52,398 nt of DNA. Source: an uncultured Burkholderiales bacterium (GTDB lineage: Bacteria; Pseudomonadota; Gammaproteobacteria; Burkholderiales; Thiobacillaceae). Both the position numbers and the translations under genes were made by a program. The notes beneath the pieces were generated by a model. It made no database searches. It had not been told where the DNA came from and saw nothing but the letters and a program-made list of their open reading frames with translations. Location: contig CALEDT010000026.1 of assembly GCA_937949525.1 (NCBI GenBank), forward strand, positions 1-52,398, given 5' to 3'. Each line of letters starts with the position of its first letter. Position 1 is the first letter of the stretch. Shown piece by piece: positions 1 through 52,398 of the stretch.

Positions 1-24
1 CGCGACTTTCCCGTACCGGCTCAT
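1..24 (-). CDS. ddl: D-alanine--D-alanine ligase, first 8 codons only
   Basis: Only the N-terminus lies in the window. It starts at an ATG whose last bases overlap the murB stop (ATGA) and reads M-S-R-Y-G-K-V-A before running off the edge. A GKVAV-type opening directly after murB is what Ddl (ATP-dependent D-Ala-D-Ala ligase, cytoplasmic, supplies the dipeptide used by MurF) shows in gammaproteobacterial dcw clusters. The identification rests on this opening and on gene order. FtsQ is the main alternative, but FtsQ N-termini do not start this way. Confidence 0.6.
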
Positions 25-1040
25 AGCGCCGCGACCTCCTCGCCGACGATGCGCACCTCCGGCTGGAGCGCGATCCCGAAGCGGTCGAGCACCGCGGCCC
101 GGGCATGGGCGATCAGCGCCTCGATGTCGGCGGCGCGCGCGCGCCCGCCGGGGTTGACGATGAAGTTCGCGTGCTGCTCGGAGATCCTCGCCCCGCCGAC
201 CGAGTAGCCCTTCAGCCCGCACGCCTCGATCAGCCGCGCCGCATGGTCGCCCGGCGGATTGCGGAACACCGAGCCGGCGTTGGGCTGGTTCAGCGGCTGG
301 CTGTCGATGCGCTTCTGCAGCAGGCGTTTGATCTCGGCGCGCGAAGCCTCGCCGTCGCCGCGCGGCAGCATGAACCAGGCGGCGACGAACCATTCGTCCG
401 GATGCGGCGCCAGCGGCGCGACCCCCGGATGGGAGGTATCGCCGGCGTCGGCGCGCAGTTCGGTATGGCGATAGCCGACGCGATACTCGCCGGGCGCGCG
501 CCGCGCCAGCTCGCCGCGCCGGTCGACGGTGAGCACGCGGGTCACGTACTCCCAGGTCTCGTGACCATAGCAGCCGGCATTCATGGCCAACGCGCCGCCC
601 ACCGTGCCGGGCACGCCGGCCAGGAATTCGGCGCCGACCAGGCCGTGGTTGGCGGCGAAGCGCGCCACCTTGGGGCTGGCCACGCCGGCCTCGGCGAAGA
701 TCACGCCGTAACGGCTGGCGTCCTCGCCGGCGCCGTTGGGCCGGCGCTGCTCCAGATGAATGCGCCCCAACGCGCCGTGCAGATGGATCACGGTGCCGCG
801 CACACCGCCATCGCGCACCAGCAGGTTGCTGCCCAGGCCGATGAAATGCACCGGCTCGTCGTCGTCCAGACTGCGCAGGAAGGCGCACAGGTCGTCGAGG
901 TTGGCCGGCGTGTACAGACGATCGGCGCTGCCACCGACCCGCCAACTGGTGTAACGGCTCATGGGCACGTTGAAACGCAGATGGCCCTGCAGGCCCGGCA
1001 CGCGGGCACGTGGTGCGTTGGGCAACGGCGTGTCGGTCAT
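21..1040 (-). CDS. murB: UDP-N-acetylenolpyruvoylglucosamine reductase
   Basis: MurB reduces UDP-GlcNAc-enolpyruvate to UDP-MurNAc with NADPH and FAD in the cytoplasm. The 339-residue product has the FAD-binding run [14 protein letters not shown], the [18 protein letters not shown] segment of the FAD fold, the catalytic-serine context NAGSVFRNP, and a terminal QPEVRIVGE carrying the conserved glutamate. Its length matches the E. coli type I enzyme (about 342). The ATG overlaps the murC stop by 4 bases and the stop overlaps the ddl start by 4 bases, so translation is probably coupled along the cluster. Position between murC and ddl is typical of gammaproteobacteria. Confidence 0.97.
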
Positions 1041-2440
1041 GTCGTCCCCTCCCGCACCATGGCCGCCAGGCGCGGCGCCACCTGACCGATGGAGCCGGCC
1101 CCCATGGTCAGCACCACGTCGCCGTCACGCACGAAGTCGGCCAGCACCGCCGGCAGCTCGCCGACGTCGGCGACGAACAGCGGTTCGACCTTGCCCAGCA
1201 CGCGCAGCGAACGCGCCAGCGCGCGGCCGTCCGCGGCCACCAGGGGCGGCTCGCCGGCGGCATAGACCTCGGTCAGCAACAACGCGTCGGCCTGCGACAG
1301 CACCTGCACGAAGTCCTCGAACAGGTCGCGGGTGCGCGTGTAGCGGTGCGGCTGGAACCCCAGAACCAGCCGCCGACCGGGGAAGGCGCCGCGCGCGGCG
1401 GCCAGCGTGGCGCGCATTTCCGCCGGATGGTGGCCATAATCGTCCACCAGCGTGAACCGGCGTCCATCGGCCAGGCGCAGGTCGCCATAGCGCTGGAAGC
1501 GGCGGCCGACGCCGCTGAAATGGGCCAGCGCCCGCTGCGTGGCGGCATCCGGCACCTGCAACTCCCACGCCACGGCGATGGCCGCCAGCGCGTTGAGCAC
1601 GTTGTGCAGACCGGGCAGGTTGAGCGCCACCTCGATGGGCGAGCGCACGCCGTTGCGCACGGCGGTGAAACGCATGCCGCCGTCCTCGGCGCGGATGTCG
1701 ATGGCCTGGATGGCGCAATCCTCGGTGGTGCCGTAGGTCATCACCGGTTTTTCGATGCGCGGCAGCAACGCGCGCGCCACCGGATCGTCGGCGCACACCA
1801 TGGCCATGCCCCAGAACGGCAGGCGGTGCAGGAAGTCGACGAACGCGCCTTTCAGCCGCTCGAAATCATGGCCGTAGGTCTCCATGTGGTCGGCGTCGAT
1901 GTTGGTCACCACCGCCACCACGGGCGACAAATGCAGGAACGAGGCATCGGATTCGTCGGCTTCGGCCACCAGCCATTCGCCCTGACCGAGGCGGGCGTTG
2001 GCGCCGGCGGCGAGCAGTTTGCCGCCGATCACGAAGGTGGGGTCCAGCCCCGCCTCGCTGAGGATGCTGGCGATCAGACTGGTGGTGGTGGTCTTGCCAT
2101 GCGTGCCGGCGACGGCGATGCCTTGCTTGAAGCGCATCAGCTCGGCCAGCATCATGGCCCGCGCCACCACCGGCACGCGCGCGGCGCGCGCCGCCATGAC
2201 CTCCGGGTTGTCCTCGTGGATGGCGCTGGACACCACCAGCACGTCGGCGCCGGCGACATGCGCGGCATCGTGACCGCGGAACACGCGTGCGCCCATGCCG
2301 GCCAGGCGCTGGGTGACCGCGTTGTCGGCGGCATCGCTGCCGCTCACCTGGTAACCCAGGTTGAGCAGCACCTCGGCGATGCCGCTCATACCGGCACCGC
2401 CGATGCCGACGAAGTGGATGTGGCGGACCTTGTGTTTCAT
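1037..2440 (-). CDS. murC: UDP-N-acetylmuramate--L-alanine ligase
   Basis: MurC joins L-Ala to UDP-MurNAc, the first amino-acid ligation of peptidoglycan precursor synthesis. The 467-residue protein has all three Mur-ligase parts: an N-terminal Rossmann domain opening with [15 protein letters not shown], the central ATPase P-loop GTHGKTTTT near residue 110, and a C-terminal domain with [10 protein letters not shown] and [10 protein letters not shown], both diagnostic of MurC. A 58-base gap separates it from murG, the widest gap inside the cluster. No strong Shine-Dalgarno is visible there. The stop overlaps murB (ATGA). Confidence 0.97.
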
Positions 2441-2498
2441 CGCGCGGGACGCCGTGAACGGGTGACGGACGATGGCCGGAAGGCGCAGCGGGCGGCGG

Positions 2499-3635
2499 TC
2501 ATCGGGCCAACTCCTCGACCACCTGCGCGACGCGCTCGGTGGCCAGCGGCTTGGCCATCGCGCGCGCCTTGCCGGCGCGCGCGAGCAGCTCGGCGCGGCT
2601 CAGGCCGGCCAGCCAGGCGGCGAGCGCGTCGACACTCAGTGCGTCCTGCGGCATCAGCCAGGCGGCGCCGGCATCGGCCAGGAAGCGGGCGTTGGCGCGC
2701 TGGTGATCGTCGACCGCGTGCGGATAGGGCACGAACAACGCCGCGGAGCCGCTGGCGGCGATCTCCGCCACGGTCAACGCACCGGCGCGGCAGATCACCA
2801 CGTCGGCCCAGTCCAGCGCCTGCGCCATGTCGTCGATGAACGCCAGGCATTCGGCCTCGACACCAGCCTGGGCATAGTGTTCACGCAGCGCCTGCAGATG
2901 CGCGGCGCCGGACTGGTGGCGCACCTGCGGGCGCGCCCCGGCGGGCAGGCGCGCCAGCGCCTGCGGCACGCGTTCGTTCAGCACCGCGGCGCCCAGACTG
3001 CCGCCCACCACCAGCAAACGCAAACCGCCGGTGCGGCCGGCCAGACGCTGGTCCGGCGGCGGCAGCGCGGCGATGTCGGGCCGCACCGGATTGCCGCACC
3101 ACTCGGCGGCGACCTTGCCGCACGGCAGCGGCTTGTCCACGGCCTGCGTGAACGCGCTCGGGTAGCCGGTCAACACGCGGTCGGCGAGACAGGCGAGCAC
3201 CCGATTGGTCAGCCCGGCGATGGCGTTCTGCTCATGCACCACCAGCGGCTTGCCGAACAGGCTGGCCATCATGCCGCCGGGAAACGCAGCATAGCCGCCC
3301 AGACCGAGCGCGACGTCGGGCCGCTCGCGGAAAATCGCGCGCGCCGCCTGCCAGAAAGCCAGCACCAGGAACATCGGGATCACCACTTTGCTCAACACAC
3401 CCTTGCCGCGCAGTCCGGCGACGCGCAGCCAGACCATGTCGAAACCGCGTTCCACCACCAGGCGGGCTTCCAACCCTGCGCGCGTACCCAGCCACACCAC
3501 GCGCCAGCCGTCGGCGCGCAGCCGCTCCGCCACCGCCAGCGCCGGCATCACGTGCCCGCCGGTGCCGCCGGCCATGACCAGCACGGTACGCGCCGGCAGC
3601 GCACTCACCGATGGTTGCCGCGCGCCGCCGCTCAT
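2499..3635 (-). CDS. murG: UDP-GlcNAc:lipid I GlcNAc transferase
   Basis: MurG makes lipid II at the inner face of the membrane (GT28 family). From the ATG at 3635 the product is 378 residues, slightly longer than E. coli MurG (355). It contains [17 protein letters not shown], the family's nucleotide-sugar/lipid-binding loop, then [23 protein letters not shown] and a C-terminal VDDHQRANA. The reading frame stays open upstream into ftsW, but the true start is fixed by the ATGA overlap with the ftsW stop and a purine-rich GGGGAAGAAGG upstream. About 20 residues precede the first glycine loop. Confidence 0.96.
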
Positions 3636-4792
3636 GCCTTCTTCCCCCGCATCAGGCAGCGGTTCTCGTAGTCGACGCGCATCAGCACCGCCAGCGCCAG
3701 ACAGTTGGCGACGATGCCGGAACCGCCGTAGCTCATCAGCGGCAGCGTGAGCCCCTTGGTGGGCAGTACGCCCAGGTTCACACCCATGTTGATGAACGCC
3801 TGGGTACCCATCCACACGCCCACGCCCTGAGCCACCAGCGCGGCGAAGTTGCGCTGCATCAGACTGGCCTGCCAGCCGATGGAGAACGCCCGCCAGGTGA
3901 CCCAGGCGAACAGGCCGATGACCGTGAGCACGCCGATCAGACCCAGTTCCTCGCCGATCACGGCGAACAGGAAATCGGTGTAGGCCTCGGGCAGGTAGAA
4001 CAGCTTTTCGACGCTGTCGCCCAGGCCGACGCCGGTGAGTTCGCCGTTGCCGAACGCGATCAGCGCGTGCGACAACTGATAACCGGCGCCATAGGGGTCG
4101 CTCCACGGGTCCAGATAACTGATCACGCGTTGCAGGCGGTAGGGCGACATCACCACCAGCAGCACGAAGCCGATGGCCAGCAGCGCCACCAGCCCCAGCA
4201 GCAGGCGGGTGTTGAGGCCGCCCAGGAACAGGATGGCCAGGGCAATGGCGACGATCACCACGAAGGCGCCGAAATCCGGCTCCAGCAGCAGCAGGGCACC
4301 GACCGTGAGCATGACCAGGAACATGGGCAGGAAACCCTTCTTCACGCTGCGCATGTGCGCCGCCTTGCGTACCGTGTAGTCGGCGGCGTACAGGATGGTG
4401 GCGAACTTCATCAGTTCGGAGGGTTGCAGGTTGCCCAGCGCGCCCAGCGGTATCCAGCGTCGGCTGCCGTTGACTTCCTTGCCGATGAACGGCACCAGCA
4501 CCAGCACGAGCAGCGCCGAGCCGACGATGAACAACCACGGCGCCAGTTTCTGCCAGACCTGCGTGGGGATCTGCAACGCGGCGTAACCGGCGCCGATGCC
4601 GATCGCCAGATACATCGCATGCCGCACCAGGTAGAACGCGGAGCGGCCATCGACGCTTTTGGCGTCGGCGATGGCGATGGACGCCGAGTACACCATGACC
4701 AGGCCCAGCATCAGCAGACCGGCGCTGGCATAGAACAGGCTCCAGTCATACGGCGTCAGCGCGGTGCGCTTGAGCGCGGCGTTATGAAACAT
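3632..4792 (-). CDS. ftsW: Septal peptidoglycan glycosyltransferase (SEDS family)
   Basis: FtsW is a SEDS polytopic membrane protein that polymerises septal glycan together with FtsI. The 386-residue sequence is hydrophobic with about ten predicted membrane spans and carries SEDS signatures: [30 protein letters not shown] and the conserved loop [17 protein letters not shown] that holds the catalytic aspartate region. I chose the ATG at 4792 over 4807 because GGAGG sits 8 bases upstream of it. It overlaps the murD end by 11 bases and its stop overlaps the murG ATG. Confidence 0.95.
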
Positions 4793-6209
4793 GGCCGTCG
4801 CCTCCATCCGCCGGCGCCCGTTCGGCCGCCAACCGCCTTACCGATTGGACGAACACCTGCGCGCGGTGCGCGTAGTCGCGGAACATGTCCCAACTGGCAC
4901 AGGCCGGCGACAGCAGCACCGCGTCGCCCGCGCGCGCCAGCGCATGCGCCTGGCGGACCGCGGCATCCATGTCGGCCGCCCGCGCGATCGGGCAGGCCCC
5001 GGCCAGCGCCGCTTCGATCAGCGGCGCGTCGCGGCCGATCAACACCACCGCGCGTGCGCCTTGCACGGCTGCGCGCAGCGGCGCGAAGTCCTGGCCCTTG
5101 CCATCGCCGCCGGCGATCAGCACCACCGGTTCACGCAGGCCGCGCAAGGCCGCGACGGTGGCGCCGACGTTGGTGCCCTTGGAATCGTCGTAGTAGCTCC
5201 GCCCGGCGACCTCGGCGACCTTCTGCACCCGGTGCGGCAAGCCGACGAAGGTCTTCAGCGCCGGCACCAGACCCTCGTAGGGCAGGCCGATGGCGCGGCA
5301 CAGCGCCAGCGCGGCCAGCGCATTGGCGGCGTTGTGCAGGCCGGCGATGGGCAGCTTGTCCACCGGCAGCAGCGCCTCCTCGCCTTCCGCCAGCCACAGG
5401 CGGTCCTTGCGCGTGACCAGACGGAAATGGCCGGGCGCCGCAACCGGCGGCTCGGGTTCGACGCCGAAGGTCCACACCGGGTGTCCGGGCAGAGCCATGG
5501 CCATCACCCGCGCGTCCTCGCGGTTCAACACCTGGAGGCAGTTGCCCGTCGGCGGGAATATGCGCGCCTTCGCTGCGGCGTAGTCGTCCATGCCGGCGTA
5601 GCGGTCCATGTGATCCTGCGACAGGTTGAGCACGGTGGCCGCGTCCGGCGCCAGGCTGCGCGTGGTTTCCAACTGGAAGCTAGACAGTTCCAGCACCCAC
5701 ACGTCGGGCTCCCGGCCACGCGTGGCGCGATCGTCGAGTGCCTCAAGCACCGGCAGGCCGATGTTGCCGGCGACCACGGTATCCAGGCCGACCGCGGCGC
5801 ACAGATGCCCGGCCAGCGCGGTCACCGTGCTCTTGCCGTTGGAGCCGGTGATGGCGAGCAGCCGCGCGCGACCGCCGGCGATCGCGCGCGCGAACAGTTC
5901 GACGTCGCCGACGACGTCCTTGCCGGCGGCCTGCGCGCGCGCGATCGCCGGCGTGGCCACGGCCACCCCCGGACTGACCACCACCAGATCCGCCCAGGCG
6001 AAATCGTCATCGGTAAAACCGCCCAGGCGCAACGGCACTTCGGGAAACGCCTCGCGCATGTGCTGCGCATGCGGCGGCTCGGCGCGGCTATCGGTGGCGC
6101 GCACCACGGCGTCGCGCTCCAGCAGCCAGCGCACGCACGAGGCGCCGGTCTCGCCAAGACCGACGACCAGGGCCTTGCGGCCGGCGAGCGAGCGATTGGC
6201 GCCGTTCAT
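4782..6209 (-). CDS. murD: UDP-MurNAc-L-alanine--D-glutamate ligase
   Basis: MurD adds D-Glu to UDP-MurNAc-L-Ala. The 475-residue protein shows the N-terminal [16 protein letters not shown] nucleotide-binding fold, the ATP loop [25 protein letters not shown] in the metal-binding central domain, and the C-terminal [15 protein letters not shown] stretch typical of MurD. It starts at an ATG overlapping the mraY stop by 4 bases. No independent Shine-Dalgarno is seen, which fits translational coupling. It is a little longer than E. coli MurD (438), mostly in loops. Confidence 0.96.
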
Positions 6210-7291
6210 CGCAGTTTAAGCGTGGACAGGCCGATCAGCACCAGCATCATGCTGATGATCCAGAAACGCACCACCACCTGATTTTCCTTCCAGCCCTTCA
6301 GCTCGAAATGGTGGTGGATGGGCGCCATCAGAAACACCCGTTTGCCGCGCAGCTTGTAAGAACCGACCTGCAGCATCACCGAGATGGTCTCGGCCACGAA
6401 CACGCCGCCCATGATGAACAGCACGATCTCCTGGCGCACGATCACCGCCACCACGCCCAGCGCGGCGCCGAGCGCGAGCGCGCCGACATCGCCCATGAAC
6501 ACTTCGGCGGGATAGGCGTTGAACCACAGGAAGGCGAGGCCGGCGCCGACCAGCGCGGCGCAGAACACGGCCAGTTCGCCGGCGCCGGGGATGTGCGGCA
6601 CGCCGAGATACTTGGCGAACACCGCGTGGCCGGCGACATAGGCGAAGATGGCCAAGGCGCCGGCCACCATCACCGTCGGCATGATCGCCAGCCCGTCGGC
6701 ACCGTCGGTGAGGTTGACGGCATTGCTGGTGCCGACGATGACGAAATAGGCCAGCAGCACGAAGCCGACCGTGCCCAGAGGCATGACCACCTGCTTGAAG
6801 AACGGCACGATCAGTTCGGTCTGCGCCGGCAGATGCGCCGACCAGGCGAGGAAGATGGCCACGCCGGCGGCGATCAGCGATTGCCAGAAATATTTCCAGC
6901 GCGCCGGCAGGCCGCGCGGGTTCTTCTCCACGACCTTGCGCCAGTCATCGACCCAGCCGATGGCGCCGAAGCCGAGCAGCGTGACCAGCGCCACCCAGAC
7001 GTAGGCGTTGGCCAGGTCGGCCCACAACAGCGTGGTGACCGCCACTGCGGTGAGGATCAGCGCGCCGCCCATGGTGGGCGTGCCGGCCTTGATCAGATGG
7101 GTCTGCGGACCATCGTCGCGCACCGTCTGGCCGATCTTCAGGCGGGTCAGGCGGCGGATCAGCGCCGGACCGACGATGAACGAGATGACCAGCGCGGTCA
7201 GCGTCGCCAGCACCGCGCGCAGCGTGATGTAGCCGAACACGTTGAACGCGCGGATGTCGGTGCCCAGCCATTGGAACAGGCTCAGGAGCAT
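6206..7291 (-). CDS. mraY: Phospho-MurNAc-pentapeptide transferase (lipid I synthase)
   Basis: MraY moves phospho-MurNAc-pentapeptide to undecaprenyl phosphate. The ATG at 7291 follows an excellent AGGAGG at 7-bp spacing and gives 361 residues, the E. coli length. Visible motifs are the first cytoplasmic loop [23 protein letters not shown] with the metal-binding aspartates, and the C-terminal [11 protein letters not shown] histidine cluster followed by the last membrane span. The upstream part of the open frame overlaps murF out of frame and is not coding. The start lies 10 bases inside the end of murF. Confidence 0.97.
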
Positions 7292-8640
7292 GTCTTCGCC
7301 TCCTGGAAGGACATCACCACGCGTTCCATGCGCATGAAGCGCGACCCCTTGACCAGCACCGTGACGTCCGGCGCCAGCGCGCATTCGATCTCGGCCAGCA
7401 GTTCCTCGATGCGCTCGAAATGCATGCCGCCGGCACCGAACGCGCGTGCGGCGTGCAGCGACAGTTCGCCCAGGCACAGCAGCCGGTCGATGCCGGCGGC
7501 ACGCGCCTGCTCGCCGATCTCGGCGTGCAAGCGCTCGCCACCCTCGCCCAGCTCGCCCATGTCGCCCAACACCAGGATGCGCCGGCCGGGGCGTGCCGCG
7601 AGCACGCGGATGGCGACCCCGACGGAATCGGGATTGGCGTTGTAGCTGTCGTCGATCAACGTCGCGCCGAGGATGCAAGGGTGCATCTGCAGGCGGCCCT
7701 TGACGCCGGCGAAGGCGGCCAGGCCGCGCGCCACCGCGTCGGCCGACGCGCCCAGGGCCAGCGCGGCGGCGGTGGCCGCCGCGGCGTTGCGCAGGTTGTG
7801 TTCGCCCGGCACGCCCAGGCTGGTGTCGATGCGCCCGGCCGGCGTGTACAGCGTGAGCGGCTGGCGTCCGGCCGCGCCAACTGCGGCGGCGACGCGCACC
7901 TCGGCCGCCGGCCCCATGCCGAAACCCATCACCCTGCGGCTGCCGCACAGCTCGCGCCATAACGGCGCATGAGCATCGTCGACATTGATCAGGCCGACGC
8001 CGTCGGGCTTGAGACCGCTGTAGATTTCGCCCTTGGCGCGCGCGATCGCCTCGACCGAACCCAGACCCTGCAGATGCGCACGCTGGGCGTTGTTGACCAG
8101 CGCCACGTCCGGATTGCTCAACTGCGACAGATAGCTCAGCTCGCCCGCATGGTTCATGCCCATTTCGACCACCGCGTACCGATGCGCCGGGGTCAGGCGC
8201 AGCAGAGTCAGCGGCACGCCGATGTCGTTGTTCAGATTGCCGGCAGTGGCCAGCACTGCATCCTGGCCAGCCTCGGCGGCGAGGATGGCGGCGGTCATCT
8301 CCTTCACGGTGGTCTTGCCGTTGCTGCCGGTGATGGCCGCTACGCGCGCCGGCATGCGCGCACGCTGCCACGCGGCCAGACGGCCCAGCGCGCGCAACGT
8401 GTCGTCCACCACCAGCGCCGGTTGCACATCCAGATGCGCGTCGGCGGCGATCATCACCGCCGCGGCGCCGGCGGCGAGCGCCGCGGCGGCGTAGTCGTGG
8501 CCGTCGTGGCGCGGTCCGCGCAAGGCCACGAACAGGCAGCCGGGGGTCAGCGCACGGCTGTCGCTGGACACTGCGGTCAACTCGACATCGGCGCCGATGG
8601 CCGCGGCGTTGAGCGCCTGGGCGGCTTCATGCAGACGCAT
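7282..8640 (-). CDS. murF: UDP-MurNAc-tripeptide--D-Ala-D-Ala ligase
   Basis: MurF completes the UDP-MurNAc-pentapeptide. From the ATG at 8640 (preceded by AAAGGA) the product is 452 residues, equal to E. coli MurF. It has the Mur-ligase P-loop [26 protein letters not shown], and the C-terminal [12 protein letters not shown] motif characteristic of MurF. A longer open frame extends 29 codons upstream, but those residues are a low-complexity arginine/serine stretch lying over murE, so the shorter start is preferred. The start overlaps the murE end by 14 bases and the stop overlaps the mraY start by 10. Confidence 0.96.
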
Positions 8641-10108
8641 GGCTGATCCTTTCCGCGAGCGCCGCCTGCGCGACCTCGACGTCGGAGAACGGATGGCGCA
8701 CGCCGGCGATCTCCTGGTAGGTTTCATGGCCCTTGCCGGCGATCAGCACGATGTCGCCCGCGCCGGCGCGCGCGATCGCCGCGTGGATGGCCGCGCGCCG
8801 GTCGACCAGCGCTTCCTGGCCGGGCGGCATGCCGGCCAGGATGTCGGCGATGATGCCGGCCGGCTCCTCGTTGCGCGGGTTGTCGCTGGTGACGATGGCG
8901 ACATCCGCGCGCGCCGCAGCCGCGGCGCCCATCAACGCGCGCTTGCCGGCGTCGCGCCCGCCGCCGCAGCCGAACACGCACCACAGCCGGCCGGCGGCGA
9001 GCGGACGCAGCGCGGCCAGCACCTGGTCGAGCGCGTCCGGTGTGTGCGCGTAATCGACGATCACCGTCGGAGCACCTGGCAGCGACGGCACGCGCTGCAT
9101 GCGGCCGGGTGCGGGCTCGGCTTGCGCCAACGCGCGCAGTGCGTCGGCCAGCGGCACGTCGGCGACCAACAGCGCAGCCAGTGCCGCGAGCAGGTTGTAA
9201 GCGTTGAACTCACCCAGCAGCGGCGAGGCCAATTCGCCCCCGCCCCAAGGCGAGGCGATGCTCAGGCGCAGCCCGGCCGCGTCGGCATGGCAACGGGTCG
9301 CGCGCAGATCACCCGCGCGCAGGCCGTAGGTCAGCACGCGCGCGCTGCCGCCGCGCAACTGGCCGGCGAGCGTGGCGCCGAAGGCATCGTCCGCATTGAG
9401 CACGGCATGACGCAGTCCCGGCCAGTGGAACAGGCGCGATTTGGCGGCGGCGTAGGACGCCATGTCGCCGTGGTAGTCGAGATGGTCGCGCGACAGGTTG
9501 GTGAACACCGCGACATCGAAGTCCACACCCTCCACGCGTCCCTGGTCCAGCGCGTGCGACGAAACCTCCATGGCCACCACACGCGCACCGTCGTCGCGGT
9601 AGTTGGCCAGCAGGCCCTGCAGCGTGACCGCATCCGGAGTGGTGTGGCTGGTGGCGACCAGGCCGGCGAACGAACCGGCCGGGTCGGCGAAACCGTTGCC
9701 CAGCGTGCCGATCACGGCGGCGCGGGTGCCGAGACGGGCATGCGCGGCGGCGATCCACTGGCTCACCGAGGTCTTGCCGTTGGTGCCGGTCACGCCGCAC
9801 ATCCACAGTGCGCGTGACGGCTGACCATGCCAGGCCGCGGCCAGCAAGGGTGCGCGCCGGCGCAGTCCGCTCACCGGCAGATGCGGCGCACGCCGGCGCG
9901 CATCCCAGGACCAGCCCTCCGGCTCCCACAGCACCGCGGCTGCGCCGGCATGCAGTGCATCGGCGATGTGCGCCCGGCCGTCATGGCGCGTGCCGGGGTA
10001 GGCCAGGAATACGTCGCCGGGGCCGACGTGACGGCTGTCGGCGGTCATGCCGCGCGCGTCCGGCGCCAGTGCGCGCAATGCCTGGACCAGTTCGTCGCTG
10101 GCCGTCAT
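8627..10108 (-). CDS. murE: UDP-MurNAc-L-Ala-D-Glu--meso-DAP ligase
   Basis: MurE adds the third amino acid of the stem peptide. The 493-residue product has VTGTNGKTSVSQW as the P-loop, NLSRDHLDYHGDM in the carbamylated-lysine/metal region, and DNPRNEEP in the C-terminal domain. DNPR is the signature for meso-diaminopimelate rather than lysine, so the wall is inferred to be DAP-type as in Gram-negatives. The ATG overlaps the ftsI stop (ATGA). Confidence 0.97.
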   Translation of the reverse strand: MTASDELVQALRALAPDARGMTADSRHVGPGDVFLAYPGTRHDGRAHIADALHAGAAAVLWEPEGWSWDARRRAPHLPVSGLRRRAPLLAAAWHGQPSRALWMCGVTGTNGKTSVSQWIAAAHARLGTRAAVIGTLGNGFADPAGSFAGLVATSHTTPDAVTLQGLLANYRDDGARVVAMEVSSHALDQGRVEGVDFDVAVFTNLSRDHLDYHGDMASYAAAKSRLFHWPGLRHAVLNADDAFGATLAGQLRGGSARVLTYGLRAGDLRATRCHADAAGLRLSIASPWGGGELASPLLGEFNAYNLLAALAALLVADVPLADALRALAQAEPAPGRMQRVPSLPGAPTVIVDYAHTPDALDQVLAALRPLAAGRLWCVFGCGGGRDAGKRALMGAAAAARADVAIVTSDNPRNEEPAGIIADILAGMPPGQEALVDRRAAIHAAIARAGAGDIVLIAGKGHETYQEIAGVRHPFSDVEVAQAALAERISHASA

Positions 10109-11835
10109 ACCGCCTCCGGAATCACCGGCGCGTCGCGCCAGGAGGTGCCGCGTTCGAACGGCGCATCCGGCGGCACCGCCATGAAGCGCAATGCCCCGGA
10201 CATCACATTGGAAAACACCGGCGCGGCCACCAGGCCGCCGAAATACTCGCGCCCACCCGGTTCGTCGATCACCACCGCCACCACCAGACGTGGGTCGCTC
10301 ACCGGCGCGAGGCCGACGAAAGTGCTGACGTAGGTGCGTCCCTCGTAGCTGCCGTCGACCAGCTTGTGTGCGGTGCCGGTCTTGCCCGCCACGCGATAAC
10401 CGTCGACGCGCGCGCGCGGCGCGGTGCCGCCCGGATGGGTGACCCGCTCCAGCATGGCCAGCACCTGGCGGGCCGTCTCCGGACGCAGCACGCGCGTGCC
10501 CGTGGCCGGGCCTTCGCGCCGCAACACGGTCAACTGCGGCATGACGCCGTCGTTGGCAAAGGCGGTGTACGCATGCGCGAGCTGCAGCAGACTGACCGAC
10601 ACCCCGTGCCCATAGGACATGGTGGCCTTCTCGATCGGCCGCCAGGTCTGGTACGGACGCAGCCTTCCGCTGGCCTCGCCGGGCAGGCCGGAGCCGGGCG
10701 GCGCGCCGAAACCGGCGCGGTTGAGCACGCGCCAGTAATCCTCGCCGCGCATCTCCAACGCCAACTTGGCGACCGCGACGTTGCTCGATACCTGTAGCGC
10801 ATCGGCCAGCGTCAACACGCCGCGAGCGTGCGTGTCGGTGATGCGCTTGTCGCCGATCACGAACCAGCCCGGACCGGTATCGATGAGCTGGTCGGGACGG
10901 GTCACGCCCGCCTCCAGGGCGGCCGCCACAAACAGCGGCTTCATGGTCGAACCCGGCTCAAACGCATCGGTGACGGCGCGGTTGCGCATGCGCTCGCGCT
11001 GGAAGGTGCTGCGGCTATTGGGGTTGAAGCTGGGCGCGTTGGCCATGGCGAGAATCTCGCCGCTGCGCGCGTCGAGCACCACCACCGAGCCGGCCCGCGC
11101 CTGATGGCGTTCCACCGCATCGGTCAGTTCGCGGTAGGCGAGATACTGGATGTGCTGGTTGAGCGACAACGCCAGATCACGCCCCGGTTTGGGCGGGTGC
11201 AGGCGCTCCAGCACTTCGACGACGTTGCCGGGACGATCACGCAACACCCGTTCGGCACCGGGCACGCCGCTCAGCCAGGACTGGTAGGCGAGTTCGACCC
11301 CTTCTTGGCCATGGTCGTCGATGTTGGTCACCCCAAGCACATGCGCGGCCACCTCGCCAGCCGGATAGTAGCGCCGAAACGCCGGCTTGCTGTGGATGCC
11401 GGCGATGCCCAATTCGCGCACCTGGTCCGCCTTGGGCGGCTCGATCAGGCGCTCCAGATAAACGAAGGCGCGCGACTTGTCGGCGAAAAGGCGCGCCAAC
11501 TGCTCGGGATCGCGGCCGAGCACGTCGGCCAACGCCTGAAGCTGCTGCGGCGTGGGGTCGGCCTCGCGCGGGTTGATCCACAGCGTCTCCACCGGCGTGC
11601 TCACCGCCAGCGGCTCGCCGCGTCGGTCGGTGATGATGCCCCGATGCGCCGGGATCGCAATCACCCGCTGCGCGCGCTTCTCGCCCTGGTTGGACAGGAA
11701 CTCGCTCTGCCAGACCTGCAAATAGACCGCGCGCGCGCACAACAGGGCGAAGCCGCCAAACAGCAACGCCAAGGTCAGGCGCATGCGCCAGCGTTGCAGA
11801 TCCAGGCGCAGCAGCGGGTGGGCATGCTGGCTCAC
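10105..11835 (-). CDS. ftsI: Septal peptidoglycan transpeptidase (PBP3)
   Basis: FtsI crosslinks septal peptidoglycan and is anchored by one N-terminal membrane span (residues about 18-40). In the 576-residue protein the PBP dimerisation domain is followed by a transpeptidase domain with all three motifs: STMK (S296 nucleophile, K299), SSN at 350-352 and KTG at 485-487. Its length matches E. coli FtsI (588). The start codon is GTG in a GTGA overlap with the ftsL stop. Together with FtsL and FtsW it forms the divisome synthase. Confidence 0.96.
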   Translation of the reverse strand: MSQHAHPLLRLDLQRWRMRLTLALLFGGFALLCARAVYLQVWQSEFLSNQGEKRAQRVIAIPAHRGIITDRRGEPLAVSTPVETLWINPREADPTPQQLQALADVLGRDPEQLARLFADKSRAFVYLERLIEPPKADQVRELGIAGIHSKPAFRRYYPAGEVAAHVLGVTNIDDHGQEGVELAYQSWLSGVPGAERVLRDRPGNVVEVLERLHPPKPGRDLALSLNQHIQYLAYRELTDAVERHQARAGSVVVLDARSGEILAMANAPSFNPNSRSTFQRERMRNRAVTDAFEPGSTMKPLFVAAALEAGVTRPDQLIDTGPGWFVIGDKRITDTHARGVLTLADALQVSSNVAVAKLALEMRGEDYWRVLNRAGFGAPPGSGLPGEASGRLRPYQTWRPIEKATMSYGHGVSVSLLQLAHAYTAFANDGVMPQLTVLRREGPATGTRVLRPETARQVLAMLERVTHPGGTAPRARVDGYRVAGKTGTAHKLVDGSYEGRTYVSTFVGLAPVSDPRLVVAVVIDEPGGREYFGGLVAAPVFSNVMSGALRFMAVPPDAPFERGTSWRDAPVIPEAV

Positions 11836-12104
11836 GGCGTCCCCTGTTCACTCAGCACATACACCTGGCGGGCATCGGGCACCACCATGCGCAGGCGACT
11901 GCGCGCCACTTCCTCCACGCGGTTGTGCATCAGCCAGGTGGAGATTTCGAGCTGAAGTTTGCCCCATTCGATGTCCAGTGCGCGTGCCTGCGCCTGCTCC
12001 GATTGCAGTGTCACGAACAGCTTGCGCGCCTGATGGCGCGCAGCGACCACGGACAGGGCGCTGATCACGAGGATCACGATCAGTAGCAGATTGAGCTTCA
12101 GCAC
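11832..12104 (-). CDS. ftsL: Cell division protein FtsL (small bitopic protein)
   Basis: The position between rsmH and ftsI, small size and architecture identify FtsL, the membrane partner of FtsB and FtsQ. The GTG at 12104 gives 90 residues: a short cytoplasmic end, a membrane helix at residues 4-22 ([15 protein letters not shown]), then a periplasmic coiled-coil-like region with ELQ-type heptads ending [15 protein letters not shown]. The start is inferred. It overlaps the end of rsmH by 7 bases, and no ATG lies near the membrane helix. FtsL sequences diverge strongly, so position carries much of the evidence. Confidence 0.85.
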
Positions 12105-13042
12105 CCCGGTCCTCCAGCCGCCGACGTGCGCTCGGCAACCCGCATCACCGCACTGCGCGCGCGCGGATTGGCGTTGCATTCGCCCGCGTCGGCGCGCACC
12201 GCGCGGCCGACGACGCGCAGGCACCCAGCGCGCAGTTCACGCGCGCGCACCGGGATCTCGGGCGGCAACCGCTCGCCCTCGGCCTGCGTGCGCATGTAAC
12301 GTTTCACGATGCGATCCTCCAACGAATGAAAACTGATCACCACCAACCGGCCTCCCGGCCTCAGCCGGGCCACCGCCTGCGGCAACGCCGCTTCGATCTC
12401 TTCAAGTTCGCGGTTAATGAAAATCCGCACAGCCTGAAAGGTCCGCGTCGCCGGGTCCTGTCCGCGTTCGCGCGTGCGCACGGCGCCGGCGACGATGCGC
12501 GCGAGTTGTCCCGTGCGCTCGATCGGCGCGCGCGCGCGCTGCGCAACAATCGCCCGCGCAACCTGCCGAGCAAACCGCTCTTCGCCATAGTCCCGGACAA
12601 CGCGGGCAATCTCCTCTTCAGACGCCTGGTTCAGCCAGTCGGCGGCGGTCAGGCCGCGGCTGGTGTCCATGCGCATGTCCAGTGGCGCGTCCGCGCGAAA
12701 ACTGAAACCGCGCGCCGCCTCGTCCAGTTGCGGGCTGGACACGCCCAGGTCGAACAGCACGCCATCGACCGCCCCAATGCCCTCGGCCTGCAACACCTGC
12801 TCCAGCAGCGAGAACGGCGCATGCACGATGGCAAAGCGTTCGTCCCGCCATGCCCGCCCCACCGCCACTGCCGCCGGGTCGCGGTCCAGCGCCAGCAATC
12901 GGCCGCACGGCCCCAGCCGGGCGAGCAGACGCGCACTGTGCCCGCCGCGGCCGAAGGTAGCGTCGACGTAAACGCCATCGGCGCGCACGGCCAACGCCTC
13001 CAGCGCCGCGTCCGGCAACACGGGGATGTGCGCGTCGGTCAC
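12098..13042 (-). CDS. rsmH: 16S rRNA (cytosine(1402)-N(4))-methyltransferase
   Basis: RsmH (MraW) methylates N4 of C1402 in the ribosomal P site using S-adenosylmethionine. The 314-residue protein begins [13 protein letters not shown] and has the SAM-binding [28 protein letters not shown] and [15 protein letters not shown], all family signatures. The start is GTG within a GTGA overlap with the mraZ stop. Length equals E. coli RsmH (313). Confidence 0.96.
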
Positions 13043-13515
13043 AGCGCAAAGCCCTTGAGCTCCTCTGGCAGCGTGCCATCGCGCGCGGCCTCGTGCAGCA
13101 TGCGCGGCAGATTCGCGGCGGCGTCGAGGCCCGCCTGCCAGGCCGCCTCGTCGAAGATCGAGAACTTGTTGCCCTGACCCACCAGCACCACGGCCCGGTC
13201 GAGCTTGGCGAACTTGCGCAGCAGCGGCGGGATCAGGATACGCCCGGCGCTGTCCGGCTCGACTTCCTCGGCCGAGCCGACCACCAGCAGCTTGAGCTGC
13301 TGCGTCAGCGGATGCAGCCCCGGCAGGCTGTTGATCTTACGCTCGAGCGCCTCGAACTCCGGATACGGGTACAGCAACAGGCAGCCCTGGGTCGGGTCCG
13401 CCGCCAGCATCAGGCGGCCGCCGCACAAGGCGACCAGACGCTCACGATGCTTCGCGGGAATGGCAAGGCGGCCCTTCCCGTCCAGCGTCAGTTGCGTCGA
13501 TCCCCTGAATGTCAC
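13039..13515 (-). CDS. mraZ: Transcriptional regulator MraZ
   Basis: MraZ is a ring-forming DNA-binding protein that represses its own dcw promoter in E. coli. The product of 158 residues from GTG 13515 has two SpoVT/AbrB-like halves, [23 protein letters not shown] and the second with [16 protein letters not shown]. The frame is open 14 codons further upstream to an ATG at 13557. I chose GTG because GGAGGAG lies just upstream of it and family members start at this point (M-FRG). Direct-repeat boxes for this protein lie just upstream. Confidence 0.93.
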
Positions 13516-13520
13516 CCCGC

Positions 13521-13527
13521 ACTCCTC
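13521..13527 (-). promoter_or_regulatory. Ribosome binding site fixing the mraZ start
   Basis: On the minus strand an ACGGAGGAGT run precedes the GTG at 13515 by a suitable spacing. It supports GTG over the upstream ATG at 13557, which has no comparable site. Confidence 0.6.
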
Positions 13528-13530
13528 CGT

Positions 13531-13577
13531 GGCGCACTGTGTGACACTATTCCACACAATTTCCCACTAATCGCCAC
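13531..13577 (-). promoter_or_regulatory. MraZ-box array: GTG repeats every 10 bp
   Basis: Reading the minus strand from 13577 there are five units, each beginning GTG and phased exactly 10 bp apart: GTGGCGATTA, GTGGGAAATT, GTGTGGAATA, GTGTCACACA and GTGCGCC. The second unit is a perfect GTGGGA box. MraZ of E. coli and mollicutes is known to bind TGGGN/GTGGGA direct repeats with this period. The first unit overlaps the -10 element, the right place for autorepression. The last two units are weak matches. Confidence 0.7.
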
Positions 13578-13605
13578 TATAGGCACGGCCTTTCCCCACC
13601 GTCAA
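13576..13605 (-). promoter_or_regulatory. Sigma70-like promoter of the dcw cluster
   Basis: On the minus strand TTGACG (13605-13600) and TATAGT (13581-13576) are separated by 18 bases. Each matches consensus at five of six positions. It lies about 60 bases upstream of the mraZ start and overlaps the first GTG box. Confidence 0.65.
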
Positions 13606-13650
13606 GCGCGGTTTCCGTTTTTTTCAATGGTGTCAAACACTTATGTCGGA

Positions 13651-13680
13651 CTATGGCAGCGGAATAACGAATCGCCATAG
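13651..13680. repeat. 7-bp inverted repeat upstream of the mraZ promoter
   Basis: CTATGGC and GCCATAG are perfect inverted copies separated by 16 bases, about 45 bp upstream of the -35 element. It could be an operator or chance. Apart from this and a GC hairpin near 13722-13734 I see nothing in the 13606-13750 stretch. Confidence 0.3.
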
Positions 13681-13753
13681 ACGGATAGGCACTTAACTTA
13701 AAGTGGAACATGAAGTTTCACGGCGCGTTGCGCCGCGCTAGAGCAGGGCAGCG

Positions 13754-13775
13754 CCCCGGGTCGTTCGATCCGGGG
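13754..13775 (-). terminator. Possible hairpin after rnpB
   Basis: CCCCGG and CCGGGG form a 6-bp GC stem with a 10-base loop just past the rnpB 3' end. No U-tract follows, so termination here is doubtful; the stem may belong to the precursor trailer. Confidence 0.25.
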
Positions 13776-13785
13776 GCTGATGAAC

Positions 13786-14141
13786 GGTGGAGTCGGCCGA
13801 TAAGCCGGGTTCTGTCGTGGGCAGCCATTCATCTGCGACGATGGTCGCCCATCGCCTGAAGCAGCCTACCCGCAGGCTCGGCGGGCCGCGTCGACGCCTG
13901 CCTATTTGGCCTTGCTCCGGGTGGGGTTTGGCCTGCCACGCGTGTTGCCACGCGCGCGGTGAGCGCTTACCTCGCCTTTTCACCCTTACCTGATCCGTCC
14001 TTGCGAACGGCCATCGGCGGTATGTTTTCTGTGCCACTTTCCGTCGTCTCGCGACGCCCAGGCGTTACCTGGCACCCTGCCCTGTGGAGCCCGGACTTTC
14101 CTCCGCGTACCAAGGCACGCGGCGGCTGCCTGGCCGACTCC
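13786..14141 (-). ncRNA. rnpB: RNase P RNA (class A)
   Basis: The catalytic RNA of RNase P, which trims tRNA 5' leaders. Transcribed on the minus strand from about 14141, it has the conserved GGAGGAAAGTCCGGGCTCC block, CAGGGTGCCAGGTAACGCC, ACCGCCGATGGCC and, near the 3' end, GACAGAACCCGGCTTATCGG. The 5' GGAGTCGGCC pairs with 3' GGCCGACTCC to close helix P1. The size of about 356 nt is near the E. coli RNA (377). Ends were placed from P1 pairing and a TATACT element upstream, so they may be off by a few bases. Confidence 0.95.
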
Positions 14142-14147
14142 ACGGAC

Positions 14148-14153
14148 AGTATA
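14148..14153 (-). promoter_or_regulatory. -10 element of rnpB
   Basis: TATACT on the minus strand, six bases before the inferred rnpB 5' end. No good -35 is seen at 17 bp spacing, where the sequence enters the end of the exporter gene. Confidence 0.5.
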
Positions 14154-14175
14154 CGCCCCGGCCGTGCGCCGCCGC

Positions 14176-14901
14176 TCAGCGCAGCAGCAACAGCAGGCCG
14201 CTGGCCAACAGAATGGCGCTGATCACACGTTGGAACGCCGCCTGCGACAGCCCCACGTGGACCCGCCCGCCCAGATACAGACCCAGCGCGCCCGACGGCG
14301 CCATCACCGCCAATAGCTGGAGGTGCAGCCAGCCGTAATGTCCGCCCGCGGCGAAGGCCAGGATGCGCGCGCCGCCGTCGAGTGCGAACAACGCGGCCAG
14401 GGTCGCCAGCAGGACGGTCTTGGGCAGTTGCCGCGCACGCAGGTAAAGCACGTAGAACGGGCCGCCAGTGCCGAACAGGCCGCCGACCAGACCGCCGAGG
14501 AAGCCGGCGGGCGCCGCCCAGATACGCCCCGCGCGCGGCGGCGTCAGCGGTAGCAACTGGTACAGCGCGAACGCGATGACGAAGCCGCCGAGCCAGCGCT
14601 TCAGCAGGGCTTCATCCAGGCGCGCATGCACATGCAGCGCCAGCGCGATGCCGGCCAGCGAACAGAGCAGCAAAGGCACGACCTCGCGCCACGCGATGAG
14701 GACGCGGTGGCGGCGTGCCTGCATCAGGGAACTGGTGTTGTCGAGGATCACCACCAGCGGCACCACCACCGTCAGCGGCAGCATCAGCGCGAGCAGCGGC
14801 GAGGCGACCAGCGCCGAGCCGAAGCCGGCGACGCCGCGCACGAAATAGGCGAGCAGGGCGATGATCGGTGCGAGCAGCAGCACCGTCGGCAGATCCGCCA
14901 C
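14176..14901 (-). CDS. TauE/SafE (TSUP) family membrane permease
   Basis: This 241-residue, strongly hydrophobic protein has about seven to eight membrane spans. Its two internally similar halves carry the family's glycine-rich motifs: VRGVAGFGSALVASPLL near the N-terminus and GGLVGGLFGTGGPFYVLYL in the second half. TSUP proteins export sulfite, sulfoacetate or related organosulfur anions; the substrate here cannot be told. The start codon is GTG with no clear Shine-Dalgarno, 6 bases after purC, so it is probably the last gene of the purC transcript. Confidence 0.85.
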   Translation of the reverse strand: MADLPTVLLLAPIIALLAYFVRGVAGFGSALVASPLLALMLPLTVVVPLVVILDNTSSLMQARRHRVLIAWREVVPLLLCSLAGIALALHVHARLDEALLKRWLGGFVIAFALYQLLPLTPPRAGRIWAAPAGFLGGLVGGLFGTGGPFYVLYLRARQLPKTVLLATLAALFALDGGARILAFAAGGHYGWLHLQLLAVMAPSGALGLYLGGRVHVGLSQAAFQRVISAILLASGLLLLLR

Positions 14902-14907
14902 GGCGGT

Positions 14908-15792
14908 TCAGCCGGTCAGTCGGCGCAATGCTTCGCGATATTTCTGCGTGGTCTTGTCCACCACCTCGGCAGGCAGCGCCGGCGCCGGCGGACGTTTGTT
15001 CCAGCCGGACGCGGTCAGCCAGTCACGCACGTACTGTTTGTCGAAGCTGGGCGGATTCTCGCCCACCCGGTATTGCTCGACCGGCCAGAAACGCGAGGAA
15101 TCCGGGGTCAGCACTTCGTCGATCAGGGTCAGCGTGCCCGCCTCGTCCAGGCCAAACTCGAACTTGGTGTCGGCGATGATGATGCCGCGGGTCAGCGCAT
15201 ACTCGGCCGCCGCCCGATACAGCGCAACGGCGGCGTCGCGCACCCGTTCGGTCAGGTCGGCGCCCAGCAGCGCCGCGCAATGCGCCAGGTCGATGTTTTC
15301 GTCATGGGCGCCGACCGCCGCCTTGGTGGACGGCGTGAACAGCGGCTCCGGCAGCCGTTCAGCCAGCCTGAGCCCGGGCGGCAGGGCGATGCCGCATACG
15401 CTGCCGCCGTTCTGGTAGTCGGCCCAGCCGGACCCCACCAGATAGCCGCGCACGATGGCCTCCACCGGCAGGGCCTGGAGCCGTTTGACCACGATGGCGC
15501 GGCCGGCCACCTGGTCCACCTCGTCCGCCGCCACCACCGCCTCCGGCGCGTCGCCGGTAAGCTGATTGGGGAGGATGGGAGCGAGCTTCCTGAACCAGAA
15601 ATCCGCCATCGCAGTGAGCACCCGGCCTTTATCCGGGATGGGCGTGGGCAACACCACATCGAAAGCGGACAAACGGTCGGTGGTGACGATGAGCATGCGC
15701 GTGTCATCGACGGCGTAGATGTCGCGCACCTTACCCCGGTGCAGCAACGGCAGACTGCGGATGGTCGTTTCGAACAAGGCGGGCGACGACAT
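14908..15792 (-). CDS. purC: SAICAR synthetase
   Basis: PurC couples CAIR with aspartate in de novo purine synthesis. From the ATG at 15792 (CCGGAG upstream) the product is 294 residues, the longer type of PurC seen in many proteobacteria and yeast rather than the 237-residue E. coli form. Motifs: [13 protein letters not shown] (ATP-binding loop), [26 protein letters not shown] and [12 protein letters not shown]. An in-frame start 12 codons upstream is less likely because its residues do not resemble the family. It lies 75 bases after fba on the same strand. Confidence 0.95.
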
Positions 15793-15867
15793 GGCGACTC
15801 CGGAATGCAAAAACCGGCGGCGAAGCACCCAGCCCCGCCGCCGGCCACGAGCTACCAGCTCAGACGA

Positions 15868-16935
15868 TCAGTTCACCTTGGGATCCAGCTCGCCCTTCTC
15901 GTAGCGCTTGTACATCTCTTCCAGGTTGTAGATCTTGCTGATCTTACTGGCCATGCCGGCGGAGCCGAAGGCTTCATAGCGCGCTTTGCAGATGCCGGTC
16001 ATCGCCTTGGTGGCTTCCTTCAGGAACTTGCGTGGATCGAAGTTCTTGCGGTCCTCGGCCAGATGCTTGCGAATGGCGCCGGTGGAGGCCATGCGCAGGT
16101 CGGTATCGATGTTGACCTTGCGCACGCCGTTCTTGATGCCCTCGACGATCTCCGACACCGGCACGCCGTAGGTCTGGCCCATGTCGCCGCCGTAACTGTT
16201 GATGATCGCCAGCCAGTCCTCGGGAACCGAGGACGAGCCGTGCATGACCAGGTGCACGCTGGGAATGCGTGCATGGATTTCCTTGACGCGGTCGATGCGC
16301 AGCACCTTGCCGGTGGGCTTCTGTGTGAACTTGTAGGCGCCATGCGAAGTACCGATGGCGATGGCCAGCGCATCGACGTGGGTCTTGGACACGAAGTCGG
16401 CAGCCTCGTCGGGGTCGGTCAGCAGCATGGAGTGGTCCAGCGTGCCTTCGGCGCCGTGGCCATCCTCCTCGCCGGCCTTGCCGGTTTCCAGCGAGCCCAG
16501 GCAGCCCAGTTCGCCTTCCACCGACACGCCGCAGGCGTGCGCCAGCTCGACCACATGGCGGGTGACGTCGACGTTGTACTCGTAGCTGGACGGGGTCTTG
16601 CCGTCGGTCTGCAGGGAGCCATCCATCATCACCGAGCTGAAGCCGGACTGGATGGAACGGAAGCAGACGCTGGGGGAAGCACCGTGGTCCTGATGCATGC
16701 AGATGGGGATCTGCGGATACATCTCGATGGCGGCCAGGATCAGGTGGCGCAGGAAGGGTTCGCCGGCATAGGAACGCGCACCCGCGGAACCCTGCAGGAT
16801 GACCGGGGAATCCACGGCGGCGGCGGCCTCCATGATGGCCTTGACCTGTTCCATGTTGTTGACGTTGAAGGCGGGCAGACCGTAACCGTGTTCGGCGGCG
16901 TGGTCCAGCAGTTGACGCAGGGAAATCAGAGCCAT
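15868..16935 (-). CDS. fba: Fructose-bisphosphate aldolase, class II
   Basis: A zinc-dependent aldolase of glycolysis, gluconeogenesis and the Calvin cycle. The 355-residue product has [11 protein letters not shown], the metal-binding HQDHGASPS (His pair), [13 protein letters not shown], the long loop [11 protein letters not shown], and [12 protein letters not shown] plus KVNIDTDLR near the C-terminus. This is the form called CbbA/Fba in autotrophs and in many beta- and gammaproteobacteria. AAGGAG lies 8 bases before the ATG, and the gene follows pyk by 30 bases. Confidence 0.96.
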
Positions 16936-16965
16936 TTGGGTATCTCCTTGTGAGTGGATCGGAAT

Positions 16966-18402
16966 TCAGGCCTTCTTGTGTTCGCCGACGCGGACGATCT
17001 TCATCGTGTTGGTGCCGCCGGGCTTGCCGATGGGTTCACCGATGGTCAGCAGGATGAGATCGCCGTTTCTGACCGCGCCACGCCGGCGCAGTTCATCCTC
17101 GGCTTCGGCCAGCAACTGGTCGCGCTCGATGGTGGACGGTTTGAAGTTGACCGGGTACACGCCGCGGAACAGGGTCACCTTTCTGCGCGTTTCCACCTCC
17201 GGTGTCAAGGCGTAGATCGGCACGTGCGTGCTGATGCGCGACATCCACAACGCGGTGGACCCCGACTGGGTCATGGCCGCGATGGCCTTGATGTTGAGGT
17301 GCAGCGCGGTGAAGGAGGCGGACATGGCAATGGCCTCGTCGACGCGCAGGAAGCCGTGGTCCAGCATGTGCGTGCGGATGTTGGCTTCGAGTTCCTTCTC
17401 GGCCTCCAGACAGACCCGGTTCATCGCCGCCACCGCTTCGATCGGATACTGACCGGCCGCGGTCTCGGCCGACAGCATCACCGCGTCCGTGCCGTCGAGC
17501 ACGGCGTTGGCGACGTCGGACACTTCGGCACGGGTCGGGATCGGGCTGGAGATCATGGACTCCATCATCTGGGTCGCGGTGATCACCACCTTGTTGCGCT
17601 CGCGCGCCATGCGCGTCATGCGCTTCTGCAAGGCCGGCACCGCGGCGTCGCCGACTTCCACGCCCAGATCACCGCGCGCAACCATGATCGCGTCGGAGGC
17701 GTTGAGGATGTCCTCCAGCGCATCGATGGCCTCGGCCCGCTCGATCTTGGCGACGATCCAGGCGCGGCCGCCGGCGGCGCGCAGGATCTCGCGCGCCTGC
17801 TGGATGTCGGCGGCGGAACGCGGAAACGACACGGCCAGATAATCGGCCTTGAGGCGCGCCGCGGTCTTGATGTCTTCGACATCCTTCTCCGTCAGCGCGC
17901 TGGCGGACAGGCCGCCGCCCTTGCGGTTGATGCCCTTGTTGTTGGACAGGATCCCGCCCTGCACCACCTTGCAGTGCACTTCGTGGCCGTGCACCTCCTC
18001 GACCCACATCTCGATACGGCCATCGTCCAGCAACAGCGTGGTGCCGCGCGCCACGTCGCGCACCAGTTCCTTGTAGTCGAGACCGACGCGGGTCTGGTCG
18101 CCCAGCATGCATTCGGCATCCAGGATGAACTTGTCGCCCGCGGCCAGCGTGATCTTGCCGTCGCGGAACTTGCCGATGCGGATCTTCGGGCCCTGCAGGT
18201 CGACCAGGACGCCGACCGCGCGGCCGCGCGTCTTCGCCAGCGAACGCACCAGCTCGCAGCGCTGCTGATGCTCCTCGGCGGTGCCATGGGAGAAATTGAG
18301 GCGGACGACATCCACGCCGCTCTCGATCATGCGGTCCAGCACCTTCGGATCGGAGCAGGCCGGACCCAGCGTGGCGACGATTTTTGTTCTGCGCAGCATC
18401 AT
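16966..18402 (-). CDS. pyk: Pyruvate kinase
   Basis: Converts phosphoenolpyruvate and ADP to pyruvate and ATP. The 478-residue protein starts MMLRRTKIVATLGPAC and contains RLNFSHGTAEEH, VDLQGPKIRIGKF, the catalytic-lysine region VAKIERAEAIDAL, MVARGDLGVEVG and TATQMMESMI with the K+/substrate-binding threonine region. Length and motifs match PykA/PykF. It sits between pgk and fba in one orientation, so the set is likely co-transcribed, although 108 bases separate it from pgk. Confidence 0.96.
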   Translation of the reverse strand: MMLRRTKIVATLGPACSDPKVLDRMIESGVDVVRLNFSHGTAEEHQQRCELVRSLAKTRGRAVGVLVDLQGPKIRIGKFRDGKITLAAGDKFILDAECMLGDQTRVGLDYKELVRDVARGTTLLLDDGRIEMWVEEVHGHEVHCKVVQGGILSNNKGINRKGGGLSASALTEKDVEDIKTAARLKADYLAVSFPRSAADIQQAREILRAAGGRAWIVAKIERAEAIDALEDILNASDAIMVARGDLGVEVGDAAVPALQKRMTRMARERNKVVITATQMMESMISSPIPTRAEVSDVANAVLDGTDAVMLSAETAAGQYPIEAVAAMNRVCLEAEKELEANIRTHMLDHGFLRVDEAIAMSASFTALHLNIKAIAAMTQSGSTALWMSRISTHVPIYALTPEVETRRKVTLFRGVYPVNFKPSTIERDQLLAEAEDELRRRGAVRNGDLILLTIGEPIGKPGGTNTMKIVRVGEHKKA

Positions 18403-18510
18403 CGATTACGGCAAACGGCTGACGGGGAAACGGCCGGGCGCCGAAACTTCGCGCGACGCCGCATGCCATTCATGGGTTGCTGTCCGCCGTGGCCGTTTTC
18501 CGCCTTTCAC

Positions 18511-19695
18511 TCAGTTGGCCGCCCGCTTTTCCAGGATGTCCACGGCGGGCAGCACCTTGCCCTCCAAGTATTCCAGGAAGGCGCCGCCGGCGGTGGAGAT
18601 GTAGGACACCTTGTCATAGATGTCATATTTCTGGATGGCGGCGATGGTGTCGCCGCCGCCGGCCAGCGTGAACGCCTGGGTTTCGGCGATGGCGCGGGCG
18701 ATGGCCTTGGTGCCTTCGCCGAACTGGTCGAATTCGAACACGCCGACCGGGCCGTTCCACACCACGGTGCCGGCCTTCATGATGATGTCCACCAGCTCCT
18801 GCGCGGACTTGGGTCCGATGTCGAAGATCATGTCGTCGTCGGCGACGTCGGCGGCATCCTTGAGCACGGCCGGTTCGTTGGCGTCGAACTGCTTGCCGCA
18901 CACCACGTCGACGGCGATGGGGATGGTGGCGCCGCGCGCGCTCATCTTCGCCATCAGCGCCTGCGCGGTGGGGATCAGATCGGTCTCGCACAAGGACTTG
19001 CCGACGTTACGGCCGGTGGCGGCGAGGAAGGTGTTGGCGATGCCACCGCCGACCACCAGTTGGTCGCACTTCTCGGCCAGGGCCTCGAGCACGGTCAGCT
19101 TGGTCGACACCTTGGAACCGCCGACGATGGCCACCATGGGACGGGCCGGATTGGCCAGCGCCTTGGCCAGCGCATCCAACTCCTCGGTGACCAGCATGCC
19201 GGCGCAGGCGGTGGGCGCATACTGGGCGATGCCGTAGGTGGAGGCTTCGGCGCGGTGCGCGGTGCCGAAGGCGTCCATCACGAACACGTCGCACAGCGCC
19301 GCATACTTGCGCGCGGTTTCCTCGGCGTTCTTCTTCTCGCCCTTGTTGATGCGGCAGTTCTCCAGCAGCACCACTTCGCCCTCGGCGACCTCGAAACCGC
19401 CGTCCACCCAATCCTTGATCAGGCGCACCGGCTTGCCCAGCTTGGCCGCCATGACGTCGGCCACGGGCTTGAGCGAGACCTCCTCGCTCCACTCGCCTTC
19501 GGTCGGGCGTCCCAGGTGGGAGGTGACCATGACCCTGGCGCCCGCCTTCATGGCGTGCTCGATGGTCGGCATCGACGCGGTGATGCGCGCGTCGGAGGTG
19601 ACCTTGCCATCCTTGACGGGCACGTTCAGGTCGGCGCGGATGAATACGCGCTTGCCCTTCAGGTCCAGGTCGGTCATGCGGAGGAATTTGGCCAT
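18511..19695 (-). CDS. pgk: Phosphoglycerate kinase
   Basis: Transfers phosphate between 1,3-bisphosphoglycerate and ADP. The 394-residue product has the N-terminal [15 protein letters not shown], the substrate loop [35 protein letters not shown] and the C-terminal GGGDTIAAI. The start is supported by AAGGAG 8 bases upstream, a leader nearly identical to that of fba. The gap to gap (132 bases) holds a 13-bp hairpin and heptamer repeats. Confidence 0.97.
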
Positions 19696-19754
19696 TTGGG
19701 TGCTCCTTGGACAGTTAAGCGGTAAGGAATGAGTGGGCTCATGCCTTACGGCTC

Positions 19755-19775
19755 GGGGTCAGGGGTCAGGGGTCA
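19755..19775. repeat. Three perfect GGGGTCA heptamers
   Basis: GGGGTCA is repeated three times head to tail between gap and pgk. A related heptamer, GGTTACA, occurs once beside the gap stop and in an array next to ilvD (50392-50427). Function unknown. Confidence 0.8.
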
Positions 19776-19778
19776 GGC

Positions 19779-19807
19779 TTTTCTCGCGGCCTTCGGCCGC
19801 GAGAAAA
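19779..19807. other. 13-bp perfect hairpin between gap and pgk
   Basis: TTTTCTCGCGGCC and GGCCGCGAGAAAA pair perfectly around a 3-base loop, and flanking CAGGC/GCCTG can extend the stem with a bulge. It begins 21 bases after the gap stop. On the minus strand it is followed by AAAAGCC rather than a U-tract, so it looks more like an RNA processing or stability element than a terminator. Confidence 0.6.
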
Positions 19808-19827
19808 TCTCTGAAGCCTGTAACCCG

Positions 19828-20937
<1,110 letters not shown>

Positions 20938-22926
20938 TCAGAGTATGCCCTTGACGGTGGCGACCACGTTCTCGACGGTGAAGCCGAACTCCTTGAACAA
21001 CACGCCGGCCGGCGCCGATTCGCCGAAACGGTCGAGGCCAACCACGGCACCATCGAGCCCGACGTACTTGTACCAGCCATCGGTCACGCCGGCCTCGATC
21101 GCCACGCGCTTCACGCCGGCGGGCAGCACGGCCGCCCTGTAGGCAGCATCCTGGCGATCGAAGGCGTCGGTCGAAGGCATGGACACGACGCGCGCGGCGA
21201 TGCCCTCGGCCTTCAGCGCCTCCTGCGCCTTCATGGCCAGTTCGACCTCGGAGCCGGTGGCGATCAGCACCACCTTGGGCGCGCCATCGCAATCCGACAG
21301 CACGTAGCCACCCTTGGCGATGTCGGCCACCTGCGCCGGCGTGCGCGTCATGAACGGCAGATTCTGGCGCGACAGGATCAGACTGGTGGGTCCGTCCTTC
21401 TTCTCCACCGCCGCCACCCAGGCCACCAGGGTCTCGGTGGTGTCGCACGGACGCCAGACGCTCATGTTGGGAATCATGCGCAGCGTAGCGGTCTGTTCCA
21501 CCGGCTGGTGTGTGGGGCCATCTTCGCCCAGGCCGATGGAATCATGCGTGAACACATGGATCACGCGCTGTTTCATCAGCGCGGCCATGCGCAGTGCATT
21601 GCGCGAGTATTCGGAGAACATCAGGAAGGTGCCGCCGAACGGTAGCAGGCCACCGTGCAGCGCCATGCCGTTCATGATCGCGGCCATGCCGAACTCGCGC
21701 ACGCCGTAGGAAATGTAGTTGCCGCCCGGATTGCGGTGCAGGGTATGGCAGCCCGGCCAGTTGGTCAGGTTGGAGCCGGTCAGGTCGGCGGAACCGCCGA
21801 CGCGCTCGGGCAGCGTCGCCACCAGACGCTCGATGGCCAGCGCGGAAGCCTTGCGCGTGGCCACGGTCTCGGCCTTCTCCAGCGTGATCGCCATCGCCTT
21901 GGCGACGCGATCCTGCCAGTCGGCCGGCAGATCGCCGTTCATGCGGCGCGTGAACTCCGCAGCCAGCTCGGGGTACTGCGCCGCGTATTCGGCGAACTTG
22001 TTGTTCCACAGTTTTTCCAGACCCTCGCCCTTGGTCTTGGCGTCCCAGCCTTCGTACACGTCCTGCGGAATCACGAAGGGCTCGTGCTTCCAGCCCAGGT
22101 GCGCGCGCGTCGCCTCCACTTCGGCCTGGCCCAGCGCGGCGCCATGCACGTCATGCGTGCCTTCCTTGTTGGGCGAACCCTTGCCGATGATGGTCTTGCA
22201 GCAGATCAGGGTCGGCTTGTCCGTGGACTGCTTGGCCTTCTGCACGGCGGCTTCGACCGCGGCCGAGTCGTGGCCATCGACACCGGCAATCACGTTCCAG
22301 CCATAGGCCTCGAAGCGCTTGGGGGTGTCGTCGGTGAACCAGCCCTCGGTGTGGCCGTCGATGGAAATGCCGTTGTCATCCCAGAACGCGATCAGCTTGT
22401 TCAGCTTCCAGGTACCGGCCAGGGAGCAGGCTTCGTGCGAGATGCCCTCCATCATGCAGCCGTCACCCATGAACACATAGGTGTGGTGATTGACGATGTC
22501 GAAGCCGGGCTTGTTGAACTCGTGCGCCATCAGCTTCTCGGCCAGCGCCATGCCGACCGCGTTGGTGATGCCCTGACCCAGCGGGCCGGTGGTGGTCTCG
22601 ACCCCCGGCGTGTAGCCGTACTCGGGGTGACCCGGCGTGCGCGAATGCAATTGGCGGAACTGCTTGAGGTCCTCGATGGTGAGGTCGTAGCCGGTCAGGT
22701 GCAGCAGGGCGTAGATCAGCATCGAGCCATGACCATTGGACAGCACGAAGCGGTCGCGGTCGGGCCACTTGGGATTGGCCGGATTGTGACGCAGGTGGTG
22801 GTTCCACAGTACTTCGGCGATCTCCGCCATGCCCATGGGGGCACCGGGGTGGCCCGACTTGGCTTTCTCGACGGCGTCCATTGCAAGGGCGCGGATCGCG
22901 TTGGCGAGCTCGGTACGTGTTGCCAT
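20938..22926 (-). CDS. tkt: Transketolase
   Basis: A thiamine-diphosphate enzyme of the pentose phosphate and Calvin pathways. The 662-residue product matches E. coli TktA in length. Motifs: [35 protein letters not shown], the TPP/Mg2+ motif [18 protein letters not shown] ending in DDN, and [14 protein letters not shown] with the catalytic histidine of the second domain. GAGG lies about 8-9 bases upstream of the ATG. It is the first gene of the tkt-gap-pgk-pyk-fba unit and is preceded by an AT-rich region with a candidate promoter. Confidence 0.97.
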
Positions 22927-23098
22927 GTTGTTGTTTCCTCGATGAAAAAAGCGAAATTTTGGGCCGCGGCGGGCAGAAAGCCTTGATTATGTCGTAGGGG
23001 TTTTGTTAGAGCAAGCCAGCCCACCGGACGCAAGCCCGCGTCGGCACGGGCCGCCATCCCGATCACCTTGATTTACCAGAGGGCTGACCGCGCAGACC

Positions 23099-23127
23099 AT
23101 AAAATTAAAATATTTTTATGTTGCCAA
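23099..23127 (-). promoter_or_regulatory. Candidate promoter of the tkt unit
   Basis: On the minus strand TTGGCA (23127-23122) and TTTTAT (23104-23099) are 17 bases apart in an AT-rich patch unusual for this GC-rich window, about 170 bases upstream of tkt. The -10 matches consensus at only four positions. The rest of the 22927-23175 gap shows nothing I can name. Confidence 0.4.
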
Positions 23128-23175
23128 ACCAATGACTTATGGCCGCCGATGCGGCATTGCAGCATCAGCACCGGG

Positions 23176-23961
23176 TCAGCCGCGCGACCGTGCCACCCAG
23201 GCACTCCACTGTTCCAGCAGCGCCGGTGTCTGCGCCGCCAGCACGGACCGGCACCAAGGGTCGGCTGCGTCGAAGTCGCCGCCGTCCAGCGTGCAGGCAA
23301 CGCCGCCGGCTTCGCTCAGGATCAGGTGGCCGGCGGCGTAGTCCCACAGCTTCTGGCCGCCGTGCAGATAGATGTGCAGCCGGCCGGCGGCGACGTAGCA
23401 CCAGTCCAGCGTGCTGGCACCCAGATTGCGCTGCGAGCTGAACGGGTGTTCGCGCGCCAGGCGGGCGGCCAGTCCGCGGTCGATGCGCTTGAGCTCGATG
23501 CCGGCCATGCAGCGCGCCAGGGCCGGAGGCGGGTCTTTCAGCGGCAGACGTTCGCCATTGACGAAGGCGCCGCCACCCAGTGTGGCGTGAAACGCTTCGT
23601 CCGCGGTCGGGTCGTAGACCACGCCCAGCACGCTGCGCCGCTGACGCACCAGCGCCACGGACACGGCGAAGAACGGCAGGCCGTTGACGAAATTGCTGGT
23701 GCCGTCGATGGGGTCGACGCACCAGAAGCCGTCCTCACCCAGCGCCCAGACGTCATGCTGCTCCACCTCGGTCATTTCCTCGCCCAGCACCGGGTAGGGC
23801 GCGATGGCGCGCAGCCGGCGTGCCAGCGCGTGCTGCGCGGCGACGTCGGCCTCGGTCAGCAGGCTGCCGTCGACCTTGCGCTCGTGCGCCACCTTCAGGT
23901 AGCGCGGCATGACTTCCTCACGCCCGACGGCGCGACAGGCCTCGATGACCCGGGACAACAT
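23176..23961 (-). CDS. Inositol-monophosphatase-family phosphatase
   Basis: A lithium-sensitive-type, Mg2+-dependent sugar or nucleotide phosphatase. The 261-residue product has GEEM (first metal ligand), the family signature WCVDPIDGTSNFVNGLP, and the C-terminal DYAAGHLILSEAGG. Relatives include SuhB, CysQ and HisN (histidinol phosphatase); motifs alone do not choose between them. I used the ATG at 23961; a GTG at 24000 would add 13 residues but overlaps the upstream gene and its GGAAGG is too close. It is transcribed after the thioredoxin-like gene. Confidence 0.85.
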   Translation of the reverse strand: MLSRVIEACRAVGREEVMPRYLKVAHERKVDGSLLTEADVAAQHALARRLRAIAPYPVLGEEMTEVEQHDVWALGEDGFWCVDPIDGTSNFVNGLPFFAVSVALVRQRRSVLGVVYDPTADEAFHATLGGGAFVNGERLPLKDPPPALARCMAGIELKRIDRGLAARLAREHPFSSQRNLGASTLDWCYVAAGRLHIYLHGGQKLWDYAAGHLILSEAGGVACTLDGGDFDAADPWCRSVLAAQTPALLEQWSAWVARSRG

Positions 23962-23986
23962 GGCGGGCTGGCCGCGCAACGACCGG

Positions 23987-24550
23987 CTACGCGCCGCCAC
24001 CCTTCCATTTGATCGAGCACCCCATGCTGGGGATCTGCTGCGCCGGTCCGCGCCCGGTCAGCGCCACCTCGCGCATGGCCTCGAACAGGTCGCGACGCAC
24101 GCCTTCGGGCGCCGTCTCCTTGCGCGATTCGTCCAGCCGGCCGCGATACTGCAATTGCAGATCGCGGTTGAAGCCGAAGAAATCGGGCGTGCATACCGCG
24201 CCGTAGGCCTTGGCCACCTCCTGGCTGGCATCCAGCACGTAGGGCATGGGGAAGTCCAGTTCGCGCGCGATGCGCTGCATGTTGTCGAAACTGTCCTCGG
24301 GGTATTCGGCCGGATCGTTGGACATGATGGCGATGCTGCCCACCCCCAGTTCGCGCAGTTCGCGCACGTCACGCACGATGCGGTGGATCACCGCCTTGAC
24401 GTAGGGGCAGTGATTGCAGATGAACATCACCAACAACCCGTTCGGTCCGGCGACGCCGCGCAGGGTATGGGTCCGGCCATCGACACCGGGCAGGGCGAAA
24501 TCCGGCGCCGGCCAGCCGAAATCGCATACCGGGGTTTCCATGCGCACCAT
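23987..24550 (-). CDS. Thioredoxin-fold / AhpC-TSA-like protein
   Basis: A cytoplasmic thioredoxin-like protein of about 187 residues. It opens with APDFALPGVDGRTHTLRG, the peroxiredoxin-type start, and has FICNHCPYVKAV, where the C-N-H-C pair takes the CxxC position. VLDASQEVAKAYGAVCTPDFFGF follows. This sub-family is common but poorly characterised; it is usually annotated as a redoxin or thioredoxin family protein. Several in-frame starts exist (24565, 24562, 24550, 24541); 24550 has GGAG six bases upstream. Its promoter must lie in the 65 bases shared with rsmE. Confidence 0.8.
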   Translation of the reverse strand: MVRMETPVCDFGWPAPDFALPGVDGRTHTLRGVAGPNGLLVMFICNHCPYVKAVIHRIVRDVRELRELGVGSIAIMSNDPAEYPEDSFDNMQRIARELDFPMPYVLDASQEVAKAYGAVCTPDFFGFNRDLQLQYRGRLDESRKETAPEGVRRDLFEAMREVALTGRGPAQQIPSMGCSIKWKGGGA

Positions 24551-24570
24551 GCAGCACTCCATCACGGACG

Positions 24571-24600
24571 AGACGGGCGGATGATAGCATCGGCCCGTCT
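24571..24600. promoter_or_regulatory. Inverted repeat between divergent genes
   Basis: AGACGGGC and GCCCGTCT are perfect 8-bp inverted copies. Inside them GATG and CATC pair around ATAG, with one G-G mismatch between the two stems. It occupies most of the short region between the thioredoxin-like gene and rsmE, so it may be an operator or a leader stem-loop. Confidence 0.35.
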
Positions 24601-24615
24601 TTCCGCCGCGCCCCC

Positions 24616-25347
24616 ATGCCCCGCTTCTACTGCGACATTCCGCTGCAAACCGGCGCCTTGGTGGCGCTGCCGGACGCAGTGGCCCGCCACGCGCTCGGCG
24701 CCCTGCGTCTGCGCGACGGTGCCGAAGTCACGCTGTTCAACGGCGACGGCGCGGAGTACACCGGCCGGCTGACACGGCAGCAACGGGGCGCCACGGTGCA
24801 CCTGGCGACGCGCGCCACGCCGACGCGCGAATCGCCGCTGCGCGTCGTGCTGGCGCAGGGGCTGTCCGCCGGCGACCGCATGGACCTGACCCTGCAGAAG
24901 GCCGTGGAACTGGGCGTGGCCGCCATCCAGCCGCTGGCCATGCGCCGCAGCGTCGTGCGCCTGGCCGGCGACAAGACCGACAAACGGCTGCAGCACTGGC
25001 GCGGTGTGGTCATCGCCGCGTGCGAGCAGTGTGGTCGCAATGCACCGCCGCCCGTGGCGCCTCTCGCCGATTTCGCCACCTGGCTGCCACGCCTGCCCGA
25101 TGCCGAAGGTCGTTCGGGCCTGCTGCTCGACCCGACGGCGACCAGCACGCTCGCCGACCTCACGCCGCCAACCGGGGAGTTGTTGCTGCTCGCCGGCCCG
25201 GAAGGGGGGTTCGATCCGGCCGAGCGTACCGCCGCTGTGCGCGCCGGTTGGCAGGCCGTGCGCCTGGGCCCGCGCGTGCTGCGCACGGAGACCGCGGCGC
25301 TGGCGGCGCTGGCCGCGATGCAGGCGTTGTGGGGGGATTTGCGCTGA
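24616..25347 (+). CDS. rsmE: 16S rRNA (uracil(1498)-N(3))-methyltransferase
   Basis: RsmE methylates U1498 of 16S rRNA using S-adenosylmethionine; it is a SPOUT-class enzyme with a deep trefoil knot. The 243-residue product has an N-terminal PUA-like domain (MPRFYCDIPL) and knot motifs LAGPEGGFDPAER and LGPRVLRTETAALAAL at the C-terminus. The same length as E. coli RsmE (243). It is the first gene rightward from a divergent junction. Confidence 0.95.
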   Translation: MPRFYCDIPLQTGALVALPDAVARHALGALRLRDGAEVTLFNGDGAEYTGRLTRQQRGATVHLATRATPTRESPLRVVLAQGLSAGDRMDLTLQKAVELGVAAIQPLAMRRSVVRLAGDKTDKRLQHWRGVVIAACEQCGRNAPPPVAPLADFATWLPRLPDAEGRSGLLLDPTATSTLADLTPPTGELLLLAGPEGGFDPAERTAAVRAGWQAVRLGPRVLRTETAALAALAAMQALWGDLR

Positions 25348-25424
25348 ACGGCGTGGCGCGGCCGGCTTTCAAGTTTCCTGCCGTTCCGCCGTAACATGCC
25401 GACCTGACCAGTACATCGCGGGAG

Positions 25425-26759
25425 TTGCACATGCCAAATTCGGGGGACGCGGACTCCGCTAGCTTCGTGCAGTGGTTCCGCGCCGCGGCGCCTTACATCC
25501 ACGCCTTCCGCGGCCGCACCTTCGTGATTGCCTTCGGCGGCGAGGCGCTCACCGATGGCGGCTTCGCCAGTCTGATCCATGACCTCAACCTGCTCAACAG
25601 CCTGGGCGTGCGCCTGGTGCTGGTGCACGGCGTGCGGCCGCAGGTGGAGGAACGGCTGTATGAGCTGGGACTGGATGCGCAGTACGTCGGCGCGCGCCGG
25701 GTGACCGACGCGGACACGCTGGAGCACGTCAAGGACGCGGTCGGCTCGGTGCGCGTCGACATCGAGAGCCTGCTGTCGGTCGGCCTGCCCAACACGCCCA
25801 TGGCGGGCGCCGAGATCCGCGTCGCCTCGGGTAACTTCGTCACTGCCCGGCCGGTGGGCGTGGTCGACGGCGTCGACCTGCTGTTCACCGGCGAAGTGCG
25901 CAAGATCGCCGAGCGCGCCATCGCCGAGCGTCTGGCCGCCGGGGACATCGTGCTGCTGTCGCCGCTGGGTTACTCGCCCACCGGCGAGGTGTTCAACCTG
26001 ACGCTGGAGGAAGTGGCCACCGCTGCCGCCATCGCGCTGAAGGCGGACAAGCTGATCTTCCTGCTCGACCGCGGCGACTGCCGCGACGCCAAGGGCGAGC
26101 TGATCAGCCAGCTCACCGTCGCCGCCGCGCAGCGGGTGCTGAAATCCTTGCCGGAAGGCGATCTGCGGCTCTACCTGCCCTACGCGGTGCAAGCCTGCAA
26201 ACAGGGCGTGCGCCGCGCGCACCTGCTGCCGCGCGCGCTGGACGGCGCGGTGTTGATGGAACTGTTCACGCATCGCGGCATCGGCACCATGGTCGCGCGC
26301 GAGGCACTGGAGAACGTACGCCCGGCGCGCATCGACGACGTCGGCGGCATCCTGTCGGTGATCGAACCGCTGGAGCAGGAAGGTGTGCTGGTGCGGCGCT
26401 CGCGCGAGCGTCTGGAACAGGAGATCGAACGGTTCTTCGTCGACGAGCTGGACGGCCGCATCGTCGGCTGTGTCGCACTCTATCCGTACGTCGAACAGCA
26501 CACCGGGGAGATGGCCTGCCTGGCGGTGGTGCCGGAGTTCCGCCGCGCCGGACGCGGCGATGCGCTGCTGGGCGCGGTGGAAGTCGCGGCACGCGAGCTG
26601 GGTCTGGCCAGCCTGTTCGTGCTGACCACGCGTACCGCGCACTGGTTCATCGAGCGCGGCTTCACCCTCGGCGGCCCGGATGACCTGCCGGCGCCACGCC
26701 AGGAGCTGTACAACTGGCAGCGGCGCTCCAAGGTGTTGGTGAAACGGCTGGAGGACTGA
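25425..26759 (+). CDS. argA: N-acetylglutamate synthase
   Basis: The first step of arginine synthesis, acetyl-CoA plus glutamate. The 444-residue protein joins an acetylglutamate-kinase-like domain (FVIAFGGEALTDGGF at residues 31-45, VLVHGVRPQVEERL) to a C-terminal GNAT acetyltransferase domain (MACLAVVPEFRRAGRGDALL, residues about 290-440). This two-domain ArgA is the E. coli type (443 residues). GGGAG lies 6 bases before the ATG. The stop is followed after one base by the next gene's ATG, which suggests a shared transcript. Confidence 0.96.
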   Translation: MHMPNSGDADSASFVQWFRAAAPYIHAFRGRTFVIAFGGEALTDGGFASLIHDLNLLNSLGVRLVLVHGVRPQVEERLYELGLDAQYVGARRVTDADTLEHVKDAVGSVRVDIESLLSVGLPNTPMAGAEIRVASGNFVTARPVGVVDGVDLLFTGEVRKIAERAIAERLAAGDIVLLSPLGYSPTGEVFNLTLEEVATAAAIALKADKLIFLLDRGDCRDAKGELISQLTVAAAQRVLKSLPEGDLRLYLPYAVQACKQGVRRAHLLPRALDGAVLMELFTHRGIGTMVAREALENVRPARIDDVGGILSVIEPLEQEGVLVRRSRERLEQEIERFFVDELDGRIVGCVALYPYVEQHTGEMACLAVVPEFRRAGRGDALLGAVEVAARELGLASLFVLTTRTAHWFIERGFTLGGPDDLPAPRQELYNWQRRSKVLVKRLED

Positions 26760-26760
26760 C

Positions 26761-27594
26761 ATGCTTGCCTGGCTGCTGGCCGGATTCGCGTGCATATCGA
26801 TGTTGCTCACGAGCGGTGACAGCCTTGCCCAAAGCGGCTTCGTCGTCGGCGTGCCGCCCATCCACAGTCCGCGTGTGCTGGCGATGCGCTACGAGCCTCT
26901 ACGCGCCTATCTGGAGGCACGCCTGGGTGTGCCGACGCGGGTGGAGACCGCCGCCGATTTCACTCGTTACCATGCGCGCACGCTGCGCGGCGACTTCGAT
27001 CTGACCATCACGCCGGCACATTTCGCGCGCATGGCGCAACTGGACGCCGGTTTTCAGCCTTTGACGCATTTCATGCCGGATCACGACGCGCTGCTGGTTC
27101 TGGATGCAGCCCGTCCACTGCAACACATGAACGAGCTGCGCGGGCGCAACCTGGCGGTGATCGACAAGCTCGCCATCACCGTCATGGCGACGCTGGCCTA
27201 TCTCGAAGGACACGGCCTGGAGGCCGGGCGCGATTTTCGGTTAGTGGAACATCGCACCCACGCCAGCGTAGCCCACGCCGTGGCGACCGGTCTGGCCGCC
27301 GCCGGCGTCACCACCACTCAGGGGCTGCTGCAAATGCCTCCGGAACATCGTCAACGCATGGTCGTGCACAAACACATTGCCGATATCCCCGCGTTCGTCA
27401 TGCTTGCCCGTCCAGGAATGGATCGTACCGACGTCGATCGTCTGCGCGATTGGCTGCTGGCGTTTCAGGCCGACGCCGCCGGACGGGTGTTCCTGACACA
27501 AATCGGCTACGGCGAGATACGCCCGGCGACGGGTGCGGTGATGCGCCGCAGCGACCCCTACGTGGCGGCCACGCGCAAGGCCATGCGTCCGTGA
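26761..27594 (+). CDS. PhnD-like periplasmic binding protein, module 1
   Basis: A 277-residue secreted protein with a signal peptide (hydrophobic residues 3-20, likely cleavage after SLAQ). It resembles the PhnD/PtxB family of phosphonate/phosphite-binding proteins: VVGVPPIHSPRVLAMRYEPLR then FDLTITPAHFARM, the usual type II periplasmic-binding fold order. No ABC permease or ATPase gene is near. Instead its stop overlaps the start of a membrane GGDEF-EAL gene (GTGA), so it probably acts as a ligand sensor for that enzyme rather than in uptake. The ligand is unknown. ATG is one base after the argA stop. Confidence 0.8.
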   Translation: MLAWLLAGFACISMLLTSGDSLAQSGFVVGVPPIHSPRVLAMRYEPLRAYLEARLGVPTRVETAADFTRYHARTLRGDFDLTITPAHFARMAQLDAGFQPLTHFMPDHDALLVLDAARPLQHMNELRGRNLAVIDKLAITVMATLAYLEGHGLEAGRDFRLVEHRTHASVAHAVATGLAAAGVTTTQGLLQMPPEHRQRMVVHKHIADIPAFVMLARPGMDRTDVDRLRDWLLAFQADAAGRVFLTQIGYGEIRPATGAVMRRSDPYVAATRKAMRP

Positions 27595-30389
27595 CCGGGC
27601 CAGCGCGCCGGCGCCTGATGCGCCCCGTTCGACTGTCGCTGTGGAGCAAGCTGACGTTGGCCGGCCTGCTGGTACAGGCGACCATGCTGATCCTGCTGGT
27701 GGTCAGCAACGTGCGCCTCACCCAGGAAGAGTTGATCCACCAGACCGAGGACCGGGTCGCCAGCGCCGCGCCGCTGCTCAATGCCGCGCTGGCGGCGCCG
27801 TTGATGCAGCGCGACTACGCCACGCTGCGCGAAATCCTCGAAGAGGCACGCAACGGCGACAGCTATGCCTATCTGACGCTGCTCGACCGGGACGGCAGCC
27901 GCGTCGCCAGCACCGGTCTGGATGCACATGCGCCGCTTCCGGCCCTGGACACGAGTGTGGCGAGTGCCGGCGGCGCAGTCTTCCATACGCGCGTACCCAT
28001 CGTTCTGGCCGACCTGCAATACGGCGAACTGCGTCTGGGTGTGCCCATCGGTTTTCTGGCCGAGGCACGCGACCGCGTCGTGCGCCAGGGCATCTACGCC
28101 GCCCTGGTGGCCGTGCTCATGACCCTGGCGACCTTGGCGCTGATCGGCTACTGGCTGACACGCCGGCTGAATCAATTGACCATGGCCAGTCACGCCATCG
28201 CCGCAGAGGACTTCGATGCCCGCCTGCCGGCGCCGGGCACCGACGAGGTCGGCCAATTGGTCGAGGCGTTCCATCGCATGTCGAGCGAACTCAAGGCACG
28301 CATGGCCGAACTGCGCGCCAGCGAGCAGCGTTTCTTCGCCATCGCCAACTTCACCTACGATCTGGAGTTGTGGCTGGATCCGGACGGCCGCGCGATCTGG
28401 GTCAACCCGTCGGTCGCACGCATCGCCGGCTTCACGCCGCAGGACTGCCTGGCCATGCCGGGCTTCCCGCTGGTGCTGATCGACCGCGACGATCGCCCCG
28501 AGGCCGAGCGTCTGTTCCAGCAGGCGCTGAGCGGTCACTCCGGCGAGGGCTATCAGTTCCGCATGGCGCGCAAGGACGGTAGCAGTTTCTGGGCGGCGGT
28601 GAACTGGCACCCGATCTACGGGCGCGATGGCGAGTTCCTCGGCATCCGCGCCAGCATCCGCGACATCTCCGAGCTGAAAGCCTCCGAACAGAAGGCCCTG
28701 CAATACCTGGCCACCAGCGAGGCCGAGCGCGCACGCATGCAGGCGCTGCTGGCGGCGATGAACCTGGGCATCCTGTTCGTCGACGGTGGCGGCCGCATCG
28801 TCTACCACAATCCGGCTTTCAGCCAACTGTGGCGGATTCCGCCGGAGCAGGAGACGCTGGGCGCCGACGCGCGCCCGCTGCTGCGCGCCGGCGCCGCGCT
28901 GCTGACGCGGCCCGATGCCTTCATGGAGCACGTCGAGACTCTGCTGACGCGCCACGGCGAAACCCAGAACCACGAGATCGCCACCCGCGACGGCCGCACG
29001 CTGACCCTGCTCAACTACGCGGTGCGCGACCGCGGCGACCATTTCCTCGGCCACCTGTGGATCTTCGAGGACGTCACCGGCGAACGCCAGACCGCCGAGC
29101 AACTGCTGTACCTGGCCGAGCGCGACTCGCTCACCGGCCTGTACAACCGCCACCGCTTCCAACTGGAACTGGAACGCATGCTGGCCGAATCCGGGCGTCA
29201 TGGCGCCGCGTCCGCGCTGCTGTATTTCGACCTGGACGAGTTCAAGGCGATCAACGACCATTTCGGCCACCGCGCCGGTGACACCCTGCTGATGCGCGTC
29301 GCCGGCGAAGTCGCCAACCTGACGCGCAAGAATGAAATGCTGTTCCGCCTGGGCGGCGACGAGTTCGCCGTGCTGCTGCCGGGGGTCGGCGCGGCGCAGG
29401 CCGAAGCGCTGGCCGAGCGCATCGTGCGCGCCATCGCGCAGATTCCGTTCCGTTTCGAGGGGCAGACCCTGCACATCTCCTCCAGCCTGGGCATCGCGCT
29501 GTACCCGACGCACGCGACCGATCAGGACCAACTGGTGGCCTGCGCCGACACCGCCATGTACCAGGCCAAGCATGCCGGCAAGAACGCCTGGCGCGTGTAT
29601 CGCGCCGATCTCGACACCACGCCGGAAATGGTCAGCCGCCTATCCTGGAACGAGCGCATCACGCGCGCGCTGGAGCAGGATCTGTTCGAACTGCACTTCC
29701 AGGGCGTCTATCACGCGCGCAGCCGACGCCTGTCGCACCTCGAGGCGCTGATCCGCATGCGTGACGAAGATGGCGAGGAACTGATCGCGCCCGGCCGGTT
29801 CATCCCGGTGGCGGAAAAGAGCAACAAGATCCTGGAAATCGATCGCTGGGTGTTGCGTCAGGTGGCCGATCTGCTCGCCCGCTACCCGCAGGCGCCGCCC
29901 ATCGCCGTCAACATCTCCGGCCGTTCGCTCGACGATCCCGCGCTGCCCGGCCATATCGCCGAACTGCTGCGCGAACGCCGCGCCGATCCGGCACGCCTGC
30001 TGATCGAGGTCACCGAGACCGCGGCGGTATCCGATCTCACCGACGCGGAACGCTTCATCGAAGCGCTCAAGCACGCCGGCTGCGGCGTGTGCCTGGACGA
30101 CTTCGGCGCCGGTTTCGCCTCGTTCGCCTACCTCAAGCACATCCGCGTCGACACCATCAAGCTGGACGGCATGTTCATCCGCAACCTGCCGCACGACCAT
30201 GCCAATCAGGTGTTCGTGCGCGGCATGGTGGAAGTGGCGCGCGGCCTGGACAAGAACACGGTGGCGGAATGCGTGGAAGACGAGGTGACGCTGCGGCTGC
30301 TCGCCGATCTGGGTGTGGAGAAGGCGCAGGGCTTTTTCCTCGATCGCCCGCAGGCGCGCCATCCGGCGCTGTACGGGAGTCCGACATGA
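27591..30389 (+). CDS. Membrane c-di-GMP enzyme: HAMP-PAS-PAS-GGDEF-EAL
   Basis: A 932-residue inner-membrane signalling protein. Order: membrane span 1 (about 21-39), periplasmic domain of about 130 residues, span 2 (about 169-190), HAMP to about 243, two PAS domains (about 250-365 and 375-495), GGDEF (motif G588-F592) and EAL (E718-L720). The GGDEF is canonical, but the inhibitory site RxxD reads RKNE. The EAL has NISGRS, EVTET, DDFGAG, KLD, AECVED and QGF, so phosphodiesterase activity looks possible. The GTG at 27591 gives a 4-base overlap with the PhnD-like gene; the ATG at 27618 is the alternative start. The last bases overlap the next cyclase gene. Confidence 0.88.
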   Translation: MTGPARRRLMRPVRLSLWSKLTLAGLLVQATMLILLVVSNVRLTQEELIHQTEDRVASAAPLLNAALAAPLMQRDYATLREILEEARNGDSYAYLTLLDRDGSRVASTGLDAHAPLPALDTSVASAGGAVFHTRVPIVLADLQYGELRLGVPIGFLAEARDRVVRQGIYAALVAVLMTLATLALIGYWLTRRLNQLTMASHAIAAEDFDARLPAPGTDEVGQLVEAFHRMSSELKARMAELRASEQRFFAIANFTYDLELWLDPDGRAIWVNPSVARIAGFTPQDCLAMPGFPLVLIDRDDRPEAERLFQQALSGHSGEGYQFRMARKDGSSFWAAVNWHPIYGRDGEFLGIRASIRDISELKASEQKALQYLATSEAERARMQALLAAMNLGILFVDGGGRIVYHNPAFSQLWRIPPEQETLGADARPLLRAGAALLTRPDAFMEHVETLLTRHGETQNHEIATRDGRTLTLLNYAVRDRGDHFLGHLWIFEDVTGERQTAEQLLYLAERDSLTGLYNRHRFQLELERMLAESGRHGAASALLYFDLDEFKAINDHFGHRAGDTLLMRVAGEVANLTRKNEMLFRLGGDEFAVLLPGVGAAQAEALAERIVRAIAQIPFRFEGQTLHISSSLGIALYPTHATDQDQLVACADTAMYQAKHAGKNAWRVYRADLDTTPEMVSRLSWNERITRALEQDLFELHFQGVYHARSRRLSHLEALIRMRDEDGEELIAPGRFIPVAEKSNKILEIDRWVLRQVADLLARYPQAPPIAVNISGRSLDDPALPGHIAELLRERRADPARLLIEVTETAAVSDLTDAERFIEALKHAGCGVCLDDFGAGFASFAYLKHIRVDTIKLDGMFIRNLPHDHANQVFVRGMVEVARGLDKNTVAECVEDEVTLRLLADLGVEKAQGFFLDRPQARHPALYGSPT

Positions 30390-31321
30390 ACCCCACCGAC
30401 GTGAGCCATGCCGCCACACTGGCCCTGCTGCACGAACTGGACCGCGCCATCGCCCAGCACGCCCAGTGGCTGGCGCGCTTCAACCGGCTGTTGATCTGCG
30501 GCGGCGCGACGCCGAGCGCGGATCTCGCCGATGACGCGCACCTGCGCTGCGCCTTCGGTCAGTGGCTGCATGGCCGGGGCCGTGACGCGCTGGGCACGGA
30601 ACCCGGCTTTGCCGCCATCGAGGTGGCGCACCGTGCCATGCACGACATCGCCGCGCACCTGCTGCGCGCGCATGCCGGGGGGCAGACCATCGCCGAGGCC
30701 GACTATGACGCCTTCGTCGCCGTCGCCGGCCGGGTGCGTCAGTTGCTGCGCAAACTCGAACGGGATCTGATGGAACGCCTGGGCGCGGTCGACAAGCTCA
30801 CCGGCGTGTGGAACCGTCAGGCGGTCCATCTGCGCCTGGCCGAGGAGATCGAGCGCGTGCAGCGCACCCGCCTGCCCTGCGCGCTGTGTTACGCCGATCT
30901 CGACGACTTCGCCCGCGTCAACGAACGTCATGGCCAGCGCGCCGGCGACGCCGTGCTGCGCGCCGTGGCCGGCTTGTTCAGCCATCGCCTGCGCGGCTAC
31001 GACACCATCTACCGGCTGGGCGGCGAGGAATTCCTGCTGTGCCTGCCCAACACCGCGCTCGATCCGGCCGGCGCACTGATCGAACGCCTGCGCGCCGAGT
31101 TGGCCGCCACGGCGATCGACGTGGATGGCGACGACGTGCACGTCACCGCGTCGTTCGGCGTGATCGCGCTGGAGCCGATCTTCCTGGTCGAGGAAACGCT
31201 GGAACGCGCCGAACGCGCGCAGCTCATCGCCAAGGCGGAGGGCGGCAACCGGGTGTGCGTGTGGCACGACGTGTGGCATGCGCCACCCACTGCCGGCGAG
31301 GCAACACCCGACGGCGGGTGA
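30386..31321 (+). CDS. DgcZ-like zinc-binding (CZB) diguanylate cyclase
   Basis: A soluble 311-residue protein with an N-terminal CZB domain and a C-terminal GGDEF domain. CZB zinc ligands appear as H25 (AIAQHAQWL), C55 (LRCAFGQWL), H82 and H86 (AHRAMH). E. coli DgcZ (YdeH) uses H22, C52, H79 and H83, so every ligand is shifted by exactly three residues. The catalytic motif is GGEEF (212-216) and the inhibitory RxxD is R203-G-Y-D206. DgcZ is inhibited by zinc and promotes poly-GlcNAc biofilm in E. coli; the same chemistry is inferred here. The ATG overlaps the preceding GGDEF-EAL stop by 4 bases. Confidence 0.88.
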   Translation: MNPTDVSHAATLALLHELDRAIAQHAQWLARFNRLLICGGATPSADLADDAHLRCAFGQWLHGRGRDALGTEPGFAAIEVAHRAMHDIAAHLLRAHAGGQTIAEADYDAFVAVAGRVRQLLRKLERDLMERLGAVDKLTGVWNRQAVHLRLAEEIERVQRTRLPCALCYADLDDFARVNERHGQRAGDAVLRAVAGLFSHRLRGYDTIYRLGGEEFLLCLPNTALDPAGALIERLRAELAATAIDVDGDDVHVTASFGVIALEPIFLVEETLERAERAQLIAKAEGGNRVCVWHDVWHAPPTAGEATPDGG

Positions 31322-31380
31322 CGGCATCACGCGCAGCGCGCGACAATGGCGGCCCCGAGCACCATCCGCCGAGAACACCG

Positions 31381-32061
31381 ATGCCGATCTGGGATCTGCC
31401 TTTGCGTCTGTTTCACTGGCTGCTCGCGCTGGCAGTCACGGGTGCCGTGGTCACCGGCTGGCTGGGCGGCAACCTGATGGTCTGGCATGGCCGGCTCGGT
31501 GCGCTGATCCTGGGACTGATCGCTTTTCGCCTGGTCTGGGGCGTACTCGGCACGCCCACCGCCCGCTTCCATCACTTCGTGCGCGGACCGGCGGCGATCC
31601 GCGCCTACCTGGCCGGCCGGTGGCACGGCATCGGCCACAACCCGCTGGGTGCGCTGTCGGTGGTCGCCATGCTGCTGGTGATCGGCCTGCAGGCGCTGTC
31701 CGGCCACTTCGCGCGCGATGACATCGCCTTCAACGGGCCGCTGGTGTCGCTCATCGGCAATGCCGCCAGCGACCGCATCACCCGCCTGCACCGCCTGGGC
31801 GCCGACCTGGTGCTGATCCTGGTGGCACTGCATGTCACGGCCATCGCGTACTACCGTCGGGTACGCAAGCAGGATCTGATCGGTCCCATGCTCACCGGCG
31901 GCCGGCAGGGCATCGATCCGGCTGCAGACCGACGGCGTGGCGGTGGCATCGTCGCGCTGGTGTTCGCGCTCGCCGTAGCCTCGATCACGGTCTGGGCTTT
32001 CCAGGGCGGCTGGATCACGCCGTCGGCCGACGCGGTGGCCGACCCGGCATTCGACTGGTAG
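31381..32061 (+). CDS. Cytochrome b561-type membrane protein
   Basis: A 226-residue membrane cytochrome b. It begins WDLPLRLFHWLLALAV, whose histidine is the first heme ligand, then has further histidines in LMVWHGRLGAL and on later helices (TRLHRLGADLVLILVALHVTAI). About five membrane spans including a C-terminal hydrophobic helix. These proteins pass electrons from quinol to periplasmic cytochromes. It faces the cytochrome c' gene tail to tail with 5 bases between; the b561/c' pairing is common in proteobacteria and suggests electron delivery to c'. It shares its opening pattern with the cytochrome b at 34353. Confidence 0.85.
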   Translation: MPIWDLPLRLFHWLLALAVTGAVVTGWLGGNLMVWHGRLGALILGLIAFRLVWGVLGTPTARFHHFVRGPAAIRAYLAGRWHGIGHNPLGALSVVAMLLVIGLQALSGHFARDDIAFNGPLVSLIGNAASDRITRLHRLGADLVLILVALHVTAIAYYRRVRKQDLIGPMLTGGRQGIDPAADRRRGGGIVALVFALAVASITVWAFQGGWITPSADAVADPAFDW

Positions 32062-32066
32062 CGCGT

Positions 32067-32540
32067 TTACTTGGCGCGGAACTTATCGTGGCAGGCTTTG
32101 CAGCTCTCGCCGGCGCGGCCGAACTGCGCGCGGATGGCATTGACGTCGCCGGTTTCGGCGACGCGCGCCAGCTCGTTCACTTCACGGTTGAAGTTGGTGG
32201 CCAGCCGCCGCACTTCGTCCGGCTGCTGGAAGAACTCGGGCAGCACGCGCGTGCGCTCGCTGCCGACGTCGCGCGCCGAAGCCGGGCTGAACAACGCACC
32301 CATGCCGGAATTGGCCACGCCGGCGATGGCGCGCGCCGCCGCCAGCACCTGGTCGCGGTTGTAGCTGGCCGGGTTGTCCACGGTCATGGCCTTGATCTTG
32401 CCCATGTTCCAGGACATGAAACTGTAGCCCGCCTTGCGGAACTTGATCTGGTCCTCCGGACTGACCGCCTGAGCGGAAGCAAGGCCGATGCCGGACAGCA
32501 GCAGGCCGGTGGTGAGCACAACGGAAAATGCACGTTTCAT
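32067..32540 (-). CDS. Cytochrome c' (class II)
   Basis: A periplasmic four-helix-bundle monoheme cytochrome. The 157-residue precursor has a signal peptide (VVLTTGLLLSGIGLASAQA) and the heme site CKACH at C147-H151 near the C-terminus, the hallmark of class II cytochromes, while EDQIKFRKAGYSFMSWNMGKI is the expected first helix. Cytochromes c' bind NO and help protect against nitrosative stress. The ATG at 32540 follows GAGAGGAA; an in-frame start 11 codons upstream is unlikely as it would lengthen the signal peptide with polar residues. Confidence 0.92.
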   Translation of the reverse strand: MKRAFSVVLTTGLLLSGIGLASAQAVSPEDQIKFRKAGYSFMSWNMGKIKAMTVDNPASYNRDQVLAAARAIAGVANSGMGALFSPASARDVGSERTRVLPEFFQQPDEVRRLATNFNREVNELARVAETGDVNAIRAQFGRAGESCKACHDKFRAK

Positions 32541-32656
32541 CTTCGAGTTCCTCTCGCATGAGTCATGGGACAAGGCCGTCGACGCGACACGCGCCGGGCG
32601 GTGCCATGATAACCGTCGGCGGTGCGCGCTTCATGACGCGCCGATGACCTTCGGCT

Positions 32657-33109
32657 TCAGGGCCGGGCGCGCAGTTCCTCGATGCGTTTCGCTTCCTCGT
32701 CGCGAATCGCCGCCATCATCGCCTCGTCCGGACTGGGCCAGTCGCCGCCGGCGCTGCGCGCCATCCAGGCGGTGGCGCGCGCGAAGTCCTCCAAGGCAAG
32801 ATCGGCGCGGCCGCCCTTGGCCGGCATGCCACGCACACCCACCCAGCCATGGGCCGTGACCACGGCCTGGCCTTCGTCGATCAGCTTGGCCCAACCCTCG
32901 GCGTCGCCGGTCTTGGGGGCGCCGGCGACACCGCTGCCATGGCAGACCATGCATACTTCACGGTAAGTCCGCTCGCCATCATCGGCGGCGGCAACCGGCG
33001 GCGGCGCGGCTACGGGTGATTCCTGGCTGGCGGTGGGCGCGCTTTCCTGCTGGCCGCAGGCGGTTAGCGACACGGCGAGTAGGAGGGACAGGCGGATGGC
33101 GTGTTTCAT
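32657..33109 (-). CDS. Lipoprotein monoheme cytochrome c (class I)
   Basis: A 150-residue precursor with a lipoprotein signal (LLLAVSLTAC, lipid-bearing C18), a proline/alanine linker to about residue 45, and one heme site CMVCH (53-57). The residues GVRGMPAKGG near residue 105 provide the usual methionine axial ligand of the cytochrome c5-like class. It likely carries electrons at the outer face of the inner membrane. GAGG lies 8 bases upstream of the ATG. The open frame extends 70 codons further but is non-coding-like there. Confidence 0.87.
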   Translation of the reverse strand: MKHAIRLSLLLAVSLTACGQQESAPTASQESPVAAPPPVAAADDGERTYREVCMVCHGSGVAGAPKTGDAEGWAKLIDEGQAVVTAHGWVGVRGMPAKGGRADLALEDFARATAWMARSAGGDWPSPDEAMMAAIRDEEAKRIEELRARP

Positions 33110-33441
33110 GGCGGAAATCCTCAATGGTGTTGAGTTGAAGACGAAGGCGACAAGCCGAACCGGCCCGAAGGGTACCCGAAGCGACGCCCAGTGGCGCCGC
33201 GCGCGGAGCGACCGCCAGGGCCACGGACAGCGCACGCTCCGGCCCGCAAGTGGAGGTACGACAACGAAGGGATAGGACGGGATTGCGGCATGCGCCGGCA
33301 TGGCGTGTAGGAGGATCACCGTGGACGGCGTACCCCGATCAACGATCTTCGGTCTTAAGCTTCGCCCAAGACTCGCCTCAGATTTTCTTAAGCTTCCCGT
33401 TTCAAGCTACGGCCATGTTCACCCCACGAAGGCGCATGGCC
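33110..33441. other. Divergent intergenic region of the cytochrome genes
   Basis: A 332-base region between the leftward lipoprotein cytochrome and the rightward SHP operon. The left two thirds are GC-rich with nothing I can name. The right third holds an 11-bp direct repeat and four phased half-sites (33354-33392), described separately. No convincing small gene was found. Confidence 0.6.
33354..33392 (+). promoter_or_regulatory. Four half-sites at 11-bp spacing (PmrA/QseB-like box)
   Basis: CTTAAG (33354), CCCAAG (33365), CCTCAG (33376) and CTTAAG (33387) recur every 11 bp, each separated by 5 bases. The outer two lie in a perfect 11-bp direct repeat, TCTTAAGCTTC. PmrA and QseB, OmpR-family regulators, are known to bind CTTAA(T/G)-N5-CTTAA(T/G). 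The array ends about 50 bases before SHP, placing it near the expected -35. The response regulator at 34972 in this operon is the natural candidate protein. Confidence 0.55.
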
Positions 33442-33846
33442 ATGAAAGCACTGATCCCCGTAATGCTTGGCCTTTTCGCCGTGGCCGCGCAGGCCGCCAC
33501 GCCGAATGAAATCCTTGCCGGCTATCGCGCCGAGGCGGCGAAGCACAATCCCCGATACCAGCCGTCCGCGGAACTCGGCGCGCAGTTCTACACGCGCCTG
33601 TTCAGCGCGTCCGCCAAAATGCCGTCGTGCAGCAGTTGCCACGGTGACGATCCCAGCCGCAGCGGCAGTCATGTGGTGACCGGCAAGGCGATCGGCCCAC
33701 TGGCGCCCGGCGCCAATGCGGAGCGTTTCACCGATCCGGCCAAGGTGGAAAAGTGGTTCCGCCGCAACTGTGGCGAAGTGCTTGGCCGCGCATGCAGCGC
33801 CGCCGAGAAGGCCGACCTCATCGCCTTTTTGATGCGGGGGCGCTGA
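33442..33846 (+). CDS. SHP-type monoheme cytochrome c (DUF1924)
   Basis: A 134-residue precursor with signal peptide (to about residue 19, AQA) and one heme site CSSCH (63-67). The residues after it and NCGEVLGRACSAAEK with a cysteine pair (C110, C118) match the sphaeroides heme protein family, whose heme has an unusual asparagine ligand and can bind oxygen when reduced; N92 is a possible equivalent. The ATG at 33442 has AAGG at 9-base spacing; in-frame ATGs at 33415 and 33436 are less well placed. Followed after one base by the diheme cytochrome gene, as in known SHP loci. Confidence 0.83.
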   Translation: MKALIPVMLGLFAVAAQAATPNEILAGYRAEAAKHNPRYQPSAELGAQFYTRLFSASAKMPSCSSCHGDDPSRSGSHVVTGKAIGPLAPGANAERFTDPAKVEKWFRRNCGEVLGRACSAAEKADLIAFLMRGR

Positions 33847-33847
33847 C

Positions 33848-34342
33848 ATGAACGCCCTGCGACTGCTCACCGCCCTGCTGTCCCTGCCCCTGCTCGGCGT
33901 GGCGCAAGCCGACGATATGCGCCTGCCCGCCGGCGCGCCGCCGGCCTTCCAGAGTGAATGTGGCGCCTGCCACCTGGCTTTTCCGCCACGCCTGCTGGTG
34001 GCCGAAGACTGGCGCCGCGTAATGGCCGGCCTCGACCAGCATTTTGGCGACAACGCCAGTCTCGACGAGCCGACGCGCCGCGTCATCGAGGCGTATCTGG
34101 TCGGCAACGCCGGCAAACCGAACAAACTCGGCCCCGCCGGACCGGCGAGTCCGGGCGAGGCGCCCCGTTTGACCGCCACGGCCTGGTTCAAGCGCAAGCA
34201 CCACGAGGTGTCGCCAGCCTACTGGCGCCATGCCGACGTGCGCGGCCCGGCCAACTGCGCCGCCTGCCACAAGCAGGCGGCGGCCGGCAGTTACCGTGAG
34301 CGCGAGATCGTCATGCCCGGCGGCCGTCGCTGGCAGGATTGA
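33848..34342 (+). CDS. Diheme cytochrome c (DHC), SHP partner
   Basis: A periplasmic 164-residue protein with signal peptide (to about residue 21) and two heme sites, CGACH at 38-42 and CAACH at 137-141. The size, the wide spacing between hemes and the opening FQSECGACHLAFPPRLL fit DHC, the reductant of SHP in Rhodobacter sphaeroides and Shewanella. It is placed between SHP and a cytochrome b, giving a plausible chain quinol - cytochrome b - DHC - SHP. Confidence 0.86.
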   Translation: MNALRLLTALLSLPLLGVAQADDMRLPAGAPPAFQSECGACHLAFPPRLLVAEDWRRVMAGLDQHFGDNASLDEPTRRVIEAYLVGNAGKPNKLGPAGPASPGEAPRLTATAWFKRKHHEVSPAYWRHADVRGPANCAACHKQAAAGSYREREIVMPGGRRWQD

Positions 34343-34352
34343 GGCGCCGACG

Positions 34353-34958
34353 ATGAACAGGATCCTGGTCTGGGACTGGCCGGTACGCATCGGCCACTGG
34401 CTGCTGGTTGGGGCCTTCGCACTGGCGTGGCTCACCGGCGACAGCGAAACCTGGCGCCGGATACATGTCTGGGCCGGCGGTACCCTGGTGGGCGTGGTGC
34501 TGTTCCGCCTGCTCTGGGGCCTGGTGGGTACGCGCCATGCCCGCTTCGCCCGTTTCGTGCGCGGCCCGGCCGCGGTGAAGGCCTATTTGCTCGGGCTGTT
34601 CACGCACCCGCGCGCCGAGCAACCCGGCCACAACCCCGCCGGCGGCTGGGCCATCGTCGCCTTGCTGTCGCTCGGTCTGCTCACGGGTGTCAGCGGCTGG
34701 CTGACCGATCAGGAGATCGGCGGGGAATGGCTCGAGGAAGCGCATGAAGCCTTGGCCTCGACCATGCTCACCGTGGTCTTCCTCCACGTCATCGGCGTAC
34801 TGATCGGCAGTCTGGCGCATGGCGAAAACCTGGTGCGCGCCATGTTCACCGGCAGGAAGCGGGGCGATGCCGACGCCGCCATCGTCAATGCCCGCCCTTT
34901 CGCCGTGCCGTTGCTGCTGGCCTGCGCGGCGGTCTGCGCCTGGTGGCTGGCCCGGTAG
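34353..34958 (+). CDS. Cytochrome b561-type protein of the SHP operon
   Basis: A 201-residue membrane protein with about four to five spans. Candidate heme ligands are the histidines in VRIGHWLLVGAF, WRRIHVWAG, EEAHEALAST and VFLHVIGVLIG. It is the third gene of the SHP-DHC unit and probably reduces DHC from the quinone pool. It resembles the b561 gene at 31381 in opening (WDWPVRIGHWLL versus WDLPLRLFHWLL) and in FVRGPAA(V/I)(K/R)AYL, so the two are likely paralogues. Confidence 0.84.
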   Translation: MNRILVWDWPVRIGHWLLVGAFALAWLTGDSETWRRIHVWAGGTLVGVVLFRLLWGLVGTRHARFARFVRGPAAVKAYLLGLFTHPRAEQPGHNPAGGWAIVALLSLGLLTGVSGWLTDQEIGGEWLEEAHEALASTMLTVVFLHVIGVLIGSLAHGENLVRAMFTGRKRGDADAAIVNARPFAVPLLLACAAVCAWWLAR

Positions 34959-34971
34959 AATCCCGGCCATC

Positions 34972-35631
34972 ATGCGCATCCTGCTCGTCGAGGACGATCC
35001 GCACCTGGGCGACGCGCTCCTGGTCGGCCTGCGCCAGCACGGCCATGCCGTCGACTGGCTGCGCGACGGCGTGGCCGCCGATCTCGCGCTGAAGAGCGAG
35101 CCTTTCGATCTGCTGGTGCTGGATCTCGGATTGCCGCGTCTCGATGGCGTCGAGGTGCTGCGACGCTTGCGCGGGCGCGGCCAGGTCCTGCCGGTGCTGA
35201 TCCTCACCGCGCGCGACACCACCGGCGACAAGGTGGCCGGGCTGGATGCCGGCGCCGACGATGATCTGGTCAAGCCCATCGATCTCGACGAACTGGCCGC
35301 GCGCGCCCGCGCCCTGACCCGGCGCGCGGCGGGTCATGCCAGTCCTCGCCTGAGTGTCGGCGACCTGTCGATCGATCCCGCCGCGCGCCAGGCGACGCTG
35401 CGTGGCGCGCCGGTCGAATTGACCACGCGCGAGTTTTCCCTGTTGCTGACGCTGGCGGAAAACGCCGGCCGCGTGCTGACCCGCGCCCAGCTCGAAGCCT
35501 CGCTCTACGGCTGGCGGGACGAACCGGACAGCAACGCCCTGGAAGTGCACATCCACAATCTGCGCAAGAAGCTGGGCAGCGAGCGCATCAAGACCCTACG
35601 CGGCATCGGCTACGGCATGCTGAAATCATGA
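34972..35631 (+). CDS. OmpR-family response regulator (QseB/PmrA-like)
   Basis: A 219-residue regulator: receiver domain (LLVEDD acidic pair, phosphoacceptor in LLVLDLGLPRLDG, LILTARD, LVKP) and winged-helix DNA-binding domain (ELTTREFSLLLTLAENAGRVLTR ... VEVHIHNLRKKLG-type, ending TLRGIGYGML). Residues before the conserved lysine read GADDDLVKP, where most relatives have GADDYLVKP. It lies 13 bases after the cytochrome b and overlaps the kinase gene (ATGA). It is the likely binder of the 11-bp-phased sites upstream of the operon. Confidence 0.92.
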   Translation: MRILLVEDDPHLGDALLVGLRQHGHAVDWLRDGVAADLALKSEPFDLLVLDLGLPRLDGVEVLRRLRGRGQVLPVLILTARDTTGDKVAGLDAGADDDLVKPIDLDELAARARALTRRAAGHASPRLSVGDLSIDPAARQATLRGAPVELTTREFSLLLTLAENAGRVLTRAQLEASLYGWRDEPDSNALEVHIHNLRKKLGSERIKTLRGIGYGMLKS

Positions 35632-36815
35632 CCACGCGCTGGTATTCCCTGCGCCGGCGCCTGCTCGCGCTGCTGCTGGGCGGCGTCACCCCCGGCTGGC
35701 TGGTCACCATGGCGTTCTCGTATTTCGACGCCCACCACGAAATCGACGAACTGTTCGACGCGCAACTGGCGCAGGCCGCCCAGACCCTGCTCGCGGTCGC
35801 CGGTGAATATGACGATGACGACGATGTCGTCGAGCTGCCGGGGGATAGCCACCCCTACCAGAAGAAGCTGGTGTTCCAGCTCTGGGACGACCAGGGTCGC
35901 CTGCTGTTGCGCTCCCGAGGCGCGCCGACCATGCGGCTGACCGATGCGCTGGGATTCTCGGAACGGGTGGACGCTCAGGGGCACCGCTGGCTGTACTACA
36001 GCCAGTGGGACGCCCAGCGGCAGTTGCGCGTCGAGGTCGGCGAGAACCACGCGGTACGCGAGGAGCTTTCTCGCCACATCGCCATGCGTTTGCTGGCCCC
36101 CGCCATGCTCGGCCTGCCGCTGCTCGGCCTATGGGTGTGGTTCGCGATCCGACGCGGCATCGCGCCGATCGACACGGTCGCCGATCAGATTGCCCGGCGC
36201 GCGCTCGACGCCGCGGAGCGCGAGCATGCCCTGGCGCAAATCGCCGCCGGCAGCCAGCGCGTCGGCCGGCTGGTCGGGCAATTGCTGACCCTGGCGCGGC
36301 TTGATCCGGGAAGCCGTCCGACGATGCAGGTGGTTTCGCTGGACGCCCTGGCCGCCGAGGAATGCGCCGATCTCGGCCAGATCGCGCTGCAACGGCACAT
36401 CACGCTGGAACTGGACGCGCCGGAGGCGGTATCGGTGATTGGCATTGCCGACCTGCTGCGCGTCCTGCTGCGCAACCTGATCGACAACGCCCTGCGCTAC
36501 ACGCCGGCCGGCGGCAGGGTCGAGGTTGCCATCGGACAGGAAGACGACGGCGTCCGCGTGGTGGTCCGCGATGACGGGCCGGGCATCCCGGAAAGCCAAC
36601 GCGACGACGTGCTGTTGCGCTTCCATCGCCTGGCCGGCCAGGAAATCGAAGGCAGCGGCCTCGGCCTGTCCATCGTCGCGCGCATCGCCGAGTTGCACCA
36701 AGCGCAGTTGAGTCTGCACGACGGCCTGGCGGGGACCGGCTTGTCGGTACGCGTGTTTTTTACCCGGCCAGCCATGCGCCAAGGCGATCCCACAGCCGGT
36801 TGTGGATACCCGTAA
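35628..36815 (+). CDS. Sensor histidine kinase lacking the H-box (QseC-like)
   Basis: A 395-residue membrane protein whose ends fit QseC-type kinases: span 1 (about 10-30), periplasmic domain, span 2 (about 155-172), and a complete ATPase domain with [11 protein letters not shown] (N box), RDDGPGIPE (G1) and GSGLGLSIV (G2). The expected region between span 2 and the second HisKA helix is missing. [11 protein letters not shown] (ending R191) joins directly to [14 protein letters not shown], which normally follows the phosphoacceptor helix, so HAMP and the HELRTP-type H-box are absent. Relatives are about 70 residues longer. The frame is intact. It overlaps the regulator gene by 4 bases. Confidence 0.85.
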
Positions 36816-36844
36816 AATCACACCTGAATTTTCAAGGCATACCC

Positions 36845-38464
36845 ATGCTCACCGTTTCCAACCTCACCATGCAGTTCGGCGCCAAGCCGTTGTTCGAGAA
36901 TGTCAGCGTCAAGTTCGGCGAGGGCAACCGTTACGGCCTGATCGGCGCCAACGGCTGCGGCAAGTCCACCTTCATGAAAATCCTTGCCGGCGTGCTGGAA
37001 CCGTCCGCCGGCAACGTCTCGCTCGACCCCGGCGAGCGCATGGCGCACCTGCGCCAGGACCAGTTCGCTTACGAGGACGAGCGCGTGCTCGACGTGGTGC
37101 TGATGGGCCACGCCGAGATGTGGGCGGTGATGCGCGAGAAGGACGCCATCTACACGAACCCGGAGGCGAGCGAGGACGACTACATGCGCGCCGCCGAACT
37201 GGAGGCGAAATTCGGTGAGATGGGCGGGTATGACGCCGAGGCGCGCGCCGGCGAGCTGTTGCTCGGCGCCGGCATCGACAAGGCATTGCACAACGGGCCG
37301 ATGCGCGAGGTCGCGCCCGGCTGGAAGCTGCGCGTGCTGCTGGTGCAGGCGCTGTTCGCCAATCCGGACATCCTGCTGTTGGACGAACCGACCAACAACC
37401 TGGACATCAACACCATACGCTGGCTGGAAGGCGTGCTCAACGCGCGCGAATCCACCATGATCATCATTTCGCACGACCGTCACTTCCTCAACGCGGTGTG
37501 CACGCACATGGCCGATCTGGACTACCAGACGCTCAAGGTCTACCCCGGCAATTACGACGACTACATGGAAGCGGCCACGCTGGCGCGCGAGCGCCAGGTC
37601 GCGGCCAGCGCCAAGTCCAAGGAGAAGATCGCCGAGCTGGAAGAGTTCGTGCGCCGCTTCCGTGCCAACAAGTCCAAGGCGCGCCAGGCCACCAGCCGCA
37701 TGAAGATGATCGACAAGATCCGCGTCGAGGACGTCAAGCCGTCCTCGCGCCAGTATCCGTGGATCCGCTTCGAGTATGACGACAAGGAGAAGCTGCACCG
37801 TCTGGCCTGCGAGGTGCAGGGCCTGCGCTTCGGCTACGACCCCGCGCAGCCGGTGATCCGCGGCCTGGATCTGACGGTCGCGGCCGGCGACAAGATCGCC
37901 ATCATCGGCGAGAACGGCGTCGGCAAGACCACGCTGCTGCGTCTGCTGGTGGGCGAGCTGCAGCCTCAGGCCGGTCACGTCAAATGGGCGGAGAAGGCGC
38001 GTCCCGGTTACTTTGCGCAGGATCATTCCGCCGAGTTCGACTCGGACCGGCCGCTCACCGAGTGGATCACCGAGTGGGTGCGACTGGGCGGTTACGACGG
38101 TGCCGACGTGGAAACGCTGATCCGCGGCACGCTGGGACGTCTGCTGTTCTCCGGCGACGAGGTGAAGAAGCCGGTGCGCGTGATTTCCGGCGGCGAGCAG
38201 GGGCGCATGCTGTTCGGCAAGCTGATGCTGCTGCGTCCCAACGTGCTGCTGATGGACGAACCCACCAACCACCTGGACATGGAATCGATCGAATCGCTCA
38301 ACACCGCGCTCGATCTGTACCAGGGCACATTGATCTTCGTCTCCCACGATCGTCAGTTCGTGGGCTCCTTGGCCAATCGCATCATCGAACTGAAAACGGA
38401 TGGCAGCCATGTGCTCTACGACGGCGGCTACGACGATTACCTGCACGCGCAGGGCGTGGAATAG
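36845..38464 (+). CDS. ybiT: ABC-F ATPase, YbiT type
   Basis: A soluble 539-residue protein with two ABC ATPase domains and no membrane spans, so a ribosome-associated ABC-F factor rather than a transporter. Walker A sites are GANGCGKST and GENGVGKTT; signatures include the second [14 protein letters not shown]; Walker B regions are [12 protein letters not shown] and [12 protein letters not shown]. The sequence follows E. coli YbiT closely from [20 protein letters not shown] through [14 protein letters not shown] to the end. The ATG at 36845 matches the YbiT start; a longer frame upstream is unlikely. Confidence 0.93.
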
Positions 38465-38468
38465 GCGA

Positions 38469-38876
38469 GTGCTGGCCCTGCTCGTGCCGCTGGCTCTGGC
38501 CGGCTGCGGGCAGGACGCGGCCTCCTATCTGCTCGGCGACAAGGACCATGCCATCACGCTGACGCGCAATCCGGACTGGTTCTGGCAGGGCACGCTGAGC
38601 ATCGACGTCGCTGCCATCCGCCTGCCGGAATGCCAGGGCGGGGGCCGCATCGCGGCGGTACCGCGCGCAGCCGAATTCATCCTGTACAAGGCCCCGGACG
38701 AATACGCGGAGCCGATCTTCATCCTCAGCGTCGACCAGCGTCTGTACGCCATCAGCACGCTGTCCTGCCGCATGCAGCCGTTCGCCGAGGCACCGCCCGA
38801 CTTGGGCGTGGAACTGGGACGGTTCACCGCCCGCAGCGGTGCCTTCCGTTTCGAGACCGCGGCGCAAGATGGCTGA
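38469..38876 (+). CDS. Small lipoprotein of unknown function
   Basis: A 135-residue product from GTG 38469 with a short lipoprotein signal, [12 protein letters not shown], so the mature protein starts at about C13. The body is mixed polar and hydrophobic with several aromatic residues and two cysteines (PECQGG, TLSCRM). I do not recognise the family. It sits 4 bases after the ABC-F gene and its end touches ubiD. Start uncertain: no good ribosome site, but the lipobox position supports it. Confidence 0.65.
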
Positions 38877-40344
38877 CGGCATGCGTTATGCCGATCTGCG
38901 CGACTTCGTCGCGCAACTGGAAGCGCGCGGCGAGCTGAAGCGCATCGACGCCGAGGTCGACCCGAGGCTGGAAATGACCGAGATCGGCGACCGCGTGCTG
39001 CGCGCCGGCGGTCCCGCACTGCTGTTCCAGCGGCCGAAGGGCCACACCATGCCGGTGCTCGTCAACCTGTTCGGCACGGTCAAGCGCGTGGCGCTGGGCA
39101 TGGGCGAGGACGATCCCGCCAAGCTGCGCGAGATCGGCAAACTGCTCGCCTATCTGAAGGAGCCGGAGCCGCCGCGCGGACTGCGCGACGCCTGGGAGAA
39201 ATGGCCGGTGTTGAAGCAGGTGCTCCACATGAGCCCCAAGGAAGTGCGTTCGCCCGCCTGCCAGGAAGTGGTGTGGGAGGGCAAGGACGTGGATCTGGCG
39301 CGCCTGCCCATCCAGACCTGCTGGCCGGGCGACATCGGGCCGCTGCTGACCTGGGGCCTGGTGATCACCCGCGGACCGCACAAGCCGCGCCAGAATCTGG
39401 GCATCTACCGGCAGCAGATGATCGGCCGCAACAAGCTGATCATGCGCTGGCTGGCGCATCGCGGCGGCGCGCTGGATTTCCGCGACTTCCAGAGCGCGCA
39501 TCCGGGCGAGCCGTTTCCGCTGGCGGTCGCGGTCGGTGCCGACCCGGCGACCATCCTGGGCGCGGTCACGCCGGTGCCGGACAGCCTGTCGGAATATCAG
39601 TTCGCCGGCCTGCTGCGCGGCGCCAAGACCGAGGTGGCGCGGGCGCTGGGCAGCGACCTGAGAGTGCCGGCCAGCGCCGAGATCGTGCTCGAGGGCGTCA
39701 TCCATGCCGGCGAGACCGCGCTGGAAGGTCCGTTCGGCGACCACACCGGCTACTACAACGAGCAGGAGACCTTCCCGGTATTCACGGTCGAGCGCATCAC
39801 GCTGCGGCGCGACCCGATCTACCACAGTACCTATACCGGCAAACCCCCGGACGAACCGGCGATCCTGGGCGTGGCGTTGAACGAGGTGTTCGTGCCGCTG
39901 TTGCAGAAGCAGTTTCCGGAGATCGTGGATTTCTATCTGCCGCCCGAAGGCTGCTCCTACCGCATGGCGGTGGTCACCATGCGCAAGCAGTATCCCGGGC
40001 ACGCCAAGCGCGTGATGTTCGGCGTGTGGTCGTTCCTGCGTCAGTTCATGTACACCAAGTTCATCCTGGTCACCGACGACGACGTCGATGCGCGCGACTG
40101 GAAGGACGTGATCTGGGCGCTGACCACGCGCGTCGACCCGGTACGCGACACGCTGCTGGTGGAGAACACGCCCATCGACTATCTGGACTTCGCCAGCCCG
40201 GTGTCCGGCCTGGGCGGCAAGATGGGCATCGACGCCACCCACAAGTGGCCGGGCGAGACCCAGCGCGAATGGGGCACGCCGATCCGCATGGACGACGCGG
40301 TGAAACGGCGTGTGGACGATCTGTGGCCCACGCTCGGTCTGTGA
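38869..40344 (+). CDS. ubiD: 4-hydroxy-3-polyprenylbenzoate decarboxylase
   Basis: UbiD decarboxylates the aromatic ring during ubiquinone synthesis using prenylated FMN supplied by UbiX, which is not in this window. The 491-residue product is E. coli length (497) and matches from [22 protein letters not shown] through [20 protein letters not shown] to [11 protein letters not shown] and [22 protein letters not shown]. The ATG at 38869 was chosen because E. coli UbiD also has four residues ahead of the same motif; 38881 is possible. It overlaps the lipoprotein gene by 8 bases. Confidence 0.94.
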
Positions 40345-40374
40345 CACGGCCGGGCCCGACGCGGAGCTGATGCC

Positions 40375-41103
40375 ATGCACGACGACGACCTCGGACCCCC
40401 GCCGCCGCAAGCCTATGAAGTCACCGAGCTGGAGGCGGACGATCCGCGCTGGATGTTCGAACTGCTCGGCAATCCCGCGTTCGCGCGCGTGCCGCCCGCC
40501 AACTACCAGGCCCTGCTGGAACGCTTCATGCCGCGGCGGGTGCCTGCCGGCACGGCGTTGGTGACCCAGGGCGAGGCCGGCGATTACTTCTATCTGCTCC
40601 GGCGCGGGCACGCGCGCGTGACCCGCGTCTCACCGACCGGGGTCAACGTGCAACTGGCCGAAATCGGCCCCGGCGATTGCTTCGGCGAGGAAGCGCTACT
40701 GTCCGGCGAGCCGCGCAACGCCACGGTCACCCTGCTGGAGGACGGCGAGGTGATGTCCCTGTCGGCCGATGACTTCCATACGCTGCTGCGCGCACCGCTG
40801 GTACAGGAGCTGACGCCGGACGCGGCGGTGGAACTGCTGCGCCAGGGCGCGCAGTTGGTGGACGTGCGCGAGGCGGACGAATACCGCCAGGGCAGCATCA
40901 AGGGCGCCATCAACATCCCGCTGTTCCTGCTGCGGCGCAAGCTGAACGAAGTCGACCGGCGGCGCCCGTGCATCGTGTTCTGCGACGACGGCCGGCGCTC
41001 CGCCACCGCCGCGTTCCTGTTGATGCAACGCGGCTATGACGCCCGCGTGCTGCATGGCGGCATCGGCAACGTGAAGAAAACGACGACGGGCGCCAATACT
41101 TGA
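40375..41103 (+). CDS. Cyclic-nucleotide-binding domain / rhodanese fusion
   Basis: A cytoplasmic 242-residue protein. Residues about 33-140 form a CRP-type cyclic-nucleotide-binding domain (VPAGTALVTQGEAGDYFYLLRRGHA and GDCFGEEALLSGEPRNATV, including the phosphate-binding E and R region). Residues about 145-232 form a single rhodanese domain with catalytic C203 in the loop CDDGRRS. There is no helix-turn-helix, so it is not a CRP-like transcription factor. Role unknown: it could gate sulfur or redox transfer by ligand. GGAG precedes the ATG. Confidence 0.85.
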   Translation: MHDDDLGPPPPQAYEVTELEADDPRWMFELLGNPAFARVPPANYQALLERFMPRRVPAGTALVTQGEAGDYFYLLRRGHARVTRVSPTGVNVQLAEIGPGDCFGEEALLSGEPRNATVTLLEDGEVMSLSADDFHTLLRAPLVQELTPDAAVELLRQGAQLVDVREADEYRQGSIKGAINIPLFLLRRKLNEVDRRRPCIVFCDDGRRSATAAFLLMQRGYDARVLHGGIGNVKKTTTGANT

Positions 41104-41104
41104 A

Positions 41105-41110
41105 TATAAT
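41105..41110 (+). promoter_or_regulatory. Perfect TATAAT -10 before the ankyrin gene
   Basis: TATAAT lies 31 bases upstream of the ankyrin gene start. The region 17 bases upstream of it has no good -35, so strength is uncertain. Confidence 0.45.
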
Positions 41111-41140
41111 GCTCGGGTATTAACCGCCTGGAGGATACCC

Positions 41141-41728
41141 ATGTCGTACACCCTGCATACCGCCGCCCAGACCGGAGATCTGGACCAGGTTCGGGCGCTA
41201 CTGGCCGCCGGTGCCGATGTCCGGGGCACCGACGCCGACGGCAGTACCGCATTGCACCTGGCCGCCCACAACGGCCATCTGGACGTGGTACGCGCCCTGC
41301 TGGCCGCCGGCGCCGATGCCAACGCCACCGACGCCCAGGGCTGGACGCCGATCTTCAAGGCCGCCTACAACGCCGAGTTGGACTGTGGTTGGGCACCGGT
41401 TGCCCAGGCTCTGGTCGACGCCGGTGCCGACGTCAACCACCGCATCTTCTACGGCCTGACGCCGCTGATGCTGGCGGCCGGCGCCGGCGAGGCGGCGGTG
41501 TGCGAGGTGCTGCTCAACGCCGGTGCCGAGGTCAAGGCGGCCAACGACGGCGGCCGTACCGCCCTGGCCATGGCCAAGGAGCGTTTTTTCGTCGACGTCA
41601 TCAACCTGTTGCACGAGGCCGAGGGCTTCGTCATGGAAACCGAAGGCGGCGGCGGCTGCGCGACCGGCCGCAAGGGGCCGCCATCGGAAGCCAAGGTGGT
41701 CAGTTTCATCAAGCGGCCGATGCATTGA
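41141..41728 (+). CDS. Ankyrin-repeat protein
   Basis: A 195-residue protein made of about five ankyrin repeats, seen as repeated AA-x-x-G-D/H-L-D-x-V-R-A-L-L-A-A-G-A-D units: HTAAQTGDLDQVRALLAAGADV, then HLAAHNGHLDVVRALLAAGADA, and more degenerate ones to about residue 155. No signal peptide or membrane span is visible. The tail has a glycine-rich GGGGC stretch. GGAGG lies 6 bases before the ATG. Function cannot be assigned; such proteins mediate protein contacts. Confidence 0.88.
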   Translation: MSYTLHTAAQTGDLDQVRALLAAGADVRGTDADGSTALHLAAHNGHLDVVRALLAAGADANATDAQGWTPIFKAAYNAELDCGWAPVAQALVDAGADVNHRIFYGLTPLMLAAGAGEAAVCEVLLNAGAEVKAANDGGRTALAMAKERFFVDVINLLHEAEGFVMETEGGGGCATGRKGPPSEAKVVSFIKRPMH

Positions 41729-41733
41729 CCCGG

Positions 41734-41755
41734 CCTGCGCGCCGAGGCGCGCAGG
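41734..41755 (+). terminator. GC-rich hairpin after the ankyrin gene
   Basis: CCTGCGCGCC and GGCGCGCAGG form a 10-bp perfect stem with a 2-base gap, 5 bases after the ankyrin stop. No U-tract follows, so intrinsic termination is uncertain. The rest of the 41756-41845 gap shows only GC-rich sequence. Confidence 0.4.
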
Positions 41756-41845
41756 TGACGCCAGCGAGCCCGGGCCGGCTGCCCGCGCGGCCGGCGCGCG
41801 GGTATCATGTCCGGACCGTTCCGAACGAAGCACCGTCGTCCAGCC

Positions 41846-42703
41846 ATGAGACCGAGGCCGTCGAGCGCGATCGGCGTCCTGCTGCTGCTCGCCTGTTGTC
41901 TGTCCGTGCATGCCGGGGCGCCGGCATCACCAGCCTTGCGCTTCGCACCGTTGCCGCTGGAGAACCGGGAGGCCATGCTGCGCCAGTTCCTGCCGCTGGC
42001 CGACCATCTCCAGCGCAAGCTGGGGCAGCCGGTGGAACTGGTGTTCCATGATCGTTACGATGCGCTGCTCGATGCCTTCACGCGCGGCCAGATCGATCTG
42101 GCCCTGCTCGGGCCGCTGCCCTATGTGCGCCTGCGCGAACGCCACGCCCACGCCGTGCCGCTGGCGCACTTCGTGGAGGCCGACGGGCAGCCGACCTACC
42201 GTTGCGCGCTGGTCGATTTCGCCGGCGACGGCATCGCGCCGGCCGCTCTGCGTGGCCGCGAGCTGGCGCTGACCCAACCGCTGTCCACCTGCGGACCGCT
42301 GGCGGCGGACGTCCTGTTGCGCCGCTACGCCGGCTTCGGCCTGGACCAGGTGCGCGTTCGCCATTTCGCCACCCACGACGCGGCGGCACTGGCGGTGGTA
42401 GCTGGCGAACACCCGGCCGGCACGCTGAAGGAATCCATCGCGCGCAAGTTCGCCACGCTGGGCCTGCGCGTGCGGGCATTGAGCGAGCCGTTCCCGGCCT
42501 TCGCACTGGTCGCCAACGCCGCCACGCTGAGCCCCGCGCGTCGGCAGGCACTCAGCCGCGCCCTGCTGCTGGCCACGGCCGAGGAGCGGGCGGCGTGGGG
42601 GCACGATTGGCGCCATGGCCTGCGGCCCGCGCGCGACGCCGACTATGCCGCGGTGCGTCGTCTGGCCATGCCCGGGCCGCTGCCCGCGGCACATGCGCCA
42701 TGA
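41846..42703 (+). CDS. PhnD-like periplasmic binding protein, module 2
   Basis: A 285-residue exported protein (signal region VLLLLACCLSVHAGA; a lipobox reading of LLAC is possible). The fold is again PhnD-like: LRFAPLPLENREAML, LVFHDRYDALLDAFTRGQIDLALLGPLPYVR, then LTQPLSTCGPLAADVLL. As in the module at 26761, no transporter genes are near, and the stop overlaps the ATG of a membrane GGDEF gene (ATGA). It is only distantly similar to the first PhnD-like protein. I infer it senses a ligand for that cyclase. Confidence 0.78.
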   Translation: MRPRPSSAIGVLLLLACCLSVHAGAPASPALRFAPLPLENREAMLRQFLPLADHLQRKLGQPVELVFHDRYDALLDAFTRGQIDLALLGPLPYVRLRERHAHAVPLAHFVEADGQPTYRCALVDFAGDGIAPAALRGRELALTQPLSTCGPLAADVLLRRYAGFGLDQVRVRHFATHDAAALAVVAGEHPAGTLKESIARKFATLGLRVRALSEPFPAFALVANAATLSPARRQALSRALLLATAEERAAWGHDWRHGLRPARDADYAAVRRLAMPGPLPAAHAP

Positions 42704-45030
42704 ACGACCGCTCGGCCTACCGGGGCATCGTGCTGCTGGCCGCGGCCACGCTGGCGGCCCTGCTGACGCTGGCGGCCCTGCTGTATGCGCACTACCAACG
42801 CACCGTCGCCGCCCTGGCGGCGCAGCACGCCACGGCGGTGGGCATCGCCTACGAGTCGGTGGTGAACATGTATCGCCTGGCGGCGGAAGCCGAGTTTCGC
42901 CACCAGGTCATGCAGCCGCGCACGCTGGAACTGCTGCGCCGCGCCCTGGACGCCGACCCCGACGAGTTGCCCGTCGTGCGCGGCCTGCTGTACCGCCATC
43001 TGCGCCCGGCCTATCAGGACCTGGAGCGGCTGGGGCTGCGCCAGTTGCAGTTCCACACCCCACAGGGGTTCAGCCTGTTGCGCTTCCATCGCCCCGAACG
43101 GTCCGGCGACCCGTTGTTCGACATCCGTCCGTCGGTACGCATCGCCAACCAGGAACGGCGCCGGGTGATCGGTTTCGAGGGCGGTCGCGTGTTGCCGGGC
43201 TTCCGCTACGTCTTTCCCGTCATCGATGGCGACAGCCACCTGGGCAGCGTCGAACTGTCCATCAGCTTCGAACAAATCCACGACGCGTTCGGCAGGCTAC
43301 CCGACATCGGCGACAGCATCCTGCTTTTGCGCCGGGAAATCACACGCGACCGGGTATTCGAAGAGCAACGCGAGAAGTTCAGCGATTCACCGCTGCACGC
43401 GGACTACGTCAGCGAACATCCGACGATCTCGCCTGCGACCCATGCGTTTGACACCTCGGCGCTGGCCGCGCGTGTGCTACCCGTATTGCGCAGCCATCGC
43501 CGGCTCGCCGCGGCATTGAGCGCCGGGACTTCGCTCTCGTTGCCCCTGGTGCATGAGGGGCGAGGCTATATCGCCAGTTTTCATGGTATCGACGACGTCG
43601 AGGGGCGGCATGCCGCCTACGTGCTGGCCGTCGTCGAAACGCCCCGGTTACCCACGTTGCGCCACATCGTACTGGCCGAGTTTGCAGTCGGCGCCCTGTT
43701 GATTCTGTTCGCCGCGAGCGCAATGGCGCGGGCGATGGGCCAACGCCGGACCCTGGACAGGGAACGCCAGCGTCTCGACGCCATCACGCAGTGCATGGGA
43801 GAAGGACTGTACGTGCTCGACCGCGATGCTCGCGCGACCTTTGTCAACCGGGCCGCATTGGCGCAATTGGGCTATGGCAGCGACGAGATCCTCGGCCGGA
43901 TCGCGCACGACGTGTTTCACCGTCACGGAGCCAACGACCACCTGCCGCTCGATCACTGTCCCATTTTCAACACCACCCGGAAAGGCAATGCGTACGACGG
44001 CGTCGAATACTTCCAGGCTCGCGACGGGCGCGTGTTCCCCGCAGAAGTGCACAGCCGCCCGCTGCTGGAAGGTGACGAGGTGGCCGGCACGGTAACCTCG
44101 TTCCGGGACATCAGCACCCAGCGCGCCGCCGAAGCGCACGGCCGTCTGCTGCTTTCCGCGCTCCAGGCGGCACAGAATGCCATCGTCATCACCGATGCCG
44201 ACGCCCATATCGAGTGGGCCAACCCGGCGTTCGAACGGCTCACCGGCTACACGCTCGACGAAGCGATCGGGCGCCGGCCGGCGGAACTGGTCAAAAGCGG
44301 CAAACAGGACAACGCCTTTTACGCGCAGCTTTGGGCGACCATTCTCGCCGGCGATACCTGGCACGGCGAATTGATCAACCGGCGCAAGGACGGCTCGCTG
44401 TATCACGAGGAACTCACGATTACACCGGTACCGGATGACGACGGCGTCATCCGTCACTTCATCGCCGTCAAGCAGGACATCAGCGAACGCAAGCAATACG
44501 AGCAAAGGCTGGTGACGCAGGCCACCACCGACGCCCTGACCGGTCTGCCCAACCGACGTCATTTCCTCGCGCGTCTGGATGAGGAACTGGCCCGCCTGCG
44601 CCGCTTTCCAGAGCACGGCGCGGCACTGCTGATGCTGGATCTGGATCATTTCAAGCGCGTCAACGATGCCCACGGCCATGCCGTCGGCGATGCGGTGCTG
44701 CGTCACTTCGCCGCGATGCTGCGCGACGCGCTGCGCAAGACCGACCTCGCCGGGCGGCTGGGCGGCGAGGAATTCGCCGTGCTGCTGACCGGAGTCGGCC
44801 TCGACAGTGCGCACGATCTCGCCGAGCGTCTGCGCCAGCGGGTGGCCGATGGCGTGGTGCGCTTCGACGCGGGCAGCCTGCACTACACCGTCAGCATCGG
44901 TGTCGCGCTGCTCGATCCGGGCGACGCCGCCGACGCCGTGCTGGCCCGCGCCGATGCGGCGCTGTACCGCGCCAAACAGGCGGGGCGCAACCGGGTGGAG
45001 CCGGCGGATCGGGCCGACGGATCGGCCTGA
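42700..45030 (+). CDS. Membrane diguanylate cyclase: dCache-PAS-PAS-GGDEF
   Basis: A 776-residue protein with span 1 (about 9-29), a large periplasmic domain of about 290 residues, span 2 (about 328-347), two PAS domains (about 360-470 and 485-605) and a GGDEF domain (G688-F692, GGEEF). The periplasmic part contains FHTPQGFSLLRFHRPERSGD and GFEGGRVLPGFRYVFPV, as in dCache_3 domains. The inhibitory I-site is complete (R679-K-T-D682). No EAL domain, so it is a cyclase only. Its ATG overlaps the PhnD-like stop by 4 bases. Confidence 0.88.
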   Translation: MNDRSAYRGIVLLAAATLAALLTLAALLYAHYQRTVAALAAQHATAVGIAYESVVNMYRLAAEAEFRHQVMQPRTLELLRRALDADPDELPVVRGLLYRHLRPAYQDLERLGLRQLQFHTPQGFSLLRFHRPERSGDPLFDIRPSVRIANQERRRVIGFEGGRVLPGFRYVFPVIDGDSHLGSVELSISFEQIHDAFGRLPDIGDSILLLRREITRDRVFEEQREKFSDSPLHADYVSEHPTISPATHAFDTSALAARVLPVLRSHRRLAAALSAGTSLSLPLVHEGRGYIASFHGIDDVEGRHAAYVLAVVETPRLPTLRHIVLAEFAVGALLILFAASAMARAMGQRRTLDRERQRLDAITQCMGEGLYVLDRDARATFVNRAALAQLGYGSDEILGRIAHDVFHRHGANDHLPLDHCPIFNTTRKGNAYDGVEYFQARDGRVFPAEVHSRPLLEGDEVAGTVTSFRDISTQRAAEAHGRLLLSALQAAQNAIVITDADAHIEWANPAFERLTGYTLDEAIGRRPAELVKSGKQDNAFYAQLWATILAGDTWHGELINRRKDGSLYHEELTITPVPDDDGVIRHFIAVKQDISERKQYEQRLVTQATTDALTGLPNRRHFLARLDEELARLRRFPEHGAALLMLDLDHFKRVNDAHGHAVGDAVLRHFAAMLRDALRKTDLAGRLGGEEFAVLLTGVGLDSAHDLAERLRQRVADGVVRFDAGSLHYTVSIGVALLDPGDAADAVLARADAALYRAKQAGRNRVEPADRADGSA

Positions 45031-45036
45031 TCCAGG

Positions 45037-48000
45037 CTACTGAAAGAAGTTGAAGCCCTCGCCCTCGCCGCCGCCCGGCTTCCATGGACTGACCTTGCGT
45101 TCCCGCGGCGATGGCGTCGGTGGCGCGGCCGGCGGCGGCGGTGGATCGGGCTTGTCGACCTGGGGCGGCGGCGGCGCGGGCGGAGGCTCACCCGCCGCCT
45201 CGGCCGGCGCTGCGGGCTTGACCGCGGGCTTCACCACCGGCTTTTGCGGCGGCGGTGGTTTGCCCGGCGCGGGCGCGGGCGCGGGCGCTAGCCCGCCCTG
45301 GGATGCGCCTTGCGTCGCTGCGGCTGGTGCGGCTGGTGCGGCTGGTGCGGCGAGCGGGGCATCCGCGGCCGGCAGCGGCAACGCGCGCGGCGGTGCGCCG
45401 GTGGGCTCGGCTTCGAACGCGGCGACCTGCTCCGCCCAGTCCGGCTCGCGTGGCTCGGCACCGATCACCAGCGGGCGCAACGCCGGTTCCATGACCTTGA
45501 GGATCTGTACGGCGATGGCACTGGTGAAACGGTAGTCGGCCGCCGCCTCGCCGGGCACGAACACGGTCATCACGCCGAAGAAGCGCGGTCCGAGATAGAA
45601 CGCGAACGTCGCCGTGCGGTTCATTACGCGCGACTCCAGCACCTTGCCGGCCGCGGAATAGACCTCGAAGCGGTGATCGCCGGTGCCGGTCTTGCCGCCA
45701 AGTTCGAGGTGCCCGCCCCGATCGAGCGGAAAGGTGCCGCGCAGACGACGCGCAGTGCCGCTGCGCACGACGTCGCCCAGCGCCTCCTTGAGCACCACGC
45801 CCACTTCCTCGGGAAAGATGCGCTCACCCTCCGGCCGGGCACGGCGCAGCACGGTGTGATACGGCGTGTCGGCCGCGAACTCGATGCGCGTCAAGGTCAC
45901 CGGCGGCAGCTTGACGCCATTGCTGGCGATTACGCCCATCAGCTCGGCCAACGCCGCCGGCCGGTCGGCCGAGGATCCGATGGCCGTGGCGTAGGACGGC
46001 ACCAGGCTGCCGAACGGGTAACCCAGGCGCCGCCAGCGCGCGTGGATCTCCTGGAACGCCTCGATCTCCAGCAGCGACAGGATGCGGCTGTCCTGCGCGT
46101 TCTTGTGCCGCGTCTTCAGCAGCCAGTCGTACACCTCGATGCGCTCGTCCGCGCTCTCGCGCACGATGTCGCTCCAGGCGGCCTTGGGGTGCTTGCGCAG
46201 ATAACCCACGAGCCACAATTCCAGCGGATGGATCTGGGCGATATAGCCCCGATCGGACAGGCTGAAGCGGTCCGGCGCGTAGGTGTCGTACAGGAATTGC
46301 AGGTCACCCTCGCTGAATGCGCCGGGGTTGTTCACCCGACCGGTGATGAAGGCGCTGAAGGCGTGAACGTCGTCGTCCGGAGCCAGATAACGGTATACCG
46401 CGGCCAGACGCTTGGGATTGGCGGTCAGGTGGTTGAGCAGCGCGTCCATGGCCTGGTCCGCGTCGAGATCCTTGTACTTGCGATGGAAGCGCGCCAGGAA
46501 GGTACGCCCCTCCCGATCCGCGAACTTGCGCAGATAGGCGGCCCGGCGCGGGTCCGCGGGATCGGCCAGGATGCGCGCGGCACCCTCCGGGTCGCGATAC
46601 ATGAAATGGCGCACGATGTCGCGCATCAGGCGGATGAATGGCAGGTTGACCGAATTGCGCGTGGCCTCCCACATGTCCATGACCTTGGCGTCGTCCTCGC
46701 GGTTGAAGTTGGAGAAGCGATGCACGCCGCCGCCGGTGAAGAACGCCTCGCTGGTGCTGGCAGAATACGGCCGCGCCATGGCGGCGCGCAGCGTCGCCTC
46801 GAGCGAGCGGTCCTCGGCCTCGGCCAGATGGCGGGTCACCCACAGCGATAAGGTGTCACGATCCGACAGTTTCTGCTTGAGCAGTTCCTCGCGCGACATC
46901 GGCGCGTAGCGCGCGTGCAGTTCCGACACCAGATTGAGATAGGTGATCAGCGTGCGCAGCTTGGCCGACGAGCCCATGTCCAGCTTGGCGCCCTGGTTGA
47001 TGTCGAACGGCTGGTTCAGGTTGTCCGCCTGCACCCGCAGCAGCGCACCATCCTCGGTGTTCTCGTACAGCACGAAGCTGTAGATCGGCTTGGTGAGGTC
47101 ATTGTCCGGCTTCAGCAGATAAGGCCCATACAGGCCCGCCGCCTCCACCACCACCGGGTCGGACAGGCGCCGCAGGAAGTCGGCGATGGCGCGCTGCGTC
47201 GGCGCGTGCAACGTGGAATCGACGGTGACATCCAGGCGGTCCAGGTCATACAGCCGCGGCACGCCCAGCCGGCCGGACAGTTCCACGCGCAACGCGCTGG
47301 CCGCCTTGTTCTCGACGAACGCCCCTCCCGGGCGGGCGCGCCCGTTGGCGCGGAACTCGATGCGCTCGCGCAACGCCAGGTCGCGCAGGCGCGGGCTGAT
47401 CACGCGGGCCTCGGCCAACAGGCGCAGGTGCGCATTGGCCTGTTCGTCCAGATGCCGGCGCCCGCCCAGCAGGTAGTACGACGGCTTGCGCTGCGAGATC
47501 AGCAAGCCCAGCACGTGCTTGAACGCGCGCGCCGCCTCCGGGGTTTCCGCCGGCGCGTGCAACAGCCCGTTGACCTCGGCGAAATCCAGGCCGAACCACG
47601 CTTCCAGGCCATCGCCCAGGCCGTTGACTTCGCCGTGGCCCGGCGCCGCCGCCAGCGGCACGCTGTTGAGATAGTCGAGCACGATACGCCGGCGCGAAGC
47701 GCGCGTGTCCTCGCCATCCAGATAGGCACGGAGGCTGGCGGAGATCATCTGGCGCAGCTTGTCCATGGCGGTCATGGTCAGCCCGTCCGGCGAATGCCGA
47801 TACTTCTCGATCTGGGTGGCCAGCGTCGAACCGCCCGGCACATTGCGGGACGGATCGATGGCTTGCAGCATTTTCTCGAACACGGCCTGGCCCAGGCGAT
47901 CCCATTCGATCGCCGGATTGCGCTGCGGATGGTTGGGATCCAGCAGCTCGCGGTTCTCGATGAACAGCAGCGTGTTGGCGATCACCGGCGGGATGGCATC

Positions 48001-48444
48001 GAAATCCGGGTAGGCGTGCCGCGGGTGCATACTGCTGAAGAACGGCTGGCCGCGACAGTCGCGCAAAGTCAGGCCGGCGACGGTCTTTTCCCGGTAGGGC
48101 ATGAACAGGCCGCGTTCCACCACGCGCGCCATCTCCGGCGACACCCGCGCCTGCGCCGTGACCTCGAAATCCTGCTGCTTGAGCTGGTCGATGAACGTGG
48201 GCAGGTCGACGTAACCCAGACGGATGTCATAGGGTCCGGCGGTCGGCGTCAGCAGCGCCTCGCTTTCGCCCGCTTCGAGCTGGAAGGTCAGGCGCTTGCC
48301 ATAGCCCGCCAGCACCATGGCCTGGAACGGCGAGGCGATCAGTTCGTAGGCCGCGATCGCCGCCGCGACCAGCAGCAGCAGGCCGAGCAAAGGCCACAGC
48401 CACAGGCGGCGCAGGCGCCGCCGCACCACGTCAGCGCTGCTCAT
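45037..48444 (-). CDS. Divergent class A penicillin-binding protein
   Basis: A 1135-residue bifunctional wall synthase homologue. A membrane anchor (about 13-34) is followed by a GT51-like domain with FIENRELL (E163) and GGSTLATQIEK (204-214), then a transpeptidase domain with SSAK (S492-K495), SVN (598-600) and KTGT (917-920). The GT domain is unusual: EN replaces the usual ED, and Q232 in KLRQM occupies the position of the second catalytic glutamate by eye alignment. The last 130 residues are a proline/alanine-rich tail, much longer than in PBP1a or PBP1b. Transpeptidase activity looks intact; glycosyltransferase activity is uncertain. Confidence 0.85.
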   Translation of the reverse strand: MSSADVVRRRLRRLWLWPLLGLLLLVAAAIAAYELIASPFQAMVLAGYGKRLTFQLEAGESEALLTPTAGPYDIRLGYVDLPTFIDQLKQQDFEVTAQARVSPEMARVVERGLFMPYREKTVAGLTLRDCRGQPFFSSMHPRHAYPDFDAIPPVIANTLLFIENRELLDPNHPQRNPAIEWDRLGQAVFEKMLQAIDPSRNVPGGSTLATQIEKYRHSPDGLTMTAMDKLRQMISASLRAYLDGEDTRASRRRIVLDYLNSVPLAAAPGHGEVNGLGDGLEAWFGLDFAEVNGLLHAPAETPEAARAFKHVLGLLISQRKPSYYLLGGRRHLDEQANAHLRLLAEARVISPRLRDLALRERIEFRANGRARPGGAFVENKAASALRVELSGRLGVPRLYDLDRLDVTVDSTLHAPTQRAIADFLRRLSDPVVVEAAGLYGPYLLKPDNDLTKPIYSFVLYENTEDGALLRVQADNLNQPFDINQGAKLDMGSSAKLRTLITYLNLVSELHARYAPMSREELLKQKLSDRDTLSLWVTRHLAEAEDRSLEATLRAAMARPYSASTSEAFFTGGGVHRFSNFNREDDAKVMDMWEATRNSVNLPFIRLMRDIVRHFMYRDPEGAARILADPADPRRAAYLRKFADREGRTFLARFHRKYKDLDADQAMDALLNHLTANPKRLAAVYRYLAPDDDVHAFSAFITGRVNNPGAFSEGDLQFLYDTYAPDRFSLSDRGYIAQIHPLELWLVGYLRKHPKAAWSDIVRESADERIEVYDWLLKTRHKNAQDSRILSLLEIEAFQEIHARWRRLGYPFGSLVPSYATAIGSSADRPAALAELMGVIASNGVKLPPVTLTRIEFAADTPYHTVLRRARPEGERIFPEEVGVVLKEALGDVVRSGTARRLRGTFPLDRGGHLELGGKTGTGDHRFEVYSAAGKVLESRVMNRTATFAFYLGPRFFGVMTVFVPGEAAADYRFTSAIAVQILKVMEPALRPLVIGAEPREPDWAEQVAAFEAEPTGAPPRALPLPAADAPLAAPAAPAAPAAATQGASQGGLAPAPAPAPGKPPPPQKPVVKPAVKPAAPAEAAGEPPPAPPPPQVDKPDPPPPPAAPPTPSPRERKVSPWKPGGGEGEGFNFFQ
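45267..45348. repeat. Short tandem repeats in the PBP tail
   Basis: Two arrays inside the PBP tail: a GGGCGC-type hexamer run around 45267-45287 and three perfect copies of the 9-mer GGCTGGTGC at 45322-45348. Both keep the frame and encode alanine/proline. They could vary in copy number. Confidence 0.75.
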
Positions 48445-48480
48445 TCAGCAGGATTTCCCGACGACCGGCAGGCCAGTCCG

Positions 48481-50388
48481 TCAGCCCTGGCGTTCGACCT
48501 GACTGACGTCGCGCACCGCGCCGTTGGCAGCCGAAGTGGTCATCGCCGCATACGCGCGCAGCGCGGCGGACACCGGCCGATCGCGCCCGACCGGCTTCCA
48601 GGCATCCTTGCCGCGCGCGTCCATGGCGGCACGACGGCGCGCCAGTTCTTCCACGGATACATCCAGATGGATGCGGCGATTGGGGATATCGATCTCGATG
48701 CGGTCGCCTTCCTCCACCAAACCGATACAGCCGCCTTCCGCCGCTTCCGGCGAGACATGGCCGATCGACAACCCGGACGTGCCGCCGGAAAAGCGGCCGT
48801 CGGTGATCAGCGCACAGGACTTGCCCAAGCCCTTGGACTTCAGATAACTGGTGGGATAAAGCATCTCCTGCATGCCTGGCCCGCCGCGCGGGCCCTCATA
48901 GCGGATCACCACTACGTCACCGGCCTGGATGCGGTCGCCGAGTATGGCCTCCACGGCCGCGTCCTGGCTTTCGAAGATGCGCGCGGGGCCGCGGAACACA
49001 CGGATGGTGGAGGTCGGCACGCTGGTGGTGTACCGCAGTTGCTCGACCTCGAACATGCTCTCGTCGATGCCGGCGGTCTTGACGATGCAGCCGTCCTCGG
49101 CGAGGTTGCCATACAGCACCGCCAGTCCGCCATCGCGCGAATAGGCATGGGTCAGATCACGGATGCAGCCATGCGCACGGTCCAGGTCCAGCTCCGGGTA
49201 GCGCCGCTCCTGCGAGAACGCCACCTGCGTCGGCACGCCGCCGGGCGCGGCCTTGTAGAACTCGAACACGGAGACATCGTGCGCGCGCATCACGTCCCAC
49301 ACCTCCAGGGCGCCGCCCAGAGTCTTGCTGTGTACCGTGCGGGCGTCGCGGTGGATCAGGCCGGCACGGTCCAGCTCGCCAAGGATGGCCATGACGCCAC
49401 CGGCGCGATGCACGTCCTCCATGTGATAGAGCTGGGTGGACGGCGCCACCTTGGCCAGATGCGGCACCTTGCGCGACAGCCGGTCGATGTCCTTCATGGT
49501 GAAATCCACGCCCGCCTCGCGCGCCGCCGCCAACAGGTGCAGCACCGTGTTGGTGGAGCCGCCCATGGCGATGTCCAGCGCCATGGCATTCTCGAACGCC
49601 TGGAAGCTGGCGATGGCACGCGGCAGCACGCTGGCGTCGTCGTGCTCGTACCAGCGCCGCGCCAGCTCCACGATCAGGCGGCCGGCACGCAGGAACAGTT
49701 GCCGGCGATCGGCGTGCGTGGCCAGCAGCGAACCGTTGCCCGGCAGCGACAGACCCAGCGCCTCGGTCAGGCAGTTCATCGAGTTGGCGGTGAACATGCC
49801 CGAACAGGAACCGCAGGTGGGGCAGGCGGAGCGCTCCACCGCCGCCACCTCCTCGTCGGAACGGTTGGCGTCGGCGGCCTGCACCATGGCGTCCACCAGG
49901 TCCAGCTTGATGGTTTGCGCGTTCCAGGTGACCTTGCCTGCCTCCATCGGCCCGCCCGAGACGAACACCGCCGGGATGTTGAGGCGCAGGGCGGCCATCA
50001 GCATGCCCGGGGTGATCTTGTCGCAGTTGGAGATACACACCAACGCATCGGCGCAATGGGCATTGCACATGTACTCCACCGCATCGGCGATCAACTCGCG
50101 GCTGGGCAGCGAGTACAGCATGCCACCATGGCCCATGGCGATGCCATCGTCCACCGCGATGGTGTTGAACTCCTTGGCCACGCCACCGGCCGCCTCGATC
50201 TCCCGCGCCACCAGTTGGCCCAGATCCTTCAGGTGCACGTGACCGGGCACGAACTGCGTAAACGAATTGGCGACGGCGATGATCGGCTTGCCGAAGTCGC
50301 CGTCCTTCATGCCGGTGGCGCGCCACAACGCGCGCGCGCCGGCCATGTTGCGGCCATGAGTGGTGGTACGGGAACGATAGGCTGGCAT
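48481..50388 (-). CDS. ilvD: Dihydroxy-acid dehydratase
   Basis: IlvD dehydrates dihydroxyacids in isoleucine and valine synthesis using an iron-sulfur cluster. The 635-residue product is near E. coli length (616) and starts identically, [20 protein letters not shown]. Cluster cysteines appear in [12 protein letters not shown] and [17 protein letters not shown]. Start at 50388 is certain by homology, yet no Shine-Dalgarno is seen: the upstream bases are a heptamer array. It ends 36 bases before the PBP gene on the same strand. Confidence 0.97.
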
Positions 50389-50391
50389 CTG

Positions 50392-50427
50392 GATTACAGG
50401 TTACAGGTTACGGGTTGCGGGGTTACA
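50392..50427. repeat. GGTTACA-type heptamer array abutting ilvD
   Basis: About five imperfect 7-base units: GATTACA, GGTTACA, GGTTACG, GGTTGCG, and after one extra G, GGTTACA. The array starts 4 bases upstream of the ilvD ATG on the opposite reading, where its ribosome site would be, and lies between divergent ilvD and lgt. A single related unit lies beside the gap stop near 19820. Confidence 0.7.
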
Positions 50428-50494
50428 GTCGCAGCGGCGGCGCCCCCGGCGCCTGCCCGATACTGTACCCCGATAACCCGCCCCCTGTAAGCAG

Positions 50495-51292
50495 ATGCTC
50501 GTCCATCCCCAGATCGATCCCGTCGCCATTCATCTCGGCCCACTCGCCGTGCATTGGTACGGCCTGATGTACGTCGCCGCCTTCGTCGCCTTCATCCTGC
50601 TCGGCCGCGTGCGCATGCGCCAGCAGCCGCAGACGCACTGGACGCCGCGCGAGCTGGACGACCTGCTGCTGTGGGGCGTGCTCGGCGTGGTGCTGGGCGG
50701 ACGTCTGGGGCAGGTACTGTTCTACGATCCCGGCTACTACCTCGACAACCCTGTGGAAATCTTCGCGGTATGGAAGGGCGGCATGTCGTTCCATGGCGGC
50801 CTGCTGGGCGTGCTGCTGGCGCTGTCCTGGCACGCGCGCAGCCACCGCCGCCGCTTTCTGGAAGTCGGCGACTTCGTCGCGCCGCTGGTGCCGCTGGGCC
50901 TGGCGTTCGGCCGCGTCGGCAACTTCATCAACGGCGAACTATGGGGTCGGGTGGCCGACCCCGCACTGCCCTGGGCCATGGTGTTCCCGCGCGTCGATGA
51001 CCTGCCGCGCCATCCCTCGCAACTCTATCAGGCCGGTCTGGAGGGCCTGGCGCTGTTCGTGCTGCTGTGGCTGTATTCCGCCAAACCGCGGCCGGTAGGC
51101 GCGGTATCCGGCGCCTTCCTGGTCGGCTACGGCGTATTCCGCTTCGTCGCCGAATATTTCCGCACCCCGGACCACGGCATCTTCGGCCAGCTCACCCTGG
51201 GCATCAGCATGGGCCAGTGGCTGTCGCTGCCCATGATCCTGCTGGGCGTATGGCTATGGACGCGCGCGCTGCGCCGTCAGGGACTATCCTGA
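50495..51292 (+). CDS. lgt: Prolipoprotein diacylglyceryl transferase
   Basis: Lgt attaches diacylglycerol to the lipobox cysteine of prolipoproteins, such as those predicted in this window. The 265-residue polytopic membrane protein has [12 protein letters not shown], the signature [29 protein letters not shown] and RFVAEYFR, all family motifs. About seven membrane spans. The ribosome site is weak. The tRNA-Ala gene follows after 34 bases, so read-through transcription may include it. Confidence 0.96.
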
Positions 51293-51307
51293 AAGCGGGA
51301 ACACTGC

Positions 51308-51313
51308 TATATT
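51308..51313 (+). promoter_or_regulatory. -10 element for tRNA-Ala
   Basis: TATATT lies 13 bases upstream of the tRNA, with no good -35. It is placed just past the lgt stop. Confidence 0.35.
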
Positions 51314-51326
51314 CCGCGTCCCGCGT

Positions 51327-51402
<76 letters not shown>

Positions 51403-51411
51403 CCAATCCAG

Positions 51412-51441
51412 AAGCCAGGCGTCTCGCCTGGCTTTCTTTTT
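51412..51441 (+). terminator. Intrinsic terminator after tRNA-Ala
   Basis: AAGCCAGGCG and CGCCTGGCTT form a perfect 10-bp stem with a 3-base loop, followed by a T-rich TTCTTTTT. It is the clearest terminator in the window. The 51442-51644 stretch beyond it shows no gene I can support. Confidence 0.9.
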
Positions 51442-51644
51442 GCCCGAAGCGCGCGTGTGCGCGGGGTCGTGCAGTGCCCGGCGGTCGTGTCCCGGCGCCA
51501 CATCTGCGCTCCTTCCTGCCGACCGGCCTCCCTCTTCTCCATTCGACTGGTGGCTGGCCGATGCACGGCCGGTCGATAAATCAACGGCTTGCGCGCGGTG
51601 GTTCGCGGTCAACTCCGGGCAGGGGCACCGTATCGAACCGCCGA

Positions 51645-52062
51645 TCACTGGTCCATCCGCCCGAACAACCGCTCCTGGTCGTCCCAGGACCAGGGCACCT
51701 CGTTGTTCTCCAGCCGGATCAGGCTCAGCGTGCGCGGCTGCTTGCCGCCCAGCAACGCCCGCACCACGGCGGGCGACAGCAACATCAGGCGCAGCAGTTC
51801 GTTGACCGTCGTCGGGTGCAGGCCCTCGCTCCGCGCGATCTCGCTGCCGCTGGCCACCCGCCCTTCGTCGAGCAGGCGTTGCCAGTGGAAGGCGCGCGAC
51901 AAGGCCGTGAGGACGGGCATCTCGTGCTTCGGCGCCGCCGTCGGCCCCACCGGCGGCCGGGATCATCCACCGGCGCCCGCCGCTGCGCTTGATGCGCACC
52001 GGGATCACGGTGGTGAGCTTCGGGCCCGGCTGCGCGGCACCGGTCTGCAGAACCTTGGTCAT
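51645..52062 (-). pseudogene. Frameshifted helix-turn-helix protein of a recombinase-linked family
   Basis: Two pieces in different frames make one recognisable protein. The upstream piece begins MTKVLQTGAAQPGPK and reaches RIKRSGGRRWMIPAAGG; the rest, KHEMPVLTALSRAFHWQRLL then EGRVASGSEIARSEGLHPTTVNELL, continues in a frame shifted by one base near 51945-51965, around a run of G's. This layout (basic start, LxRAHRW-like helix, then a small helix-turn-helix) is familiar from small proteins encoded beside serine recombinases in alpha- and other proteobacterial mobile elements. The whole would be about 139 residues. Sequencing error is possible. Confidence 0.6.
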
Positions 52063-52352
52063 GCGGCGGCTCCTTTGGCTTCCAGTTTCAGCAACTCGGC
52101 CCCAATGCCATCCAGGCGCAGTTCCCGCGCCAGATCAGCCCAACCCGCGTCGCGCCAGATGATCCTGAAAGCCGCAGTTGAACGCGCCCGAGTGTGGATC
52201 TGCCGGGTTTTCTGACAAGGCGCGACGACGCGCAGGGTCGCTCCCTGCAAGGAGGAACAACGCCGCCAGGCGGCCCGGCAGGCGCGCAATCGGGTGCGTA
52301 GCGGGCTCACCCAGCGGGTGCCCTCGAACGAAGGCGAAAACCCCTCGTCCAT
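52059..52352 (-). CDS. Hypothetical protein, possible element remnant
   Basis: A 97-residue frame whose stop overlaps the ATG of the frameshifted gene (ATGA), arguing for real translation coupling. The first half is arginine-rich without clear structure; the end, WRDAGWADLARELRLDGIG then AELLKLEAKGAAA, looks helical and more protein-like. I do not recognise the family. The frame is open to the window edge, so it may begin outside. Confidence 0.35.
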   Translation of the reverse strand: MDEGFSPSFEGTRWVSPLRTRLRACRAAWRRCSSLQGATLRVVAPCQKTRQIHTRARSTAAFRIIWRDAGWADLARELRLDGIGAELLKLEAKGAAA

Positions 52353-52398
52353 AGCGGCCTCACAAGGGCCAAGCAGCGGTCCACTGCGGTTTTCAGGA

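Follow-up and report, generated by a model that had tools for sequence, protein, structure and literature searches.

Does a PhnD-family protein whose gene overlaps that of a GGDEF-EAL enzyme serve transport, or does it act as a receptor that controls c-di-GMP? We addressed this question at a locus lying in a stretch of DNA of 52,398 nucleotides from a bacterium that seems to be a relative of Thiobacillus; the stretch was analyzed as a whole and is hereafter called the window. In the reading that we favor, and to which we give a probability of about 0.75, the PhnD-like protein binds a ligand and docks on the Cache domain of its partner, tuning c-di-GMP synthesis versus breakdown, such that the two proteins likely form a periplasmic sensor.

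A row of four genes on the forward strand

The locus consists of four genes on the forward strand, encoding ArgA, PhnD-family, GGDEF-EAL and CZB-GGDEF proteins, with a gap of one base followed by two overlaps of four bases. The first gene (25425..26759), identified by Pfam and synteny, encodes an argA-like N-acetylglutamate synthase with amino-acid kinase and GNAT domains, and is probably not part of the sensor. A single base separates its end from the PhnD-family gene (26761..27594), which opens with ATG 26761, has a GGAGGA motif 5′ of this start, and closes with TGA 27592-27594. The 277-aa product scores 125.3 bits against PF12974 (cut-off 27), its sole Pfam family at E ≤ 0.001, and displays an N terminus that, judged by eye, resembles a signal peptide. 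The following gene (27591..30389, TGA 30387-30389) likely starts at GTG 27591 within a GTGA overlap, with AAGG upstream; an alternative start at ATG 27618 would leave no overlap with the PhnD-family gene. An in-frame start at −4 was found in at least 13 of the 19 same-genus orthologues, a number that our script undercounts.

This ORF encodes a 932-aa membrane protein in which the sequence and Pfam reveal a Cache-like sensor followed by HAMP, two PAS, GGDEF and EAL domains, all of the latter above their cut-offs. Using an alignment (A3), a model and fold matches, we placed the first transmembrane segment, the periplasmic Cache/PDC-like domain and the second transmembrane segment at 27624..28160; the model of the sensor domain matches the folds of WalK, of the LapD orthologue CdgS9 and of CitA, and members of this domain family give weak scores against CHASE8. 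The row ends with a DgcZ/YdeH-like diguanylate cyclase (30386..31321) joined to the stop of the EAL gene by an ATGA overlap, with CZB and GGDEF domains both above their Pfam cut-offs. The first-pass annotation had described a signal-peptide PhnD-type protein whose stop overlaps by four bases the gene of a membrane protein with a periplasmic domain, HAMP, PAS, GGDEF and EAL. All of this was recovered, with two PAS domains, and the gene pair is real; the CZB-GGDEF gene of the row, argA, a second pair in the window and the ten PF12974 matches of the genome had escaped that annotation.

Conservation of the pair and its transporter context

We searched 61 genomes, the host and 60 relatives. A PhnD-family orthologue with 51-61% identity is present in 19 of the 22 other genomes of the genus, the three without a close orthologue being 58%, 84% and 99% complete. 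All 19 loci have argA on the upstream side and, on the downstream side, the GGDEF-EAL gene (cut by the contig end in one), and the CZB cyclase follows wherever the contig is long enough (18/18). Outside the genus, the best match was taken from 8 of 14 genomes of the same family and from one genome of another family. Seven of the eight same-family loci keep the order argA-PhnD-GGDEF/EAL, and so does the single other-family locus, whose partner is cut by the contig end after its sensor domain. These conserved loci (8/9) represent seven further genera; the exception, a genome of the same family, has a PhnD-like gene near which neither argA nor the partner was found. A search with alignment A2 gave 28 loci, of which 21 show 44-62% identity and 7 are weak or short, and the relatives that carry a name are Hydrogenophilales, Thiobacillus and similar metagenome bins. 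Lack of conservation had been proposed as one test that could overturn the original interpretation, which withstands it. Such an arrangement, recurring across genera and the class, is not due to chance.

The catalytic motifs of GGDEF and EAL were found in 26/26 proteins read (the window protein and 25 orthologues), apart from a single motif absent from a single row; one further orthologue was too short for this reading. The RxxD motif before GGDEF is present in 0/26 of these proteins, and RxxD together with a loose His/Cys pattern is present in 17/17 CZB cyclases read. The GGDEF-EAL orthologues at loci L047-L065 fall into two length classes, of about 800-850 aa and of about 930 aa, which perhaps reflect one versus two PAS domains, and at another locus (L072:7004-8699, minus strand) two tandem PhnD-family genes precede a single GGDEF-EAL gene.

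We then considered transport. The claim that no transporter genes lie nearby agrees with our searches of the window: E. coli PhnE, a broken copy and hence a weak test, matched no permease, and PhnC matched a single ATPase (36800-38464), which appears to be ABC-F-like. In the host genome, scored 100% complete, PhnE gave 0 matches at E ≤ 0.001; the same search was positive in 13 of 14 control genomes, over the cut-off in 6. The PhnD-family protein itself reaches 20.4 bits against the PhnD equivalog TIGR03431 (cut-off 261.1). Because this score is low and the genome yielded no PhnE match, a reading as part of a phosphonate transporter was set aside.

Ten PF12974 matches were found in the host genome. 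Four adjoin c-di-GMP enzymes, namely the gene studied here, that of the second pair in the window, L012 and L014; three precede histidine kinases (L009, L010 and L011), and one, where a contig ends, is fragmentary. At L012 (6179-9405, plus strand) the PhnD-family gene overlaps a LapD_MoxY_N-PAS-GGDEF-EAL gene by four bases. L010 (2687-9683) holds an AioX-like gene, a kinase and a sigma-54 regulator near an arsenite oxidase that exceeds its equivalog cut-off, and L011 (402-8318) a similar AioX-like set near an ArrA-like molybdoenzyme that falls below its own. In the remaining two matches the PhnD-family domain is fused to GAF, HD (HD_5) and a partial GGDEF in a frame that opens at the contig edge (L013:3-2486, plus strand), or to a C-terminal rhodanese-like part, with a receiver protein encoded after it (L015:6758-8077, plus strand). 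The second pair of the window comprises a PhnD-family gene (41840-42703, plus strand) with an ATGA overlap to a dCache_3-PAS-PAS-GGDEF gene (42700-45030, plus strand); homologues of its PhnD protein at E ≤ 1e-30 occur in 4 of the 60 relatives, none from outside the genus, and this sporadic distribution offers no help on the function of the studied pair. The window also encodes a protein that combines a cyclic-nucleotide-binding domain with a rhodanese domain (40375-41103, plus strand).

At the scale of the class, we sampled 20 PF12974 loci from 137 non-own rows, the best of the matches listed, with a few partial or broken rows left out. Five lie beside c-di-GMP enzymes, six beside kinases, one beside a transporter with ABC ATPase and PhnE, and eight show no recognizable partner; a single genome contributed four of the 20, and the search for partners used a restricted choice of query domains. 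This distribution suggests that annotating PF12974 as a phosphonate transporter part is wrong for many genes of the class.

The sensor domain and its PhnD-family partner

Searching with the sensor domain alone in 369 genomes of the host's class, we found 93 places, 73 of which have a PhnD-profile match no more than 500 bases away. By output, these amount to 27/33 for GGDEF-EAL, 3/4 for GGDEF, 23/27 for histidine kinases, 8/11 for kinases with a receiver and 12/18 for unclassified proteins. At 17 of the 93 places no PhnD match was seen in the stretch examined, and three more end at a contig edge. At most nine candidates were scored per genome, making these counts lower bounds, and the domain profile, built from PhnD-adjacent loci only, is biased toward such loci. 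As a control, we drew 20 other GGDEF loci, each spanning about 7 kb, randomly from 98 rows among the matches listed, at least six of the omitted rows being sensor-domain loci; this control, which represents other GGDEF genes and not all of them, gave a PhnD match in 2/20 (one strong, one weak and patchy) and the sensor domain in 0/20. The strong match (L288, about 2460-3180, plus strand) is a PhnD-family gene before a GGDEF gene on the same strand, an order indicating one more PhnD/GGDEF pair, with a sensor part different from the studied domain. The best 30 GGDEF loci, viewed with short flanks of 1500 bases, gave 0/30 PhnD matches and one weak match to the sensor domain.

The two partners also diverge together. 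In 108 pairs retained from 135 loci, after dropping those with short matches or with no upstream PhnD within 500 bases, distances between PhnD proteins and between sensor domains correlate with a Mantel r of 0.87. Shuffling partners within the 21 genomes holding at least two pairs gave values averaging 0.63 and peaking at 0.80, and 0 of 5000 shuffles reached 0.87. On the PhnD tree, a quick tree with several long branches, 61 outputs are c-di-GMP enzymes, 35 are kinases and 12 are unlabelled, with at least 12 switches between outputs, 8 of them forced by starred branches. The correlation together with these switches indicates that PhnD and the Cache domain move jointly with outputs swapped behind them, which fits a sensor unit. 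Inheritance as a single operon could also produce co-divergence; it explains the exchange of outputs less easily.

These results bear on two other explanations for the gene pair. The PhnD and GGDEF-EAL genes might merely be co-transcribed neighbors of argA, with products that never touch: synteny with argA is stable, so that adjacency near the genus could be passive inheritance. Against this, the association extends to many further families within the class, with output domains exchanged, and partners match within genomes, although operon inheritance alone could give the latter; we regard mere neighborhood as very unlikely. Alternatively, the PhnD-like protein could serve an ABC transporter whose genes lie away from this locus, as membership in PF12974 and the role of its namesake PhnD, a transport protein, would suggest. 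This possibility appears extremely improbable given the lack of any PhnE match in a genome scored as complete (a result for the PhnE family only), the low equivalog score and the presence of ABC ATPase with PhnE in just one of the 20 sampled loci.

Ligand pocket, proposed mechanism and known systems

We next compared the binding pocket with that of PhnD. Among Tyr47, Tyr93, Ser127, Thr128, His157, Glu177 and Asp205, only His157 is kept in the window protein, the other six positions holding Phe, His, Ala, Ile, Gln and Phe, with an uncertain alignment near Glu177 and Asp205. The amino acids named here are those found in the E. coli row of the alignment. Across the 108 paired PhnD proteins, Ser127 is replaced by Ala in 83, Tyr47 by Phe in 71, and Thr128 mostly by aliphatic residues, His157 is kept in 80, and an extra histidine (His87 of the window protein) is found in 74. 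His35, His87 and Asp135 are invariant in the set of close orthologues, and the model of the protein shows the complete two-lobed PhnD-type fold. As read from the alignment, most known oxyanion-binding residues are lost from the pocket, and since only His157 remains of Tyr47, Tyr93, Ser127, Thr128 and His157, the ligand is probably neither a classic phosphonate nor arsenite.

The same losses raise the possibility that the protein binds no small molecule at all. It could then be a structural regulator sitting constitutively on the Cache domain, the state being set by redox, proteolysis or a third protein, much as YfiR holds YfiN and LapG meets LapD. The widespread replacement of ligand residues favors this model, as does the resemblance of the sensor model to LapD CdgS9, among other Cache domains, with weak CHASE8 scores. 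The retention of His157 and of the extra histidine in most paired proteins, the invariant His35, His87 and Asp135, which look like an altered but retained site, and the intact fold all speak against it, and we consider an ungated regulator unlikely.

Based on the preferred reading, that of a ligand-dependent sensor, we propose the following mechanism. The PhnD-like protein, whose export we infer, would bind a small periplasmic ligand and dock on its partner's Cache-like domain (27624..28160) and not on a transporter. Docking would alter the transmembrane helices of the partner dimer, and HAMP and the two PAS domains would relay the signal, shifting the balance between c-di-GMP synthesis by GGDEF and breakdown by EAL. 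The CZB-GGDEF cyclase, probably encoded on the same mRNA, may add a second, perhaps zinc-sensitive, arm of synthesis. Given that the GGDEF domain of the GGDEF-EAL protein is without the RxxD inhibition motif and that the CZB-GGDEF cyclase has it, our guess is that the latter is the principal cyclase, with the GGDEF-EAL protein being mainly its regulated counterpart. Contact between the partners, gating by ligand and the direction of control are likewise things that we infer. The proposal in the first-pass annotation, that a binding protein in the periplasm gives input to a c-di-GMP enzyme, is supported by the conservation, the co-divergence and the missing PhnE match.

More tentatively, and with the odds somewhat against it, the paired PF12974 proteins may constitute a large sensory lineage that abandoned transport and the oxyanion site, acquired a histidine-containing pocket for a new ligand class, and signals to c-di-GMP enzymes or kinases. 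If so, "phosphonate-binding" proteins of the class would mostly be receptors and not transporter parts. The pairs available in nature, related in their inputs and differing in their outputs, offer a ready set on which to identify the ligand and to learn which way the signal runs.

How does the pair compare with known systems? DgcZ (YdeH) is a zinc-sensing CZB-GGDEF cyclase. The CZB-GGDEF gene of the row shares its order of CZB and GGDEF domains; it differs in being encoded behind a GGDEF-EAL gene and scores 223.5 bits, under the cut-off of 256, against NF007380, which we take to be the DgcZ model. NspS, reportedly a PotD-like protein, belongs to a family that was set aside for the window protein on account of its sole Pfam family. 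In NspS-MbaA of Vibrio cholerae, a binding protein of the periplasm controls a membrane enzyme that is bifunctional, with GGDEF and EAL domains (PMC8967002). The present pair likewise joins a periplasmic binding protein to a GGDEF-EAL membrane partner with catalytic motifs in both domains; it differs in that the binding protein belongs to PF12974, whereas NspS binds polyamines. In the AioX-AioS, ArxX and ArrX arsenic sensors, the output is a histidine kinase and not a c-di-GMP enzyme (PMC5908839). Of the AioX pocket residues given there (Tyr88, Cys106, Tyr131, Ser161, Ser163, His192 and Asp210), a mapping taken from a profile alignment finds one of seven identical in the window protein (His192, as His167) and two conservative (Phe67 and Thr140). 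A sensor domain shared with AioS was also discarded, the similarity being not significant (E 0.14).

XAC2382 is said to be a cyclase without EAL. Together with XAC2383 of Xanthomonas citri it forms a published bipartite receptor-diguanylate cyclase pair (Teixeira et al. 2018, J Biol Chem 293:10767), a closer precedent than NspS-MbaA, the one named originally. Titles and the beginnings of abstracts yielded no paper on a PhnD/GGDEF pair and missed this 2018 report as well, leaving absence from the literature unproven; in Dechloromonas aromatica, a published table places a gene for a periplasmic ABC component directly before a GGDEF gene in a hydrogenase cluster, possibly a pair of the same kind (PMC2907700). 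Profile A1 matches XAC2383 (5ub3) at E 2.2e-14, seventh of 23, and the narrower profile A4 at E 0.0023, last of 7; PtxB outscores it by sequence profile, and in the fold comparison XAC2383 ranks first but tied, with a closely similar fold. Both systems combine a PF12974 binding protein, here homologous to XAC2383, with an adjoining membrane cyclase carrying a periplasmic Cache domain, and the expectation that a PhnD-family receptor for a c-di-GMP enzyme would be new does not hold, since XAC2383-XAC2382 precedes it. What remains beyond that precedent is the HAMP-PAS-PAS-GGDEF-EAL output, the CZB cyclase encoded after it as a third gene, and the altered ligand pocket.
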